DNA of 64,000 nt from Aliiruegeria lutimaris (GTDB lineage: Bacteria > Pseudomonadota > Alphaproteobacteria > Rhodobacterales > Rhodobacteraceae). Positions 1-64,000 of the stretch are shown here, piece by piece. The notes under the pieces are model-generated. The model ran no database searches. It was given only the letters and a program-made list of their open reading frames with translations, and was not told the DNA's origin. The stretch covers positions 1-64,000 of the forward strand of contig NZ_FNEK01000027.1 of NCBI RefSeq assembly GCF_900099935.1, read 5' to 3'. Position numbers and translations under genes: made by a program. Positions within the stretch are counted from its first letter, which is position 1. Each line of letters begins with the position of its first letter.

Positions 1-309
1 ATCGAAACCCAACTGGGGCCGACGCTGCGCGAAGGCGACGTTGTCATACTCGACAACCTGTCGAGCCACAAAGCCCCGGCCGCAGCGGCGTCCCTACGCG
101 CGATTGGTGCATGGTTCCTGTTCCTGCCACCCTACAGCCCAGATCTGAATCCCATCGAGATGGCCTTCTCGAAACTCAAGACACTGATCAGGAAGGCCGC
201 CGCGCGAACCTATGACCAACTCTGGGCCGCCGTCGGACAGGTCTGCAACCTCTTCTCGGACGAAGAATGCTACAACTACTTCAAAGCCGCAGGCTATGAG
301 GCCGATTAA
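1..309 (+). CDS. IS630 family transposase, C-terminal part (5' truncated by window edge)
   Basis: Reading frame 1 is open from the first base to TAA at 307-309 and gives 102 residues. It carries the second and third acidic motifs of the DDE catalytic domain: VVILDNLSSHK near residue 18 (second Asp), and PPYSPDLNPIEMAFSKLK near residues 43-60 (final Glu). This is the classic end of the IS630 transposase catalytic core, followed by a short helical tail. The start codon and first Asp lie outside the window, so intactness cannot be judged. Confidence 0.85.
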   Translation: METQLGPTLREGDVVILDNLSSHKAPAAAASLRAIGAWFLFLPPYSPDLNPIEMAFSKLKTLIRKAAARTYDQLWAAVGQVCNLFSDEECYNYFKAAGYEAD

Positions 310-325
310 ACGCGACACGCTCTAG
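1..325 (+). mobile_element. Right end of an IS630-type insertion sequence
   Basis: The window opens inside a transposase gene whose 3' end is followed, within about 16 bases, by a sequence ending in CTAG (322-325). IS630/Tc1-mariner elements insert at TA and often regenerate CTAG, so the element probably ends near 323. The left end and its inverted repeat are outside the window, so the terminus is inferred from the family and not from a repeat comparison. Confidence 0.55.
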
Positions 326-377
326 AGCGCCGCTCGAGTTCTGCTCGGCGGCAAGCCCCACCCTGAAACAGGCGATG

Positions 378-698
378 TCAGGAAGTTTGTTCGTCCACCC
401 GCACCGCGATGCGGCCGTCCTGCGGAACCGATGGAGTGGCAAAGGCGATGCGCTTGCCGCGGCCGGCATCGCTGTCATCCTCGCTCATGCGCATGATGGC
501 AATGCCGAACTGTACCCCGGCAAAGACAACTCCGTTGAAGATGAAGAGCATCGCCACGGCGATCCAGCCGCCGCTCGTATGCGTCACCAGGTGCCACAAA
601 TTGGCGACGTTCAGCGACAGCAGCAATGTCACGAAAACCGCCGAGAGCAGGTACCCGATGATGACCTGGCGAATATAGAGGCGGACGAGTTTCGGCAT
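378..698 (-). CDS. Small membrane protein of unknown function
   Basis: A 106-residue product starting MPKLVRLYIRQVIIGYLL. Two hydrophobic stretches, about residues 10-35 and 48-70, look like membrane helices; the C-terminal third is charged and probably cytoplasmic. I chose the ATG at 698 because AAAAGGA precedes it at good spacing; a GTG six codons upstream lacks this. No family is recognised. It is transcribed away from the adjacent glycosyltransferase-like gene's end on the same strand, about 100 bases downstream of it, so the two might share a transcript. Confidence 0.65.
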   Translation of the reverse strand: MPKLVRLYIRQVIIGYLLSAVFVTLLLSLNVANLWHLVTHTSGGWIAVAMLFIFNGVVFAGVQFGIAIMRMSEDDSDAGRGKRIAFATPSVPQDGRIAVRVDEQTS

Positions 699-800
699 TG
701 CAATTCCTTTTCGCACAACATGCTGCGGGACAGCATAGCGCAGGCAGGTCCAAAGACAAAATGAAAAAATTGAATATGTTTGCTTTCGCCGCCCGCATCG

Positions 801-1802
801 CTACCGCATCCAGAGCTTGGCTTTCTTGATCCTGTTGCGCAGTTTCTGCTCCGGCCAGGGCAGGTCTGCGCGGTCGAACATTGCCCGGACCTTTTGGCCT
901 TTCCCCTGAAAGATCATGCGTTTGAAGGGCTCGTGTTCCTTCAGCGCCTTCTTGATCCAGTTCGGGCTGGAGACGTCTTCCAGGATTTCCACCACCAGGT
1001 CGCTTTCACGCGCATAGAGCAGCGGCAAGACGCGCCAATGGCAGGTGGCGGTGCCATCGAGGGGCGATAACTCCGGCCCCGGCCGGCCGCCGCCCAAGGA
1101 ATGAATCACCAGTGGCAGGGCCACCTGGTCGAGCCAGGGATCGAGCTTCTGGCAGACGAGTTCCGGTGGCGGGTCCGAGCGGATCGAACGGGCATATTCG
1201 AGGAAGCGCGCACCAAAGGCTGCCGGATCGCGGTAGAAGAACCAGCCGGCGTTGAAATAGAGATAGCGGCGCCAGAATTCGTCCGGCTCCGACAGGTCGA
1301 GCGAGCTTTCGAAATCCAGCTCGAAGCGGTCATAGAGCGATTTCCAGATCGCGCTGTAGCCCGGCCCGTAAAGCTCGATCTCCGGCCAGGTTCCCTCGCG
1401 CCGCATCGAGGCTGAGGGCCGGTCGAAATCGAATGGGGTTTCCGAGAGCGGCCCGGTGATCAGCGTGTCGCTGTCCAGGAACAGGAAAGGCTCATCGGCG
1501 GGCAGCGCGGCAAGTGCCTCGATTTTGTTTCCCTGCGGATAAGAGGCGCCGAAATGGGCAGCGTGAAAGGGTTGGATCTCCGCGCCGAGCCGCAGCAAGG
1601 CCTCCCGCGTCTCTTCGCCCTGTATGCGCGGGTCTTCCGGCCATGCGCCGCCGGGTTGCGGCTCCAGCAGGATCAACCGTCCGTTGAAGCCGGGATCGCA
1701 GGCCCTGAGCGAGGCTGCCAGCAAAAGCGCTTCGTACTGCAACCGTCCGCCCTGGGCGATGGCAGCGATGTTGAAGGGCGGGCGCGGGTCTGTGTCGGTC
1801 AT
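801..1802 (-). CDS. Glycosyltransferase-like (GT-A fold) protein
   Basis: A 333-residue soluble protein. The N-terminal half has the layout of GT-A nucleotide-sugar transferases: a beta-strand entry with AAIAQGGRLQYEALLLAASL, then PFLFLDSDTLITGPL near residue 105, whose DSD fits the metal-binding DxD motif. A later FNAGWFFYRDPAAFG segment (about residue 190) resembles the NxGxF acceptor region of GT8-type enzymes. The C-terminus is basic (KKAKLWMR). Substrate is unknown. Start is the ATG at 1802; a GTG two codons upstream is possible. Family assignment is by motif only. Confidence 0.65.
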   Translation of the reverse strand: MTDTDPRPPFNIAAIAQGGRLQYEALLLAASLRACDPGFNGRLILLEPQPGGAWPEDPRIQGEETREALLRLGAEIQPFHAAHFGASYPQGNKIEALAALPADEPFLFLDSDTLITGPLSETPFDFDRPSASMRREGTWPEIELYGPGYSAIWKSLYDRFELDFESSLDLSEPDEFWRRYLYFNAGWFFYRDPAAFGARFLEYARSIRSDPPPELVCQKLDPWLDQVALPLVIHSLGGGRPGPELSPLDGTATCHWRVLPLLYARESDLVVEILEDVSSPNWIKKALKEHEPFKRMIFQGKGQKVRAMFDRADLPWPEQKLRNRIKKAKLWMR

Positions 1803-1897
1803 CTGCACCGGGGCTCTGGTGTCATCTCGGTCTTTTGTTGCATCTTCGCGTTACGAAGGACATGGCGAACCGCGGCTCGCGCGCATTTTCTGATCTC

Positions 1898-3502
1898 CTA
1901 AGGGGTCACCTTCCCGAGCAGGATATCCGCCGCATTGGCAGCGATCATCATCGTCGGCGCATTGGTATTGCCAGCCGGAATGCGGGGCATGACCGAGGCG
2001 TCGATCACCCGCACCCCCTCAACCCCACGCAGCCGCAGGCTCGGATCCACCACGGAATGCGCGTCCGCGCCCATGCGGCAAGTGCCGACGGGGTGATAGA
2101 TCGTCTCCGCATGCGCACGGATATGGGCCGCGATCTCCGGCTCCGCTTCCAGCCGCCGCGACGGCGTGACCCGCCCGCGACGATGTGCGGAAAGCGCCGG
2201 GTTCTCCATCAATGTCTGCGCGATGCGGAAGGCGTCGATCATGGTCTCCATGTCGGCGGGATGGCTGAGATAGGCCGGGTCGATCCGCGGCACGGCCATG
2301 GGCGAGGGGCTATTCAGCCCGATTTGGCCGCGGCTCTCCGGCAGAAGGTCACAGACATGCAGCGTGTAGCCATGGCCATATTTAAGCCTGCGCCCATGAT
2401 CGAGCAGATAGGCCGGCAGGAAGTGGAATTGCAGGTTCGGCCGTTCTCGCTCCGGGTGCGAACGGGCAAAACCACCGGCCTCGGCGACGTTGCTCGTCAG
2501 CATGCCTGAACGGTGGCGCAGGTAGGCCAACGCCTCGACGATCCCGCGCGGCAGCAGCGACGCGGCCAGCCCGATCGGCATGCGGGAATTGGCCGAGTGC
2601 ATCAGCGTGACATCGAGATGGTCCTGCCGGTTGCGCCCAAGCTCGGGCAGGTCGTGCAAAACCTCAACGCCACTCTGCTGCAATTCCAAGCCCGGCCCGA
2701 TCCCGGACAGCATCAGGAGCTGTGGGGAGTTCACGGCCCCCGCGCAGAGCAGGATCTCCCCGCCCGGCCGGAGAACCAGCTCCCGGTCCCCATCGGCGTC
2801 GCGCAGGCGGATGCCACGCGCCCGCCGCCCGGAGAAATCCACCCGCGTTACATGGGCATTGGAGAGGATGTCGAGATTTGCGCGCTCGCGGGCCGGTTCG
2901 AGATAGGCGCGGGCTACGCTACAGCGTTTCCCCTTGCGTTGGGTCACCTGGTAAAGGCCCAGCCCTTCCTGCACCGCGCCATTGAAATCGTCGTTCGGGA
3001 GCAGTCCGATATGCCGTCCGGAGTCGGTAAACGCCCGGCTGACCGTGTTGGGCGAGGGCAGGTCGCTGACGGTGAGTGGACCGTCCGCGCCATGCTCGCC
3101 GGAGGCGCCGAGCCGCTCGTTGGCCTCGGCCGAGATGAAGAGCTCGCGCGCCCGTTCCCAACCCCAGAGCGCAGTGCCCGTGGCCTTTTCCCAGCCGTGG
3201 TAATCCGCCCGGTGTCCGCGACTATAGATCATCGCGTTCACCGAACTGGACCCGCCCGGCGTTCGCCCGCGCGGCCAGTAGAGCGGCCGGCCGTTCAGTT
3301 CCGGTTGCGGCTCGGTCTCAAGGTTCCAGTTGATGCCGCGCATATGGGCAAGCACGGCCAGTCCGAGCGGAATGTGGATGAAGGGTGAACAGTCGGGCGG
3401 TCCGGCCTCGATCAGGGCGATGCGGCGCGTGCCGCCCTCGCTCAGCCGGTTGGCCAGAACGCATCCCGCAGACCCGGCGCCGACAATTATATGGTCGTAC
3501 AC
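1898..3502 (-). CDS. GMC family oxidoreductase (choline/alcohol dehydrogenase-like)
   Basis: A 534-residue FAD-dependent alcohol-oxidising enzyme. It starts VYDHIIVGAGSAGCVLANRL, the Rossmann dinucleotide-binding motif GxGxxG, followed by the GMC signature region YWPRGRTPGGSSSVNAMIY near residue 80 and the second signature GAVNSPQLLMLSGIGP near 255. The C-terminus holds HPVGTCRMG and the closing NTNAPTMMIAANAADILL. The start is the GTG at 3502, because homology begins exactly there and AGGA lies six bases upstream; the frame is open further upstream but has no family similarity. The substrate cannot be told; no betaine aldehyde dehydrogenase or transporter is adjacent. Confidence 0.88.
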   Translation of the reverse strand: MYDHIIVGAGSAGCVLANRLSEGGTRRIALIEAGPPDCSPFIHIPLGLAVLAHMRGINWNLETEPQPELNGRPLYWPRGRTPGGSSSVNAMIYSRGHRADYHGWEKATGTALWGWERARELFISAEANERLGASGEHGADGPLTVSDLPSPNTVSRAFTDSGRHIGLLPNDDFNGAVQEGLGLYQVTQRKGKRCSVARAYLEPARERANLDILSNAHVTRVDFSGRRARGIRLRDADGDRELVLRPGGEILLCAGAVNSPQLLMLSGIGPGLELQQSGVEVLHDLPELGRNRQDHLDVTLMHSANSRMPIGLAASLLPRGIVEALAYLRHRSGMLTSNVAEAGGFARSHPERERPNLQFHFLPAYLLDHGRRLKYGHGYTLHVCDLLPESRGQIGLNSPSPMAVPRIDPAYLSHPADMETMIDAFRIAQTLMENPALSAHRRGRVTPSRRLEAEPEIAAHIRAHAETIYHPVGTCRMGADAHSVVDPSLRLRGVEGVRVIDASVMPRIPAGNTNAPTMMIAANAADILLGKVTP

Positions 3503-3701
3503 GTCCCTTCCTCGCCGACACTTCCGCGACCGGTCGTGCCGGCCGAGGATCGCAGCCCATCGGCGCGAACGATAGCGGTACGTGGAGTCACCGGAGACGG
3601 GGCGTCGTTTACCTCCAAGGGCTAGAATGCGTGAATTTTTTCGACGGAAATCACGCAGTCCCGCGTATGATCGGGTAACAGGAAGCAGCGGGGCGGGCCT
3701 G

Positions 3702-4067
3702 ATGATATCGGCCTTGCGGTATTTCATCTCGAAACAGCCGGTCGTTTTCGGCATCTGCGTGGCGGCCAGCCTGTTCACGCTGTTTTTCGCTGTCCAGTTT
3801 CTCGCCCATTTCATCTGGATGCAGGACCCGGCAAATCGCGACCAGAGCCTCGAAGGATGGATGCGGCCTCGCTACGTGGCAATGTCCTGGCATGTGCCGC
3901 CGGATGTTGTGCGTGAAGCGCTGGAACTCGGGCCGCCGCCCAAAGAGCGGGGCAGGGAACCGCTGACCATGGCCGATATCGCCGTGGCGCAAGGCGTTAG
4001 CCTTGAGCAACTCACGGCGCGGGTGGCGCTTGCGGCCGAAGCGTTCCGGACGAGGCACGACAGATGA
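3702..4067 (+). CDS. Single-pass membrane protein with predicted helix-turn-helix-like tail
   Basis: A 121-residue protein starting MISALRYFISKQPVVFG. One long hydrophobic helix (about residues 15-40) is followed by a cytoplasmic part that includes WHVPPDVVREALELGPP and a second short helical segment, MADIAVAQGVSLEQLTARV, that resembles a DNA-binding or protein-binding helix pair but is not diagnostic. Its stop overlaps the start of the DedA gene (ATGA, 4064-4067), so the pair is translationally coupled and presumably works together at the membrane. Function unknown. Confidence 0.7.
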   Translation: MISALRYFISKQPVVFGICVAASLFTLFFAVQFLAHFIWMQDPANRDQSLEGWMRPRYVAMSWHVPPDVVREALELGPPPKERGREPLTMADIAVAQGVSLEQLTARVALAAEAFRTRHDR

Positions 4068-4702
4068 TCGATACGCTTCTTGCCCTCGTGCCGATTTACG
4101 GGCTGTTCCTGATCGCGGGCGTGGTGGCGGTGTCCTGCCTCGCGGTTCCGCTGCCGTCTTCCATGCTGGTCATGGCATCGGGAGGCTTCGCTGCCGCGGG
4201 CGATCTCGTGTTGTGGCAGGTGATTGTCGTGGCCTTCCTAGGGTTCGTCCTGGGTGACCAGACCGCGTTCGGCATTGCACGCTGGGGTGGACCGAAGCTG
4301 CTCGACAGGCTCAAGGAGCGTTCTGGAACAAGGGCGGCGATCGCACGGGCGGAGGCGCTGGTGGATCGTTGGGGCGCGGCGGCTGTCCTGTTGAGCCGTA
4401 CCCTGGTCAGCCCGCTGGGACCATGGACGAGTTATATCGGCGGGGCTGCCGGGCTGGGATGGTTGCCCTTCACGCTCGCGGCGATCTTCGGAGCGGCGCT
4501 TTGGGCGAGTGCTTATGCGAGCCTGGGCTACGTATTCGCAGACCAGATTGCGAATATCGCCTCGATGATCCTGAACGGTGCGGGGTTCATCCTCGCTGCA
4601 ATGGTCGCGTTCGGTTCCGGCTGGTGGCTCCGTCGGAATTGGAAAGCCATGCGCGCGGAGTTGCGCATGGCTCAAACCGAAAAATCAGCCGCCGAGGAAT
4701 AG
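4064..4702 (+). CDS. DedA family (SNARE-associated-like) membrane protein
   Basis: A 212-residue polytopic protein. The family pattern is clear: an N-terminal helix pair, a conserved region GDQTAFGIARWGGPKLLDRL (about residues 64-83), the basic-glycine segment LLSRTLVSPLGPWTSYIGGAAGLGW near 110-135, and two terminal helices ending in a basic tail. DedA proteins act in envelope integrity; some are undecaprenyl-phosphate or phospholipid scramblases. It is coupled to the preceding single-pass membrane protein by an ATGA overlap. The gene converges on mtnP with a 15-base gap and no visible terminator. Confidence 0.85.
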   Translation: MIDTLLALVPIYGLFLIAGVVAVSCLAVPLPSSMLVMASGGFAAAGDLVLWQVIVVAFLGFVLGDQTAFGIARWGGPKLLDRLKERSGTRAAIARAEALVDRWGAAAVLLSRTLVSPLGPWTSYIGGAAGLGWLPFTLAAIFGAALWASAYASLGYVFADQIANIASMILNGAGFILAAMVAFGSGWWLRRNWKAMRAELRMAQTEKSAAEE

Positions 4703-4717
4703 GCGCGAAAGGACGTA

Positions 4718-5587
4718 TCAGAGCATCCGTCCGGCGACCGCATCCAGTTTCGCCAGTAATGCGGGGTCCCGTTTTTCCGGGGCAGTCATCAGCGCGTTCT
4801 CCAGCGCGCGGTCGCACCCATGCTCGCAAGTGCCGCGCGCGGTCGTCAGCAGGGCGGGCAGGCGGGCAATCATGCCACGAGCCTTCTCCGAATTGCCGAT
4901 CAGGGTGCGGATGATCTCGGTCACTTCCACCTCTCCGTGGTCGGGGTGCCAGCTGTCGTAATCGGTGACCATGGCGACGGAGGCATAGCACAGCTCCGCC
5001 TCGCGGGCGAGTTTGGCCTCGGGCATGTTGGTCATGCCGATCACATCGCAGCCCCATTGCTCGCGATAGAGCTTCGATTCCGCGAGCGTGGAAAATTGCG
5101 GTCCCTCCATGGCCAAATAGGTGCCGCCCGGATGCACCGTGATGCCCTGCGCCAGAGCGGCATCGAAACAGGCCTTCCCGAGGCGCTCGCAGGTGGGGTG
5201 GGCAACGCTGACATGGGCGACGCAGCCGGTTCCGAAAAAACTCTTCTCACGGGCAAATGTCCGGTCGATGAACTGGTCCACGATCACGAAATGCCCCGGC
5301 GCCATCTCCTCGCGGAAGGAGCCACAGGCGGAGACGGAAATGACATCCGTCACCCCAAGCCGCTTGAGCGCATCGATATTGGCCCGGTAGGGAACGGTGG
5401 TCGGCGAATGCACATGGCCGCGCCCGTGCCGCGGCAGGAAAGCCATTCTTACACCGTCCAAAGTGCCCGTCAGGATCTCGTCCGATGGCGCGCCCCATGG
5501 TGTCTCGACGGCGTGCCAGCGTGCGTCTTCCAGCCCGTCGATCTCGTAGAGGCCACTGCCCCCGATCACTCCGATCATCGTGTCCAT
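4718..5587 (-). CDS. mtnP: S-methyl-5'-thioadenosine phosphorylase
   Basis: A 289-residue enzyme that splits 5'-methylthioadenosine into adenine and methylthioribose-1-phosphate for methionine salvage. Family motifs: IGVIGGSGLYEIDGL at the N-terminus (phosphate-binding GGSG), FLPRHGRGHVHSPTTVPYRA (about 50-69), ACGSFREEMAPG, and NMPEAKLAREAELCYASVAM near 200, which fits the methionine-containing purine pocket of this branch of nucleoside phosphorylases. The start ATG at 5587 follows GGGGAGA at six bases. No other methionine-salvage gene is adjacent. Confidence 0.92.
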   Translation of the reverse strand: MDTMIGVIGGSGLYEIDGLEDARWHAVETPWGAPSDEILTGTLDGVRMAFLPRHGRGHVHSPTTVPYRANIDALKRLGVTDVISVSACGSFREEMAPGHFVIVDQFIDRTFAREKSFFGTGCVAHVSVAHPTCERLGKACFDAALAQGITVHPGGTYLAMEGPQFSTLAESKLYREQWGCDVIGMTNMPEAKLAREAELCYASVAMVTDYDSWHPDHGEVEVTEIIRTLIGNSEKARGMIARLPALLTTARGTCEHGCDRALENALMTAPEKRDPALLAKLDAVAGRML

Positions 5588-5671
5588 GGCCTGTCTCCCC
5601 TGGCAGTGTCGCTCGCGGCAAATCTAGTGCACAGTTTGGAGCGATGGAAGCGCCTCCCATGCTCGGCCATC

Positions 5672-5709
5672 GCGGAGCCTTTGCAACGAAGCGGAGCCTT
5701 TGCAACGAA
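5672..5709. repeat. Perfect 19-bp tandem duplication
   Basis: GCGGAGCCTTTGCAACGAA occurs twice head to tail (5672-5690 and 5691-5709) about 85 bases upstream of mtnP. It looks like a recent slippage duplication or a doubled regulatory site; nothing indicates which. Confidence 0.85.
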
Positions 5710-5733
5710 TAGGTGCCGACAGCGGGTGAAAAG

Positions 5734-5862
5734 GCGGGGGCTTTGCCCCCCGCGCTCTGGCGAGCGCTCCCCCCAGGATATTTGTGGAAAGATGAAGTGG
5801 AGTGTTTTTCAGCTTCATCTTTCTTCAAATACCTCTGCCGGAGGCACGATCCAACGGATCGT
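5734..5862 (+). repeat. Dispersed palindromic repeat, copy 1 (A and B units)
   Basis: Unit A (5734-5796) folds as two adjacent hairpins, GGGGGC...GCCCCC and GCGCTC...GAGCGC, followed by CCCCCCAGGATATTT and GAAAGATGAAG. Unit B (5813-5862) reads CTTCATCTTTC..., then a CCTC/GAGG hairpin and ACGATCC...GGATCGT. Related copies lie at 8975, 10890, 22245 and 62766. The GATGAAG and CTTCATC ends let the two units pair with each other, giving a cruciform-like structure between genes. Confidence 0.85.
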
Positions 5863-6173
5863 CCATGTCCGTTTGGCTCCGGAGTTTACGTTCGCAGAGA
5901 ATGCGGATCCGCGGCTTTTCATTCGCATGTCCTGCGCCGCCACAGAGCCTTTAGCCGGGCATAGGTTAGTCGCTGGAGGAAAGGAGCTATGCGTTGAGCG
6001 CATGACGGGTTCCCGCCTGGGTTCCTTCTGCGACGTGGTATCTTCTGATAACGCCAACCGGATGCGTGCTGCGGCAATCCGGCGCGTCAGAAAATCCGCC
6101 TGCGGCCGTCCCGAGTGTGACGTGTGCTGCAGCATCTGAACAGCGAACGAGGCCCCGCTTGACCCGAACCATA
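5863..6173. other. Intergenic region before the SulP gene
   Basis: About 310 bases with no convincing gene. It holds two small palindromes, GCGGATCCGC near 5908 and ATGCG...CGCAT near 5988. No clear -35/-10 pair or ribosome-binding site decides the SulP start. Confidence 0.5.
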
Positions 6174-7784
6174 ATGGCAGCTCTTGCCCCGAAGAATTAT
6201 CTGGCACAGTTCTCGTCCGGCGAGACGATGAATTCCGCGCGGCTGCGCACCGAGATCCTTTCGGGCCTGACTGTGGCGCTGGCGCTGGTGCCGGAGGCGG
6301 TCGCCTTTGCCTTCGTGGCCGGCGTGCATCCGCTGGTGGGTCTTTACGCGGCCTTCATCGTTGGTCTGATCACGGCTTTGATCGGCGGTCGCCCGGGCAT
6401 GATTTCGGGGGCAACCGGCGCGTTGGCCGTTGTCATGGTGTCGCTCGTGGCCGAGCACGGGGTTGAATACCTCTTCGCGACCGTTGTGCTGATGGGAACT
6501 ATCCAGATCGCGGCGGGTATCTTCAGGCTGGGCAAATTCATTCGGCTGGTGCCGCATCCGGTGATGCTGGGGTTCGTCAACGGGCTCGCCATTGTCATCT
6601 TCCTTGCGCAGATGACGCAGTTCCAGGTGCCCGGCACGGCAGAGGCCTCGGGCCACGGCATGGCGGGGGGGGAATGGCTCTCGGGGCTTCCGCTCATCAT
6701 CATGCTGGCGCTTGTGGCGCTGACCATGGCAATTGTCTGGGGCCTACCCAAGCTTACCAATGCCATACCTGCGCCACTCGCGGGGATCGCCATTACGGCC
6801 GCCATCGTGATCGTCTTTGGTATCGACGTGCCGCGTGTCGGTGACATGGCCTCCATCGAGGGCGGGTTGCCGATGTTTCACATTCCCAGTGTGCCGCTGA
6901 CCTGGGAAACGTTTCAGATCATCCTGCCCTATTCGCTCATCTTGGCTGCCATCGGCCTGATCGAGAGCCTGCTGACGCTGAACCTGGTGGGGGAGATCGT
7001 GCATGAGCGCGGCGGCGCCAGCCAGGAATGCGTGGCCCAGGGGCTCGCCAATACCGTGACCGGTTTCTTCGGTGGCATGGGGGGCTGTGCGATGATCGGC
7101 CAGTCGATGATCAACGTGAAATCCGGTGGCCGCACCCGGCTTTCGGGTATCTCGGCCGCGCTTTTCCTGCTAGCCTTTATCGTGGTGGCCGCACCGTTGA
7201 TCGAGCAGATCCCGCTTGCCGCGCTTGTCGGCGTCATGTTCATGGTCGTGATCGGAACCTTCGCCTGGAAGTCGCTGACTATCATGCGCAAGGTGCCGCT
7301 GACCGATGCCGTGGTGATCGTTCTGGTGACTGTCGTGACCGTGATGACGGATCTTGCCACGGCGGTTGTCGTTGGTGTGATTGTCTCCGCGCTGGCCTAT
7401 GCTTGGGAGAGCGCTTCCCACATTCATGCCAAGACCTACAAGACACCCGAGGGCGCCAAGGTCTACCAGATCCAGGGACCGCTCTTCTTCGGCTCTGCAC
7501 ATGGTTTTACCGAGCTTTTCGATCCGGCGAACGACCCGCAGCGGGTGGTGATCGATTTTGCCGAGAGCAAGGTGGCCGACCAGTCGGCATTAACCGCGAT
7601 CGAGGCGCTGGCGGGAAAATACGAGCAGGCCGGCAAGAAGCTTGAACTGCGCCATCTGAGCCATGACTGTCACAAGTTGCTGAGCAAGGCCGGGCAGCTC
7701 ATCGTGGATGCAGATGACGATCCCGATTACGCCATTGCCGCGAACTATTCGGTTCGGACTGGGGTTCTGCACGCAGGGCACTGA
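6174..7784 (+). CDS. SulP family anion transporter with C-terminal STAS domain
   Basis: A 536-residue inner-membrane permease for sulfate, bicarbonate or a similar anion. The N-terminal SulP signature is plain: GLTVALALVPEAVAFAFVAG followed by HPLVGLYAAFIVGLITALIG. About twelve hydrophobic helices run to residue ~430, then a cytoplasmic STAS domain (VYQIQGPLFFG to LLSKAGQLIVD) with the DFAESKVADQSALTAIEAL core. The ATG at 6174 gives the usual short N-terminal tail; the ATG at 6228 is possible since neither has a strong ribosome-binding site. The substrate cannot be told from sequence; no sulfate-assimilation or carbonic anhydrase gene is adjacent. Confidence 0.87.
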   Translation: MAALAPKNYLAQFSSGETMNSARLRTEILSGLTVALALVPEAVAFAFVAGVHPLVGLYAAFIVGLITALIGGRPGMISGATGALAVVMVSLVAEHGVEYLFATVVLMGTIQIAAGIFRLGKFIRLVPHPVMLGFVNGLAIVIFLAQMTQFQVPGTAEASGHGMAGGEWLSGLPLIIMLALVALTMAIVWGLPKLTNAIPAPLAGIAITAAIVIVFGIDVPRVGDMASIEGGLPMFHIPSVPLTWETFQIILPYSLILAAIGLIESLLTLNLVGEIVHERGGASQECVAQGLANTVTGFFGGMGGCAMIGQSMINVKSGGRTRLSGISAALFLLAFIVVAAPLIEQIPLAALVGVMFMVVIGTFAWKSLTIMRKVPLTDAVVIVLVTVVTVMTDLATAVVVGVIVSALAYAWESASHIHAKTYKTPEGAKVYQIQGPLFFGSAHGFTELFDPANDPQRVVIDFAESKVADQSALTAIEALAGKYEQAGKKLELRHLSHDCHKLLSKAGQLIVDADDDPDYAIAANYSVRTGVLHAGH

Positions 7785-7820
7785 TCACGGCTCGGGCGTC
7801 TTGCGGGGAGATGCCAGAGG

Positions 7821-8834
7821 TCATGGGGTGATCGGCGGTCGCGTCGAGGCGCGCAAGATCAGCTCTACCGGAGCGATGATCTGCTGAGACGCGCGGTCTG
7901 CGCCATCGCAGAGTTGTTCCAGCATTCCGGCGATCGCCCGGCCTGCGTCCCGGATGGGCGCGCGGGTGACCGTAAGCGGGGCAGAGAAGCTGACCGTCGA
8001 AAGCCCCGACAGATCGTCATCATGGCAGATGAGGGACATGTCGCGCCCGAGTGCCAGTCCGGCATCGTGGATGGCCCGCTCCGCTCCGAGCGCCAGGTGA
8101 ATCGAGGAGCAGATCGCGGCCGTTACGCCGGTTTCCAGTGCCGCACGCATGCAACGGAAGCCTTCCTGTTCGGTCATGGGCGTTTCGGATATCGGGGTTT
8201 GCGCGCGAGCGAGGCCGTTGACCCCGGCGAGGAAACCGTCGCGGCGCATGATCGCGAACATGGCATCCACGCGCCCGTTCAAAAGCGCGATCTTGCGATG
8301 GCCAAGCTGCATGAGAAGCTCGGTGGCGCGTTGGAAGGCGCCGAAATTGTCGATATCGTAATAAGCATGATCCGGCTCGGGAGCTGTTCTGCCATGCAGG
8401 ACGAAGGGAACGCCGAGCCGTTCCAGCAACTCGGCGCGGGAATCTCCAAGCAGCGGTCGTGTTATAACGAACCCATCGACTTTGCAGGCGCGGATGAACC
8501 GTTCATAAGTGGCCGTGCTTCGTTCATTCGGTGACCCGCCAAGCACAACATCGCGCTCCTTGCCGGCCAGGGCCTCTGTTAGCCCGGCCATGAAATCCGA
8601 AAACTGCGGATCCAGCATCGGCGTGCCTTCCGTCGTCAGGATCATCCCATAGGCACCGGCCTTGCCGGTGGCGAGGCGTCGTGCGGAAGCATTTGGCCGG
8701 TACTCCATCTCGCGCGCGGCCCGCAGGACGCGCTCTCGGGTTTCGGCGTTTACCGTGGAATAGTTATTCAATGCCCGGCTGACAGTCGCCTGGCTCAGGC
8801 CGAGATGTTCCGCGAGTGATTTCAGGCTGGTCAA
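7821..8834 (-). CDS. LacI family transcriptional repressor, probably of the adjacent alpha-glucosidase
   Basis: A 337-residue repressor. Residues 1-50 form a LacI helix-turn-helix and hinge (LKSLAEHLGLSQATVSRALN, then RPNASARRLATGKAG), followed by a periplasmic-binding-protein-like sugar domain with the usual subdomain crossings (FVLHGRTAPEPDHAYYDIDN, GHRKIALLNG). It is divergent from the alpha-glucosidase gene, and both promoters carry the same palindrome GAAAGCGCTTTC, typical of LacI-family operators. This fits AglR-like control by a glucoside, with autoregulation. Confidence 0.88.
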   Translation of the reverse strand: MTSLKSLAEHLGLSQATVSRALNNYSTVNAETRERVLRAAREMEYRPNASARRLATGKAGAYGMILTTEGTPMLDPQFSDFMAGLTEALAGKERDVVLGGSPNERSTATYERFIRACKVDGFVITRPLLGDSRAELLERLGVPFVLHGRTAPEPDHAYYDIDNFGAFQRATELLMQLGHRKIALLNGRVDAMFAIMRRDGFLAGVNGLARAQTPISETPMTEQEGFRCMRAALETGVTAAICSSIHLALGAERAIHDAGLALGRDMSLICHDDDLSGLSTVSFSAPLTVTRAPIRDAGRAIAGMLEQLCDGADRASQQIIAPVELILRASTRPPITP

Positions 8835-8851
8835 GGGAAGGTCCGGTTCTG

Positions 8852-8863
8852 GAAAGCGCTTTC
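8852..8863. promoter_or_regulatory. LacI-type operator upstream of the repressor gene
   Basis: GAAAGCGCTTTC is a perfect 12-bp palindrome 17 bases upstream of the repressor start codon. The identical core recurs at 9144-9155 before the alpha-glucosidase gene, which supports a shared operator for the divergent pair. Confidence 0.75.
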
Positions 8864-8870
8864 ATAATTT

Positions 8871-8887
8871 GGCGAAATCATTTCGCC
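8871..8887. promoter_or_regulatory. Perfect 17-bp palindrome beside the operator
   Basis: GGCGAAATCATTTCGCC has 8-base arms around a single C. It lies seven bases from the LacI-type operator and could be a second regulator's site or part of an extended operator. It does not recur in the window. Confidence 0.5.
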
Positions 8888-8974
8888 TCGGCAATGGGGA
8901 AACCGCTTTGGGCGTTAAAGAGGTGGCTGGCGCGACACGGGGGCTGTTCGATCGGGGGCGCTCCGCATGTGACG

Positions 8975-9024
8975 ACGATCCGTTGGATCGTGCCTCCGGC
9001 GGGGATATTTGTCGTCAGAAGAAC
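8975..9024 (-). repeat. Dispersed palindromic repeat, copy 2 (B unit only, inverted)
   Basis: ACGATCCGTTGGATCGT followed by GCCTCCGGCGGGGATATTT and GTCGTCAGAAGAAC matches the B unit of the repeat family in reverse orientation. No A unit follows. It occupies part of the 348-base gap between the LacI-type repressor and the alpha-glucosidase. Confidence 0.75.
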
Positions 9025-9114
9025 AGGTTCGGGTCGGCTCGTCTATTAATGTTTGGAAGTTCCGTGGCGAGGGGCTGTTTAGGGATGGAACCTGAATTGT
9101 GATCGGGAACCGCA

Positions 9115-9156
9115 TTGACGATGACGTCTTGCCGAGTGTTTATGAAAGCGCTTTCA
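9115..9156 (+). promoter_or_regulatory. Alpha-glucosidase promoter with overlapping LacI operator
   Basis: A -35-like TTGACG (9115-9120) is followed 18-19 bases later by TTTATG/TTATGA around 9139-9145. The 14-bp palindrome TGAAAGCGCTTTCA (9143-9156) overlaps the -10 region, a position suited to repression. The ribosome-binding site GAGGAGG follows at 9171. Confidence 0.65.
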
Positions 9157-9182
9157 ATATGTCCGATTCCGAGGAGGAAAAC

Positions 9183-10808
9183 ATGTCCGGAGCGTCCCTG
9201 AGCCGAAATCCTGAGTGGTGGCGCGGTGCGGTGCTCTACCAGATCTATCCGCGCTCCTTTCAGGACAGTACCGGAAGCGGTACTGGCGACCTGCGCGGTA
9301 TTACCAAGCGGCTGGACCATGTGGCTTCGCTCGGCGTGGATGCAATCTGGCTCTCGCCCTTCTTCACCTCTCCGATGGCGGATATGGGGTATGACGTAGC
9401 GGATTATTGCGATGTCGACCCGTCCTTTGGCACGCTGGACGATTTCGATGCGCTGGTAGCGCGGGCGCATGAGTTGGGCCTCAAAGTGATGATCGACCAG
9501 GTGCTCTCGCATAGTTCGGACCAGCATGAATGGTTCAAGCAGAGCCGGAGTTCGCGCGACAATGACAAGGCGGATTGGTATGTCTGGGCCGATCCGCTTC
9601 CCGATGGTTCGCCGCCCAACAACTGGTTGTCGATCTTTGGCGGCCCGGCCTGGGAGTGGGACGGGGTGCGGGGGCAGTATTACCTGCACAACTTCCTGAT
9701 CGGGCAGCCGGATCTGAACCTGCACAACCCGGATGTACAGCAGGCGCTTCTGGACTCGGTGCGGTTCTGGCTCGAGCGCGGCGTGGATGGGTTTCGGCTC
9801 GATGTCTGCAATTTCTATTTCCACGACCGATCGCTCAGATCGAATCCGCCGCGGCCACAGACGATCGAGCGGAGCCGCTACACGAACCCCTACGGGATGC
9901 AACTCCATATCCACGACAAGACACAGCCCGAGAATCTGGAATTCCTTCGCCGCTTCCGGGCGCTGTTGGAGGAATATCCGGATCGCGCCTCGGTCGGCGA
10001 GATCGGGGCGGAGGAGCGCTCGCTCGACGTGGTGGCCGAATATACCGAAGGTAAGGACAAGCTCCACATGAGCTATACGTTCGACCTGCTTTCGGATGGC
10101 GGCACGCCTGCGGGGATCGCCGCGGCCATCGATAAGTTCGAGGAGGCGGTGAACGATGGCTGGGTGTGCTGGGCACTCTCCAACCACGACGTTCCGCGTC
10201 ATGTTTCCCGCTGGCTGCGCGACGGTGACGACCGGGCGCGTGTCGCACGGCTGGCCGCCTGCCTGTTGTTGAGCTTGCGGGGGTCCGTCTGCGTCTATCA
10301 GGGCGAGGAGCTGGGACTGGAGCAGGTCGACGTGCCTTTTGAACGTTTGCAGGACCCTGAGGGAAAGCGGTTCTGGCCTGCGCACAAGGGGCGCGATGGT
10401 TGCCGCACGCCGATGCCTTGGGAAGAAGGAGCGGTTCAGGCCGGCTTCTCAATTGTCGAGCCGTGGTTGCCGCTCGGGCCGGATCATTATGCGCAGGCTG
10501 TGGATCGGCAGGGGGCGGCGGACAGCGTGCTCAATCACTACCGGCAAATGCTGGCATTCCGGAAGGCGCATCCTTTCCTGGCAACAGGCGATATTCGCGT
10601 CCGGGAAGTGAACGAAGACCTTCTCGCTTTCGAACGCATCGGGGATGAGCGCTTGTTGATGGTCTTCAACATGGGCTGCGAGGCGGTGAGGTTCCAGATT
10701 CCCGAGAACGGCACGCTTCTGCAATTGCCCGGATTCTCAGATGTAGCGTCGACTGGTGGGGCTTTGGACTTGCCAGCGCGTTCCGCGGCTTGCATCCGTC
10801 TCGGCTGA
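9183..10808 (+). CDS. aglA: Alpha-glucosidase, GH13 family
   Basis: A 541-residue alpha-amylase-family hydrolase for maltose, sucrose, trehalose-type or other alpha-glucosides. The start region WWRGAVLYQIYPRSFQDS is typical of GH13 oligosaccharide glucosidases. Catalytic motifs: GVDGFRLDVCNFYFHD (nucleophile Asp), ASVGEIGAEE (acid/base Glu) and LSNHDVPRH (transition-state Asp). The ATG at 9183 follows GAGGAGGAAAAC. In related bacteria aglA sits with an aglEFGK sugar ABC transporter; here only the regulator and hydrolase are present. No signal peptide is seen, so it is probably cytoplasmic and depends on a transporter elsewhere. Confidence 0.92.
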   Translation: MSGASLSRNPEWWRGAVLYQIYPRSFQDSTGSGTGDLRGITKRLDHVASLGVDAIWLSPFFTSPMADMGYDVADYCDVDPSFGTLDDFDALVARAHELGLKVMIDQVLSHSSDQHEWFKQSRSSRDNDKADWYVWADPLPDGSPPNNWLSIFGGPAWEWDGVRGQYYLHNFLIGQPDLNLHNPDVQQALLDSVRFWLERGVDGFRLDVCNFYFHDRSLRSNPPRPQTIERSRYTNPYGMQLHIHDKTQPENLEFLRRFRALLEEYPDRASVGEIGAEERSLDVVAEYTEGKDKLHMSYTFDLLSDGGTPAGIAAAIDKFEEAVNDGWVCWALSNHDVPRHVSRWLRDGDDRARVARLAACLLLSLRGSVCVYQGEELGLEQVDVPFERLQDPEGKRFWPAHKGRDGCRTPMPWEEGAVQAGFSIVEPWLPLGPDHYAQAVDRQGAADSVLNHYRQMLAFRKAHPFLATGDIRVREVNEDLLAFERIGDERLLMVFNMGCEAVRFQIPENGTLLQLPGFSDVASTGGALDLPARSAACIRLG

Positions 10809-10889
10809 GGCCGGGTAAGTGCTTGTCAGCATTTGGTCTCTGCCAATTACAGGGAAAGGTGTCTGTTCGTGGGCGCGCGCAAGGCGCGC

Positions 10890-11023
10890 ATGAACGATCC
10901 TGTGGATCGTGCCTCCGGCGGAGGTATTTGGGGAAAGATGAAGCAAGAAAACGCACTTTTCTTCTGACGACAAATATCCTCGGGGGAGCGCTCGAGAGAG
11001 CGCGGGGGCAACGCCCCCCTCCC
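10890..11023 (-). repeat. Dispersed palindromic repeat, copy 3 (inverted, both units)
   Basis: The B unit (ACGATCCTGTGGATCGT, then GCCTCCGGCGGAGGTATTTGG and GAAAGATGAAG) comes first, then the A unit in reverse (TTCTTCTGACGACAAATATCCTC..., GGGGGAGCGCTC...GAGCGC, GGGGGCAACGCCCCC). It fills most of the 314-base gap between the convergent alpha-glucosidase and metallo-hydrolase genes, where a bidirectional terminator would be expected. Confidence 0.85.
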
Positions 11024-11122
11024 ACATTTGCCATCAGCTTGAACCTTGGTGGCACAGGGCAGGGTCTTCTGCCGAAGTGATGGAGAACTGACTGTTCTAG
11101 CTAGTCTCTCAGATTATGAAGC

Positions 11123-12220
11123 TCAACCCGCGTCATCCTCGATGAAGGTCTCGACACCATCGACCGGTATTTCGGCATCCTTGAGCCATTGGGACATGTT
11201 GGCAATTTTCTCGGTGTCCATTCGGGGGCGTTTCTGGCTACTGCGATGCGACGGCACGGGCCAGGCTAAGTCCGGAACGACGGCCTGGCGTTGGGTAATA
11301 CTCTGCCTGGAAACATTCAGCACCATCAGATCCTCGGCCAGTGCAACCGGTCCTTTCCATTCGGTACGCAAGTCGTCGAGGACGGGCACGCGCAGGTCTT
11401 CGGAGATCATCGTGTGATAGAGCACACCCAGGCGCGGCTGGCAGAGCGTGAACATCTTGCCGGCAGAGCGCGGCGGGCAATGCACGCCGTGGCAGATATT
11501 CTGTGCGATCTGGAGCGGCAGGTGGGTCTTTTCGGCATAGTGTTTGGCCGGCAGGAATGCTTCGTGGATGAGCACGTCGGCTCCTTGTGCGTTCTCGACG
11601 AGGAACCGGCTTGGCTTGCCGTCGCCGAGAAAGACGAAGGACAGTCCGTTCCAATCGAGCCGATAGCTCACCGGGCCGTCGATGCAGTGGATCGCCGGGA
11701 AGGCGCTGATCGAGACGCCGTTTTCCTCGAACACGACATGGCCGTTTACCGCGTAGTCGAACTCTGTGAACTCGGTCTTCCAGCCGTCGCCGGCGGAGAC
11801 GACATTCCGCCGGCTTTCGATATCCCAAGCCATCAGGGCCTCGAAGGCGCGGCCGAAAGCGGCCGTGCCCAGGCGCTCTTCGTTGCTGGAAGGGCCCCAG
11901 ACCCGCAGGGGTGTGAAGCGGCCGCGCACCATGCCGAGCCCGTAGAGCGAGGTCAGATCCCCCATGTGATCGACATGCAGATGGGTCAGGAACACCTTGT
12001 CCAGCAGCGAATGCGGCACGCCGAGCGCGTTGAGATTGGCCGAGCTGCCGGTGCCCAGATCGAAGATGAACTTGTCGCCGTTGCCAAGCTCGACCAGCCA
12101 GCCCGCGGATTTCTGGTCGCGCCGGCAAAAGGGCATGCCGGTGCCGAGCGCGGTGATCCGCATCTCGTCCTCAAGCAGGGGCTCGCCGGGATAGAAGAAG
12201 TTCGGATCGCGTTCGCGCAT
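11123..12220 (-). CDS. MBL-fold metallo-hydrolase
   Basis: A 365-residue metallo-beta-lactamase-fold hydrolase. The zinc motif THLHVDHMGD (HxHxDH) sits near residue 80, after ITALGTGMPFCRRDQKSAG and IFDLGTGSSANLNALG, a layout shared with the RNase Z/arylsulfatase-like branch. Further ligands are in FPAIHCIDGPVSYRL and FVFLGDGKPSRF, with VLYHTMI near residue 300. Start ATG at 12220 has GGAG seven bases upstream. It resembles proteins sometimes annotated GntH of guanitoxin biosynthesis, but nothing else of that pathway is near, so I do not assign a substrate. Confidence 0.8.
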   Translation of the reverse strand: MRERDPNFFYPGEPLLEDEMRITALGTGMPFCRRDQKSAGWLVELGNGDKFIFDLGTGSSANLNALGVPHSLLDKVFLTHLHVDHMGDLTSLYGLGMVRGRFTPLRVWGPSSNEERLGTAAFGRAFEALMAWDIESRRNVVSAGDGWKTEFTEFDYAVNGHVVFEENGVSISAFPAIHCIDGPVSYRLDWNGLSFVFLGDGKPSRFLVENAQGADVLIHEAFLPAKHYAEKTHLPLQIAQNICHGVHCPPRSAGKMFTLCQPRLGVLYHTMISEDLRVPVLDDLRTEWKGPVALAEDLMVLNVSRQSITQRQAVVPDLAWPVPSHRSSQKRPRMDTEKIANMSQWLKDAEIPVDGVETFIEDDAG

Positions 12221-12508
12221 GGAGGATCTCCGGGATGAAAGGCGGCAGACGGGTGATTCCACGGGCGAGCCTAGCAGCCCGTGGGCCATTTGCCCGATAG
12301 CGGGTTTGGATCCTGTCGAAACGCGTTGGAGCGGTGGGGCCCGAACGGAGCGAGTGGTTGCGGCATACGCGCCCCTTGGGCGGGTCCGCCTTGCAACGGG
12401 AGTATTGAGCGGCGAGTTTCGTCCCAGACCGGGCTGTGTCGGGCCGATCCGTCCCTCCGGGTCGGCAATCCGGAGCGCGTCGAGAAGCCAAATCGAGGAG
12501 AAAGCGTC

Positions 12509-13234
12509 ATGCGGTTCCAAGGGAAACGGGTCATCATTACCGGTGCGGGCAAGGGGATCGGGCGAGATCTCGCCCTGCGACTTGCGGGCGAAGGTGCAGA
12601 GATCGCCGCCATGGCCCGAACGGCGGCGGACCTCGACAGCTTGAGGGCGGAGATTGGCGGAACTTCTCATGTCGTAGACCTGGGCGACGCCGAGGCCGCT
12701 AGAAAGGCTGCGCGAGAGGCCGTGCCTGCCGACCTGCTGGTCAATTGCGCCGGCATGAACATCCCGCAACCCTTCCTGGAGACGACCGTCGAAGCCTTCG
12801 ACACCGTGAACGCCGTGAACACCCGTTCAGCGCTGATTGTGAGCCAGGAATACGCGAAGGCCCGTATCGCCGCGGGCGGCGGCGGCGCGATCGTTAACGT
12901 CTCCTCGATGTCGGCCTTTTATGGATGGGCCGATCACGCTGCCTATTGCGCTTCCAAGGGCGGTATGGACGCGATGAGCCGGGTGATGGCCAACGAGTTG
13001 GGGCGGCACGGAATTCGGGTGAACTGCATCAATCCGACGGTCACCATGACCGAGCTTGCCGTCGAATCCTGGAGCGCACCGGAGAAATCCGGGCCGATGC
13101 TTGCACGTATCCCGATCGGGCGTTTCGCCGAGACCGAAGACGTCTCGGGCCTGATCGCGTTTCTGCTCAGTGATGATGCGGCGATGATCAATGGGGTTGC
13201 GATTCCGATAGATGGCGGCCTTATGGCCTGCTGA
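12509..13234 (+). CDS. Short-chain dehydrogenase/reductase (L-xylulose reductase-like)
   Basis: A 241-residue NAD(P)-dependent oxidoreductase. It has VIITGAGKGIGRDLALRL (cofactor TGxxxGxG) at residue 7, NCAGMN near 82, and the catalytic set Ser (NVSSMSAF), Tyr-x-x-x-Lys (AAYCASKGG), then the closing region NGVAIPIDGGLMAC. The MARTAADLDSLRAEI segment after the second strand suggests NADP preference, as in mammalian-type L-xylulose/carbonyl reductases. GAGGAG lies eight bases before the ATG. It is divergent from the metallo-hydrolase across 288 bases with no clear operator. Confidence 0.82.
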   Translation: MRFQGKRVIITGAGKGIGRDLALRLAGEGAEIAAMARTAADLDSLRAEIGGTSHVVDLGDAEAARKAAREAVPADLLVNCAGMNIPQPFLETTVEAFDTVNAVNTRSALIVSQEYAKARIAAGGGGAIVNVSSMSAFYGWADHAAYCASKGGMDAMSRVMANELGRHGIRVNCINPTVTMTELAVESWSAPEKSGPMLARIPIGRFAETEDVSGLIAFLLSDDAAMINGVAIPIDGGLMAC

Positions 13235-13374
13235 GCACAATCAGCTCGTCACATCCCGCGCCGGCCGGCTGGCAAACGCGCCACCTGTCCGGCACTGCCG
13301 GACAAGCGAAACACGGCTATTACGGCGGCAAAAAAGGATTAATCTGTCTGGGAATGTCGCACCATCCGTAAAGA

Positions 13375-13458
13375 TGGTGGGCGACCCTGGAATCGAACCA
13401 GGCATGGGTCTCCCCGGCGGAGTTACAGTCCGCTGCCGCACCTTGCAGCACGTCGCCC
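13375..13458 (-). tRNA. tRNA-Tyr (anticodon GTA)
   Basis: Read on the minus strand the 84 bases start GGGCGACGTGCTGCAAGG, carry the anticodon loop CTGTAAC (anticodon GTA) on a GCGGA/TCCGC stem, a long class II variable arm, the T arm CCTGGTTCGATTCCAGG, and end GTCGCCC-A-CCA. The acceptor stem GGGCGAC/GTCGCCC is perfect and CCA is encoded. Long variable arm plus GTA identifies tyrosine. It has its own promoter just upstream. Confidence 0.96.
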
Positions 13459-13469
13459 GACGCCGGGCG

Positions 13470-13498
13470 TACGTAGCCAAGCGGACTACCGGGGTCAA
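13470..13498 (-). promoter_or_regulatory. Promoter of tRNA-Tyr
   Basis: On the minus strand TTGACC (13498-13493) and TACGTA (13475-13470) are separated by exactly 17 bases, and the tRNA begins 12 bases after the -10. This is a near-consensus housekeeping promoter giving a leader of only a few bases. Confidence 0.75.
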
Positions 13499-13645
13499 CA
13501 GAAAAAAGCGAAAATCTTCGCGGCAAAGTTCTGCAAAGGATTGCCTGAGCGGTGACTTTCTGAGGGAGGATGTGCCTGGCGCACGAATTTCGGGAATGGG
13601 TAACGGATATGTGCTTGCTGCAGGTGATAATCGTTCGCAATGTGA

Positions 13646-13674
13646 TTGATTTTTGCAAGTGATTTGCATATACA
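13646..13674 (+). promoter_or_regulatory. Promoter of the metal importer with Mur-like operator in its spacer
   Basis: TTGATT (13646-13651) and TATACA (13669-13674) are 17 bases apart. Filling the spacer is the inverted repeat TGCAA-GTGAT-TTGCA (13654-13668). This resembles the manganese-responsive sequence bound by Mur (a Fur-family Mn sensor) before sit genes in Alphaproteobacteria, so binding would block RNA polymerase when Mn is sufficient. The site's identity is inferred from resemblance and context. Confidence 0.65.
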
Positions 13675-13721
13675 GAGTGCGAACAGGTGGGCGCGTTGAG
13701 CCCGAATCCAAAGGAACAGAG

Positions 13722-14687
13722 ATGCAAAGACGAACGCTGCTGGCAGCGATGGGGGCGACTGCGCTTTGCACGACGGTTTTTCCCGGGTCAGCCCGAGCGG
13801 CGGGATCGCTGAATGTCGTTGCCACGACCGGCATGATCGCCGATGTGGTTCGCCAGATCGGTGCAGAACTGGTCGAGGTGCGCGGGCTTATGGGCCCCGG
13901 GGTCGATCCGCATTCCTATCGTCAGACGCGGACGGATATCGTCGCCATGACCAAGGCGGACCTGGTGCTGTGGCATGGGCTCTACCTTGAGGCGCAGATG
14001 GAAGAGTTCTTCCACAAGCTGGAGCGTCGGGGCAACGTGACCGCCGTGGCCGATGCCTTGCCTCGCGAGGTGCTGTTGGGCCACCCGGATTACGACGACA
14101 AGTTCGATCCGCACGTCTGGATGGTGCCGGAAATCTGGGAGCTGGTCGTGCCAGTGATCCGGGACGCGTTGACGAAAGCGCTGCCGGAACATGCATCGGC
14201 TTTCAACGCCGGGTCGGAGGCTTTCCTGGCCGATCTCGACAAACTTGGCGACTATGCGCGGGTCGTGTTGGCGAGTGTGCCGGAGCAGAGCCGGGTGCTC
14301 GTTACCGCGCATGACGCCTTCAGCTATTTCGGTCGCGAGTACGGGTTCGAGGTTCTGGGGATCCAGGGGATCTCGACCGAGTCCGAAGCCGGGCTGAACC
14401 GGATCGGCGAACTGGTCGATGTGCTGGTGAACCGCAAGATTGGCGCGGTCTTTGTTGAAAGCTCGGTTTCGGATCGCAATATCCGCGCGCTGATCGAGGG
14501 GGCCGCATCGCGTGGCCACGAGGTTCGGATCGGTGGCGAGCTGTTCTCGGACGCGATGGGCGAGACGGGCACCTATGAGGGAAGCTATCTCGGCATGATC
14601 GATCACAACATCACGAGTATTGCACGTGCCCTAGGCGGGGACGCCCCGGAACGCGGCATGCTGGGCCGGCTGAGTGCCGGGCTTTGA
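13722..14687 (+). CDS. sitA: Metal (Mn/Zn) ABC transporter substrate-binding protein
   Basis: A 321-residue periplasmic protein of the cluster A-I (TroA/ZnuA/SitA) family. The Tat-like or Sec signal MQRRTLLAAMGATALCTT ends in SARAAGS. Metal ligands fit the family: His in GPGVDPHSYRQT (about residue 65), His in DPHVWMVPE (about 130), Glu in GISTESEAG (about 215) and a late Asp in GMIDHNI. The lack of a His-rich loop favours Mn/Fe over Zn. Start ATG has AAGGA nine bases upstream. It is the first gene of a four-gene operon with an apparent Mur operator. Confidence 0.88.
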   Translation: MQRRTLLAAMGATALCTTVFPGSARAAGSLNVVATTGMIADVVRQIGAELVEVRGLMGPGVDPHSYRQTRTDIVAMTKADLVLWHGLYLEAQMEEFFHKLERRGNVTAVADALPREVLLGHPDYDDKFDPHVWMVPEIWELVVPVIRDALTKALPEHASAFNAGSEAFLADLDKLGDYARVVLASVPEQSRVLVTAHDAFSYFGREYGFEVLGIQGISTESEAGLNRIGELVDVLVNRKIGAVFVESSVSDRNIRALIEGAASRGHEVRIGGELFSDAMGETGTYEGSYLGMIDHNITSIARALGGDAPERGMLGRLSAGL

Positions 14688-14697
14688 GGAGAGTGGA

Positions 14698-15507
14698 ATG
14701 ACACAGTTGGAACTGGCGACGGACCGGGGACATGTCGTGGCGGCGGAAACCCTTGCTGCAAGCCCGCTGGCGATCCGTGGCTTGACGGTCTCCTATGGCG
14801 AAAAGCCGGCGGTCTTTTCCATCGACGCGACGGTGCAGGACGGCTCGATGACGGCGATCATCGGCCCCAACGGCGCCGGAAAGTCCACCCTGCTCAAGGC
14901 TGCGCTTGGCGTGATCAAGCCGCTCTCGGGAACGGTATCGGTCTATGGCGCGCCGCTGGAAGGCCAGCGCGCGCGCATCGCCTATGTGCCGCAGCGCGCC
15001 TCGATCGACTGGGATTTCCCGGCCCGCGTGATCGACGTGGTGCTGATGGGGCTTTACCGCGAGCTCGGCCTTCTGCGCCGGTTGACTGGCGGGCATCGCC
15101 AGAAGGCAATGGACTGCTTGGAGCGTGTCGGCATGGCCGATTTCGCCGAGCGTCAGATCGGCCAGCTTTCGGGCGGCCAACAGCAGCGGGTCTTCCTGGC
15201 GCGTGCTCTGGCGCAGGACGCCGATCTCTACCTGCTCGACGAGCCCTTCGCCGGCGTCGATGCCGCCACCGAAAAGGCGATCATCGACGTGCTCAAGACG
15301 CTCAAGTCGCAGGGCAAGACCGTCATTGCGGTGCATCACGACCTGGCGACGATCACCGAGTATTTCGACCATGTCTTCCTGATCAACGTGCGCAAGGTGG
15401 CCGAGGGGCCGGTGGCGACGACCTTTACTGCCGAGAACCTGCAAAAGGCCTATGGCGGCCGTCTGGCCACGGCGCAGATCGAGGAATTGGAGCTAGGCGC
15501 GGGATAA
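14698..15507 (+). CDS. sitB: Metal ABC transporter ATP-binding protein
   Basis: A 269-residue ABC ATPase. Walker A GPNGAGKSTLLK near residue 56, Q-loop PQRASIDWDFPARV, signature LSGGQQQRVFLARAL, Walker B LYLLDEPFAGVDA and the switch His in AVHHDLATI are all intact. The Q-loop sequence with DWDFP is typical of Mn/Zn/Fe importers of this class. GAGGAGAG precedes the ATG. It starts 10 bases after sitA and is followed 4 bases after its stop by the first permease. Confidence 0.92.
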   Translation: MTQLELATDRGHVVAAETLAASPLAIRGLTVSYGEKPAVFSIDATVQDGSMTAIIGPNGAGKSTLLKAALGVIKPLSGTVSVYGAPLEGQRARIAYVPQRASIDWDFPARVIDVVLMGLYRELGLLRRLTGGHRQKAMDCLERVGMADFAERQIGQLSGGQQQRVFLARALAQDADLYLLDEPFAGVDAATEKAIIDVLKTLKSQGKTVIAVHHDLATITEYFDHVFLINVRKVAEGPVATTFTAENLQKAYGGRLATAQIEELELGAG

Positions 15508-15511
15508 AAGG

Positions 15512-16717
15512 ATGCTGTTCGAAGCGCTGGCCCTGCAACTTGGCTACAACGCCACGCTGGTCGCCATTGGCTCGACCCTGCTTGGAATTTCGGCCGGGGT
15601 AACGGGCACTTTCCTGTTCCTGCGCAAACGCGCGCTTGTCTCGGATGCGATCAGCCATGCCACGTTGCCGGGCGTCGGCCTTGCGTTTATCGCGATGGTC
15701 TTGCTGGGCGGGGACGGGCGCAACCTCGCGGGGCTCATGGCCGGATCGGCACTCTCGGCGTGGATCGGGCTCATTTGTGTTCAATCGCTCACCCGCCGCA
15801 CGCGTCTTTCCGAAGACGCGGCCATTGGTGCGGTTCTGTCGGTGTTCTTCGGTTTTGGTGTCGTCCTTCTGACGGTCATTCAGACGATGTCCTCGGGCCG
15901 GCAGGCGGGGCTCGACGGGCTGCTGCTCGGCTCGACCGCCGGGATGCTGATGCAGGATGCCATGATCATCGCCGGGGGCGGTGCGATAACGTTGGCGCTT
16001 GTCCTGCTGCTGCGCCGCGCCATGACGCTGGTGGCTTTCGATCCGCAATATGCCCGTTCCATCGGCATCGATCCCGACCGGGTCGACATGCTGACCATGC
16101 TGCTCGTGCTGTCGGTCACCGTGGTCGGGCTCAAAATCGTGGGGTTGATCCTGATTGTGGCGCTACTGATCATCCCGCCTGTCACCGCGCGCTTCTGGAC
16201 CGAACGCAGCGAGAAAGTGGCGACATATGCCGGCGTGGTGGGCGGTGTGTCCGGCTACGTCGGGGCGGCGATCTCGGCTTCGGCTCCGGCCATGCCGACC
16301 GGCCCGATCATCGTACTGAGCTGTTTCGCGCTTTTCCTCGTCTCGCTCTTCCTGGCGCCGGAACGCGGCGTGCTGGCGGCCTATCTGCGCCATCGCAGGT
16401 TCCAGGAGAGAGTTCATATCCGGCAGGGACTCCTGTCGCTGGCCCAGCAACAGCCGGTCTATGAGCCCCTGACGATCCGGCTTCTGGCGCGCGAAGGACT
16501 CGCCCGGCTGGATGGCGTTCCGACGGAGGCCGGTCGCGCCCGCGCCGCCAAGGCCCTGCTCGACGAGCACCGATGGCAAATCGTCCATGGGATGGCTGAT
16601 TTCGAGGCGATCTCCAGCCTTTATGACGGGCTGCGGGATATTGAGTCCGTCCTGACTGCCGACCAACTGGCCGAGATCGACGCCCTGATCGGCGGCCCGG
16701 CGGAGGTAATGCCATGA
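15512..16717 (+). CDS. sitC: Metal ABC transporter permease with C-terminal extension
   Basis: A 401-residue ABC-3 family permease. Residues 1-285 have about eight helices and the family motifs FLRKRALVSDAISHATLPGV and KIVGLILIVALLIIPPVTARFW. Residues ~290-400 form a charged cytoplasmic extension (after LAPERGVLAAYLRHR) with helical, winged-helix-like spacing, e.g. PVYEPLTIRLLAREGLARLD. Most family permeases stop near 290 residues, so this tail is an added domain, known in some sit/mnt permeases and possibly regulatory. The stop overlaps the start of the next permease. Confidence 0.87.
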   Translation: MLFEALALQLGYNATLVAIGSTLLGISAGVTGTFLFLRKRALVSDAISHATLPGVGLAFIAMVLLGGDGRNLAGLMAGSALSAWIGLICVQSLTRRTRLSEDAAIGAVLSVFFGFGVVLLTVIQTMSSGRQAGLDGLLLGSTAGMLMQDAMIIAGGGAITLALVLLLRRAMTLVAFDPQYARSIGIDPDRVDMLTMLLVLSVTVVGLKIVGLILIVALLIIPPVTARFWTERSEKVATYAGVVGGVSGYVGAAISASAPAMPTGPIIVLSCFALFLVSLFLAPERGVLAAYLRHRRFQERVHIRQGLLSLAQQQPVYEPLTIRLLAREGLARLDGVPTEAGRARAAKALLDEHRWQIVHGMADFEAISSLYDGLRDIESVLTADQLAEIDALIGGPAEVMP

Positions 16718-17643
16718 TGGGTGAGGAGTTCGTCGCACTGAGCCTCGTGCCGATCCTGATCGGCACTTTCACCGCCATCGCTTGCGCGCTTCCGGGAAAT
16801 TTCCTCGTGCTGCGCAAGCAGGCGCTGATCGGTGACGCGATCAGCCATGTCGTCCTGCCCGGGATTGTCGTGGCCTTCCTGGTGACGGGCACGCTGAGCA
16901 CCTGGCCGATGATGATCGGGGCTGCCTTTGCCGCCATTATCGCCGTGATCCTGATCGAGGCCATCCGGCGGCTGGGACGGATCGAGACCGGTGCCGCCAT
17001 GGGCGTCGTCTTCACTTCCATGTTCGCCGGCGGTGTGCTGCTGCTGGAGCGCTCCGACACCTCCACGGTCCATCTTGATGTCGAACATGCCCTGATGGGG
17101 AACCTCGAATCGCTGATCTGGCTCGATGCGATGGGTTGGTCCTCGCTGCTCGATCCGGTGGCGCTGGCGGGGCTGCCGCCTGAGCTGCCGCGCATCTTCG
17201 TCACCCTGCTGGGCGTGCTGGCCTTCCTCTGGCTGTTCTGGCGTCCGCTCAAGATCTCGACCTTCGACGAAGGCTTTGCACAGGGCGTCGGTATCCGCAC
17301 CGGTGCCATGGGCATGGCGTTGGTCGTGGTGTCCGCCATCGCGGCGGTCGCCGCCTTCGATGCGGTGGGCTCCATCATCGTGATCGCCATGTTCATCTGC
17401 CCGCCCGCCGCGGCTCGGCTGATGACCAACCGGCTGGAGATCCAGGTCGCCTGGTCGGTCGCCTTCGCCGCGCTGTCGGCCGTGCTCGGTTACGTTTTCG
17501 CCGGCTACGGTCCGCTCTGGTTCGGTGGGCAGGATGCGGTCTCGGCCGCTGGAATGATCGCCACCATATCAGGTGTTATCCTCGCTCTGGCCGCGCTCTT
17601 CGGTCCGTGCAGGTCCCGCACCGGGGCGCCTTCGGGCGTGTAA
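16714..17643 (+). CDS. sitD: Second metal ABC transporter permease
   Basis: A 309-residue ABC-3 family permease with the hallmark FLVLRKQALIGDAISHVVLPGIV near residue 30 and FDAVGSIIVIAMFICPPAAARLM near 220. It overlaps the preceding permease by four bases (ATGA) and has GGAGGTA upstream inside it. Paired permeases of this kind form the heterodimeric channel of SitABCD-type Mn/Fe importers. No C-terminal extension is present, unlike its partner. Confidence 0.9.
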   Translation: MMGEEFVALSLVPILIGTFTAIACALPGNFLVLRKQALIGDAISHVVLPGIVVAFLVTGTLSTWPMMIGAAFAAIIAVILIEAIRRLGRIETGAAMGVVFTSMFAGGVLLLERSDTSTVHLDVEHALMGNLESLIWLDAMGWSSLLDPVALAGLPPELPRIFVTLLGVLAFLWLFWRPLKISTFDEGFAQGVGIRTGAMGMALVVVSAIAAVAAFDAVGSIIVIAMFICPPAAARLMTNRLEIQVAWSVAFAALSAVLGYVFAGYGPLWFGGQDAVSAAGMIATISGVILALAALFGPCRSRTGAPSGV

Positions 17644-17747
17644 TGCCGCCAATTGCCGGTTAATCCGTCAAAACGGCGCCGGACCCCCGCGCCGAACTTG
17701 CCATTTCCGCCATGGACGGGCAGGGGAGGGGCAGAAGGATTGCAGAC

Positions 17748-18536
17748 ATGAAGAAACCGACCTGGGTGATCGACAAGGAACGCGCCCGCCGCGCCGCCGC
17801 CGCACAGACGATCTGGCTGTTCGGGCTGCATGCGGTCCGCGATGCGCTGGAAAACCCCGCCCGTGAACGGCTGCGCCTCGTGGTGACGCGCAACGCCGCC
17901 GACAAGCTGGCCGACGCCATCGCTATCGGCGGGCTTGAGCCCGAGATTGCCGATCCGCGCAAATTCCCGGTGCCGCTCGATCCCGGCTCCGTCCATCAGG
18001 GCGCGGCGCTGGAAGTGCGTCCGCTGGATTGGGGTAGCCTGGAGGATCTCTGCGCGCCCGGAAGCGCCTCACCGCGCGTCGTCCTGTTGGACCGCGTGAC
18101 CGACCCGCATAACGTGGGCGCCATCCTGCGCTCGGCCGAGGTCTTCGGCGCCCGCGCCGTGATCGGTACGCTCCGCCATTCCGCCCCCGAAACCGGCGCA
18201 CTGGCCAAGACGGCTTCCGGCGCGCTCGAACGCCAACCCTACCTGCGGGTCCGCAACCTTGCCGACAGCATGGTCCAGCTGCGCGAAATGGGCTACCTGC
18301 TCATCGGTCTCGATGGCGAAGCTGAGACCGACCTGGTGAAGGCAGCGGAAGAGGCACGGAACATTCCCCTCGGACTCGTGATGGGCGCAGAGGGCCCGGG
18401 CTTGCGGGAACGTACCCGCAATACTTGCGATAAACTGGTGAAAATCGACGCTTCCGGCGCTTTTGGCTCTCTCAATGTCTCCAATGCGGCCGCGGTCGCC
18501 CTATATGCCACACAAGTAAGGGCTACCGGAGAATAG
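17748..18536 (+). CDS. rlmB: 23S rRNA (guanosine-2'-O)-methyltransferase, TrmH/RlmB family
   Basis: A 262-residue SPOUT methyltransferase. The N-terminal WLFGLHAVRDALENPARER is the RlmB substrate-binding domain; the three SPOUT motifs follow: DRVTDPHNVGAILRSAEVFGA (catalytic Asn/Arg), GLVMGAEGPGL and SLNVSNAAAVALY forming the deep trefoil knot. The ATG at 17748 has AAGGA eight bases upstream. It stands next to the metal-importer operon but is probably a separate unit with the following zinc-ribbon gene. Specificity for G2251 is inferred from family, and a TrmH-type tRNA target is not excluded. Confidence 0.85.
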   Translation: MKKPTWVIDKERARRAAAAQTIWLFGLHAVRDALENPARERLRLVVTRNAADKLADAIAIGGLEPEIADPRKFPVPLDPGSVHQGAALEVRPLDWGSLEDLCAPGSASPRVVLLDRVTDPHNVGAILRSAEVFGARAVIGTLRHSAPETGALAKTASGALERQPYLRVRNLADSMVQLREMGYLLIGLDGEAETDLVKAAEEARNIPLGLVMGAEGPGLRERTRNTCDKLVKIDASGAFGSLNVSNAAAVALYATQVRATGE

Positions 18537-18537
18537 G

Positions 18538-18831
18538 ATGTACCGAAATACCAAGCTGGCAACCTGCTGCTACTGCGGCCTGCGCGCGGCGCTGGTCCTT
18601 GGCGAAGACCGCCATAGCTTGGCCTGTGGTGGTTGCGGTGCGCCCTTGAGCGACCTCAAGATCTTGCCGAGCGGCAAGACGACGAAGACGTCATCCGCGA
18701 GCAAAACGGCGTCTTTTGACCCCAGATCGGCAAAGAAAACGAAGTCGAAAAAGCGCTCCAAACCGAAAAAATCGTCGTTTCGAAGAGTGTTCGGTGATAT
18801 TCTGGACGAGATAGAGGATATCTTTGACTAG
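18538..18831 (+). CDS. Small zinc-ribbon protein coupled to the rRNA methyltransferase
   Basis: A 97-residue protein. Two CxxC knuckles, CCYCG at residue ~11 and CGGCG at ~31, predict a zinc ribbon. A Lys/Ser-rich low-complexity middle (about residues 46-80) and an acidic helical end GDILDEIEDIFD follow. It begins one base after the methyltransferase stop, so co-translation is likely. The basic linker suggests nucleic-acid contact, but no family function is known to me. Confidence 0.72.
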   Translation: MYRNTKLATCCYCGLRAALVLGEDRHSLACGGCGAPLSDLKILPSGKTTKTSSASKTASFDPRSAKKTKSKKRSKPKKSSFRRVFGDILDEIEDIFD

Positions 18832-19058
18832 GCCGCGCTTCGCGGTGCAGAGGTAGTCAAGTCCTTTTTAAGAGAAAACCGGCCGTGTTCACATTTTTAT
18901 TACACTCTCTTGGATAATGCGAGATAAAACCTACATGATGGGTATGGGTTGCAGTTTTGGAACAACGCAACCCGCTGCACTGTCCCTCGTTCCGCAACTG
19001 GCGCTCGGTACTTCCGGGCGCCTTTTCTTTTGAACGCGATGCGGGCACATCTTGCCGC

Positions 19059-19496
19059 ATGAACCCTATCGACCAACAGATTCGCGAGATCTTCAAACGC
19101 AGCCGCGTCATCGCCTGCGTCGGGGCCTCCGCAAACCCGGCCCGCCCTAGCCATTACGTCTCCATGTTTCTCAAGAAATGCGGATACCGCGTGATCCCGG
19201 TGAACCCCGGGCTGGCGGGACAGGAGCTGTTTGGCGAAACCGTGGCCGGCAGCCTGTCCGAGATCAAAGCCGAAGTGGACATGATCGACATCTTCCGCCG
19301 CTCGGAACAGGTTCCGCCAATCGTGGCGGAGGCGCTGATTCACTTGCCCCGGCTGCGCACGGTCTGGATGCAGATCGGCGTGGCCAATGCCGAAGCCGCC
19401 ATTATGGCGGGCGAGCGCGGCCTTGATGTCATCGAAAACCGCTGCCCGAAAATCGAGATACCGCGCCTTTTCGGGCCGGACTGGCGCGTCGGCTGA
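19059..19496 (+). CDS. CoA-binding protein (YccU-like)
   Basis: A 145-residue single-domain Rossmann protein of the CoA-binding family. Key stretches are IACVGASANPARPSHYVS (nucleotide-binding), YRVIPVNPGLAGQELFGE, the VDMIDIFRRSEQVPPIV strand-helix and WMQIGVANAEAA, with ENRCPKIEIPRLFG at the end. The ATG at 19059 is chosen because the family fold begins there; the frame is open further 5' without similarity. The physiological role of stand-alone members is unknown. Confidence 0.82.
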   Translation: MNPIDQQIREIFKRSRVIACVGASANPARPSHYVSMFLKKCGYRVIPVNPGLAGQELFGETVAGSLSEIKAEVDMIDIFRRSEQVPPIVAEALIHLPRLRTVWMQIGVANAEAAIMAGERGLDVIENRCPKIEIPRLFGPDWRVG

Positions 19497-19506
19497 ACGT
19501 CGCGCG

Positions 19507-19821
19507 CTACGCGCCCCGGCTGGCCTTCTCGACGATCCCGGACGTGCCCTCGCGCCGCGCAAGCTCCGCTTCGACATCCGCGAGCGAAACATCCCGCGCA
19601 GCCAGCATGACCAGCAGGTGATAGAGCACATCCGCGGCTTCCGCGGTGAGCTTCTCCCGGTCGCCCTTCACCGCTTCGATGATTGCCTCCACAGCCTCCT
19701 CACCAAATTTCTCGGCACATTTCTCCGGCCCCTTCGCGAACAGCTTCGCTGTCCAGGACGAGTCCGGATCCGAACCCTTTCGGGCGTCTATGGTCTCGGC
19801 AAGCCGTTCAATGGCACTCAT
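19507..19821 (-). CDS. hisE: Phosphoribosyl-ATP pyrophosphohydrolase
   Basis: A 104-residue MazG-like enzyme for the second step of histidine synthesis, hydrolysing PR-ATP to PR-AMP. Characteristic sequence: SSWTAKLFAKGPEKCAEKFG, EEAVEAIIEAVKGD and EAADVLYHLLVMLA, the four-helix acidic metal-binding pattern (ExxE...ExxD). Length matches stand-alone HisE. It is the last gene of the minus-strand hisA-hisF-hisE group; hisI is not fused. Confidence 0.93.
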   Translation of the reverse strand: MSAIERLAETIDARKGSDPDSSWTAKLFAKGPEKCAEKFGEEAVEAIIEAVKGDREKLTAEAADVLYHLLVMLAARDVSLADVEAELARREGTSGIVEKASRGA

Positions 19822-19828
19822 TTTCAGC

Positions 19829-19876
19829 CTTCATCTTTCAAGAAGTATCCCGGGGGTCCGGGGGCTGGCCCCCGGT
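19829..19876 (-). repeat. Partial dispersed repeat between hisF and hisE
   Basis: TTCATCTTTCAAGAAGTATCC followed by CGGGGGTCCGGGGGCTGGCCCCCGG keeps the TTCATCTTTC end and a GC-rich hairpin of the family but not the GCGCTC core. It lies in the 64-base hisF-hisE gap and could attenuate hisE expression. Confidence 0.55.
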
Positions 19877-19885
19877 CCCGCAATC

Positions 19886-20647
19886 TCAGTCCAGCCGAAC
19901 GGGAATCCCCGCCGCCGCCATATGTTCCTTGGCCTCGCGGATCGTGTAATCCCCGAAATGGAAGATCGAGGCCGCCAGGACCGCGCTCGCTCCGCCCTCG
20001 GTCACCCCCTCTACGAGGTGGTCGAGCGTGCCCACGCCGCCCGAGGCAATCACCGGAACGCTCACAGCATCCGATATCGCCCGCGTCAGCGGCAGGTTGA
20101 AGCCCGCTCGTGTCCCGTCGCGATCCATCGAGGTCAGCAGAATCTCGCCCGCGCCCTTGGCGACCACGGTTTTGGCGAACTCCACCGCGTCGATCCCCGT
20201 CGGGCGCCGCCCGCCATGGGTGAAGATCTCCCACTTGCCGGGGCTCACCGTCTTTGCGTCGATGGCGACAACGATGCACTGGCTGCCGAAACGTTCCGCC
20301 GATTGCGCAACGACATCCGGGTTGGCCACGGCGGCAGAGTTGAAACTCACCTTGTCCGCGCCTGCCAGCAGCAGGTTGCGCACATCCTCGGGCGTGCGCA
20401 CGCCGCCACCGATCGTCAGCGGCATGAAACATTGCTCCGCCGTGCGCGTCGCCAGGTCATACATCGTGCCCCGGTTCTCATGGGTTGCGTTGATGTCGAG
20501 GAAACACAACTCGTCGGCGCCGGCCGCGTCATAGGCCTTGGCCGCCTCGACCGGGTCGCCGGCATCGATGAGGTTGACGAAATTCACGCCCTTGACGACG
20601 CGGCCTTCCTTGACGTCCAGGCAGGGGATGATGCGGGTCTTGAGCAT
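19886..20647 (-). CDS. hisF: Imidazole glycerol phosphate synthase cyclase subunit
   Basis: A 253-residue (beta/alpha)8 barrel that turns PRFAR plus ammonia into imidazole glycerol phosphate and AICAR, with ammonia from HisH. The first catalytic Asp is in [16 protein letters not shown]; the second is in [15 protein letters not shown] (Asp ~130). Phosphate-binding loops are [10 protein letters not shown] and [10 protein letters not shown]. It sits between hisE and a small membrane-protein gene. No hisH is visible in the window. Confidence 0.95.
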
Positions 20648-20651
20648 GGGG

Positions 20652-20930
20652 TCAGCCTCTGCGTCTGATCAGATGGGCGACAAGTGCCACGATTGCCCAG
20701 AGAAGGCCAGAGCCGAGGCTGAAGGGCAGGACCATCAACAGCCCCCAGGCCGCGAAAACACCCATCGAATAGGCGAGCACCCCAATCTCGACACCTGCCA
20801 CCTGGCAAGGATTGGCAAAGCCTTCTTGGATCACGCAACCCCGCAAATCCGACAGCAGAATCACGCCAACCGCGCAGAACGCCCATATTAGAAACGGCCC
20901 GAAGGTGAGGACCGCGAAAACGCGGTTCAA
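20652..20930 (-). CDS. Small membrane protein inside the his operon
   Basis: A 92-residue protein with two strong hydrophobic segments (about 5-27 and 50-85) and a basic end LIRRRG. Two Cys (in RGCVIQEGF and NPCQVAG) lie in the loop between them, on the side that would face the periplasm. Its start overlaps the hisA stop by four bases and its stop is four bases from hisF, so it is embedded in the operon. No family is recognised; a role with histidine synthesis is not implied by sequence. Confidence 0.7.
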
Positions 20931-21646
20931 GCGGCAAGGGCGCGCAGTGCCTCGCCCAGATCCAGTGCGCCGTCATAGAGCGCCCGGCCCGAGATCACGC
21001 CGGAAATGCCGACAGCATCGCGCAGCGCCTCGATATCCTTGAGCGAGGAAACGCCCCCCGAGGCGATCACCGGAATCGTCGTGGAGCGCGCCAGCGCGGC
21101 GGTGGCCTGCACGTTCGGCCCCTGCATGGCGCCGTCCCGGTCTATATCAGTATAGATAATCGCAGCGATGCCGGCGTCTTCCAACTGCCCGGCCAGCTGC
21201 GTCACTGTCACTTCCGTTTCCTCGGCCCAGCCACGCGTGGCCACCTTGCCATTTCGCGCGTCCAGCCCGACCGCCACCTTGCCCGGAAACAGCGTGGCGA
21301 CCTCCCGGACAAGTTCCGGGTTCTCGACGGCAACCGTCCCGAGGATCACCCGTGACACGCCCTTGCCCAGCCACATCTCGATTGTCTCGATATCCCGAAT
21401 GCCGCCGCCCAGTTGTACCGGCACGTTCACGGCTGCCAGGATCGCCTCGACGGCCGCGGCATTGACGGGCCGGCCAGCGAAAGCGCCATTCAGATCCACC
21501 AGGTGCAGCCATTCACAACCGGCCGCGACGAAGCGCCGGGCCTGTGCGGCCGGATCGTCACCAAACACGGTCGCCTTGTCCATATCGCCTTTCAGAAGAC
21601 GCACGCATTGACCGTCCTTCAGGTCGATGGCGGGATAGAGGATCAT
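20927..21646 (-). CDS. hisA: 1-(5-phosphoribosyl)-5-[(5-phosphoribosylamino)methylideneamino]imidazole-4-carboxamide isomerase
   Basis: A 239-residue (beta/alpha)8 barrel, the HisF paralogue that isomerises ProFAR to PRFAR. The catalytic Asp is in [20 protein letters not shown]; the second Asp is in [28 protein letters not shown] and [11 protein letters not shown] are phosphate loops. First gene of the visible group, divergent from the DUF2147 gene. Confidence 0.95.
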
Positions 21647-21781
21647 GGCTTTGGCCTTTCATTATTGCTCGGGATGTTCTGTGCCACGACACGCGCGCGA
21701 ATGCAAAGCGACGGAACGTTATTGTTGATCGGTCGAGCCCGGCTGCGACAGTGTGCCCAAAGCTTACCGGGAGGACACGAG

Positions 21782-22168
21782 ATGAAGCTTCTTGCACTGG
21801 CGGCGGTCTTCGCTTGCCTCGGCACGATTGGCACTGCCGATCCGATACATGGTGTATGGAAAACCCAGCCGGGTGACGAGGGAAACTACGCACATGTCAC
21901 GATCGCCGATTGCAGTGGGATGATCTGTGGAACGCTGGGGACGGCTTACGACAGTTCCGGCAATTCGGTTTCTTCCGACAAGGTCGGCAAGCGCATGGTC
22001 TGGGACATGAAGGCCGATGGAAACGGCGCCTATTCGGGCGGCAAGATCTGGGCGCCCGACCTTGACAAGACCTACAAGTCCAAGATGACCTTGAACGGCA
22101 ATGCCCTCAAAGTGTCCGGCTGCGTCGGCCCGATCTGCCGCAGCCAGACCTGGACCCGGGTGAAGTAA
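21782..22168 (+). CDS. Secreted DUF2147 family protein
   Basis: A 128-residue exported protein: signal peptide MKLLALAAVFACLGTIGTA, then a beta-rich domain beginning DPIHGVWKTQPGDEGNYAHV, typical of DUF2147. Four Cys (ADCSGMICG, SGCVGPICR) could form two disulfides in the periplasm. GGGAGG precedes the ATG. It is divergent from hisA over 135 bases and followed by a dispersed repeat. Function unknown; members are often small periplasmic lipocalin-like proteins. Confidence 0.82.
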   Translation: MKLLALAAVFACLGTIGTADPIHGVWKTQPGDEGNYAHVTIADCSGMICGTLGTAYDSSGNSVSSDKVGKRMVWDMKADGNGAYSGGKIWAPDLDKTYKSKMTLNGNALKVSGCVGPICRSQTWTRVK

Positions 22169-22244
22169 CCCGAAAAACAACGTTGAACTGAAGGGGCGGC
22201 GCTGCCGGCGCTTCCGTGGCCGGCCGAAATCCTGTGGCGGACAA

Positions 22245-22395
22245 CGGGGGCTTCGCCCCCAGTGCACTCGCGAGCACTCCCCCAGGATATTTCGGGAAAG
22301 GGGAATAAGGCGCCATCCCCATTCATCTTTCCGGCAAATCTCCCCGCCGGAGGCACGATCTGCAAGATCGTTCAACGCGCGCAAAGCGCACGCCC
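22245..22395 (+). repeat. Dispersed palindromic repeat, copy 4 (A and B units)
   Basis: GGGGGCTTCGCCCCC, GCACTCGCGAGCAC, CTCCCCCAGGATATTTCGGGAAAG form the A unit; ATTCATCTTTCCGGCAAAT, CCGCCGGAGG and ACGATCTGCAAGATCGT form the B unit, followed by GCGCGCAAAGCGC. It fills the 302-base gap between the DUF2147 gene and the convergent pyc end, where both transcripts need to stop. Confidence 0.85.
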
Positions 22396-22470
22396 CCGAA
22401 TACAAGCAACGTTCAGCAGCCCGAGCGGTTCGGGTCGCGGCCATGGCCGAAGCCGTGGCCGCAGGGTACG

Positions 22471-25400
22471 TTATTCGAACTCGACCAGCAGGTCCTTGGC
22501 GTCCACCTGTTCGCCCGGACGCACATGGACCGCCTTGATCACGGCATCTCGCTCGGCATGGATGCCGGTTTCCATCTTCATCGCCTCGATGGTCACCATC
22601 AGGTCACCTGTCGAGACTTTCTGCCCCGGCTGAACGCCGACCGAGGCGATCGAGCCCGGCATCGGCGCGCCGACATGGCTGGCATTGCCCACTTCTGCCT
22701 TCGGGCGCACCGCCACCGCGCCCTGGCTCTTGCGGTCGGGTACCCGGATGACGCGCGGTTCGCCGTTGAGTTCGAAGAAGACCTTCACCAGACCTTCCTC
22801 GTTGGTCTCGGAGACCGCCTGCATGCGGATTTCCAGCGTCTTGGCCTTCTCGATAGCGGGCGTGATCTGCTCGCTCGGCACCATTCCGTAGAAGAAGCTG
22901 TGGGTCGGCAGGACGCGGACGGGGCCGTATTCCTCGTTGCGCGCGCGATACTGGCTGAAGACCTTCGGATACATCAGGTAGCCGTTGAGATCCTCGTCAT
23001 CGGGATCGTAGTCGAAGCTCGCCTTCATCTCCGCGCGCACCTTTTCGAGATCGATCGGGGCAAGGTTCTTGCCCGGACGCTCCGTGGAGGGGGCTTCGCC
23101 CTTGAGGATCTTCTTTTGCAGGGCCGCGGGCCAGCCGCCCGGGGGTTGACCGAGCGCGCCGCGCATCATGTCGATCACCGAGTCCGGGAAGGAGACGTCC
23201 CGCTCCGGATTTTCGACATCGGCGCGGGTGAGGCCCTGGGAGACCATCATCAGCGCCATATCGCCCACCACCTTGGAAGACGGTGTGACCTTCACGATGT
23301 CGCCGAACATCTGGTTCACCTCGGCATACATGTGGGCCACCTCGTGCCAGCGTTCGTCCAGACCCATCGAGCGGGCCTGCGCCTTGAGATTGGTGAACTG
23401 TCCGCCCGGCATCTCATGCAGGTAGACTTCGGAGGCGGGCGCCTGCATGCCGCTCTCGAAGGCGACGTAATGGCCACGCACGGCTTCGAAGTAGTTGGAT
23501 ATCCGGCGGATTTCCTCGATATCGAGCCCCGTGTCACGATCGGTATGAGCCAGCGCCTCGACCACGGTGCCGAGCGTGGCCTGCGAGGTGTTGCCGGAGA
23601 AAGCGTCCATCGCGCAGTCGACCGCGTCCACGCCCGCCTCGGAAGCGGCCAGGATCGTGGCGCAGGCAATGCCGGCGGTGTCATGGGTGTGGAAATGGAT
23701 CGGCAGGCCGACCTCTTCCTTCAGCGCCTTGATCAGCACCCGCGCGGCGGCGGGCTTCAAGAGGCCTGCCATGTCCTTCAGCCCGAGAATATGCGCGCCG
23801 GCGGCCTTCAGGTCCTTGGCCGTGGCGACATAGTAGTTCAGGTCATACTTGGCCCGGTCTGGGTTCAGAATATCGCCCGTGTAGCAGACGGTGCCCTCGC
23901 AGACCTTGTTGTTCTCGACCACCGCATCCATCGCGACGCGCATGTTCTCGACCCAGTTGAGGCTGTCGAAGACGCGGAAGACGTCGATGCCGGTCTCGGC
24001 GGCCTGTTTCACGAAGGCCTGCACCACGTTGTCGGGATAGTTGGTGTAGCCCACGCCGTTGGCCCCGCGCAGCAGCATCTGGGTCATCAGGTTGGGCATG
24101 GCAGCGCGCAGGTCGCGCAGACGTTGCCAGGGGCATTCCTGCAGGAAACGATAGGCGACGTCGAAGGTCGCGCCGCCCCAGCATTCCACCGAGAAGAGCT
24201 GCGGCAGGTTTGCCGAATAGGCGGGCGCAACGTTGATCATGTCGATGGAGCGCATCCGGGTGGCCAGGAGCGACTGGTGGCCGTCCCGCATGGTGGTGTC
24301 GGTGATCAGCAGCTGTTTCTGGTCCGCCATCCAGTCGGCGACGGCCTGGGGGCCGAAATCCTCAAGGATGTTGCGCGTGCCGGGCTTCGGATTGTGTGTC
24401 AGCAGCGGCGGAACCACGGGCTGGCGAATATCGGCGGGTGGCTTGGGCCGGCCCGCAACGTCCGGGTGTCCGTTCACAGTGATATCGGCGATGTAGCGCA
24501 AGAGCTTCGTCGCGCGGTCCTTGCGTCGCGGGAAGTGGAACAGCTCCGGCGTCTCGTCGATGAACTTGGTGTGGTATTCGTTGTTGAGGAACATCGGATG
24601 CGCGAGCAGGTTCTCGACGAAGGCGATGTTGGTGGCAACGCCACGGATGCGGAACTCACGCAGCGCGCGGTCCATCCGGGCGATCGCATCCTCGGGCGTC
24701 GGCGCCCAGACGGTGACTTTTTCCAGCAGCGAGTCGTAATAGCGGGTGATCACCGCGCCTGTATAGGCCGTGCCGCCGTCGAGCCGGACGCCCATCCCGG
24801 TGGCACCGCGATAGCCAGTGATGCGGCCGTAATCGGGGATGAAATTGTTGCGCGGGTCCTCGGTGGTGATCCGGCACTGCATGGCGTGGCCGTCGAGTTT
24901 CACGTCATACTGGCTCGCAACGCCAGTCGCCTCGATCAGGCTCTTGCCCTCGGTCACGAGGATCTGGGCGCGGACGATGTCGATCCCGGTGACTTCCTCG
25001 GTGACGGTGTGTTCCACCTGCACGCGCGGGTTCACCTCGATGAAGTAGAACTCGCCCGAATCCATATCCATCAGGAACTCGACGGTACCGGCGCATTGGT
25101 AGTGCACATGCTCGCAGATGCGCTTGCCGAGCGCGCAGATCTTCTCGCGCTGTGCGGAGGAGAGATACGGCGCGGGTGCGCGTTCCACGACCTTCTGGTT
25201 GCGGCGCTGCACGGAGCAGTCGCGCTCGTAGAGGTGATAGATCTTGCCATGCTGGTCGCCGATGATCTGCACCTCGACATGCCGGGCGCGGGTGATCATC
25301 TTCTCGAGGAACCCTTCGCCATTGCCGAAGGCCGCCTCGGCCTCGCGCCGGCCTTCGAGCACCTTTTCGACCAGCTCCTTTTCGCTCATGATCGGGCGCA

Positions 25401-25911
25401 TGCCGCGCCCGCCGCCGCCCCAGGAGGCCTTGAGCATCAGCGGGTAGCCGATCTCGGCGGCCTCTTTCTTGACCGCTTCCATGTCATCGCCCAGCACGCC
25501 GGTGGCCGGAATGACCGGCACCCCGGCCTCGACGGCGATCTTGCGCGCGCTGGCCTTGTCGCCGAGCTGGCGCATGGTTTCGGCCTTGGGCCCAATGAAG
25601 GCGATGCCGTTGGCGGTGCAGGCATCGACGAAATCGGGGTTCTCGGAAAGCAGCCCATAACCGGGATGAATCGCGTCGGCGCCACATTCCTTAGCGACCC
25701 GAATGATCTCGTCGATCGACAGATAGGCCTGGACCGGGCCGAGACCTTCGCCGATGGAATATGCTTCGTCGGCCTTGAACCGGTGCAGGGAAAGCTTGTC
25801 TTCCTCGGCATAGACGGCAACGGTGCGTTTGCGCAGTTCAGAGGCTGCACGCATGACGCGAATGGCAATCTCGCCGCGGTTGGCGACAAGGATCTTGTTG
25901 AATTCGGGCAT
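22471..25911 (-). CDS. pyc: Pyruvate carboxylase
   Basis: A 1146-residue multidomain biotin enzyme making oxaloacetate from pyruvate, bicarbonate and ATP. Order: biotin carboxylase (NKILVANRGEIAIRVMRAA; glycine-rich ATP loop SWGGGGRGMRP; catalytic FIEVNPRVQVEHTVTEEV), carboxyltransferase (TTMRDGHQSLLATRMR metal-binding entry; FHTHDTAGIACATILAA), PYC/OADA conserved domain, and a C-terminal biotinyl domain with EAMKMETGIHA (biotinylated Lys). Full length for single-chain Pyc. AAAGGGAGG precedes the ATG. The gene is monocistronic between a repeat and an AT-rich divergent promoter region. Confidence 0.97.
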   Translation of the reverse strand: MPEFNKILVANRGEIAIRVMRAASELRKRTVAVYAEEDKLSLHRFKADEAYSIGEGLGPVQAYLSIDEIIRVAKECGADAIHPGYGLLSENPDFVDACTANGIAFIGPKAETMRQLGDKASARKIAVEAGVPVIPATGVLGDDMEAVKKEAAEIGYPLMLKASWGGGGRGMRPIMSEKELVEKVLEGRREAEAAFGNGEGFLEKMITRARHVEVQIIGDQHGKIYHLYERDCSVQRRNQKVVERAPAPYLSSAQREKICALGKRICEHVHYQCAGTVEFLMDMDSGEFYFIEVNPRVQVEHTVTEEVTGIDIVRAQILVTEGKSLIEATGVASQYDVKLDGHAMQCRITTEDPRNNFIPDYGRITGYRGATGMGVRLDGGTAYTGAVITRYYDSLLEKVTVWAPTPEDAIARMDRALREFRIRGVATNIAFVENLLAHPMFLNNEYHTKFIDETPELFHFPRRKDRATKLLRYIADITVNGHPDVAGRPKPPADIRQPVVPPLLTHNPKPGTRNILEDFGPQAVADWMADQKQLLITDTTMRDGHQSLLATRMRSIDMINVAPAYSANLPQLFSVECWGGATFDVAYRFLQECPWQRLRDLRAAMPNLMTQMLLRGANGVGYTNYPDNVVQAFVKQAAETGIDVFRVFDSLNWVENMRVAMDAVVENNKVCEGTVCYTGDILNPDRAKYDLNYYVATAKDLKAAGAHILGLKDMAGLLKPAAARVLIKALKEEVGLPIHFHTHDTAGIACATILAASEAGVDAVDCAMDAFSGNTSQATLGTVVEALAHTDRDTGLDIEEIRRISNYFEAVRGHYVAFESGMQAPASEVYLHEMPGGQFTNLKAQARSMGLDERWHEVAHMYAEVNQMFGDIVKVTPSSKVVGDMALMMVSQGLTRADVENPERDVSFPDSVIDMMRGALGQPPGGWPAALQKKILKGEAPSTERPGKNLAPIDLEKVRAEMKASFDYDPDDEDLNGYLMYPKVFSQYRARNEEYGPVRVLPTHSFFYGMVPSEQITPAIEKAKTLEIRMQAVSETNEEGLVKVFFELNGEPRVIRVPDRKSQGAVAVRPKAEVGNASHVGAPMPGSIASVGVQPGQKVSTGDLMVTIEAMKMETGIHAERDAVIKAVHVRPGEQVDAKDLLVEFE

Positions 25912-26085
25912 GGCGGGCCTCCCTTTGCAGTTGCAGCATAGGTGTAAGTCGGTTCGGGTTTACATGGCAATAACGTATAAATCGGTATGGCGTCATCTTT
26001 AAAAAAATCGATGATAATAATAATAATTCAAAAAAATAGATTATATTGCGTTGGTGCCGGTGTTTGGTTGTAACGAAGAGCGGCG

Positions 26086-26100
26086 GAACACATGGCGAAC
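26086..26100. promoter_or_regulatory. LexA (SOS) box upstream of the helicase gene
   Basis: GAACACATGGCGAAC is GAAC-N7-GAAC, the reverse complement of the alphaproteobacterial LexA site GTTC-N7-GTTC. It lies 40 bases before the uvrD-type start, where repression would be effective. It is a direct-repeat type site, specific to this class of bacteria. Confidence 0.72.
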
Positions 26101-26140
26101 ACAGGTTTTCCTTGTCCGCCGTGCAGGGTAAGGTGTGGGC

Positions 26141-28582
26141 ATGAGCAGTTACGATGACGAAGAGGCCTTCGCGGCCGCAGTTCCGCTTTCGCAGCGCGCC
26201 ATGGCGGCGCGCTCGATGCCCTATCTCGATGAGCTGAACCCGGCGCAGCGGGACGCTGTCGAAACGCTGAATGGGCCGGTGCTGATGCTGGCCGGTGCCG
26301 GGACCGGCAAGACCAAGGCGCTGACGGCGCGAATTGCGCATTTGCTCAATACCGGGTCTGCGCGGCCGAACGAGATTCTCGCGGTGACATTCACCAACAA
26401 GGCCGCGCGGGAAATGAAGGAGCGGGTGGCGCGGCTTCTGGGCGAATCTGTCGAGGGAATGCCGTGGCTTGGCACCTTCCACGCGATCTGTGTGAAGCTG
26501 TTGCGGCGGCATGCCGAACTGGTTGGCTTGAAGTCGAATTTCACCATTCTCGATACCGATGACCAGCAACGCCTGCTCAAGCAGTTGATCGTGGCCGCCG
26601 GGATCGACGAGAAACGCTGGCCGCCACGCCACCTGGCGCAGGTGATCGAAAATTGGAAGAACCGGGCCTGGACGCCGGACACGGTGCCGTCTGCAGAGTC
26701 GGGCGCCTTCGACCGCAAGGGGGTGGCGCTTTACGCCCAGTACCAGGAGCGGCTTCGGACACTCAACGCCGTGGATTTCGGCGACCTGCTGCTGCATGTG
26801 GTGACGGTCTTTCAGCGCCACGAGGACGTGCTCGCCCAGTATCAACGCTGGTTCCGCTACATTCTGGTCGACGAGTACCAGGACACCAACGTGGCCCAGT
26901 ACCTTTGGCTGCGTCTTCTGGCCGGCGGGCACAAGAATATCTGCTGCGTGGGCGATGACGACCAGTCGATCTACGGTTGGCGGGGCGCCGAAGTGGGCAA
27001 TATCCTGCGGTTCGAAAAGGATTTTCCGGGCGCCGTCGTGGTGCGGCTGGAACAGAACTACCGCTCCACCGCCCATATCCTGGCCGCTGCCTCCGGTGTG
27101 ATCGAGGCCAACAAGGGCCGGCTTGGCAAGACGCTCTGGACGGCGGCCGAGGGCGGCGAAAAGGTTCGCCTCATTGGCCATTGGGACGGCGAGGAAGAGG
27201 CGCGTTGGATCGGCGAAGAGCTGGAGGCGATGGGGCCGGGCACGCGTGGCCAGCGGCCGATTGGTCTCGATGAATGCGCGATTCTGGTTCGTGCCTCGCA
27301 CCAGATGCGGGCCTTCGAGGATCGTTTCCTGACCATCGGTCTGCCCTATCGCGTCATCGGGGGGCCGCGTTTCTACGAGCGGATGGAGATCCGCGATGCG
27401 ATGGCCTATTTCCGGCTCGCGGTGAGTCTCGAGGACGATCTCGCCTTCGAGCGTATCGTGAACACGCCCAAGCGCGGTCTTGGCGACAAGGCTCAGCAGA
27501 AAATCCAGGTGGCGGCGCGCGCTAACGGGGTGTCGTTGGTGGACGGCGCGAAGATCCTGTTGGCTGCCAAGGGGCTGACTGGCAAGGGCGCGAAAGCGCT
27601 GGCCGAATTGTTGAGCGGGCTGGAGCGTTGGCATCGCGCCGCCGTCGGCACCGCGCCGCCTTTGCCAGACGATGACGATGTGCTCGATGACGGGCTCTTC
27701 GTGGCAAGCGCGCCGGGCGCGGGGCCGCGCGTGTCGCATATCGAACTGGCCGAGACGATTCTCGAGGAATCCGGCTACACGGCGCATTGGCAGAACGAAA
27801 GGACACCTGAAGCGCCTGGGCGGTTGGAAAACCTCAAGGAGCTGGTCAAGGCGCTGGAAAATTTCGACAATCTTCAGGGTTTCCTAGAGCATGTCGCGTT
27901 GATCATGGACAACGAGACCGAGGATTCCGAGGCCAAGGTCACGCTGATGACGCTGCACGCGGCCAAGGGGCTGGAATTTCCGGCCGTCTTCCTGCCGGGC
28001 TGGGAGGACGGGTTGTTCCCCAGCCAGCGGGCGATGGACGAGACCGGGCTCAAGGGGCTGGAGGAGGAACGGCGGCTGGCCTATGTCGGCATCACGCGTG
28101 CCGAGGAACTCTGCACGATTTCCTTCGCCGCCAATCGCCGGATCTATGGCCAGTGGCAGTCGGCGCTACCCTCGCGTTTCATTGATGAATTGCCCGAAGC
28201 GCATGTCGATGTGCTGACCCCGCCGGGGCTCTATGGCGGCGGCTACGGTGCTGCGGCCACGGCCCAGCCCGCGCGCTCGGACCTGCACGAGAAGGCATCG
28301 CGGGCCGATGTCTACAATTCGCCTGGCTGGAAACGGATGCAGGCCCGCAGCCAGACGCGCCCGACGGGGCAGCCGCGCGAAACCCGCAACATCACGATCG
28401 ACCTGGAGGCCGTCTCGGCCTTTGGCTTGGGAGACAGGGTGTTCCACACGAAATTCGGCTATGGCGCGGTCACGGCGATCGAGGGCGACAAGCTTGACAT
28501 CGCCTTCGACAAGGCCGGGGTGAAGAAAGTTGTCGCGAAATTCGTCGTTCCGGCGGCCTCAGCCGATGATGTGCCCTTTTGA
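26141..28582 (+). CDS. uvrD: UvrD/PcrA family ATP-dependent DNA helicase
   Basis: An 813-residue superfamily 1A helicase for nucleotide excision and mismatch repair. Motifs in order: Q-motif LNPAQRDAV, Walker A AGAGTGKTKALTARI, Ia TFTNKAAREMKERV, II VDEYQDTN, III GDDDQSIYGWRGA, IV VVRLEQNYRSTA, V VTLMTLHAAKGLEF and VI RRLAYVGITRAEE. The Tudor-like C-terminal domain follows a proline/alanine-rich linker near residue 690 and ends with VFHTKFGYGAVTAIEGDKLD. Start ATG is preferred to a GTG two codons upstream. A LexA box implies SOS induction. Confidence 0.93.
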   Translation: MSSYDDEEAFAAAVPLSQRAMAARSMPYLDELNPAQRDAVETLNGPVLMLAGAGTGKTKALTARIAHLLNTGSARPNEILAVTFTNKAAREMKERVARLLGESVEGMPWLGTFHAICVKLLRRHAELVGLKSNFTILDTDDQQRLLKQLIVAAGIDEKRWPPRHLAQVIENWKNRAWTPDTVPSAESGAFDRKGVALYAQYQERLRTLNAVDFGDLLLHVVTVFQRHEDVLAQYQRWFRYILVDEYQDTNVAQYLWLRLLAGGHKNICCVGDDDQSIYGWRGAEVGNILRFEKDFPGAVVVRLEQNYRSTAHILAAASGVIEANKGRLGKTLWTAAEGGEKVRLIGHWDGEEEARWIGEELEAMGPGTRGQRPIGLDECAILVRASHQMRAFEDRFLTIGLPYRVIGGPRFYERMEIRDAMAYFRLAVSLEDDLAFERIVNTPKRGLGDKAQQKIQVAARANGVSLVDGAKILLAAKGLTGKGAKALAELLSGLERWHRAAVGTAPPLPDDDDVLDDGLFVASAPGAGPRVSHIELAETILEESGYTAHWQNERTPEAPGRLENLKELVKALENFDNLQGFLEHVALIMDNETEDSEAKVTLMTLHAAKGLEFPAVFLPGWEDGLFPSQRAMDETGLKGLEEERRLAYVGITRAEELCTISFAANRRIYGQWQSALPSRFIDELPEAHVDVLTPPGLYGGGYGAAATAQPARSDLHEKASRADVYNSPGWKRMQARSQTRPTGQPRETRNITIDLEAVSAFGLGDRVFHTKFGYGAVTAIEGDKLDIAFDKAGVKKVVAKFVVPAASADDVPF

Positions 28583-28654
28583 CCTGCGACATTTTGTGTG
28601 TAATTAGGGGTCCGGATAAAGTTTTCCCTGTTCGCCGAGTCGCGGAGTGAGCGC

Positions 28655-29068
28655 ATGAGAATACTGGTTGTCGAGGACGATCCTAACCTGGGGGCCCTGT
28701 GGGGCGATGTCCTCGAGCGAGCCGGTCATGCGATGCTGCTGGTCGATACCGAGGCAGAGGCGCTCAAGTTGCTCCAGAGCACGGCCTATGACCTGGTTGT
28801 GCTGGACCTGTGCATGAATGGCTCACAAGCGCTTGGGGTTGCGACCTTGGCCACCTATCGCAACCCGCTGTGCAAAGTGGTGGTCGTGAGCGGTTCGGCG
28901 GAGTATTCCCGCAAGACACTGTTTGCCATGTCGCCCGCCGTTGCGGCGGCGATACGGAAACCCGTGGACATCGAGGATCTTGTCGAAGTCTGCAACGCGG
29001 TTCAGAGCAACGAGCGCCGCGCGCCTGTTCCATGTCTTGAAAGCGGCTGCGCCGAGTTCCGGCAGTAA
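28655..29068 (+). CDS. Receiver-only response regulator
   Basis: A 137-residue single CheY-like receiver domain: RILVVEDDPNLGALWGDVL with the acidic pair, phospho-acceptor Asp in YDLVVLDLCMNGSQAL (about residue 51), a Ser in VVVSGSAEYSR and a Lys in AIRKPVDIEDL. No output domain follows; the last 20 residues are unstructured. The partner kinase is not in the window. It lies just before the DUF1127 block and runs toward it, so its 3' end may be convergent with the first DUF1127 transcript. Confidence 0.85.
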   Translation: MRILVVEDDPNLGALWGDVLERAGHAMLLVDTEAEALKLLQSTAYDLVVLDLCMNGSQALGVATLATYRNPLCKVVVVSGSAEYSRKTLFAMSPAVAAAIRKPVDIEDLVEVCNAVQSNERRAPVPCLESGCAEFRQ

Positions 29069-29125
29069 ACCGCAATCCGATACGGTTGCCCGCGTTACCA
29101 AAGGGCCGTTTCGAGCGTTTTCCCA

Positions 29126-29149
29126 AAAGAAACCCGATGTCTCTCGGGG
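29126..29149 (-). terminator. Terminator downstream of the first DUF1127 gene
   Basis: On the minus strand CCCGA-gagaca-TCGGG (29149-29134) is followed by TTTCTTTT. The stem is short but the T-rich tail suits a Rho-independent terminator about 30 bases past the stop codon. Confidence 0.55.
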
Positions 29150-29179
29150 GATCTTTCCGGAAGAAAGGTCTTTCGCCGC

Positions 29180-29401
29180 TTACGCAGCCATCGCGGCGGC
29201 TTGCCTTGCGATGTCACGCACCATCAGGCTGCTCAGCCCGATATCGGCCAGTTCCTTGTCATTCATCGCGCTCAACTCGTTGAACGTGCGGCGATAGGCT
29301 TCGCGGCGGATGCGAACGATTCTGTAGGCTTCGACCATTGCCGAAAACCAGGCTGGGGTGAAGCCACCAGCAACACGGGGCGTTTCGGACACATATGCCA
29401 T
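29180..29401 (-). CDS. DUF1127 small protein, copy 1
   Basis: A 73-residue protein whose C-terminal 45 residues are the DUF1127 (YjiS-like) domain: YRRTFNELSAMNDKELADIGLSSLMVRDIARQAA, a helix pair with the NDKELADIGL turn. The start at 29401 is supported by AAGGAG. Unlike the other three copies it is not followed by cuckoo hairpins and lacks the shared upstream motif; it may be read from the transcript of copy 2. In Rhodobacter sphaeroides the DUF1127 protein CcaF1 binds RNA and aids maturation of the sRNAs encoded next to it. Confidence 0.85.
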   Translation of the reverse strand: MAYVSETPRVAGGFTPAWFSAMVEAYRIVRIRREAYRRTFNELSAMNDKELADIGLSSLMVRDIARQAAAMAA

Positions 29402-29523
29402 TTCAGGCTCCTTGGGGAATAGTCGGCAACTTGCCGATCGGGTGTCAGGAGCGCTGCATTTCGAGCTTCGCGCTCCGAGGGGAGGATTCACGGGAATGTC
29501 CCGTTGTCGTCTCGTCTTTTCAC

Positions 29524-29594
29524 CGGCGGCACGAGGGAGGAGATACGTGCCGCCGCCTGACCGGATCTGCCCAGGGAGGAGGAGGGGCCATCCG
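29524..29594 (-). ncRNA. Cuckoo/CcsR-like sRNA downstream of DUF1127 copy 2
   Basis: Two hairpins with anti-Shine-Dalgarno loops on the minus strand, starting 19 bases after the DUF1127 stop. The first (29594-29562) pairs CGGAT with ATCCG, then GCCC with GGGC across a small internal loop, exposing CTCCTCCTCCCT. The second (29555-29524) is a 10-bp stem GGCGGCACG/CGTGCCGCC with loop TATCTCCTCCCT. No T-run follows, so the transcript may continue into copy 1. Confidence 0.75.
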
Positions 29595-29612
29595 ATTTCG
29601 GTTCACGCCAGA

Positions 29613-29816
29613 TCAGGCGCCGTAGGCGGCCTCGCGAGCGAGGCTCTTGATCATGGAGCGGCTCAGGCCCAGGTCGGCCAGCGCACGGTCCGAGAGGCTG
29701 GACAGTTCACAGTAGGTCTGGCGATAGATCTTGCGCTTCTGCAGGTTCACGCGAAGGGCTTCGATCGGGGCAGAGAACCAGCTGGTGGTGCTGTTGGCGG
29801 TATAGGTCGTTTCCAT
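29613..29816 (-). CDS. DUF1127 small protein, copy 2
   Basis: A 67-residue protein: an N-terminal METTYTANSTTSWFSAPIEA segment then the domain YRQTYCELSSLSDRALADLGLSRSMIKSLAREAA. The ATG at 29816 has AAAGGA upstream; an in-frame ATG further 5' has none. A cuckoo-like RNA follows immediately. Basic (RKIYRQ) and helical, fitting an RNA-binding role as shown for CcaF1. Confidence 0.85.
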   Translation of the reverse strand: METTYTANSTTSWFSAPIEALRVNLQKRKIYRQTYCELSSLSDRALADLGLSRSMIKSLAREAAYGA

Positions 29817-29870
29817 TTTCAATCCTTTACTCAGTGCCGCTATCGGCATTTGTCTCATCGCGCTGTTCTA

Positions 29871-29959
29871 ATTGTTAGCGCTATCTTCACTGACTAAGAT
29901 ACGTCGAATTGCTGCGGTTTAAACGCTTGTTTGGGCAATGCTACCATGCAGCATTTGCA
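29871..29959 (-). promoter_or_regulatory. Shared two-part upstream region of DUF1127 copy 2
   Basis: The plus strand reads ATTGTTAGCGCT (29871-29882) and, starting 58 bases past its end, GCTACCATGCAGCATTTGCA (29940-29959). Both parts recur before copies 3 and 4 with almost the same spacing. The first part lies about 55 bases upstream of the start codon. Function is unassigned; it could be an operator pair or an alternative-sigma promoter. Confidence 0.6.
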
Positions 29960-30004
29960 ATCTGATTTTCATCGGAGGTTCATTTTTCGGCACAAAAGCG
30001 GGCG

Positions 30005-30092
30005 CAAAAAAAGAAATGGCGACGACACCAGGGAGGAGGAGGGTGTCGTCGCCATTTTAATCTACGGTCTTGAGGGAGGAGATAAACCGTAG
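30005..30092 (-). ncRNA. Cuckoo/CcsR-like sRNA downstream of DUF1127 copy 3, with its terminator
   Basis: Hairpin 1 (30092-30062) pairs CTACGGT with ACCGTAG around a 17-base loop holding TCTCCTCCCTC. Hairpin 2 (30057-30014) is a perfect 16-bp stem, AAATGGCGACGACACC with its complement, around CTCCTCCTCCCT, and is followed on the minus strand by TTTCTTTTTTT, so the second hairpin doubles as a Rho-independent terminator. It starts only 11 bases after the DUF1127 stop, indicating a 3'-UTR-derived sRNA. Confidence 0.85.
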
Positions 30093-30103
30093 TCTGGTAA
30101 AAC

Positions 30104-30322
30104 TCAGGATTTAAGTGCGGCCTCGCGTGCGATTCCGCGGAACATTGCGCGGCTCAGGCCGAGGTCGGCAAGTTCGCGATCATCGAGCGTGTTCAACTCG
30201 TCCATGGTCCGGCGATAGGCGCGGAACTGGCGCAGCTTGGTCAGCCCACCATCGACCATCGCAGAAAACCAGGATGCGTTGACGCCGGTTTCAATACGGG
30301 AGGTGTTGGCAGCGATTTCCAT
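30104..30322 (-). CDS. DUF1127 small protein, copy 3
   Basis: A 72-residue protein: MEIAANTSRIETGVNASWFS then YRRTMDELNTLDDRELADLGLSRAMFRGIAREAA. Start at 30322 is preferred over an ATG two codons upstream because GAAGGA is then 8 bases away. It is the host gene of the cuckoo-like RNA that follows and carries the shared two-part upstream motif. Confidence 0.87.
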   Translation of the reverse strand: MEIAANTSRIETGVNASWFSAMVDGGLTKLRQFRAYRRTMDELNTLDDRELADLGLSRAMFRGIAREAALKS

Positions 30323-30384
30323 TTTCATCTTCCTTCGGATTGTTCGGAACCATTCCGAACCGGGTTTGAGGCGTCCAATCAGTC

Positions 30385-30473
30385 ATTGTTAGCGCTCTCT
30401 TGAGCCTCAATTTAGTGAAATGGCGGATTTGGACAATCCGAAGAATGGTCAAAGCCGCTATGCAGTTTTTGCC
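30385..30473 (-). promoter_or_regulatory. Shared two-part upstream region of DUF1127 copy 3
   Basis: ATTGTTAGCGCT (30385-30396) is identical to the motif before copy 2, and GCCGCTATGCAGTTTTTGCC (30454-30473) begins 58 bases past its end, the same distance as at copy 2. The region also lies just beyond the terminator of the tandem cuckoo array. A third partial motif, TGTTAGCG, is at 30485. Confidence 0.6.
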
Positions 30474-30551
30474 GTGAGCTATGATGTTAGCGTTAAGCGC
30501 TGCTTCGCGCAGGTTAAGCGCAGCTTTCCAATTCGGCTTTGTGCGGTGGAA

Positions 30552-30598
30552 AATAAAAAAAATGGCGGCGACACCAGGGAGGAGGAGGTGTCGCCGCC
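30552..30598 (-). terminator. Terminator of the tandem cuckoo array
   Basis: The last hairpin of the array, a perfect 12-bp stem (30598-30564), is followed on the minus strand by ATTTTTTTTATTTT. It is the only T-run in the four-RNA array, so the array is read as one precursor with its DUF1127 gene. Confidence 0.85.
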
Positions 30599-30636
30599 GG
30601 AATGCAGAAAACCCAGGGAGGAGGACGGGTTTTCTG
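30564..30636 (-). ncRNA. Cuckoo/CcsR-like sRNA 4 of tandem array
   Basis: Hairpin 1 pairs CAGAAAACCC with GGGTTTTCTG (30636-30605) perfectly over a 12-base loop containing CCTCCTCCCT. Hairpin 2 is GGCGGCGACACC with GGTGTCGCCGCC (30598-30564) over TCCTCCTCCCT. It is the best-paired unit of the array and ends at the shared terminator. Confidence 0.88.
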
Positions 30637-30688
30637 TAACCATGTGCCGCGCTTTCGCGCGTGCCGGACGAACCGGCTGGAATTAGGT

Positions 30689-30759
30689 GCGGCGACACCA
30701 GGGAGGAGGAAGGTGTCGCCGCGGAACCGAAAGACCCAGGGAGGAGGACGGATCTTCGG
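30689..30759 (-). ncRNA. Cuckoo/CcsR-like sRNA 3 of tandem array
   Basis: Hairpin 1 (30759-30727) pairs CCGAA-GA-CC with GG-TC-TTCGG with single-base bulges, loop with CCTCCTCCCT. Hairpin 2 is a perfect 11-bp stem GCGGCGACACC/GGTGTCGCCGC (30722-30689), loop TTCCTCCTCCCT. It is separated from unit 4 by a spacer with small hairpins (GCGC-TTTC-GCGC; GCCGG-ACGAA-CCGGC) that could be processing signals. Confidence 0.88.
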
Positions 30760-30814
30760 AACTCTATGTCGCTGCGCCTCTCAGGCGCGTCGGGCTCGCC
30801 CGACCGTGTAAGTT

Positions 30815-30886
30815 GCGGTGACACCAGGGAGGAGGAGGGTGCCGCCGCCGAAACCATGACCCAGGGAGGAGGAGGGGCTTCCGGTT
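30815..30886 (-). ncRNA. Cuckoo/CcsR-like sRNA 2 of tandem array (degenerate stems)
   Basis: The loops are intact (CTCCTCCTCCCT in both) but the stems are weaker: the second hairpin (30848-30815) has one mismatch and one G-U pair in 11 positions, and the first has only AACC/GGTT and CCC/GGG segments around an internal loop. The loop is thus better conserved than the stem. Confidence 0.8.
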
Positions 30887-30918
30887 CCGTATCTCAGCCC
30901 TTTCGGGCGGTATCTTGT

Positions 30919-30989
30919 GGCGGCAACACCAGGGAGGAGGAGGGTGTTGCCGCCGTATCAGAAAACTCAGGGAGGAGGACGGGTTTCTG
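30919..30989 (-). ncRNA. Cuckoo/CcsR-like sRNA 1 of tandem array
   Basis: The first unit after DUF1127 copy 4, beginning 13 bases past its stop. Hairpin 1 (30989-30959) pairs CAGAAA with TTTCTG and continues with a bulge; hairpin 2 is a perfect 12-bp stem GGCGGCAACACC/GGTGTTGCCGCC (30954-30919) over CTCCTCCTCCCT. The arrangement of one DUF1127 gene followed by four such RNAs matches the ccaF1-ccsR1-4 locus known in Rhodobacter sphaeroides. Confidence 0.9.
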
Positions 30990-31002
30990 AAACTCTATCT
31001 CG

Positions 31003-31221
31003 TTACGCCGCTTTCGCAGCCTGCCATGCCAGCGGCCGGATCATGTCCCGGCTGAGGCCCAGCTTGTTCAGTTCCGCATCGGTCAGCGCCGACAGTTCAC
31101 TCCGGGTTTGGCGGAACTTCCGCGCTTTCCCGAGCCATCCGGTCGCACCGCGCAGTGCGGTGGAGAAACGATTGCCAGATGTGCGGCTGCGCATGACTTG
31201 TGCATTCCTTGCCGTTGCCAT
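31003..31221 (-). CDS. DUF1127 small protein, copy 4 (CcaF1-like host gene of the four-sRNA array)
   Basis: A 72-residue protein: basic N-terminus MATARNAQVMRSRTSGNRFS, then FRQTRSELSALTDAELNKLGLSRDMIRPLAWQAA. The strongly basic first half sets it apart from the other copies and suits RNA binding. CAAGGAGCGAG precedes the ATG. By position it corresponds to CcaF1 (RSP_6037), an RNA-binding DUF1127 protein that affects CcsR maturation; orthology is inferred from synteny, not alignment. Confidence 0.88.
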   Translation of the reverse strand: MATARNAQVMRSRTSGNRFSTALRGATGWLGKARKFRQTRSELSALTDAELNKLGLSRDMIRPLAWQAAKAA

Positions 31222-31284
31222 CTACTCGCTCCTTGCGGGTCCAGCCGCTTGTCTCACCATCCTACTCGAAGCAGGTTTCGTTCG

Positions 31285-31394
31285 TGTTAGCGCCTGACTT
31301 GCGTTCCGTTAGCGCCCTCGTTGAACTTCAAAATAAGGATGGAAACCGTTTGCGCAATCACCGGCAGCCTCAATGCCGCTATGCAGCATTTGCA
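31285..31394 (-). promoter_or_regulatory. Shared two-part upstream region of DUF1127 copy 4
   Basis: Two forms of the motif are present, TGTTAGCGC (31285-31293) and CGTTAGCGC (31307-31315). GCCGCTATGCAGCATTTGCA (31375-31394) begins about 59 bases past the second, the same geometry as before copies 2 and 3. The remaining ~120 bases up to the mrp start hold no gene. Confidence 0.6.
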
Positions 31395-31518
31395 TATGTA
31401 GCCCTGACCTTTTAGGGGGCAGATCGCTGCTTTTTTGGGCGAGGCGCGGACGTGACTTGCGCTCGGCAGTGGGGAGATTAGGTGTAACGGTAGGATTTTC
31501 GGAAGGTCGGACAGGAAA

Positions 31519-32610
31519 ATGGCTCTAACCCGTGAAGAAGTTGTCAAGGCGCTGAAGGGCGTATCTCTGGAAGATGGTGGCGATTTGGTCTCACGCGACC
31601 TCGTGCGTGCGCTCTCTGTCGATTCGAGTGGGAGGGTCAGCTTCGTCATCGAGGCCGAATCCGACCAAATGGCGCGGGCGATGGAGCCGGTTCGGCAGGC
31701 CGCCGAGGGTGTCGTGGCCAAGCTCAACGACGTGACATCGGTTTCCGCAGTGCTGACAGCACATTCTGCTCCCCCGGCTGGTGCAGCGCCGGCTGGTTCG
31801 CCGCCGAACCTGAAGGTGGGCCGGCATCCCACGGCGCAGCCCGCCGGACCGCAGGACGTTCCGGGCATCGCGGGTATTCTTCTTGTCGGTTCTGGCAAGG
31901 GGGGCGTCGGCAAGTCCACGGTTTCGGCGAACCTCGCGGTGGCGCTTGCGCGGCAGGGGCGGCGTGTCGGGCTTCTAGATGCGGATATATATGGTCCGTC
32001 TCAGCCGCGGATGATGGGGGCAAGCGGCCGGCCGGCCTCGCCGGATGGCAAAACCATCGTGCCACTGAAGGCGCATGGCGTCACGCTCATGTCCATGGGC
32101 TCGCTTCTAAAGGAGGCCGAGGCAGTGATCTGGCGTGGCCCGATGCTCATGGGCGCGCTTCAGCAGATGATGGGGGATGTCGCCTGGGGCGAGCTTGATG
32201 TGCTGATCATCGACCTGCCGCCGGGAACCGGCGACGTCCAGCTCACCCTCGGCCAGAAATACCGGACCAGCGGCGCGATCGTCGTCTCGACGCCCCAGGA
32301 TGTCGCCCTGCTCGATGCGCGCCGCGCGATCGACATGTTCACCAAGCTCAAGGTGCCGATCCTCGGTCTGATCGAGAACATGTCTACTTATATATGTCCT
32401 AGCTGCGGACATGAGGCGCATCTGTTCGGTCATGGTGGCGTGGCTGCCGAGGCGCAGGCGATGGATGTGCCCTTCCTCGGGGCACTTCCGCTGGAGCTGG
32501 AAACCCGGATCGCGGGCGATTCCGGGGCGCCGGTCGCCTTGGGCGAGGGCCCTGCGGCCGAAGCCTATGCCGCTCTGGCGGCGCGACTCGTCGGCGGCGG
32601 CATGGCCTGA
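31519..32610 (+). CDS. mrp: Mrp/ApbC family iron-sulfur cluster carrier ATPase
   Basis: A 363-residue P-loop ATPase that carries and transfers Fe-S clusters. The N-terminal ~80 residues are the MIP18/DUF59-like domain; then VGSGKGGVGKSTVSANLAVAL (deviant Walker A with signature Lys), LLDADIYGPSQPRMMG, DLPPGTGDVQLTLGQ, and STYICPSCGHEAHLFGHGG, whose CxxC binds the cluster. GGAC/AGGTCGG region precedes the ATG. The gene lies between the DUF1127 block and the dcw cluster and ends in its own terminator. Confidence 0.93.
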   Translation: MALTREEVVKALKGVSLEDGGDLVSRDLVRALSVDSSGRVSFVIEAESDQMARAMEPVRQAAEGVVAKLNDVTSVSAVLTAHSAPPAGAAPAGSPPNLKVGRHPTAQPAGPQDVPGIAGILLVGSGKGGVGKSTVSANLAVALARQGRRVGLLDADIYGPSQPRMMGASGRPASPDGKTIVPLKAHGVTLMSMGSLLKEAEAVIWRGPMLMGALQQMMGDVAWGELDVLIIDLPPGTGDVQLTLGQKYRTSGAIVVSTPQDVALLDARRAIDMFTKLKVPILGLIENMSTYICPSCGHEAHLFGHGGVAAEAQAMDVPFLGALPLELETRIAGDSGAPVALGEGPAAEAYAALAARLVGGGMA

Positions 32611-32636
32611 TCCAGCCCGCATTCGTTGAAAATCAG

Positions 32637-32664
32637 AACGGGAGGGGGCAACCCCTCCCGTTTT
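32637..32664 (+). terminator. Rho-independent terminator of mrp
   Basis: AACGGGAGGGG-GCAA-CCCCTCCCGTT forms a perfect 11-bp stem with a tetraloop followed by TTTT, about 27 bases after the mrp stop. It separates mrp from the dcw promoter region. Confidence 0.92.
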
Positions 32665-32936
32665 GCGTTTGTCGATGGGAAATCGTGACACCGACCTGTC
32701 CCAGGGTTGCGACATGACGAATCGCACTGCCTTGTGCGGCTTGATTCGTATGGGAAATCATGGTCCGAGACGGGATGGACGCGAAAAAACGGGCCGAATT
32801 CATGATTTCGGGAGAATTTTCGAGATTTTTTTGTTAACGGCGGTTTGGCATATCTTGTGTCTGAAAGGTCATAAATCGCTATTTGTGCCAAATATGACGT
32901 GTTCTTCTGTCCTCTCTAAGCCCCGATTTTCTTCAG

Positions 32937-32981
32937 GTGGGTGTGTGTGGGGCAAAGTGGGTTGATTTCCATTAAGGTGGG
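32937..32981 (+). promoter_or_regulatory. MraZ operator: GTGGG boxes in 10-bp register
   Basis: GTGGG begins at 32937, 32947 and 32957 and again at 32977, one and then two helical turns apart. MraZ binds three or more TGGG(A/N) boxes separated by five bases before mraZ in several bacteria; the spacing here is the same. The boxes surround the -35 element of the promoter at 32962, so MraZ would repress its own operon. Confidence 0.82.
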
Positions 32982-32990
32982 CGGCATAGT
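32962..32990 (+). promoter_or_regulatory. Promoter of the dcw cluster
   Basis: TTGATT (32962-32967) and CATAGT (32985-32990) with a 17-base spacer. A start near 32997 gives a 250-base leader before mraZ. The MraZ boxes overlap both sides of the -35. Confidence 0.65.
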
Positions 32991-32996
32991 GAATTC

Positions 32997-33208
32997 ACAC
33001 GATGAGGACGGGCAGACAAAAAGGGGCGACAGACCCCGGAACTTCCCAAAGTCAGGTTTCATACAGGCACCCGCTTTTCATCGAAAAAAAGAGATCCGAC
33101 GCGTGAGCGAGCAGACATCCCCCCAGGTGGCACGCGCGATCGGACGCACCCAGCGATGGGACGAGGGCGGCAGATCAGACAGTGGCAGCAGTCTGATCTG
33201 CCGTTTTC
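32997..33208 (+). ncRNA. UpsM-like sRNA from the mraZ 5' leader
   Basis: The interval between the predicted start and the internal terminator is about 212 bases, close to the 206-base UpsM sRNA of Rhodobacter sphaeroides, which comes from partial termination in the mraZ leader and is cleaved under stress. Sequence conservation was not tested; the call rests on position, length and the terminator. Confidence 0.6.
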
Positions 33209-33211
33209 GTT
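33168..33211 (+). terminator. Strong terminator inside the mraZ leader
   Basis: CGGCAGATCAGAC pairs perfectly (13 bp) with GTCTGATCTGCCG around a 10-base loop, followed by TTTTCGTT. It lies about 40 bases before the mraZ start, so most transcripts would stop here and readthrough would set dcw expression. Confidence 0.9.
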
Positions 33212-33249
33212 AACGGGACGAGAACGAGAGGCAGCAAGGAGCGCTCAAA

Positions 33250-33750
33250 GTGGCGCGTGTATTCAGAGGTCAGGGCCGTAACAAGGTCGACGCGAAGGGC
33301 AGGGTTTCGGTACCCGCCCCGTTTCGTCGTGTTCTGGAAGCCTGTGACCCTGAGTGGAAAGATGGCCTGCAGCCGAACCTCGTCGTGCATTACGGCACCT
33401 CCCGCAAGAAATTCCTCGAAGTCTACACGATGGAGGCCGCGGCCGAAGTCGATGCCAAGATCAGCGCCCTCACGCGCGGCTCCAAGGAGCGGCGCATGAT
33501 GGAAGCCTATTTCAACGCGCAGTCGCACCCGGCGACCGTGGATGACAACGGGCGCCTGCTGTTGCCGCAGAACATTCGCGACATGATCGGGCTGGAAGGG
33601 GAAGCGCTTTTCGTCGCCTCCCACGACACGTTCCATATCTGGAACCCGGAGACCTATGATCAGGAAGTCGCCCCGCAGACCGAAGCGATGCTGGACGAAC
33701 TGCCCGACGATGTCGATCCGCTGACGCTCCTGGAGGGAGGAGGTCTCTGA
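33250..33750 (+). CDS. mraZ: Transcriptional regulator MraZ
   Basis: A 166-residue AbrB-fold DNA-binding protein and first gene of the dcw cluster. Two SpoVT-AbrB-like halves: RGQGRNKVDAKGRVSVPAPFR near residue 6 and SHPATVDDNGRLLLPQNIRDM near 93, each with the DxKGR / DxNGR pattern. GTG start with AAGGAG nine bases upstream. It is expected to bind the GTGGG boxes and repress the cluster. The last codons include GGAGGGAGGAGG, the ribosome-binding site of rsmH. Confidence 0.95.
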   Translation: MARVFRGQGRNKVDAKGRVSVPAPFRRVLEACDPEWKDGLQPNLVVHYGTSRKKFLEVYTMEAAAEVDAKISALTRGSKERRMMEAYFNAQSHPATVDDNGRLLLPQNIRDMIGLEGEALFVASHDTFHIWNPETYDQEVAPQTEAMLDELPDDVDPLTLLEGGGL

Positions 33751-33753
33751 GCC

Positions 33754-34755
33754 ATGGTTGGTGCTGCCCCTCCGGACAATCCCAATTCGCCGCATGTCTC
33801 CGTTTTGATCGATCCGTTGATCAAGGCGGTTTCGCCCGTTTCCGGCACCTGGCTGGACGGCACCTTTGGCGCGGGCGGCTACACGCGGCGCCTGTTCGAG
33901 GCGGGGGCCGGGAAAGTGATCGGTGTGGATCGCGACCCGAGCGCGCTCGCGCTGGCCGCGCCCTTGCTGGAGGAATATGGCGACCGGCTGAAACTGGTTC
34001 AGGGCAAGTTCTCCGAGCTGGACCAGCATGCCGGGGAGCCGCTCGACGGGATCGTGCTCGATCTCGGCGTGTCTTCGATGCAGCTCGATCAGGCCGAACG
34101 CGGGTTTTCCTTCTTGCGCGAGGGGCCGCTGGACATGCGGATGAGCGATCAGGGGCCGTCGGCTGCCGACCTGGTCAACTCTGCCAGCGCGGACGAACTT
34201 GCCGACATTCTCTATCACTATGGCGAGGAGCGTGCCTCGCGTCGCATCGCGCGAGCGATTGTCGCCGTGCGGCCGTTCGAGAACACGTTGCAACTGGCAG
34301 AGGCCGTCGCCTCCTGCCTTCCGCGCCCGCGTCCGGGGCAGATCCACCCGGCCACCCGTTCCTTCCAGGCGATCCGCATTGCCGTGAATGACGAGTTTGG
34401 AGAGCTTATCGCGGGTCTTCAGGCCGCCGAGCGGGCGCTTAAGCCCGGCGGCAAGCTCGCGGTCGTGACCTTCCACTCGCTGGAGGATCGCGTGGTAAAG
34501 CGTTTCCTGCAGGCACGTTCCGGCAGCATGGCCCGCACGAACCGCTATGCGCCCGAGGCCGAGGAGCAGGTGGCGCAGTTCAAGCTGATTTCGCGCAAGG
34601 CCATCGGGCCGAGTGACGAGGAGATTGCCGCCAACCCGCGTGCGCGCTCCGCCAAGCTGCGCGCCGCGATCCGGACGGATGCTCCCATTACCCCTCTCGA
34701 CCGCACCGCCATGGGCCTGCCGGGCCCCAAGGATTGGTGGAAGGAGACGCCATGA
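33754..34755 (+). CDS. rsmH: 16S rRNA (cytosine-1402-N4)-methyltransferase
   Basis: A 333-residue Rossmann methyltransferase. SAM site [19 protein letters not shown] near residue 30, then [21 protein letters not shown], and [21 protein letters not shown] in the second half. Starts three bases after mraZ. Its ribosome-binding site contains AGGGAGGAGG (33734-33743), an unusually long match to the anti-SD of 16S rRNA and also to the cuckoo loops. Overlaps ftsL (ATGA). Confidence 0.95.
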
Positions 34756-35108
34756 AGACGTTTTTCTACCTGATGTCCGCGCTTTTCGTCATGGGGTTGG
34801 CCTTCTGGGCCTACCAGGAAAACTACCAGACCCAGGCCGCGCTGAAGCAATCGGCCGAGCTCAAAGGTGAAATCGGCGATCTTCGTCAGGAACTGGCGGT
34901 GCTGGAAGCCGAATGGGCCTATCTGAACCGGCCCGGGCGATTGGCCGAGCTGGCCGAGATCAATTTCGACACGCTGGGCCTTCTGCCGCTGATGCCGGAG
35001 CAATTCGGCTCGCTGGAACAGGTGGCCTTCCCACCGCTGCCCATGCTCGCCATTTCGGATCCGATCGAGGTGCGCGGCCATATCGCCGTTGGAGGACAGT
35101 TCCCATGA
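34752..35108 (+). CDS. ftsL: Cell division protein FtsL
   Basis: A 118-residue bitopic protein: short cytoplasmic start [20 protein letters not shown], one membrane helix, and a periplasmic coiled coil ([29 protein letters not shown] split by heptads). The [14 protein letters not shown] element after the coil is typical of alphaproteobacterial FtsL. GGAAGGAG precedes the ATG, which overlaps rsmH. Partners FtsB and FtsQ form the divisome core. Confidence 0.88.
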
Positions 35109-36892
35109 TCCGCACCCCGCTGCGACCGCTCGCCCGCGTCCTGTCGGCGCGCGAAAAGGGCGAGAACCCCGAGGCTATCGAGCAAGAGAACCTTCGCCAG
35201 CGCCACGAGGTCATGCGCGACCGGGCGCGCCATCGGGCCGAAGGGCGGCTGTTCCTGCTCGCGCTGTGTTTCTTCTGTGCCTATGCGGTGATCGGAATGC
35301 GCATGGGGAGCCTCGCGGCTTCCGAGCCCTCCGAGCCGCGCGCCGCCGCGACCGGTTCCGATATCGTCGCGCAGCGCGCGAACATCGTCGACCGCAACGG
35401 GCGTATCCTGGCCACGAACCTGTCCACCCATTCGCTTTATGCCCAGATGCGCGACATGGTGGAGCCGGAGCGCGCCGCGCGTGAACTGGCCACGATTTTC
35501 CCCGATCTCGATGCGGACAAGCTCTATGCGGACTTCACCGGCAAGAAGAAATTCCTCTGGATCAAGAAGAAGCTGAGCCCCGAGCAGATGCAGGCCGTGC
35601 ATGATATCGGCGAACCGGGGTTGCTGTTCGGTCCGCGCGAAATGCGGCTCTATCCCAATGGCAAGCTGGCCGCCCACGTTCTGGGCGGCGCGAGCTTTGG
35701 CCGCGAGGGCGTGCATTCGGCCGAGGTGGTCGGCGTGGCAGGCGTCGAGAAGGAGTTCGACACCTGGCTGCGGGACCCGGCCAATAACGGCGCGCCGCTG
35801 GAATTGTCGCTGGATCTGACGGTACAGGCCGCCTCGCGCGAGATCCTCGAAGGCGGCATGCGGCTGATGAATGCCAAGGGCGCCAGTTCCGTGCTGATGG
35901 ATGTGAAGACCGGCGAGATCCTGTCGCTGGTTTCCCTTCCCGATTTCGATCCCAACGACCGTCCCCGCCCTCTTGCCAAGGGCGATGCCGGCGACAGCCC
36001 GCTGTTCAACCGCGCTGTGCAGGGCGTCTATGAGCTTGGATCGGTGTTCAAGATCTTCACTGCCGCGCAGGCGATGGATCTGGGTCTGGTCAATCCCGAC
36101 ACGATGATCGAAGCCAATGCGCCGATGAAATGGGGCAAGTTCAAGATCAAGGAATTCCGCAACAAGTCCTACGGCACCATTTCGGTCACCGACGTGATCG
36201 TGAATTCCTCCAATGTGGGCACTGCCAAGCTGGCGCTTGCCATCGGTTCGGAGCGGCAGCAGGCATTCCTCGATTCGCTCGGCTTCCTGCAACCGACGCC
36301 ACTGGAATTGGTCGAAGCGCCCACCGGCAAGCCGCTTGTGCCGCCGCGCTGGACCGAGATTTCGACCATCACGATCTCTTATGGGCATGGGCTCAGCTCC
36401 TCGCCGGTGCATCTGGCCGCCGGCTATGCGTCGCTGTTGAACGGCGGTCGGCGGGTGCAGCCGACATTGCTGCGGCAGGACAAGCCACAGAATGGCGAGC
36501 GGATCCTTTCCGAAGAGGCCTCCAAGGCCGCGGGCAGCATGCTGCGGCAGGTGGTGACACGCGGCACGGCGAGCTTTGGCGAGGTTCCCGGCTATGCCGT
36601 GGGCGGCAAGACCGGCACCGCCGACAAACCCAAGCCCAAGGGCGGCTATTACGACGACAAGGTGATCGCGACCTTTGCCTCGGTCTTTCCCGCACATGAT
36701 CCCAAATATGTCCTGATCGTCACGCTGGACGAACCGGTGGAGACCTCCGGTACCACGCCGCGCCGCACTGCCGGTTGGACGGCGGTTCCGGTCGCCGCCG
36801 AAATGATCCGGCGCGCCGCACCGCTGTTGGGACTGCGCCCCGAGGCCGAACCTGCCCCGGAGGCTGAGGTCGTCCGCGTCGCGCAGCATTGA
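35105..36892 (+). CDS. ftsI: Peptidoglycan transpeptidase FtsI (PBP3)
   Basis: A 595-residue class B penicillin-binding protein for septal wall synthesis. A cytoplasmic tail and one membrane helix (about residues 45-65) precede the pedestal domain (RANIVDRNGRILATNLSTHS) and the transpeptidase with YELGSVFKIFTAAQ (SxxK), VNSSNVGTAK (SxN) and VGGKTGTADKP (KTG). Four-base overlap with ftsL. Confidence 0.95.
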   Translation: MIRTPLRPLARVLSAREKGENPEAIEQENLRQRHEVMRDRARHRAEGRLFLLALCFFCAYAVIGMRMGSLAASEPSEPRAAATGSDIVAQRANIVDRNGRILATNLSTHSLYAQMRDMVEPERAARELATIFPDLDADKLYADFTGKKKFLWIKKKLSPEQMQAVHDIGEPGLLFGPREMRLYPNGKLAAHVLGGASFGREGVHSAEVVGVAGVEKEFDTWLRDPANNGAPLELSLDLTVQAASREILEGGMRLMNAKGASSVLMDVKTGEILSLVSLPDFDPNDRPRPLAKGDAGDSPLFNRAVQGVYELGSVFKIFTAAQAMDLGLVNPDTMIEANAPMKWGKFKIKEFRNKSYGTISVTDVIVNSSNVGTAKLALAIGSERQQAFLDSLGFLQPTPLELVEAPTGKPLVPPRWTEISTITISYGHGLSSSPVHLAAGYASLLNGGRRVQPTLLRQDKPQNGERILSEEASKAAGSMLRQVVTRGTASFGEVPGYAVGGKTGTADKPKPKGGYYDDKVIATFASVFPAHDPKYVLIVTLDEPVETSGTTPRRTAGWTAVPVAAEMIRRAAPLLGLRPEAEPAPEAEVVRVAQH

Positions 36893-36979
36893 GCGGTGGA
36901 CCCCGCTTCTAAAACGGAGGAAAAGGGGCCCCAACATGGCGGGGCAGGTGTCCCCCGCGGCAACAAGGGGTGGGCAGGA

Positions 36980-38467
36980 ATGAGCGAGATTGCGACGAAA
37001 TCCCTGGCCGAGCTGGGGCTCACCGCGCAGGGCGGAGCGGAGGCGCGGATCACCGGGCTCGCCGTCGATAGTCGCGAGGTGACCCAAGGGGCGTTGTTCG
37101 CGGCGCTGCCGGGCACGCGCGTTCATGGCGGCGAGTTCATTCAATATGCGCTGCGGCAGGGGGCGGGTGCGATCCTGACCGATGCCGAGGGTGCGCGCAT
37201 TGCCGAGGCCGAGTTGGCCGCCAACCCGGTCGCTGTTGTGGTGGTCGAGGATCCGCGCGCTGCGCTGGCGGGCGCTGCTGCGCTCTGGTTTGCCGCCCAG
37301 CCCGAGGTGATGGTCGCCGTGACCGGCACCAATGGCAAAACCTCGGTCGCCAGTTTCACCCGCCAGATCTGGAGCAATCTCGGCCTCGCGGCTGTCAATC
37401 TCGGCACTACCGGCGTCGAGGGCGCCTGGGAGGCGCCGCTGCGCCACACAACCCCCGAGCCGATCACGCTGCATCGCGCGCTGGCCGAGGCCGCCGCGAA
37501 CGGGGTGACCCATGCCGCGATGGAAGCCTCCTCGCACGGGCTGGCACAGAAACGGCTCGACGGGGTGCGGCTGGCTGCGGCGGGCTTCACCAACCTCACG
37601 CAGGACCATCTCGATTATCACGCGGATTTCGAAGAATATTTCGCCGCCAAGGCAGGGCTCTTCAACCGCGTGATGGGCGATGACGGCATCGCCGTGATCC
37701 AGATGGACAGCGCCTATGGCGCGCGCATGGCCGGGGTGGCTGAATCCGTCGGGCAGGAGGTCATCCGGGTCGGGCGCGGCGAAGGGAACCATCTGCGTAT
37801 CTTCGGGCTGCGTTTCGACAGCACCGGGCAGGATCTGCGTTTCGCCTGGAATGGTGCCGTCCAGCAGGTGCGGTTGAAACTGATTGGCGGGTTCCAGTCC
37901 GAAAATGTGATGATCGCCGCCGGGCTGGCCATTGCTGCCGGGAGCGATCCGGCGGATGTGTTCGGCGTGCTGCCGCAGCTTGTCGGGGTGCGTGGCCGGA
38001 TGGAGCTTGCCGCCACGCGGGATAACGGCGCACCGGTTTTCGTCGATTACGCCCACACGCCCGATGCGCTCTCTACCGCGCTCAAGGCGCTGCGCCCGCA
38101 CGTGATGGGGCGCATCGTCTGTGTATTTGGCGCTGGCGGCGACCGGGATACCGGCAAGCGCATCCTGATGGGGCAGGCCGTGGCCGAGAATGCCGATGTC
38201 GCCATCGTGACCGACGACAATCCCCGTTCCGAAGATCCGGCGGACATTCGGGCGATGGTCAAGGCGGGGTGCCCGGAAGCGACCGAAGTGGGCGACCGTG
38301 CCGAGGCGATCCTGCGCGGCGTCGATGCGCTCGGCCCCGGCGACGCGCTGCTTGTCGCGGGCAAGGGGCACGAGACGGGCCAGACCGTCGGCGATGTCGT
38401 CTACCCCTTTGACGATGTGGAGCAGGCCTCGGTCGCCGTGGCCGCATTGGACGGACATCTGACATGA
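36980..38467 (+). CDS. murE: UDP-MurNAc-L-Ala-D-Glu:meso-diaminopimelate ligase
   Basis: A 495-residue Mur ligase. N-terminal GLAVDSREVTQGALFAAL binds the UDP moiety; ATP site AVTGTNGKTSVASFTRQI near residue 110; HTTPEPITLHRALA and ASSHGLAQKRL in the central domain; VTDDNPRSEDPADIRAM near 415 holds the DNPR motif of meso-DAP-specific enzymes, fitting a Gram-negative wall. The ATG at 36980 fits the family's N-terminus; the upstream 87 bases form a short spacer. Confidence 0.95.
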   Translation: MSEIATKSLAELGLTAQGGAEARITGLAVDSREVTQGALFAALPGTRVHGGEFIQYALRQGAGAILTDAEGARIAEAELAANPVAVVVVEDPRAALAGAAALWFAAQPEVMVAVTGTNGKTSVASFTRQIWSNLGLAAVNLGTTGVEGAWEAPLRHTTPEPITLHRALAEAAANGVTHAAMEASSHGLAQKRLDGVRLAAAGFTNLTQDHLDYHADFEEYFAAKAGLFNRVMGDDGIAVIQMDSAYGARMAGVAESVGQEVIRVGRGEGNHLRIFGLRFDSTGQDLRFAWNGAVQQVRLKLIGGFQSENVMIAAGLAIAAGSDPADVFGVLPQLVGVRGRMELAATRDNGAPVFVDYAHTPDALSTALKALRPHVMGRIVCVFGAGGDRDTGKRILMGQAVAENADVAIVTDDNPRSEDPADIRAMVKAGCPEATEVGDRAEAILRGVDALGPGDALLVAGKGHETGQTVGDVVYPFDDVEQASVAVAALDGHLT

Positions 38468-39885
38468 GCAACATACTCTGGACTTCCGAAGCCGCCGCCG
38501 CCGCAACCGGCGGGCGCATCACCAAGGACTGGCAGGCCAGTTCGGTTTCCATCGACACCCGCACGCTCGCGCCGGGTGCGCTTTTCGTTGCGCTCAAGGA
38601 TGTGCGCGACGGGCATGATTTCGTGGCGCAGGCACTGGAGAAAGGTGCCGCGGCGGCGCTGGTCAACCGCATTCCCGAGGGGGTAGCCGAGGATGCGCCG
38701 CTCCTGATCGTCGAGGATGTTCTAGCCGGGCTGGAGGCGCTTGGCGCCGCCGCGCGGGCTCGCACACGTGCGAAGGTGATCGGTGTCACGGGATCTGTTG
38801 GCAAGACCTCGACCAAGGAAATGCTGCGCGCCATCCTCGGGGGGCAGGGCAAGGTCCATGCCGCCGAGAAGAGCTACAACAACCACTGGGGCGTTCCTCT
38901 GACGCTTGCCCGCATGCCGGCCGATGCCGATTACGCGGTGATCGAAATTGGCATGAACCACCCCGGAGAGATTGCCCCGCTTGCGCGCCTGGCCGATCTG
39001 GACGCGGCGCTGGTGACCATCGTCGCGCCGGCGCACCTGGAAGCTTTCGAGAATATCGAGGGGATCGCCCGCGAGAAGGCCTCGATCCTGGAAGGGCTGC
39101 GCCCGGGTGGACCGGCGGTGCTCAACGCCGATGTGCCGACCGCCGATATCCTGTTTCAGGCCGCGCGGGCGCATGGCGCCAGTATCATCGGTTTCGGGGA
39201 AACAGGTGCGCAGGCGCGCCTGATCGAAGTGCTGCTTCAGGAGGGCATGACGATCGCCAAGGCCCGGATGACCGGGCCGGACGGGAAATCCCACCCGGTC
39301 ATGTTCAAGCTGCAATCGCCGGGACGGCATTTCGCCATGAACGGTCTGGGCGCACTGGCCGCCGCTACCGCCGTTGGAGCGGATCTGGCCATTGCGGCAC
39401 ATGACCTCGCGCTGTGGAAACCTTATGAGGGCCGGGGCGCGCGTGAAGTCATTTCGTTCGATATCGTCGACGAGACAGCCCGTTTCGAGCTGATAGACGA
39501 TTCCTACAATGCCAACCCGGCTTCCGTCGGCGCGGCGCTGGCCACGCTGGCGGCATCAGAGCCGCGCGGGCGCCGGATCGCCATTCTGGGTGATATGCTA
39601 GAGCTTGGCCCGCAGGAAGCGGACTTGCATGCCGCGCTGGCCGATCTTCCGGCGATGGAGGCGGTTGACGTGGTGCATTGCGTCGGCGAACGCATGCAGG
39701 CTCTATACGAGTCGTTGCCCAAGGCTCAGCAGGGCCTGTGCTGCGACACCAGCGCCAAGATGGCCGAACGGGTTCGAACGGTGGTCGCTCCCGGCGATAT
39801 CGTGCTGATCAAGGGGTCGCTGGGCATACGGCTTGCGCGTGTCGTTGACGCGGTTCGCAAACTGGGTCAATCGGTGGCCGAATAA
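38464..39885 (+). CDS. murF: UDP-MurNAc-tripeptide:D-alanyl-D-alanine ligase
   Basis: A 473-residue ligase. VSIDTRTLAPGALFVALKD at the N-terminus, ATP site IGVTGSVGKTSTKEMLRAI near residue 105, EIGMNHPGEIAPLARLADLD, and FELIDDSYNANPASVGAAL, the signature that separates MurF from MurE. Overlaps murE by four bases. Confidence 0.95.
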   Translation: MSNILWTSEAAAAATGGRITKDWQASSVSIDTRTLAPGALFVALKDVRDGHDFVAQALEKGAAAALVNRIPEGVAEDAPLLIVEDVLAGLEALGAAARARTRAKVIGVTGSVGKTSTKEMLRAILGGQGKVHAAEKSYNNHWGVPLTLARMPADADYAVIEIGMNHPGEIAPLARLADLDAALVTIVAPAHLEAFENIEGIAREKASILEGLRPGGPAVLNADVPTADILFQAARAHGASIIGFGETGAQARLIEVLLQEGMTIAKARMTGPDGKSHPVMFKLQSPGRHFAMNGLGALAAATAVGADLAIAAHDLALWKPYEGRGAREVISFDIVDETARFELIDDSYNANPASVGAALATLAASEPRGRRIAILGDMLELGPQEADLHAALADLPAMEAVDVVHCVGERMQALYESLPKAQQGLCCDTSAKMAERVRTVVAPGDIVLIKGSLGIRLARVVDAVRKLGQSVAE

Positions 39886-39903
39886 TAAGAAGGGGCAGGG
39901 CGG

Positions 39904-40986
39904 ATGCTCTACTGGCTGACAAATTTCTCGGATGGCGGTGATTTCTTCAACCTGTTCCGCTATATCACCTTCCGCACTGGCGGCGCGTTCTTCACCGCGC
40001 TGATCTTCGGGTTCCTCTTCGGCCGTCCGTTGATCGACCTGCTGCGACGCAAGCAGGGCAAGGGACAGCCCATCCGCGAAGACGGGCCCGAGGGCCATTT
40101 CGTCAAGGCCGGTACGCCCACTATGGGCGGGGTGCTGATCCTGGGCGCGCTCGTATTCTCGACCCTGCTCTGGGCGCGACTGGACAACCCGTATGTCTGG
40201 GTCGTGCTCTTCGTGACCATGGGGTTCGGGGCCATCGGGTTTGCAGACGACTATGCCAAGGTGTCCAAGAACAACACGGCCGGCGTTCCGGGGCGGGTAC
40301 GTCTCGGGCTCGGCTTCCTGATCGCGGCACTGGCCAGCGGGCTGGCGGCGTGGATGCATCCGGCGGAACTGACCAACCAGCTCGCGCTGCCCGTGTTCAA
40401 GGACGTGCTGATCAACCTGAGCTTCCTCTTCATCCCCTTCGCCATGATCGTGATCGTGGGCGCGGCCAATGCGGTGAACCTGACCGATGGGCTGGACGGG
40501 CTGGCGATCATGCCGGTGATGATCGCTGCCGGCACGCTGGGGATCATCGCCTATTTCGTTGGCCGTTCGGACTATACCGAATACCTCGGCCTGCATTACG
40601 TGCCCGGCACCGGTGAGTTGATCGTCTTCGTGGCGAGTTTGATCGGCGGTGGCTTGGGATTCCTTTGGTATAACGCTCCGCCTGCGGCGGTGTTCATGGG
40701 CGATACCGGCTCGCTGGCTCTTGGCGGGGCATTGGGCGCTATCGCCGTATCCACCAAGCACGAGATCGTGCTGGCCATTGTCGGCGGGCTGTTCGTGGTC
40801 GAGGCGCTGTCGGTCATCATTCAGGTCGCCTATTTCAAGCGCACCGGGAAGAGGGTTTTCCTGATGGCGCCGATCCATCATCATTTCGAGAAGCGCGGCT
40901 GGGCGGAGCCGCAGATCGTCATCCGTTTCTGGATCATCTCGCTGATCCTGGGCCTGATCGGCCTGGCGACGCTGAAGATCCGCTGA
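39904..40986 (+). CDS. mraY: Phospho-MurNAc-pentapeptide transferase
   Basis: A 360-residue ten-helix enzyme that makes lipid I on undecaprenyl phosphate. [35 protein letters not shown] (paired catalytic Asp), [15 protein letters not shown] (Mg-binding Asp), and [19 protein letters not shown] in the last cytoplasmic loop (HHH). Starts 18 bases after murF. Confidence 0.97.
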
Positions 40987-41010
40987 AGCGACAATCCGAG
41001 GGGAACAGCC

Positions 41011-41664
41011 ATGGCCAGGGCCGCTCTGGTAACCGGTGGAAACCGTGGCATCGGTCGCGCTATCGCGGCCGGGCTCGTTGCGCAGGGGTGCGAGGTGACC
41101 ATCACCGCGCGGGATCGCGGTGAGGGGGAAGAGGCCGCGGCGGCACTCGGTTGCAACTGGGCCTTGGCCGATCTGCTGGAACCGGACACGCTGCGCCAGT
41201 TCGATGGCGCGGAGTTCGACATCCTGGTCAACAATGCCGGCATCCTGCCGCAGGGAAGCCTGCTGGAGAACCCGGCCGGCTATTTCGACGCGATGGCGGT
41301 CATGGTCGATGCGCCCTTTCGGCTTGTTCTGTCGCTGGCGCCCGGGATGATCGCGCGCGGCTATGGGCGGATCGTCAACATGTCCTCGGGATGGGGCGCC
41401 TTTGCAGAAGGTCTCGGCGGGCCGAACGCCTATGGCATCGCCAAGGCGGCGCTGAATGCGCAGACGAAAGCACTGGCGCGCGACCTTCCCGATTGCGTGA
41501 AGATCAATACCATGTGCCCTGGCTGGGTACGCACGCGCATGGGCGGCGAAGGGGCCAATCTCAGCGCCGAAGAGGGGGCCGACACGGCGATCTGGCTGGC
41601 GACATTGCCGGAGGATGGCCCCACGGGCGGTTTCTTCCGGCGCCGCAAGGAGATCGCGTGGTAA
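41011..41664 (+). CDS. Short-chain dehydrogenase/reductase inserted in the dcw cluster
   Basis: A 217-residue SDR. AALVTGGNRGIGRAIAAGL, NNAGILPQGSL, MSSGWGAFAEGLGGPNAYGIAKAALN with Ser, Tyr and Lys of the catalytic set, and CPGWVRTRMGGEGANLSAEEGA, a tail seen in classical SDRs of unknown substrate. It is in line between mraY and murD with 24- and 100-base gaps. Its short length and GGFFRRRKEIAW end are ordinary for small SDRs. Not a known wall enzyme; the 100 bases after it contain GC palindromes, which suggests a later insertion. Confidence 0.82.
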   Translation: MARAALVTGGNRGIGRAIAAGLVAQGCEVTITARDRGEGEEAAAALGCNWALADLLEPDTLRQFDGAEFDILVNNAGILPQGSLLENPAGYFDAMAVMVDAPFRLVLSLAPGMIARGYGRIVNMSSGWGAFAEGLGGPNAYGIAKAALNAQTKALARDLPDCVKINTMCPGWVRTRMGGEGANLSAEEGADTAIWLATLPEDGPTGGFFRRRKEIAW

Positions 41665-41764
41665 CCGGTGCCGCCCTTGATCGCCACCCGCGCGCGCTTG
41701 CGCGCGCCGCCGCCCGTCGGGCTCCGCCCGCGGGCAAGCCCCCCTTTACGACAGGAGACAGGCC

Positions 41765-43171
41765 ATGATCCCGGTTCGCGGAGTTGAAGGACAGAATATC
41801 GCAATCCTGGGCCTGGGACGCTCCGGCCTTGCCGCGGCGCGCGCCGTGCAGGCAGGGGGCGGAAACCCGGTCTGCTGGGATGACGGCGCGGCTGGACGGG
41901 AACGCGCGGAGGCCGAAGGGTTTGAAATTCGTGATATAGGCCGGGCCGGGGCACTGGACGATGTTTCGCTGCTGGTAACGTCGCCCGGCATCCCGCATCT
42001 CTATCCCGCTCCGCACCGGGCGATCGCCGCCGCACTGGAGGTTGGCGTGCCGGTGGACAATGATATCGGCCTGTTCTTCCGCTCGCTGGCTACTTCGGAC
42101 TGGGACCAGTTCGAGACGATCCCGAAAGTGGTGGCGGTGACTGGCTCCAACGGCAAGTCGACCACCTCGGCGCTGATCGCGCATTTGCTGGCCGAGGCTG
42201 GTCGGTCTGTGCAGCTTGCCGGCAATATCGGCCGGGGCGTGCTCGATATCGACCCGCCAGAAGATGGCGGTGTCGTGGTTATCGAACTCAGCTCCTACCA
42301 GACGGATCTGGCGCGATCGTTGACGCCTGATGTGGCGGTCTTCACCAATCTGTCGCCGGACCATCTTGATCGACATGGCGGCTACGGCGGCTATTTCGCG
42401 GCCAAGCGGCGGTTGTTGGCTGAAGGCGGTCCGGACCGGGCAGTGATCGGCGTAGACGAGCCCGAGGGGCTGTTCCTGGCCGGTCAGCTTTCCGAGGGGC
42501 CGGCGGATGATCGGGTGATCCGGGTGTCGTCCGGGCGTAAGCTGCAAGGGCCGGGATGGTCCGTTTTCGCCCGCAAGGGGTTCCTTTCGGAGTATCGCAA
42601 AGGGCGGCAGGTGGCCTCGATCGACCTTCGGCAAGTGAAGGGCCTGCCGGGGGCGCATAACCACCAGAATGCCTGCGCGGCTTACGCGGTTGCGCGCACG
42701 CTCGGGATCGCGCCGCGCGTGATCGAGGCGGGACTGCATTCCTACCAGGGCCTTCCACATCGCAGCCAGGTGGTGGGCGAGAAGGACGGCGTTGTTTACG
42801 TCAACGATTCCAAGGCGACGAATGTCGACTCCGCCGCGCAGGCGCTGCAGGCATTCGACCGGATCCGCTGGATCTGTGGTGGGCTGGAAAAGGAAGGCGG
42901 GCTAGAGGCGTTGCACCCGCATCTGGGAAATGTCGCCAAGGCCTATGTGATCGGTCGCGAGGCGGAGCATTTCGCGCTCGGGCTGGGCGACGGGGTGGAA
43001 TGCGAGATCTGTGGCACCATGGAAGCGGCCGTGGCGCGCGCCATGGCCGAGGCGCAACCGGGCGAGACCGTGCTGCTGGCGCCGGCAGCGGCGAGTTTCG
43101 ACCAGTATGACAGCTTCGAGAAACGTGGCGAGGATTTCATGGCGCGGGTTCGGGCCGCGCTCGACGTATAA
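41765..43171 (+). CDS. murD: UDP-MurNAc-L-alanine:D-glutamate ligase
   Basis: A 468-residue ligase. [19 protein letters not shown] at the N-terminus, [17 protein letters not shown] site [19 protein letters not shown] near residue 125, [28 protein letters not shown] and [16 protein letters not shown] near 350. AGGAGACAGGCC precedes the ATG. Full family length. Confidence 0.96.
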
Positions 43172-43252
43172 GGGCGGGCGAACAAACGGCGCGCCTGCGG
43201 CGCATTCTATCTTAGCGCTTCGGGCCGTTGCTGCGTGTTGAGGCGGAGCGCC

Positions 43253-44440
43253 TCAGGTTGAGGCGATCGCCTGACCTGCGGCCCAGCCAGACGACCAGGC
43301 CCATTGGAAATTGTAGCCGCCGAGCCAGCCTGTCACGTCGACCGCTTCACCGATGAAATAGAGGCCGGGCAGGGCGTTGGCTTCCATCGTGCGGGAAGAG
43401 AGTGCGGCGGTGTCGATGCCGCCCAGCGTAACCTCGGCCGTTCGGTAGCCCTCGCTGCCGGTCGGGGTCAGTCGCCAATCGGTAAGCTGTGAAACGAGGA
43501 TTTGCAGGGACCTGTCGGACTGGTCGGCAAGATTGCCGACAAGCCCGCTCTCCTCCACCATCTTTCGCGCAAGCCTTGTTGGAAGATACTCCCCCAAGAC
43601 GGTTTGCAGCGCCTTTCGTCCCTCTGTCTGCCGGTGGGATTGCAGAAGAGCGAGGAAATCCTGGTCCGGCAGCAGGTGGACCGACAATGCGTCCCCTTCG
43701 CGCCAAAACGAGGAGATCTGCAGGATCGAGGGGCCGGAGAGGCCGCGATGGGTGAAAAGCAGACCTTCGCGGAAACGCGTGCCGTTGCAGATGATCTCGG
43801 CCTCGACCGACAGGCCGGCCAGTGGCGTCAGCCCTTCCAGTGTGCTTCCGCCGAATGTGAGTGGCACGAGGGCGGGGCGGGTTTCGGTCACGGGCAGACC
43901 GAAGCGCTCCGCGATCCGATAGGCAAGGCCTGTCGCGCCCATCTTGGGGATGGATTTGCCGCCCGTGGCCACGACCAGCGCGCGGGCTTCGACGGTGGTT
44001 ACCCTGCCAGCGCGGGTCAGTTGCACCCGGAAACGCCCGTCGGAATGGGTGATTTCGCCGATCTGTGTCTCCAGCCAGATCTCGGCCCCGGCCTTGGCGG
44101 CTTCGGACAGAAGCATGGCGATGATCTCCTTGGCGGAGCCGTCACAGAACAATTGTCCGAGCGTCTTTTCGTGCCATGCGATCTTGTGGCGCCCGACGAG
44201 ATCCAGAAAATCCCACTGAGTGTAGCGGCTCAGCGCCGATTTGCAGAAATGCGGGTTGGCCGAGAGGTAGTTTTCCGGGCCGGCATGGAGGTTGGTAAAG
44301 TTGCACCTCCCGCCGCCAGAGATACGGATCTTCTCGCCAGCTGCCCTCGCGTGATCCACCACGAGACAGCGCCCGCCAGCATGGGCGGCGCACATGAGCC
44401 CTGCGGCTCCGGCTCCGAGGATCAGGGTGTCTAGCTTCAT
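43253..44440 (-). CDS. HI0933/YhiN-like NAD(P)/FAD flavoprotein, antisense inside the dcw cluster
   Basis: A 395-residue flavoprotein: TLILGAGAAGLMCAAHAGGRC (FAD motif), EKIRISGGGRCNFTNLHAG (family signature), LVVATGGKSIPKMGATGLAY and GLYFIGEAVDVTGWLGGYNFQWAWSSG split across the C-terminus. The start is the ATG at 44440, where family similarity begins. It runs opposite to murD and ftsW, so it interrupts the otherwise co-directional cluster. The role of this family is not established. Confidence 0.88.
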   Translation of the reverse strand: MKLDTLILGAGAAGLMCAAHAGGRCLVVDHARAAGEKIRISGGGRCNFTNLHAGPENYLSANPHFCKSALSRYTQWDFLDLVGRHKIAWHEKTLGQLFCDGSAKEIIAMLLSEAAKAGAEIWLETQIGEITHSDGRFRVQLTRAGRVTTVEARALVVATGGKSIPKMGATGLAYRIAERFGLPVTETRPALVPLTFGGSTLEGLTPLAGLSVEAEIICNGTRFREGLLFTHRGLSGPSILQISSFWREGDALSVHLLPDQDFLALLQSHRQTEGRKALQTVLGEYLPTRLARKMVEESGLVGNLADQSDRSLQILVSQLTDWRLTPTGSEGYRTAEVTLGGIDTAALSSRTMEANALPGLYFIGEAVDVTGWLGGYNFQWAWSSGWAAGQAIAST

Positions 44441-44627
44441 ACCCCGGCACCTGCCGCCCCTCCGCGGCGGGGTCAAGCCCCAACCGGCGCCCGCCGGCTT
44501 TCGGAGGCAGCGCGGCAAGAAATCCGCCGACGGCTTTCATTCTTCTGGAAAAAACGACCGCACGCGGGTAGAGTTCGCGCATAGACCCGGAAAACCGGGC
44601 ATGTAGAGGCAGAGTGGCGGTATACCC

Positions 44628-45794
44628 ATGACGGAGATGGTCTATGGCACCGCGCCCGCGCGCGCGGGCGATCCGGTTCTTCCACGTTGGTGGCGGACAG
44701 TCGACAAGTGGACAATGTCGGCCATCCTGTTGCTGTTCGGCATCGGCTTGTTGCTGGGGCTTGCCGCCTCGCCGCCGCTGGCCGCGCGCAACGGGCTGAG
44801 TTCGTTCCACTACGTGGAGCGGCAGGTGTTCTTTGGCGGGCTGGCCATCATCACCATGCTTCTGACATCCATGATGTCGCCGGCGCTGGTGCGCCGCCTG
44901 GCGGTGTTGGGTTTCATCGCGGCCTTTTTCTCCCTCGTGCTGCTACCCTTCTTCGGGACCGATTTCGGCAAGGGCGCGGTGCGCTGGTATTCCTTCGGCT
45001 TCGCCTCGGTGCAGCCGTCGGAGTTTCTCAAACCCGCCTTCGTGGTTCTGGCCGCCTGGCTCATGGCCGCCAGCCAGGAAGTGGGCGGTCCTCCGGGCAA
45101 GGCGATCTCTTTTGCGCTGGTCTGCGCCATTGTCGGCCTGCTGGCATTACAGCCCGATTTCGGGCAGGCCGCGCTGACAATGTTCGCCTGGGGCGTGATG
45201 TATTTCGTGGCCGGTGCGCCGCTTGTCCTGCTTGTCGGCATTGCCGGTGGGATCGTGGGGTTCGGCTTCACGGCCTATAACGCGTCGGAGCATTTCGCCC
45301 GCCGGATCGACGGCTTTCTGAACCCGGAAATCGACCCGCGCACGCAGCTTGGCTATGCCACCAACGCGATCCAGGAGGGCGGCTTCTTCGGTGTGGGCGT
45401 GGGCGAGGGACAGGTGAAATGGTCCCTGCCGGATGCGCATACCGATTTCATCATCGCCGTGGCGGCCGAGGAATACGGGCTCGTGCTCGTGATGGCCATC
45501 ATCGCTTTGTATGGCGTCGTGGTTCTGCGCTCGCTGTTCCGCTTGATGCGGGAGCGCGACCCGTTCACGCGTCTGGCCGGAACGGGGCTTGCCTGCATGT
45601 TCGGCGTTCAGGCGATGATCAACATGGGCGTCGCCGTGCGCCTGCTGCCCGCCAAGGGCATGACGCTTCCCTTTGTCTCCTATGGGGGCTCCTCGCTGAT
45701 CGCCGGAGGGATTGCCGTCGGCATGCTTCTGGCCTTTACCCGCAACCGTCCGCAGGGCGAAATCGCGGATGTCTTCCAACGCAGGGGGCACTAG
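44628..45794 (+). CDS. ftsW: Septal peptidoglycan glycosyltransferase FtsW
   Basis: A 388-residue SEDS polymerase with about ten helices. ALVRRLAVLGFIAAFFSLVL, GAVRWYSFGFASVQPSEFLKP (the conserved PSE region), LQPDFGQAALTMFAWGVMYF with its catalytic Asp, FSFGDAHTDFI-like SLPDAHTDFIIAVAAEEYG, and TLPFVSYGGSSLIAGGI near 340. Followed without gap by murG. Confidence 0.95.
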   Translation: MTEMVYGTAPARAGDPVLPRWWRTVDKWTMSAILLLFGIGLLLGLAASPPLAARNGLSSFHYVERQVFFGGLAIITMLLTSMMSPALVRRLAVLGFIAAFFSLVLLPFFGTDFGKGAVRWYSFGFASVQPSEFLKPAFVVLAAWLMAASQEVGGPPGKAISFALVCAIVGLLALQPDFGQAALTMFAWGVMYFVAGAPLVLLVGIAGGIVGFGFTAYNASEHFARRIDGFLNPEIDPRTQLGYATNAIQEGGFFGVGVGEGQVKWSLPDAHTDFIIAVAAEEYGLVLVMAIIALYGVVVLRSLFRLMRERDPFTRLAGTGLACMFGVQAMINMGVAVRLLPAKGMTLPFVSYGGSSLIAGGIAVGMLLAFTRNRPQGEIADVFQRRGH

Positions 45795-46907
45795 GTGGCT
45801 CAACCACTGATCATTATCGCGGCTGGCGGCACGGGGGGGCACATGTTCCCCGCGCAGGCGCTGGCCGAAGCGCTGTTGGAGAAGGGATGGCGGGTTCGGC
45901 TATCGACAGATGCGCGCGGTGCGCGTTATGCAGGCGGCTTCCCGGATGCGGTCGAGATTGTCGAGGTCGCCTCGGCGACCTTCGCGCGCGGCGGGCTTCT
46001 CGCCAAGGCGCTGGCGCCGTTCCGCATCCTTGGTGGCGTGATCGGTGCGACTTTCCGCATGTTGCTGGAGCGCCCCGCCGTGGTGGTGGGGTTCGGTGGC
46101 TACCCCGCGATTCCGGCCATGACGGCGGCGTGGATCCTGCGTCTGCCACGGATGCTGCATGAGCAGAACGGCGTTCTGGGCCGGGTGAACAGGATCTTTT
46201 CCAAGCGGGTCAATGCGGTTGCTTGCGGCACCTGGCCGACCGAACTGCCCGCCGGCGTCACGGGTGTTCACACGGGAAATCCTGTGCGCGGAGCGGTCAT
46301 GGAGCGGGCGGGGGCGGGCTATATTCCGCCCGGAGACTACCCAATGGAGCTGCTGGTGATTGGCGGCAGCCAAGGGGCGCGGATTCTTTCGGATGTCGTC
46401 CCGCCCGCCATCGCCGCCCTTCCGATGTCGCACCTGGAGCATCTGCGCGTGTCCCATCAGGCGCGCGATGAGGATCAGGAGCGGGTCGAGACCTATTACC
46501 TGGAACACGCGATCACGGCGGATGTGCAGCCTTTCTTCACCGACGTACCACGCCGCATGAGCGAGGCACAGCTCGTGATCTCGCGTTCGGGCGCGTCTTC
46601 GGTGGCCGATATCTCGGTCATTGGCCGGCCCTCGATCCTGATCCCCTATGCGGTGGCGGCGGGCGATCACCAGACCGCCAATGCGCGAGGTCTTGCCGAT
46701 GCCGAGGCGGCGGTGGTGATTCCGGAATCGCAGCTTGATGTGGAAACGCTTTCAGAGCAGATACGCGCGATACTTGAAAACCCGGATGCGGCCCTGCGGA
46801 TGGCGTTGAACGCTCTCTCCGAAGGGCGTCCCGATGCCACCGAGAGATTGGTCGAGATGGTCGAAGAACTGTCCGGTCAAAAGACGCAGGAGGGCGCGCA
46901 GCCATGA
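45795..46907 (+). CDS. murG: Lipid II synthase (GlcNAc transferase) MurG
   Basis: A 370-residue GT-B enzyme. [21 protein letters not shown] is the N-terminal glycine loop; [19 protein letters not shown] and [18 protein letters not shown] follow; [37 protein letters not shown] and [13 protein letters not shown] form the UDP-GlcNAc site. GTG start directly after the ftsW stop. Four-base overlap with murC. Confidence 0.96.
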
Positions 46908-48322
46908 TGGACGGAAGCAGAATAATGAACGCAGTAACCAAACTTCCCACCGATGTGGGCCCGATCCACTTCGTCGGAATCGGCGGTATCGGCATGTCCG
47001 GCATTGCCGAGGTGCTGTTGACCCATGGCTACACCGTTCAGGGCTCCGACCTGAAATCGTCGAAGATCACGGAGCGGCTGGAGCGGCTCGGGGCGACGGT
47101 CTTCATCGGGCAGAGGGACGACAATCTCGAAAATGCCGAGGTCGTGGTGATTTCCTCCGCGATCAAGCCGGGCAACCCGGAACTGGACGGCGCCCGCGCC
47201 CGCGGCCTGCCGGTGGTGCGTCGGGCCGAGATGCTGGCAGAGCTGATGCGGCTCAAATCCAACATCGCCATCGCCGGCACCCACGGCAAGACGACGACCA
47301 CCACCATGGTCGCCACGCTTCTCGATGCCGGCGGCATTGACCCGACGGTGATCAATGGCGGCATCATCCACGCTTACGGTTCCAACGCGCGCGCGGGGCA
47401 GGGCGAGTGGATGGTGGTTGAGGCCGACGAAAGCGACGGCACGTTCAACCGTCTGCCCGCGACCGTGGCGATCATCACCAATATCGACCCCGAGCACATG
47501 GAGCACTGGGGCTCGATCGAGAACCTGCGCGCGGGCTTCAAGACCTTTGTCGAGAACCTGCCCTTCTATGGCGTCGCGATCTGCTGCACCGACCATCCGG
47601 AGGTGCAGGCGCTGGTCGGCAAGATCACGGATCGCCGGGTCATCACCTATGGTTTCAATGCGCAAGCCGATGTGCGGGCGCTGAACCTGCACTACAAGGC
47701 GGGTATCGCGCATTTCGATGTCGAGCTGAAGAATGACGGCATGATCATCGAGGGCTGCACCCTGCCGATGCCGGGCGACCATAACGTGTCCAACGCGCTC
47801 TCGGCGATTGCCGTTGCGCGTCACCTGGGCATGAAGGCCGATGAAATCCGCGAGGCGCTCGCCAATTTCGGCGGCGTTAACCGTCGCTTCACCAAGGTGG
47901 GCGAAGTAAACGGTGTGACCATCATCGACGATTACGGCCATCACCCGGTCGAGATCGCGGCGGTGCTGAAGGCCGCGCGGCAGGCTTGTGACGGACGCGT
48001 CATCGCCGTGCACCAACCGCACCGGTATTCGCGGCTTCACAGCCTCTTCGATGATTTCTGCGCCTGCTTCAACGAGGCGGACGTGGTTGGTATCGCCGAG
48101 GTCTTTGCTGCCGGCGAAGCGCCCATCGAGGGGGCTGACCGGGATGCGCTCGTGGCCGGGCTAATCCGGCACGGTCACCGCCATGCCCGCGCGCTTCTGT
48201 GCGAAGATGACCTGGAGCGGCTCGTGCGCGAACAGACCCAGCCGGGCGACATGGTGGTCTGCCTAGGCGCCGGTACCATCAGCGCCTGGGCCAATGCCCT
48301 GCCGGAACGCCTGCAGGGGTGA
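46904..48322 (+). CDS. murC: UDP-MurNAc:L-alanine ligase
   Basis: A 472-residue ligase. [19 protein letters not shown] at the N-terminus, [22 protein letters not shown] site [18 protein letters not shown] near residue 125, [18 protein letters not shown] and [23 protein letters not shown] at 46904 has GGAGG upstream; a second start at 46925 ([12 protein letters not shown]) has a weaker site but matches the usual family beginning. Confidence 0.95.
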
Positions 48323-48365
48323 GTGAAACCGCCGGTCCGTTCGGCCGGCCCCAAGGGAGGAACGC

Positions 48366-48641
48366 ATGAACGTTCTTGTCCTCGGGTGTATCTGGGTGCT
48401 TCTCGGTGCCGCCACCGCGATGCTTCCCATACGTTACCAGACCCTCCCCGGCCTGGCGCTGCTTCTGAGCGCGCCTTGGCTCATCTGGCAGATCGGCTCC
48501 GAATATGGCTGGCTACCGCTGCTGCTGGCCATCGCGGCCGTGCTGTCGATGTTCCGCAAGCCGCTGCGCTACTTCGCGCTGCGCGCCACCGGCGCGACCC
48601 GTGAAGGCGCAAGACAGCGCATTCTGGGGGACCGGCGGTGA
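48366..48641 (+). CDS. DUF2484-like small membrane protein, first of a tandem pair
   Basis: A 91-residue protein with three hydrophobic helices: MNVLVLGCIWVLLGAATAML, LPGLALLLSAPWLIWQIG and WLPLLLAIAAVLSMFRKPL. It ends basic. It closely resembles the next gene in length, helix pattern and the CIWVL/CLWVV start, so the two are a duplicated pair. Clear GGGAGG before the ATG. Found between murC and murB here; a wall role is suggested only by position. Confidence 0.8.
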   Translation: MNVLVLGCIWVLLGAATAMLPIRYQTLPGLALLLSAPWLIWQIGSEYGWLPLLLAIAAVLSMFRKPLRYFALRATGATREGARQRILGDRR

Positions 48642-48883
48642 GCCTCTCGCTCACGCTCGCCTGCCTGTGGGTTGTTACAGCGGCGGTGATCGCGCTGATC
48701 CCTTCCAGGCGCAGCCACTGGCCGCAAGCCTACGTGCTGATCGCGCTCGGACTGCCGCTGCTGGTTTTCGTGGTCTATGAAAACGGCATCTGGGTGGGGC
48801 TTCTGGTCTTCCTCGCGGGAGCCTCTGTCCTGCGTTGGCCGCTGATCTATCTGTGGCGTTGGGTCAGGCGGATCGTCCAGTAG
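48638..48883 (+). CDS. DUF2484-like small membrane protein, second of a tandem pair
   Basis: An 81-residue protein: MSLSLTLACLWVVTAAVIAL, then QAYVLIALGLPLLVFVVYEN and VGLLVFLAGASVLRWPLIYL. Same three-helix plan as its neighbour. GTG start overlapping the previous stop by four bases, so translation is coupled. murB begins about 130 bases later. Confidence 0.78.
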   Translation: MSLSLTLACLWVVTAAVIALIPSRRSHWPQAYVLIALGLPLLVFVVYENGIWVGLLVFLAGASVLRWPLIYLWRWVRRIVQ

Positions 48884-49012
48884 GCGCATTTTGGATTCAT
48901 CTTTATAGGGCGCATCGTTGGAGCAACGCCCGCCAATCGGCCAATTCCCCTCTCGACTTGACCGCCAGCGCCTGTCTATCAAGGCGCGATCCGATTTGTG
49001 GAGGAATACGAC

Positions 49013-49945
49013 ATGGCCCAGCCCGACCAGATCGAGGTCCGTGGTGCGCTGACCCCGAACCGGCCTCTCGACGGGCTGACATGGCTGCGCGTGGGGGGAC
49101 CGGCGGATTGGCTGTTTCAACCGGCCGATCAGGCGGACCTGTGTCATTTACTGAAAGAGCTCGACCGGGATGTCCCGGTCTTTCCCATGGGTGTCGGTTC
49201 CAACCTGATCGTGCGCGACGGGGGCATCCGTGGCGTAGTGATCCGGCTGGGCCGCGGCTTCAACCAGATCGCCTGCGATGATGGAATCGTGACAGCCGGC
49301 GCGGCGGCACTCGATTCCATGGTGGCCCGGAAGGCGGCCGAGGCGGGGCTGGACCTGACCTTTCTTCGGACCATTCCCGGCGCTATTGGCGGTGCCGTTC
49401 GCATGAATGCCGGCTGTTATGGCTCCTATATGGCCGATCACCTGGTCGAGGCCGAGGCGGTGACCCGCGATGGCGAGATCGTTCGGTTGACGCCGGAGAT
49501 GTTGGATTTTGAATACCGCTCGACCAGCCTGCCCACAGGCTGGGTCATCACCACGGCGCGTTTGCGGGCCGACAAGGGCGCACCGGAAGTGCTGCAGGCC
49601 CGCATGGAGAGCCAGCTTGCAAAGCGCGACGCGACGCAGCCCACCAAGGACCGGTCCGCCGGCTCCACCTTCCGCAACCCGGCCGGGTTCAGCTCGACCG
49701 GACGGGCCGATGACAGCCATGAACTGAAGGCCTGGAAGGTGATCGACGACGCCGGGATGCGCGGCGCCTGGCTGGGCGGCGCGCAGATGTCCGAGAAGCA
49801 CTCGAACTTCCTTTTGAACGCCAATGACGCGACCGCCGCGGAGCTCGAAGGTCTCGGCGAGTTGGTCAGGAAAAAGGTTTACCAAAACAGCGGAATAGAG
49901 CTAGAGTGGGAAATCATGAGGGTCGGTGAACCGGCCCCGGAATGA
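49013..49945 (+). CDS. murB: UDP-N-acetylenolpyruvoylglucosamine reductase
   Basis: A 310-residue FAD enzyme. [19 protein letters not shown] near residue 20, [33 protein letters not shown] (FAD site), and [14 protein letters not shown] with the catalytic Ser near 222; ends in [21 protein letters not shown] (final Glu). GGAGG lies before the ATG. Full length for type I MurB without the C-terminal extension. Confidence 0.95.
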
Positions 49946-50043
49946 CACCGGCGGAACCACGCCGGGATGACGGGCAGTGAAACCACGCAAGCAGCGGATT
50001 TCACAATATAAAAATCGGACGCAAGTCCGGAAAAGAGGCGGGC

Positions 50044-50958
50044 ATGTCGAGCAGGACATCCCCAAAGGTGGCGGTTCTCCTTGGAGGGCCATCGGCGGAG
50101 CGTGAGGTTTCGCTTTCGTCTGGGCGCGAATGCGCCGCCGCGCTGCGGGGCGAAGGGTTTGAAGTTGTCGAGCTGGACGCGGGTCCGGACCTTGCGGCGC
50201 GCCTCATCGAGGTTGCGCCCGATGTCGTCTTCAACGCGCTGCATGGTCGTTGGGGTGAGGATGGTTGCGTGCAGGGGATGCTGGAATGGCTGCGCATTCC
50301 CTATACCCATTCGGGTGTTCTGGCCTCGGCGCTGGCGCTGGACAAACAGCGCTCCAAGGAAACCTACAAGGCCGCCGGACTGCCGGTGGTGGAAAGCATT
50401 CTGGCCAATGCCGACGAGGTGCGTGCACGCCACGTGATGGAGCCGCCATATGTGGTGAAGCCCAATAACGAGGGCTCCTCGGTCGGTGTCTATATAGTGC
50501 ACGAGGTGGCGAACGGGCCGCCGAAGCTGGACGAGGGGATGCCCGAGGTGGTCATGGTCGAAACCTTCGCGCCGGGGCGCGAATTGACCACGACCGTGAT
50601 GGGAGACCGGCCGCTGACGGTGACCGACATCCTCACCGACGGTTGGTACGACTACGACGCGAAATACAAGCCGGGCGGGTCGCGTCACGTGGTGCCGGCC
50701 GAGATTCCAACCGAGATCTTCGATGCCTGCATGGACTACGCCCTGCGCGCACATGAGGCGCTCGGCTGTCGCGGCATCTCTCGTACCGATTTCCGTTGGG
50801 ACGAGCCGCGCGGGCTGGACGGGTTGATCCTGCTGGAGACGAACACCCAACCGGGCATGACGCCGACCTCGCTCTCGCCAGAGCAGGCCAGGTCTGTCGG
50901 TATCTCCTTCGGCGCTCTCTGCCGCTGGCTGGTGGAGGATGCCTCGTGCAATCGGTGA
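50044..50958 (+). CDS. ddl: D-alanine:D-alanine ligase
   Basis: A 304-residue ATP-grasp ligase. VAVLLGGPSAEREVSLSSGR at the N-terminus, FNALHGRWGEDGCVQGMLEW, YVVKPNNEGSSVGVYIVHEV with the ATP-grasp Lys, and LILLETNTQPGMTPTSLSPEQ, where the metal-binding Glu and Asn lie. Overlaps ftsQ. Confidence 0.95.
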   Translation: MSSRTSPKVAVLLGGPSAEREVSLSSGRECAAALRGEGFEVVELDAGPDLAARLIEVAPDVVFNALHGRWGEDGCVQGMLEWLRIPYTHSGVLASALALDKQRSKETYKAAGLPVVESILANADEVRARHVMEPPYVVKPNNEGSSVGVYIVHEVANGPPKLDEGMPEVVMVETFAPGRELTTTVMGDRPLTVTDILTDGWYDYDAKYKPGGSRHVVPAEIPTEIFDACMDYALRAHEALGCRGISRTDFRWDEPRGLDGLILLETNTQPGMTPTSLSPEQARSVGISFGALCRWLVEDASCNR

Positions 50959-51824
50959 GCCCTCCACAGCACGACCCGGCACCGTCGCGCTGGTCCTACC
51001 GGATTCACCGCTGGTGGTTGACGCCGTTCTATCGGCGGCTGCTTCGGGTGGGCGTGCCGGCGCTGACTATGGTCGGTGCCGTGGTCTGGTATGTCTCCGA
51101 CGAAGCCCGCGTGACCCAGATCACCGATGCGGTGAGCGAGGCGCGCGAGGCGATCGAGGAGCGGCCGGAATTCATGGTGCGCGTCATGTCGGTCGAAGGC
51201 GCGTCGAACGAGCTTGCCGAGGCGGTACGAAACGAGCTTGCGCTGCGGCTTCCGATGTCGAGCTTCGAGATGGATCTGGACGCGATGCGCCAGACGGTGA
51301 AGAAATTCAACGCGGTCGCGGATGCCAATCTGCGCGTGCGGCCGGGCGGGGTGCTTGCTGTCGAGATCACCGAGCGGCAACCGGCCGTTCTATGGCGGCA
51401 TGCCGATGGCCTGAGCCTTCTGGATGCAGAGGGGAACATGGTGGCGGGGGCCTCGCTCCGCGCCGACTGGCCCGATCTGCCGCTGGTCGCAGGGGAGGGT
51501 GCGGAGCGGGAGATTCCCGAGGCGCTCGCGCTCATCGCGGCCGCCGCCCCGCTCAAGGACCGTTTCCGCGGGCTTGTCCGCATGGGCGAACGTCGCTGGG
51601 ACGCGGTGCTCGATCGCGGTCAGCGTCTCCTGCTTCCTGAAAAGCAACCTGTCGCCGCCCTGGAACGCCTGATCGCGCTCGACAAGGGGCGGGACATGCT
51701 GCAGCGCGACATTACCATCGTCGATTTCCGTAATCCGCGCCGTCCGACGGTGCGGCTCAACACCAACGCGGTCCATGAACTGCGAAATATAAGAGACACC
51801 GAGTCCGGAGGCCAACCAGAATGA
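50946..51824 (+). CDS. ftsQ: Cell division protein FtsQ
   Basis: A 292-residue bitopic divisome protein: cytoplasmic start MQSVSPPQHDPAPSRWSYRI, one helix (about residues 38-55), then a POTRA-like domain (VRVMSVEGASNELAEAVRNE), the FtsQ repeat-like beta domain and TIVDFRNPRRPTVRLNTNAV. GTG start with GGAGG seven bases upstream, inside the end of ddl (13-base overlap). Confidence 0.88.
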   Translation: MQSVSPPQHDPAPSRWSYRIHRWWLTPFYRRLLRVGVPALTMVGAVVWYVSDEARVTQITDAVSEAREAIEERPEFMVRVMSVEGASNELAEAVRNELALRLPMSSFEMDLDAMRQTVKKFNAVADANLRVRPGGVLAVEITERQPAVLWRHADGLSLLDAEGNMVAGASLRADWPDLPLVAGEGAEREIPEALALIAAAAPLKDRFRGLVRMGERRWDAVLDRGQRLLLPEKQPVAALERLIALDKGRDMLQRDITIVDFRNPRRPTVRLNTNAVHELRNIRDTESGGQPE

Positions 51825-53155
51825 CCGAGCTGTACCAGACCCAACGCACCATGCGCCGCATGCGCAAACAGGCGATGGATCGCGGCGTTATCGCGATCCT
51901 TGACGTTGGCACGTCCAAGATAGGCTGCCTCGTGCTGCGCTTCGACGGCTCGGACAAGTTCCTGGGCAGCGACAGCGTGGGCTCGCTGGCGGGCCAGTCG
52001 AGTTTCCGGGTGATCGGGGCGGCGACGACGCGCTCGCGCGGCGTGACCTTTGGCGAGATCGACGCCATGCAGGAAACCGAACGGGCGATCCGTACCGCGG
52101 TGCAGGCGGCGCAGAAAATGGCCAATGTGCGGGTGGACCATGTCATCGCCTGTTTCGCCGGCGCGCGTCCGCGCAGCTACGGGCTCGACGGGCGGATCGA
52201 CCTGGCCGACAGCATCGTGACCGAGAATGACGTGGCCCGCGTGCTGGCCGTCTGCGACGTGCCCGATTACGGGCGCGAGCGCGAGATGCTGCACGCACAG
52301 CCGGTGAATTTCGCAATCGACCATCGCTCGGGCCTGAACGATCCGCGCGGCCAGATGGGCAACTCGCTGGCCGTCGACATGCATCTGCTGACCGTTGACA
52401 CCTCGGCTGTGCAGAACCTGCTCTACTGTATCAAGCGTTGCGATCTTGAACTCGCGGGGCTGGCCTCCTCGGCCTATGTGTCGGGCATTTCGGCGTTGGT
52501 GGAGGACGAGCAGGAGCTTGGCGCGGCCTGTGTCGACCTTGGCGGCGGCGCGACGGGGATTTCGGTCTTCATCAAGAAGCACATGATCTTTGCCGACAGT
52601 GTCCGCATTGGCGGCGACCACATCACGCAGGACATTTCCAAGGGGCTGAAAGTGCCGCTGAACGTGGCCGAGCGCATCAAGACCTTCTACGGCGGCGTGA
52701 TGGCGACCGGCATGGATGATCGCGAGATGATCGAGATCGGCGGCGATACCGGCGATTGGGAGCTTGACCGGCGCACCGTGAGCCGGGCCGAACTGATCGG
52801 TATCATGCGCCCGCGCGTCGAAGAGATCCTCGAAGAAGTACGGTTGCGGCTGGACGCGGCCGGGTTCGACCACCTTCCTGCACAGCAGATCGTACTGACC
52901 GGCGGTGGCAGCCAGATTCCAGGGCTCGACGGGCTTGCCACGCGCATTCTCGGCCAGCAGGTTCGCCTGGGCCGTCCGTTGCGGGTGCAGGGTTTGCCTC
53001 AGGCCGCAACCGGGCCGGCGTTTTCCTCGGCCGTGGGGCTATGTCTTTTTGCCGCCCATCCGCAGGATGAGTGGTGGGATTTCGACGTGCCCGCAGACCG
53101 CTACCCGGCCCGCTCGCTCAAGCGTGCTGTGAAGTGGTTCCGGGACAACTGGTAG
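51821..53155 (+). CDS. ftsA: Cell division protein FtsA
   Basis: A 444-residue actin-like ATPase that tethers FtsZ to the membrane. ATP motifs: VIAILDVGTSKIGCLVLRF, AACVDLGGGATGISVFIKK and QQIVLTGGGSQIPGLDGLATR. The last 15 residues SLKRAVKWFRDNW form an amphipathic membrane-targeting helix. Overlaps ftsQ by four bases. ftsZ follows after an unusually long gap holding an antisense small gene. Confidence 0.95.
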   Translation: MTELYQTQRTMRRMRKQAMDRGVIAILDVGTSKIGCLVLRFDGSDKFLGSDSVGSLAGQSSFRVIGAATTRSRGVTFGEIDAMQETERAIRTAVQAAQKMANVRVDHVIACFAGARPRSYGLDGRIDLADSIVTENDVARVLAVCDVPDYGREREMLHAQPVNFAIDHRSGLNDPRGQMGNSLAVDMHLLTVDTSAVQNLLYCIKRCDLELAGLASSAYVSGISALVEDEQELGAACVDLGGGATGISVFIKKHMIFADSVRIGGDHITQDISKGLKVPLNVAERIKTFYGGVMATGMDDREMIEIGGDTGDWELDRRTVSRAELIGIMRPRVEEILEEVRLRLDAAGFDHLPAQQIVLTGGGSQIPGLDGLATRILGQQVRLGRPLRVQGLPQAATGPAFSSAVGLCLFAAHPQDEWWDFDVPADRYPARSLKRAVKWFRDNW

Positions 53156-53199
53156 GATCGGTTCGCGCGCGCCCCGGAACAAGGGAGTTTTCGGCAGGG

Positions 53200-53349
53200 C
53201 TAAACAGCCTTCTGTGCCTCCTCCGAGCGGCGTTTCCGAAGGGTTCGCGCAAGTACCAGGTACAAAAGGCATGCCCCCGTGATGAAGGCCGCGGCGGTGT
53301 TCAGCAGGCTCTGATTTTGATTCACAAAATCGACGATGGTCTCGATCAT
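53200..53349 (-). CDS. Tiny single-pass membrane protein between ftsA and ftsZ
   Basis: A 49-residue protein: MIETIVDFVNQNQSLLNTAA, then a hydrophobic helix FITGACLLYLVLA and a basic-charged tail RTLRKRRSEEAQKAV. Start codon at 53347-53349 with GGAG nine bases upstream; stop TAG at 53200. It is on the minus strand, convergent with ftsA. The plan (one helix, Arg/Lys-rich cytosolic tail) is that of many regulatory miniproteins; function unknown. Codon use looks like real coding, but the size makes it less certain. Confidence 0.6.
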   Translation of the reverse strand: MIETIVDFVNQNQSLLNTAAAFITGACLLYLVLARTLRKRRSEEAQKAV

Positions 53350-53986
53350 CTGTAATCTCCGGTTGGTTGGGTAACGTATGGTTAACCCATAAAAAGGGAC
53401 GAACTGTGTTCCGAATTTGTGCGGGTTCAGTCGTTTTTTCGTCGGAAACCGTATCGCGTCGCCGAAATTGCGGTTTCGGACGGGGTTCCGGGCGTTTCAA
53501 AGCATGCGGACAGCCTGATAGCCGGCGCTTTCCCAAGGGGCGGATGCCCTGATTGGGCGGTGCCGAAGTGCGGGTTGCAAAAAGATATCCACAGGGTGTG
53601 GAAAAGACTGGAAACCGGGGAGGGCTGTCGTTACCTTGGCATCCGATAACGCCGGGAATCCGGCATATGGCAGGCCGAGCAGCCGCCCGAAATCGTTGGC
53701 CCACAGCTCGCAGATGCGAGTATGACCGTGCAATTTGGAACATTTGCGCGGTTTTTGTGCTATTTTGATTGTGCGCCACCATATAGCGTGACTTTGCGCA
53801 GATAAGCGCCGAATTAACCTTTTCAGGCCCATATTTTGTGGCAATTCTCCACTTTTCTAATGACGAATGTTTGTCGCTCGCCTATGCTGGACTGTAAATA
53901 AACGAATATCGGGGTCCAATTGCCCCGTTTAGGGACAGATGGCAAGCCGCCCGGGGACGGGGCGGCAAAATACAGGCGGAGAAAAC
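53350..53986. other. Long ftsZ upstream region
   Basis: About 640 bases without a plus-strand gene. It holds GGTTAACC (53380-53387, possible CtrA half-site), two inverted DnaA-box-like sequences (ATATCCACA 53585-53593 and the complement of TTTTCCACA at 53597-53605), a weak promoter candidate TTGTCG-N18-TAAATA at 53871-53900, and a GCCGCCC/GGGCGGC hairpin just before the ftsZ ribosome-binding site (near 53946-53965). I see no gene on either strand beyond the small one at 53200. Confidence 0.45.
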
Positions 53987-55606
53987 ATGGCTTTGAACCT
54001 CGGTATCCCCCAGGAGCAGGACGAATTGAAGCCGCGGATCACCGTTTTCGGTGTCGGCGGTGCTGGCGGCAACGCCGTCAACAACATGATCGAAAAGCAT
54101 CTGGAAGGCGTGGAGTTCGTCACCGCCAATACCGATGCCCAGGCGCTGCAGCAGAGCAACGCCGAAGCCCGCATCCAGATGGGTGTGAAGGTCACCGAAG
54201 GCCTCGGCGCCGGTGCCCGCCCGCAGGTTGGCGCGGCCGCGGCCGAGGAAACCATCGAGGAGATCGTCGATCACCTCGCCGGCGCGCACATGTGCTTCAT
54301 CACCGCCGGCATGGGCGGTGGCACCGGCACAGGCGCGGCTCCGATCATTGCGCAGGCTGCACGTGAGCTGGGCGTCCTGACCGTCGGTGTCGTGACCAAG
54401 CCGTTCCAGTTCGAAGGCGCCAAGCGTATGCGGCAGGCCGAGGAGGGCGTCGAAGCGCTCCAGAAGGTCGTCGATACGCTGATCATCATCCCCAACCAGA
54501 ACCTTTTCCGCCTCGCCAACGAAAAGACGACCTTTACCGAGGCCTTCTCGATGGCCGACGACGTGCTCTATCAGGGCGTCAAGGGCGTGACCGACCTGAT
54601 GGTGCGCCCGGGCCTGATCAACCTCGACTTCGCCGACGTGCGCTCGGTGATGGACGAGATGGGCAAGGCGATGATGGGCACTGGCGAATCCGATGGCGAA
54701 GATCGCGCCATCCAGGCCGCCGAGAAGGCCATTGCCAACCCGCTGCTGGACGAGATCTCGCTGCGCGGCGCCAAGGGCGTTCTGATCAACATTACCGGCG
54801 GTTACGACCTGACGCTGTTCGAACTGGACGAGGCCGCCAACCGCATCCGCGAAGAGGTGGACCCGGAGGCCAACATCATTGTCGGCTCGACCCTCGACAC
54901 CGACATGGAAGGCAAGATGCGGGTTTCGGTGGTTGCCACCGGCATCGATGCCTCCGACGTCCAGCAGGACATTCCGCGCCCTGATCGCAAGTTGCGCGCG
55001 GTTGCCAGCCCGTCGATTTCCGTTTCGGAAAAAGCGGCTCCGACCGAGGTCGAACTTCCAGAGCCGGCCGCCGCCGAGGTGGCCGTTGCGGCCGAGGAAC
55101 CGTCGCTCTTCACCGGTTTCCAGTCGAAGGCCCGGGAAGAGGTGGTCGAGGAAACCTCCGACGACCTGCCGCCGCCGGCTTATCAGCAGCCCGCAACCGA
55201 GCCGCTGCCGCTGGTGGACGCGATCGAGCCAGCCGCCGATGAGTATGTCGCGCCGAAGAAGCGCCCGGCCGGCACGCCGAGCCCGGAAGCAATCCAGCGT
55301 CTTCAGGCCGCTGTCAGCAGGGCCGCCCCCTCCGCTCCGAAGCCCGAGACTTCCGCTGCTCCGGCCCCTCGTGCCGAGGCGGAGCCCGCCGCGAGAAAAT
55401 CCAGCTTTGGCATCGGCAACCTGATCCACCGCATGTCCGGTAGCGGCGAGACCCCGGAGCGTCCGGCGCAGCCGTCGCGGCAGCAACCGCCGCAACTGCG
55501 CCAGCAGACGACTCGGCCCAGCCAGGCCTATGAAGATGATTCCGAAATGGATCCGGAACAGGAACGTATTGAAATTCCTGCGTTCCTTCGCCGTCAGGCC
55601 AACTGA
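53987..55606 (+). CDS. ftsZ: Cell division protein FtsZ
   Basis: A 539-residue tubulin-like GTPase. N-terminal [15 protein letters not shown], signature [17 protein letters not shown] near residue 110, T7 loop [11 protein letters not shown] near 210. After about residue 320 comes a long Ala/Pro/Glu-rich linker (about 200 residues) ending in the conserved tail peptide [12 protein letters not shown] that binds FtsA. The long linker is normal for alphaproteobacteria. GGCGGAG precedes the ATG. Confidence 0.97.
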
Positions 55607-55631
55607 CATTTTTCTGCAGCAGGTTTGAACG

Positions 55632-55655
55632 GGGCCGGTTTTCGCCGGCCCTTTT
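55632..55655 (+). terminator. Terminator after ftsZ
   Basis: GGGCCGG-TTTTCG-CCGGCCC is a 7-bp stem followed by TTTT, about 25 bases after the ftsZ stop. It closes the division cluster before lpxC. Confidence 0.85.
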
Positions 55656-55826
55656 CTATTTTGAAACAAATGCTTGGCAGTCGTCTCGGGGCGATGCGCG
55701 GGGTTCCGCTCACCCCCGCACCGCCATGTTTCACATGGTTACAATGTTTGAATTGAGCATTCCCGGGCCCCTTCGTAAATCAAAGTTGCGGGAGGCGCAG
55801 CTCTCGCCAAGCAGAAAGAACTGGTC

Positions 55827-56747
55827 GTGCAAACCACGCTGAAGTCTCCGGTAACACTCACAGGCGCAGGGCTCCACTCCGGACGCCCGGCCCGGATTAC
55901 GCTGAACCCGGCCCCAGAGGATAGCGGGATCGTTTTCCGTCGTACGGACGTTACCGATAGAGACTCGTTGGTCCCCGCCCGTTGGGATGCGACCGAGCAT
56001 GTGCCGCTTTGCACCCGGCTCGTGAACCCTGCCGGCACGAGCGTTTCCACGGTCGAGCATGTCATGGCGGCGCTTGCCGGTCTTGGTGTGCATAACGCGC
56101 TGATCGAGGTCAGCGGTCCGGAAGTTCCGATTCTCGACGGCAGCGCTGCCCCGTTCGTCAAGGCGATCGTCAAGGCGGGCCTGCAGTCGCTCGACGCGCC
56201 GCTGATGGTTCTCAAGGTTCTCAAGACGGTCGAAGTCGTGGATGGGGAGGCGCGTGCGCGGCTTGAACCCTCCGACGGGCTGACCATCGATTTCGAGATT
56301 GATTTCGCCGACGAGGTGATCGGGCGCCAGCACCGGACGCTGAACATGGCCAATGGCGCCTTTGTGCACGAGCTCTGCGACAGCCGCACCTTCTGCCGCC
56401 GCTCCGAGGTCGAGTTCATGCAGTCCAACGGGCTTGCGCTTGGTGGAACGCTGGAGAACGCGGTCGTGGTGGACGGCTCCGCCGTTCTCAGCCCGGGCGG
56501 GCTGCGTCACGTGGACGAGCCGGTGCGGCACAAGATGCTGGATGCGCTCGGCGATCTGGCCCTGGCGGGAGCGCCGATTCTCGGCCGCTACGTCGGGAAC
56601 CGGGCCGGCCACACCATCACCAACAAGCTTTTGCGTGCGCTCTTTGCCACGCCCGGCGCTGTGGAATGGGTGCCCTGTTCCGACGGTACGATGCAAAAAC
56701 TGCCCGGCGTGGGCGTCAGCCTCGCCGATCTGGACGCGGTTGCCTGA
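55827..56747 (+). CDS. lpxC: UDP-3-O-acyl-N-acetylglucosamine deacetylase
   Basis: A 306-residue zinc enzyme, committed step of lipid A synthesis. VTLTGAGLHSGRPARITLNP at the N-terminus; zinc-binding STVEHVMAALAGLGVHN (His ~79); PEVPILDGSAAPFV; DEPVRHKMLDALGDLALAG with the second His and Asp near 237-241; GRYVGNRAGHTITNKLLRAL. GTG start. It follows ftsZ as in many proteobacteria. Confidence 0.96.
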   Translation: MQTTLKSPVTLTGAGLHSGRPARITLNPAPEDSGIVFRRTDVTDRDSLVPARWDATEHVPLCTRLVNPAGTSVSTVEHVMAALAGLGVHNALIEVSGPEVPILDGSAAPFVKAIVKAGLQSLDAPLMVLKVLKTVEVVDGEARARLEPSDGLTIDFEIDFADEVIGRQHRTLNMANGAFVHELCDSRTFCRRSEVEFMQSNGLALGGTLENAVVVDGSAVLSPGGLRHVDEPVRHKMLDALGDLALAGAPILGRYVGNRAGHTITNKLLRALFATPGAVEWVPCSDGTMQKLPGVGVSLADLDAVA

Positions 56748-56771
56748 CAACAACTTGAAATGAAGTGCGGG

Positions 56772-56805
56772 AAATCCGGTGCCAGACATTTTGCACCGGA
56801 TTTTT
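56772..56805 (+). terminator. Terminator after lpxC
   Basis: AAATCCGGTGC-CAGACATTTT-GCACCGGATTT is a perfect 11-bp stem followed by TTTTT, 24 bases past the lpxC stop. Confidence 0.92.
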
Positions 56806-56875
56806 CTGTGCTAGAGGGTGGCAAATATCGGCGAGAGGGCCGATGCAGGGCAGGGTATAGCAAGGGTATCAAGGC

Positions 56876-57727
56876 ATGGCGGTGCGCAGTGTGACAGTCC
56901 GGCTAGTCGGTGCTCTGGCCGTGGTGGCGGTCTTGACCGCATGCGGCGACCGGAAGGGCGTGAATGCGAGCCGGGGTGTTCCATTGGAAAACTTCACGGC
57001 AGAACAGATCTACAAGCGGGCCGAATACGACCTCGAGAACGGCGATCCGGACGATGCGGCGCAGCTTTTCGGCGAAATCGAGCGCCTCTACCCCTATTCG
57101 GAATGGGCCAAGCGGGCGCTGATCATGCAGGCCTTCTCCTATCACCAGGATCATGACTTCGAGAACAGCCGCGCCTCTGCGCAGCGCTACATAGACTTCT
57201 ACCCAGCCGACGAGGATGCCGCCTACGCGCAATACCTGCTGGCGCTGAGCTATTACGACCAGATCGACGAGGTGGGTCGCGACCAGGGCCTGACCTACCA
57301 GGCGCTGCAATCGCTGCGCGACGTGATCGAGATCTATCCCGACAGCGAATACGCCCGGTCCGCGATCCTCAAGTTCGACCTGGCTTTCGACCATCTCGCG
57401 GCGAAGGAAATGGAAATCGGTCGCTACTACCTGCGGCGTGAACACTACACGGCGGCGATCAACCGATTCCGCGTTGTGGTGCAAGAGTTCCAGACGACTT
57501 CCCACACCCCCGAGGCGTTGCACCGGCTGGTCGAGGCCTACTTGTCGCTCGGCCTTGAGGACGAAGCGCAAACCGCGGGCGCGATACTGGCCTATAACTT
57601 CCAGGCGACGTCCTGGTACCTGGCGACCTATCAACTGTTGGTCGAACGTGGCCTGACGGCCCAGGCAAAGGGCGATAGCTGGCTGCGGCAGGTGCACCGC
57701 CAGATGGTCAAGGGGCAATGGCTCTGA
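56876..57727 (+). CDS. bamD: Outer membrane assembly lipoprotein BamD
   Basis: A 283-residue lipoprotein of the BAM complex that inserts outer-membrane proteins. Signal peptide with lipobox VAVLTACGDRKG (lipidated Cys at about residue 22), then five TPR-like helix pairs beginning AEQIYKRAEYDLENGDPDDA and YPYSEWAKRALIMQAFSYHQ. YFLR/YYLRREHYTAAINRFRVV marks the fourth repeat. Between lpxC and recN. Confidence 0.93.
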   Translation: MAVRSVTVRLVGALAVVAVLTACGDRKGVNASRGVPLENFTAEQIYKRAEYDLENGDPDDAAQLFGEIERLYPYSEWAKRALIMQAFSYHQDHDFENSRASAQRYIDFYPADEDAAYAQYLLALSYYDQIDEVGRDQGLTYQALQSLRDVIEIYPDSEYARSAILKFDLAFDHLAAKEMEIGRYYLRREHYTAAINRFRVVVQEFQTTSHTPEALHRLVEAYLSLGLEDEAQTAGAILAYNFQATSWYLATYQLLVERGLTAQAKGDSWLRQVHRQMVKGQWL

Positions 57728-57882
57728 TCGGGTCTGTCGCCTGAAACCATTGGCTGGAAAAGGCGTGGTGTTCCCTCGGGAAAGTTTCGCGGAGCATATC
57801 CTGTGCGGCTGGCAATCCACATGCCGGCCGCGCTATGTAGAAGCCGATGACGCAGGGGTGCGTCCGAGGGTGAGGGTGCGGG

Positions 57883-59532
57883 ATGCTGCGCGGGCTTGAT
57901 ATCCGTGACATGCTGATCATCGACCGGCTGGAATTGTCGTTCCAGCCCGGTTTGAACGTGCTGACCGGCGAGACCGGGGCAGGCAAGTCCATCCTTCTGG
58001 ATTCGTTGGGATTCGTCCTCGGCTGGCGCGGCCGGGCCGAGTTGGTGCGTGCGGGTGCGCCCCAAGGTGAGGTCACGGCGTGGTTCGACCTGCCCGAGGA
58101 TCATCCGGCGCGGGAGGTGCTGCGCGAGGCGGGCCTGCCGGTGAGTGAAGAGTTGATCCTGCGCCGCATGAACACGGCTGATGGGCGCAAGACGGCCTGG
58201 ATAAATGACCGGCGCTGTTCGGGCGAGGTGCTGCGGCAGGTCTCTGCGAGCCTTGTCGAGCTGCATGGGCAGCATGACGACCGAGGGTTGCTGAACGCGC
58301 GCGGGCATCGTCAGTTGCTGGATGAATTTGCTGGCGCGGCTTCTGCTGCCGAAATGGTTCGCAAGGCCTGGAAGGGCCGGCAGGAAGCAGCGGCGGCGCT
58401 GTCTGACGCGCGCAAGCGGTTGGAGGCGTTGAACGCGGAGGAGGCCTTCCTGCGTCATGCAGTGAACGAACTGGAATCGCTGGCGCCCGAACCGGGGGAG
58501 GTATCCGAGCTCGATGCGAGCCGTCGCCTGATGCAAAATGCCGAGCGGGTTCGGGAAGATATTACCCGTGCCTATTCCGCCGTGACAGGTGACGGTGCCG
58601 AGGGGATCGTTTCCGATGCCATGCGCTGGCTCGACGGCGCGGCGGGTGCGGTCGAAGGACGGCTCGACTGGGCCTCCGAAGCGCTGTCGCGGGCATTGGA
58701 TGCTCTGGGCGAGGCAGAGCGCGAGATATCCGATTGCCTTGAGAGCCTGAGTTTCGATCCGCGCGAGTTGGAGCGGGTCGCCGAGCGGCTCTTTGCCATC
58801 CGCGATATGGCCCGAAAATACCAGGTTCAGCCGGATGAACTGTCGGAGCAGGCGTTGGAATTCCGTGCCGCGCTGGATGCGCTGGAAGCGGGCAGCGAGG
58901 GTATCGCCGCGCTTGAAGCGGGGCTGGCCGAGGCCGTCGCCGCGCATCAGGTGGCCTGTGATGACCTGAGTGATCTGCGCCGCAGGGCCGCCAAGCGGCT
59001 CGACAAGGCTATGGCCACCGAACTCGCGCCGCTCAAGATGGAGAGGGCCGTCTTCACCACACTGGTCGAAACCATCGCTCCGGGCCCAGAAGGGCAGGAC
59101 GAGGTGAGTTTTACCGTCGCCACCAATCCCGGCGCGCCTTCCGGGCCGCTGGCGCGGATCGCCTCGGGCGGTGAGCTGTCGCGCTTCCTGTTGGCACTCA
59201 AGGTATGCCTGATGGGCGAGGCCACGGGCGTGACCATGATCTTCGACGAGATCGACAGGGGTGTTGGCGGCGCCACTGCCAACGCCGTCGGGCGGCGTCT
59301 GAAGGCGCTGGCCGACGGGGCGCAGGTGCTTGTCGTCACGCATTCGCCGCAGGTGGCCGCGCTTGGCGGGCATCACTGGCGGGTGGAAAAGCGGGTTAGC
59401 GGTGGCATGACCCTGTCCAACGTGACCCCGCTCGATTCCGACGCGCGGGTGGACGAGTTGGCGCGCATGCTGGCCGGCGACACCGTCACCGAGGAGGCCC
59501 GGGCGGCGGCCCGGGCGCTCTTGGGCAGCTAA
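57883..59532 (+). CDS. recN: DNA repair protein RecN
   Basis: A 549-residue SMC-like ATPase for double-strand break repair. Walker [21 protein letters not shown], coiled-coil arms of about residues 150-370, signature [15 protein letters not shown] and Walker [20 protein letters not shown]. Ends with ALLGS, overlapping the next gene's 3' end by four bases. No LexA box was seen upstream, unlike the uvrD-type gene. Confidence 0.95.
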
Positions 59533-60902
59533 AGCTGCGGCACGAGCTTGCCGGGGTTCAGGATGCCCTTGGGGTCCAGAACCTGCTTGATATCCCCCAT
59601 CAGCGCCCAGGCATCGCCATGTTCGGCCTGCATGTAGTCCAGCTTGCCCATGCCCACGCCATGCTCGCCCGTCACCGTTCCGCCCATTCGCAACGCGCGT
59701 TCGACCATGCGGTGCGAGAGCGCCTTGGCGGCGGCCAGTTCGTCGGGGGCGTCGTCATGGATCAGCAGGATGGCATGGAAATTGCCGTCGCCCATATGGC
59801 CCAGGATCGGGCCGGGGATCGGGCTTGCGGCGATGTCGGCGCGGGTTTCCTCCACCGCCTCGGCGAGCCGCGAGATCGGTACGCAGAGATCGGTGACCAC
59901 CGCGCGCGCGCCCTTGCGGCTGGCAAGGATCGCCCAATAGGCGGTGTGGCGCATCTCCCAGAGCGCGCTGCGATCCTCGGGTTTCGTGGACCAGCGGAAG
60001 CCTTCGCCGCCCATGTCATCGACCAGTTCGCCCAAGCGCTGCGATTCCTCCGCGACGGTCTGTGGCGAGCCATGGAACTCGATCAACAGGTGGGGCTTCT
60101 CGGCAAAACTTCCGGCGGAATAGGCGTTCACCGCCGCCGCTGTCGCCGCATCGACGAACTCGATCCGTGCAACCTTGATCCCTGACTGGATCGTTGCGAT
60201 CACGCAATCGACCGCGGCGCCGATCTCGTCAAAAGCGCAGATCGCGGCCGAGATCGCCTCCGGCTGGCCGTGCAGACGCAGCGTCAGCTCGGTAATGATA
60301 CCGAGCGTGCCCTCGGAGCCGACGAAGAGCCGCGTCATGTCGTAGCCGGAGGCCGATTTGCGCGCCCTTGTGCCGGTGCGGATCACCCGCCCGTCGGCCA
60401 GCACGATCTGGAGCCCCAGCACGTTGTCCGCCATCGTGCCGTAGCGCACCGTCGTCGTGCCGCTGGCCCGCGTCGCCGCCATACCACCCAGCGACGCATT
60501 GGCGCCGGGGTCGACCGGGAAGAACAGACCGGTCGCCCGCAAGTCGCGGTTCAGCTCCTCCCGCGTCAGTCCGGGTTGCACCACGGCGTCCAAATCTTCG
60601 GGGTGGATTTCGAGCAGGGCATTCATGCGGCTGAAGTCGAGGCTGAGCCCGCCCCGAACGGCCAACGCGTGCCCTTCGAGCGACGTTCCCGCGCCCCATG
60701 GAGTGACCGGGCAGCCGTGTTCGTTGCAAATACGCATGATTTCCGTGACGTCTTCGGTTGTCTCGGGCCATGCGACCGCATCGGGCGGTGTTGGCAGGAA
60801 GTAGCTCTCCGATTGCCCATGCGCGGCCAGATCCGACTTGGACCGCGACAGCCGATCGCCTAGGAAAGTGGAAAGAGCCTCAAGTGCCGTGGCGATGGTC
60901 AT
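59529..60902 (-). CDS. FAD-binding oxidase, glycolate/D-lactate dehydrogenase-like
   Basis: A 457-residue PCMH-type flavoprotein. FAD loop CPVTPWGAGTSLEGHALAVRG near residue 70, FFPVDPGANASLGGMAATRASG near 135, YDMTRLFVGSEGTLGIITELTL, and the C-terminal metal/active-site region HMGDGNFHAILLIH and GTVTGEHGVGMGKLDYMQAEH. These match D-lactate dehydrogenase/GlcD types. ATG at 60902 with GGAGG five bases upstream. Convergent with recN, overlapping by four bases. Confidence 0.87.
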   Translation of the reverse strand: MTIATALEALSTFLGDRLSRSKSDLAAHGQSESYFLPTPPDAVAWPETTEDVTEIMRICNEHGCPVTPWGAGTSLEGHALAVRGGLSLDFSRMNALLEIHPEDLDAVVQPGLTREELNRDLRATGLFFPVDPGANASLGGMAATRASGTTTVRYGTMADNVLGLQIVLADGRVIRTGTRARKSASGYDMTRLFVGSEGTLGIITELTLRLHGQPEAISAAICAFDEIGAAVDCVIATIQSGIKVARIEFVDAATAAAVNAYSAGSFAEKPHLLIEFHGSPQTVAEESQRLGELVDDMGGEGFRWSTKPEDRSALWEMRHTAYWAILASRKGARAVVTDLCVPISRLAEAVEETRADIAASPIPGPILGHMGDGNFHAILLIHDDAPDELAAAKALSHRMVERALRMGGTVTGEHGVGMGKLDYMQAEHGDAWALMGDIKQVLDPKGILNPGKLVPQL

Positions 60903-60989
60903 CCGCACCTCCCCTGCGCTAAACCGACTGGTACCCTAGGGCAGGCGGGCCCCCGGGGAAAGCCTTGCCTCGCCCGTGGAACGCGCATT

Positions 60990-62678
60990 TTGGCTGAACG
61001 CACGAGAGACCTGATCCGACGCCAATGGGAGGAAAGCCGCAGCGCCCTGCAGCGCGGCTGGCAGCTTCTGTTGCGGCGCGGGACGAGCCAGGTGCAGTTC
61101 TGGTTCATCGCGCTGGCCGTTGGCATTGTCGCCGGTGCGGCCGCTGTCGGCTTTCGCGAGGGGATCGTCTGGCTGCAGGGCACGCTCTACGGGGCCGAGG
61201 ATATCCGCAACATCCACAGTTTCGCGGCCAGCCTGCCGTGGTGGATGCTGCTCGCGCTGCCGATCTGGGGCGGGCTCGCCGTCGGGGTGATCCTTGGCCG
61301 CTTCACGCCGGATGGACGGGTGCGCTCGGTGGCCGACGTGATCGAGGGGGCGGCGCTGCATCGGGGCCGGGTGGAGATAAAGGCCGGGCTTGCCTCGGCG
61401 GCGGCCTCGCTGATCACGCTCTCTTCCGGCGGCTCCTCGGGGCGGGAGGGGCCGGTGGTGCACCTCGCCGGGGTGATCTCCACCTGGGTGTCGGACCGGA
61501 TCGGCGCGAGCGGCATAACCGGGCGGGACCTGCTGGGCTGCGCCGTGGCCGCCGCCGTCTCGGCCAGTTTCAACGCGCCCATCGCCGGAGCGCTCTTTGC
61601 ACTGGAAGTGGTGCTGCGCCATTTCGCCGTCCATGCCTTCGCGCCGATCGTGATTGCCTCCGTCGCGGGGACCGTGATCTCGCGCCTCGCCTTCGGCAAT
61701 GTCACCGAGTTCACCCTGACGCCGAAGGGCTCGCTTTCCTTCTATGTCGAACTGCCGGCTTTCATGCTGCTCGGCCTGCTCTGCGGGATTGTGGCGGTGC
61801 TGCTGATGCGGGCGCTGTTCTTTGCCGATGACTTTGCCAGCCACCTGCAGCGGAAATGGCGGATCCCGCAAGTCCTGCGCCCGGCTGCGGCTGGCGCGAT
61901 CCTTGGCCTGCTGGCCATCGGGTTCCCGCATATCATCGGGGTGGGCTACGAGACGACGGCACGGGCGCTCAAGGCCGATCTGCTGTTTCACGAGGCGGTC
62001 GTCTTTGCCATCCTCAAGGTCTTCGCGGTGTCCGTCACGATGGGCGGACGGATGGGGGGCGGGGTTTTCTCGCCATCGCTGATGGTCGGCGCCTTGACGG
62101 GGCTTGCCTTCGGGCTGGTGGCGACGCAGCTCGTGCCGCAATATTCCGGCACGGGCGAGCTTTACGCGCTCGCCGGTATGGGCGCCGTTGCCGCCGCCGT
62201 TCTGGGGGCACCGATCTCGACCACGATGATCGTTTTCGAGCTGACAGGGGACTGGCAGACCGGGCTTGCGGTGATGGTTGCCGTCTCGCTGTCCACGGCC
62301 CTTGCCAGCCGGCTTGTCGATCGGTCTTTCTTCCTGACCCAACTGGAGCATCGCGGCGTGCATCTGGCGGCCGGGCCGCAGGCCTACCTTTTGTCGATCT
62401 ATTCCGCCGCTGTCATCATGCGCTCGAAGGACTCGCCCCGAGCCGCGCCGGAAGACGCTTGCCGCAAGCTCATCGATGCCGGCATTTCGATCACCCCCGA
62501 CACGACGCTCGAAGTGTCCCTGCCAATGTTCGACGAGACCGGCGAGAGTTTCCTGCCCGTCGCGGTTCCGGCGGCCGATGGCGGGCCGCCCGAGTTGCTG
62601 GGGGCGCTGTTCCAGGTGGATGCTCTGAAGGCCTATAACCGGGCCTTGGCCGATACCGCGGCCGAAGAGCATTCCTGA
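60990..62678 (+). CDS. CLC family chloride channel/exchanger with degenerate CBS-like tail
   Basis: A 562-residue ion transporter. CLC signatures: SSGGSSGREGPVVHLAGV (GREGP with gating Glu, expected in H+/Cl- exchangers), FNAPIAGALFALEVVLRHF, and TMGGRMGGGVFSPSLMVGAL (GxFxP). The residues after ~450 resemble a reduced CBS pair. A TTG start is used here; an ATG does not lie close. Function probably acid/ionic homeostasis. Confidence 0.88.
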   Translation: MAERTRDLIRRQWEESRSALQRGWQLLLRRGTSQVQFWFIALAVGIVAGAAAVGFREGIVWLQGTLYGAEDIRNIHSFAASLPWWMLLALPIWGGLAVGVILGRFTPDGRVRSVADVIEGAALHRGRVEIKAGLASAAASLITLSSGGSSGREGPVVHLAGVISTWVSDRIGASGITGRDLLGCAVAAAVSASFNAPIAGALFALEVVLRHFAVHAFAPIVIASVAGTVISRLAFGNVTEFTLTPKGSLSFYVELPAFMLLGLLCGIVAVLLMRALFFADDFASHLQRKWRIPQVLRPAAAGAILGLLAIGFPHIIGVGYETTARALKADLLFHEAVVFAILKVFAVSVTMGGRMGGGVFSPSLMVGALTGLAFGLVATQLVPQYSGTGELYALAGMGAVAAAVLGAPISTTMIVFELTGDWQTGLAVMVAVSLSTALASRLVDRSFFLTQLEHRGVHLAAGPQAYLLSIYSAAVIMRSKDSPRAAPEDACRKLIDAGISITPDTTLEVSLPMFDETGESFLPVAVPAADGGPPELLGALFQVDALKAYNRALADTAAEEHS

Positions 62679-62765
62679 GATAATCTGCGTCGGCCGCCCG
62701 GGTTTCGGGAGCGGATTTGTCCGGGCGCATGATTGGCCATGGCCCGAGCCGGATCGAGATGTTGG

Positions 62766-62827
62766 AAGGGGGGCATGCCCCCCGCGCTCATGCGAGCGCT
62801 CCCCCCAGGATATTTTCGGTCAGAAGA
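62766..62827 (+). repeat. Dispersed palindromic repeat, copy 5 (A unit)
   Basis: GGGGGGCATGCCCCCC and GCGCTCATGCGAGCGC hairpins followed by TCCCCCCAGGATATTTTC and TCAGAAGAAGAACG. The B unit is missing. Located after the CLC gene. Confidence 0.82.
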
Positions 62828-62880
62828 AGAACGAGTGTTCGCGGCATTGTCGGCTGGATCACCTGCGCTGCCGGTACTCG

Positions 62881-63296
62881 TTACCGGCATTCGAAATCGG
62901 GATGGAACGCGCTGATGCAGGTATCCCGGCCATTTTTGCGAGGAAAGACGGCGAGGATTTCCAGCGTCACGCTTGAATAGGTCGCAAAGGCCGGCATCGG
63001 CAGTGCCAGTTCGCGGTGGAAATCGGGCGGGTTCATGTAATGAGTGATGCCCTTGTCGGCGGTGTTCCGAAACAGGCTTGGCCAGGAGTTTCGCCCGTAG
63101 GTTTGCCCGGATTTTTCATAGCCGATCCGCATCAGGAGTTTCCCGAATGGGGCGCCATTGTGGATGAAGATGAGGTCCTTTGGCCGATGCCATCGAACAG
63201 GTTTCCCGGCCCATAGCTGACGACATTTCTGAACGGCAGGGCCGAAGCCACGCAGTAGGCTATGCCATCGAGGAGTTCGGTCGCGCCGAAATTGGC
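62881..63296 (-). pseudogene. Frameshifted fragment of an unrecognised gene
   Basis: On the minus strand a protein-like stretch (GATELLDGIAYCVASALPFR, then RNVVSYGPGNLFDGIG) runs in one frame from about 63293 and continues in another frame near 63175 with KDLIFIHNGAPFGKLLMRIG, YEKSGQTYGRNSWPSLFRNT and a stop at 62881. No start codon is present upstream of the first part (a TGA precedes it). Family unknown. The join point and the reality of the first part are uncertain. Confidence 0.35.
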
Positions 63297-63612
63297 TCAG
63301 GCATCCCGGGCGCAGGCCCGCGAACAGGCTCGCCAGGCGAAGCTGGGAGTGGCGGTCCGGTTTCGCATCCTGCGTGACTGCCCGCCTTGTGTATCCCGGG
63401 TGCGGCTTGCTTCGCAGAAGCTGGTTTTTCAGCGGAGCGAATGCGGTTTTTTGTTTTCTTGCAGTCTCTTGGCGTTCGTCTTGGTAAGGCGTCGCGGTCG
63501 ATGATCTGGGTCGATGCTCGGCTTGTCTCCTGCATTGGAAACCATTGCAACAGATTGGAAGTTTTCAAACTGCATAGTTGATCGGCTAAAAAATCGCATT
63601 AATGATTAAAAT
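63297..63612. other. Decayed intergenic region
   Basis: About 315 bases before the last gene with no supported coding frame, repeat or RNA. Short open frames on both strands have no family-like sequence. Confidence 0.45.
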
Positions 63613-64000
63613 ATGATCAGAGTTAAAATCGTTCTTCTGTTGGGGCTGTTGTTTGTCTCCCCGCAGCCGGGCGAGGCTGACGCCCCGCCGTTGCCGGAAA
63701 TCGTACAGGTTTTTGCTTCCTGTGCGGGGCGCTTGACAGCGCAGATGCAGCACCAATGGCTTCTGTCGGATCCGGCGGCGGATCGGACGGAAGCCTATCG
63801 TGCAACCATGATCGATCTGCTGGACGCGGCCCTTCCGAAAGGCTCGGGGCGGGAGGCGCTCAAGTTTCGGTCCGCCGCACGGCAGGCGCACGCGGCGCTG
63901 TTGAGCCGTGCCACGTTCAACGAGAATGCAAGGGATGCGGCCTGGGCGCAGAGGCGGGTCTCCGTCGAAATCACGCAATGCGAGGCGCTGATGATCCGTT
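63613..64000 (+). CDS. Secreted protein of unknown function, 3' truncated by window edge
   Basis: From the ATG at 63613 the frame stays open to the window end and gives 129 residues. MIRVKIVLLLGLLFVSPQPG is a signal peptide; the rest is helical and Ala/Arg-rich with single Cys in VFASCAGRLT and ITQCEALMIR that could form a disulfide. No family is recognised. Confidence 0.65.
   Translation, partial: MIRVKIVLLLGLLFVSPQPGEADAPPLPEIVQVFASCAGRLTAQMQHQWLLSDPAADRTEAYRATMIDLLDAALPKGSGREALKFRSAARQAHAALLSRATFNENARDAAWAQRRVSVEITQCEALMIR

Follow-up and report, generated by a model that had tools for sequence, protein, structure and literature searches.

What does a tandem series of hairpins directly behind a small DUF1127 gene do, and what switches it on? 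This question is raised by a locus in Aliiruegeria lutimaris (Rhodobacteraceae), in a stretch of 64,000 nucleotides that was analysed as a whole and is called the window here. The array proved to be real and under constraint, and nothing out of the ordinary within its family. What had not been expected was a predicted LsrB-type promoter switch, which is well supported by the sequence. We consider it probable that this is a CcsR/cuckoo locus driven by LsrB from an RpoH-compatible core promoter, and that its anti-Shine-Dalgarno (anti-SD) RNAs would be cut from the 3' UTR of the DUF1127 gene.

The hairpin array and the extended cluster

Eleven copies of the motif CCTCCTCCCT were found across the window, all of them on the minus strand and eight of them inside the array at 30564-30990, compared with a mean of 0.02 and a maximum of 1 per window in 100 shuffles. 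When the units were folded one by one, all eight array hairpins formed with CCTCCTCCCT in or at the loop, and in hairpin 1 three loop bases were paired within the loop. When the whole 471-base stretch was folded, long-range pairing replaced the local hairpins in some units. The stems had 8-12 pairs with at most one mismatch in seven of the eight hairpins; hairpin 3, in unit 2, had only four clean pairs beside the loop and an imperfect outer stem. An earlier note on this DNA had described eight minus-strand hairpins in four pairs exposing the loop motif, a drifted stem with an intact loop in unit 2, and a T-run after only the last hairpin (30598-30564) of the four-unit array. The motif count and the folding agreed with the first of these descriptions, and the other two were also confirmed.

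The array and its layout were correctly recognised in that note, and the extent of the locus was underestimated, as two hairpin units, three DUF1127 genes and the LysR-type box had been missed (Table 1). The window cluster comprises in total four DUF1127 genes and six two-hairpin units and, with the terminator-like sites taken as borders, three transcription units. No T-run was found after unit 6 (29522-29596), and no LysR-type box was found in the 400 bases upstream of DUF1127 gene 4. L019 (Aliiruegeria sabulilitoris) and L103 (genome G007, of the same genus) likewise had four DUF1127 genes, with eight hairpins in the first array. Among the other 44 loci compared (see below), only L042 had two DUF1127 genes beside hairpins in the stretch fetched.

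Table 1. Positions of the cluster features in the window, in order of the predicted direction of transcription
Feature	Position	Strand	Remarks
LysR (LsrB/VtlR-type) box TGCATAGCGGCATTG, transcription unit 1	31371-31385	(-)	outside the interval of the earlier note
Inferred core promoter, transcription unit 1	31330-31357	(-)	-35 TTGCGC 31357-31352, -10 TATTTT 31335-31330
DUF1127 gene 1, CcaF1-like, 72 aa	31003-31221	(-)	Pfam PF06568 34.6 bits
Unit 1, two hairpins	30990-30958, 30954-30919	(-)	Rfam CcsR1 51.4 bits
Unit 2, drifted hairpin and hairpin	30889-30849, 30848-30815	(-)	Rfam CcsR1 38.6 bits
Unit 3, two hairpins	30760-30727, 30722-30689	(-)	Rfam CcsR1 58.4 bits
Unit 4, two hairpins	30638-30603, 30598-30564	(-)	Rfam CcsR1 62.4 bits, E 1.6e-13
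T-run, intrinsic-terminator-like end of transcription unit 1	30552-30563	(-)	after the last hairpin
LysR-type box TGCATAGCGGCTTTG, transcription unit 2	30450-30464	(-)	
DUF1127 gene 2, 74 aa	30104-30328	(-)	PF06568 47.2 bits
Unit 5, two hairpins	30095-30059 (reduced loop ATCTCCTCCCT), 30057-30014	(-)	then T-run; CcsR1 42.4 bits
LysR-type box TGCATGGTAGCATTG, transcription unit 3	29936-29950	(-)	
DUF1127 gene 3, 81 aa as listed	29613-29858	(-)	PF06568 45.6 bits
Unit 6, two hairpins	29596-29560, 29557-29522 (reduced loop TATCTCCTCCCT)	(-)	CcsR1 38.4 bits
DUF1127 gene 4, 103 aa as listed, likely start 29401	29180-29491	(-)	PF06568 35.6 bits
Terminator-like hairpin 3' of gene 4	29133-29148	(-)	

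Constraint on the loop

The eight-hairpin arrays of the three Aliiruegeria loci were aligned in order to compare the loops with their surroundings. In the 10-base loops, 0 of 80 bases had changed between the window and L019, and 1 of 80 between the window and L103. The corresponding values were 4 of 208 (L019) and 33 of 208 (L103) for the 13-base flanks, and 19 of 204 (L019) and 80 of 206 (L103) for the linkers. A loop that varied freely across related genomes had been named in the earlier note as evidence against its reading; the loops were nearly frozen in both relatives, and the reading withstood this comparison. Small hairpins in the linkers differed in their letters and remained foldable, as in the stems GCCGG/CCGGC of the window and GCCGA/TCGGC of L103 (judged by eye in the alignment). 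In the 47 loci, a stem score of at least 6 was obtained at 333 of 370 CTCCTCCC sites, compared with 33 of 370 when the flanks were shuffled. Loop identity over these 47 loci is given by construction, because the sites were picked by the motif, which is not the case for the stem figures. The loop is the most constrained part of the array.

Relation to Rfam families

The covariance search suggested in the earlier note gave a divided result. The CcsR1 model (RF02791) matched the four main-array units over its full length (E 1.6e-13, 2.4e-12, 2.8e-10 and 1.6e-6), and its gathering score of 65.3 was reached by none of the six window units, which scored 38.4-62.4 bits. An Rfam scan of the window at the gathering threshold gave no match, and CcsR1 and ar14 were recovered at a lax threshold, with scores of 34.7-46.5 bits for ar14 (RF02344), below its cut-off of 58.8. 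The Rfam family 6C also gave matches at the lax threshold, with E 0.24 and 0.97 and scores short of its cut-off; these overlapped and were discounted as chance. Among 49 related loci, the CcsR1 gathering score was passed by L093 (106.2), L092 (94.1), L030 (87.6) and L020 (67.2), and that of ar14 by L031, L037, L044, L045, L047, L090 and L099.

Under Rfam's rule the window RNAs are not members of CcsR1; to judge from their structure, loop, gene and order, they are of the CcsR kind. The window units have the two hairpins with CCUCCUCCC loops that characterise CcsR1. A short DUF1127 gene beside the RNAs, the feature of CIN1/cuckoo loci, is also present, with PF06568 found in all four genes. Short DUF1127 genes with CcsR-like RNAs have been published as the CIN1 locus (PMC10253847), and the cuckoo motif has been described as hairpins in which the loop is conserved and the helices are not (PMC4504443).

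Distribution of the array and its genomic neighbourhood

Two motifs 15-45 bases apart were found in 185 of 296 family genomes, and the backwards control pattern in 1 of 296. The 47 loci compared were one from each of 46 of these 185 genomes, among those listed and including the window's genome and G007, plus L019. One locus was taken per genome, although in some genomes, such as G103, G085 and G034, further motif pairs are present on other contigs. L029, which comes from the same genome as L101, was excluded from the counts. The fetched loci had 2 to 26 motifs each, with a median of 8. The largest array was that of L101 (G146), with 26 loop motifs at 3382-4544; it resembles a tandem duplication with a unit of about 140 bases.

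In 44 of the 47 loci a DUF1127 ORF ended at most about 75 bases before the first motif, and for L027, L094 and L098 no DUF1127 gene was found before the array. An mrp-like gene was divergent and upstream of the array in 36 of the 47 loci, the window (31519-32610) included, which indicates that most of the loci are the same ancestral locus. The genomic position of the array is old, and the shared promoter region could also serve mrp. In a class-wide sample the motif pair was present in 17 of 289 genomes, four of them from the family. Of the loci outside the family, L179-L181 (all from family f8) had weak matches to ar14, two of the three also with weak matches to CcsR1; among the 13 other outside loci, only L182, also from f8, matched CcsR1, marginally (27.3 bits).

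A LysR-type box at a fixed distance from the predicted core promoter

Near-identical strings (TGCATAGCGGCATTG, TGCATAGCGGCTTTG and TGCATGGTAGCATTG) precede the three transcription units of the window. For transcription unit 1, ATGCAAATGC precedes TGCATAGCGGCATTG and the two together form TGCA-N6-GCAT. Of the 54 DUF1127 genes at the arrays, 51 were preceded by the box, TGCATRGCRGCATTG (at most two mismatches to TGCATNNNNGCATTG, within 400 bases of the gene), compared with 101 of 1080 letter shuffles, and the three misses were the fourth DUF1127 genes of the window, L019 and L103. TGCA-N6-GCAT was found within 230 bases for 43 of the 54 genes, compared with 27 of 10800 shuffles. As the mrp-like gene stands beside 36 of the 47 loci, most of these promoters are orthologous to one another, and comparison with shuffles makes them look more independent than they are. 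The sequences upstream and downstream of the arrays were also compared, leaving out the expanded loci (the window, L019, L103 and L042). The box was present upstream in 40 of 40 single-gene loci and in 5 of 42 equal stretches downstream; for TGCA-N6-GCAT these values were 37 of 40 and 0 of 42. In the window's genome, five of the six DUF1127 genes that have no array lacked the box, and the sixth had a match with two mismatches.

Alignment of the promoters on the box gave a consensus of TTGTGC at +28 and TATNTT at +50 bases from the box start, followed by CAAC at the expected start (52 of 54 promoters, the two with a box score of 8 being omitted). Transcription of transcription unit 1 would begin at about 31322. 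Relative to a start at CAAC, TGCA-N6-GCAT would span about -71 to -58. NfeR1 of S. meliloti has the LsrB motif TGCA-N6-GCAT in the stretch from -72 to -57/-60 and is activated by LsrB (PMC10746234). The VtlR-binding motif of Brucella is CAATGCAGCCATGCA (PMC12595884), the reverse complement of which is TGCATGGCTGCATTG. A VtlR/LsrB motif is found at the position of an activator, as counted from the predicted transcription start.

Some arrays without a DUF1127 gene also carried the box. In L094 (2519-3347) it was present before both arrays with no DUF1127 gene between, and in G050 (L225, 1500-1793) it preceded an anti-SD pair with no room for a gene between. This indicates that the box follows the RNA, and not only the protein gene or mrp. 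No good box was found in L027, where a motif pair is present and the best match was 11 of 15 positions. In the class-wide search, neither a DUF1127 gene nor an anti-SD pair followed any of the 27 exact box sites examined outside the family.

A further string, GCGCTAAC, was considered as a promoter element and rejected, as its position is 3' of the predicted start and only 12 of the 54 genes have it. It recurs in 5' leaders (in the window at 31250-31320 and for genes 2 and 3), and only two of the 12 genes are outside the expanded loci. On the minus strand of L053 (1237-1425), an exact box, located at 133964 of G000 C82, and a following GCGCTAAC were observed before a 62-codon frame for a short protein, which may be another target of the LysR regulator. 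No paper joining CcsR with a LysR regulator was found in a literature search that covered the founding work (Billenkamp 2015, Grutzner 2021, and Reinkensmeier and Giegerich 2015) through later papers only.

An LsrB orthologue in the genome of the window

In Rhizobiales, lsrB and trxB form one operon (PMC11975290). The trxB neighbourhood of the window's genome was found to hold no lsrB; the neighbours resemble, by eye, an Lrp-type regulator and a sulfate-activation gene. The orthologue was therefore sought with a profile, built from 14 LysR proteins of other alphaproteobacterial families whose genes adjoin trxB. One clear match was obtained in the window's genome, at G000 C151:34413-35285, with 384 bits compared with 179 for the next LysR protein. 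A LysR tree was also tried as proof of orthology and was set aside, because the branches of the paralogues were very long and attached among both LsrB groups. As the tree was insufficient by itself, reciprocal searches and identities were used instead. In 17 genomes of the class, 14 of which had been chosen for a trxB-linked LysR, the reciprocal search gave a best match of 246-316 bits in 16, and this match was beside trxB in 15 of the 16. The remaining genome (G302) gave 139 bits only; it carries an ar14-like RNA. The DNA-binding domain was 70-86% identical to the trxB-linked LysR set and 32-44% identical to seven paralogues from the genome. The best solved relative was PDB 9HH1 (E 1.2e-73, compared with 2.6e-29 for the next), deposited as the cryo-EM structure of A. 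tumefaciens LsrB (PMC11975290). By these comparisons, the genome of the window encodes an LsrB orthologue.

An LsrB match was present in 79 of 80 family genomes (of 86 intended), comprising 45 of 46 with arrays and all 34 counted as array-less, one of which (G050) does hold an array. Co-occurrence consequently does not single LsrB out. The exception is G105 (320 contigs), in which an array and a box are present and LsrB was not matched at 1e-65. On the basis of a few representatives, LsrB has been described as exclusive to Rhizobiales (PMC11975290); the matches in the family speak against this claim and suggest that LsrB is not confined to that order. C144 of A. tumefaciens LsrB is replaced by valine in the orthologue, and, as this residue is not conserved, the signal sensed may differ. 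C190 of the orthologue is common to 20 of 29 family sequences. Sheehan and colleagues have reportedly addressed the conservation of VtlR in Alphaproteobacteria.

Proposed mechanism and alternative explanations

In the mechanism that we propose, a CcsR/cuckoo (CIN1-type) locus would have been expanded in the genus into three adjacent transcription units. The LsrB orthologue of the genome would bind the LysR-type box and help RNA polymerase to start downstream, at a core promoter (TTG...TATNTT) compatible with an RpoH-type sigma factor. The transcript would be translated into the DUF1127 protein, and RNase E would probably cut the long 3' UTR within the linkers to give two-hairpin RNAs; co-transcription and RNase E processing are reported features of the ccaF1-CcsR operon of R. 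sphaeroides. Each loop would present CCUCCUCCCU or a shortened form of it, which would pair with strong Shine-Dalgarno sequences and block translation, and many copies would provide a higher dose. LsrB binding, the choice of sigma factor, cutting by RNase E, target pairing and stress induction are all put forward as proposed steps. Stress induction, and RNA binding by the protein of DUF1127 gene 1, are carried over by analogy from Rhodobacter sphaeroides.

Candidate targets were looked for with the perfect loop complement, AGGGAGGAGG. It was found at 10 sites in the genome outside the cluster, four of which are the Shine-Dalgarno sequences of long frames, including rsmH and an FGGY carbohydrate kinase; the remaining two of these four frames had no Pfam match in the 60 residues searched. 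The site at 33734-33743 is the Shine-Dalgarno sequence of rsmH/mraW (start 33754) and lies at the end of mraZ. As the backwards control had 8 sites in the genome, the evidence for targets is only suggestive.

The same RNAs might have an RpoHI/RpoHII promoter as their sole input, the box being read by another LysR protein, serving mrp or being a relic. The core TTG...TAT fits the pattern of these sigma factors, which has TTG in the -35 and TAT in the -12 element (PMC10673084), and an RpoHI/RpoHII promoter has been reported for RSs0680a in R. sphaeroides (PMC3320616); only this kind of promoter is given for R. sphaeroides in PMC10253847 and PMC3320616. The mrp-like gene on the other side of the box in 36 of the 47 loci is also as expected if the box serves mrp. 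However, a sigma factor alone leaves unexplained the fixed-distance box and the TGCA-N6-GCAT of the upstream regions (40/40 and 37/40), and several boxes do not serve mrp, namely those of genes 2 and 3 of the window, that of gene 2 of L042 and those of nine loci without an mrp match in the stretch. The box and the regulator both match LsrB, and inputs from RpoH and LsrB can coexist. A promoter with RpoH as its only input is thus unlikely, with a small though appreciable chance of being correct, and a joint LsrB and RpoH input is preferred.

The function of the RNAs may also differ from antisense silencing. If the array were an RNA sponge that titrates a protein or Shine-Dalgarno-like RNAs, and not a source of antisense RNAs with specific targets, dose would outweigh sequence context, as the copy number of 2 to 26 motifs per locus would suggest. 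Sequence cannot separate a sponge from antisense RNAs, but target silencing has been published for a relative, NfeR1 (PMC10746234), and we give the sponge only a slight probability. Alternatively, the hairpins may act mainly in cis, by protecting the DUF1127 mRNA at its 3' end or by binding the DUF1127 protein for autoregulation. This would fit the 44 of 47 loci in which the array is directly behind the gene, and an effect of CcaF1 on the maturation of CcsR has been reported in R. sphaeroides (PMC10253847). Protection needs stems only, yet the loop is the part under the strongest constraint; moreover, arrays without a DUF1127 gene exist, and NfeR1, whose loops carry this motif too, acts in trans to silence its target mRNAs (PMC10746234). 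A role mainly in cis is accordingly very improbable, and antisense RNAs acting in trans are retained as the preferred reading.

Implications for CcsR and LsrB

On a wider scale, we lean towards the view that control of anti-SD cuckoo RNAs by LsrB is ancestral in Alphaproteobacteria, and that the box has been kept in Rhizobiales (NfeR1) and Rhodobacteraceae (CcsR), with or without DUF1127. If this is true, the stress RNAs of Rhodobacter have a second regulator besides RpoHI/RpoHII, and the current view that LsrB is restricted to Rhizobiales would be corrected. The promoter result, if borne out, would place CcsR of Rhodobacter and NfeR1 of rhizobia under one LysR regulator, and would offer those working on Rhodobacter a second input to CcsR control that can be tested directly. 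The array extends a known kind, with the loop strictly kept while copy number and stems drift.

Comparison with known systems

The earlier note had likened the locus to ccaF1-CcsR1-4 of R. sphaeroides, and this likeness was upheld: in both, tandem units of two hairpins with CCUCCUCCC loops stand behind a DUF1127 gene and end in a single terminator, with four such anti-SD units in the published operon (PMC10253847) as in the first array of the window. Unlike ccaF1-CcsR1-4, the window has in addition two DUF1127-RNA units and a fourth DUF1127 gene. The LysR-type box, with one mismatch, was also present in G046, the genome with the best CcsR1 score (106.2 bits), and no mention of the box was found in the literature covered. 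With NfeR1/ar14 of Rhizobiales the window units share several hairpins, each with an unpaired anti-Shine-Dalgarno motif, whereas NfeR1 stands alone as an RNA of three hairpins under a sigma-70 promoter of its own and the window units are part of the 3' UTR of a protein gene. TGCA-N6-GCAT of the window is located about where the LsrB-activated NfeR1 of Sinorhizobium has it. The LsrB/VtlR regulon of Rhizobiales (DUF1127 genes, AbcR and VrsA), for which DUF1127 genes are among the targets reported (PMC12595884), has a box, TGCATGGCTGCATTG, that is nearly identical to TGCATRGCRGCATTG; unlike in these systems, lsrB is located away from trxB in the window's genome.
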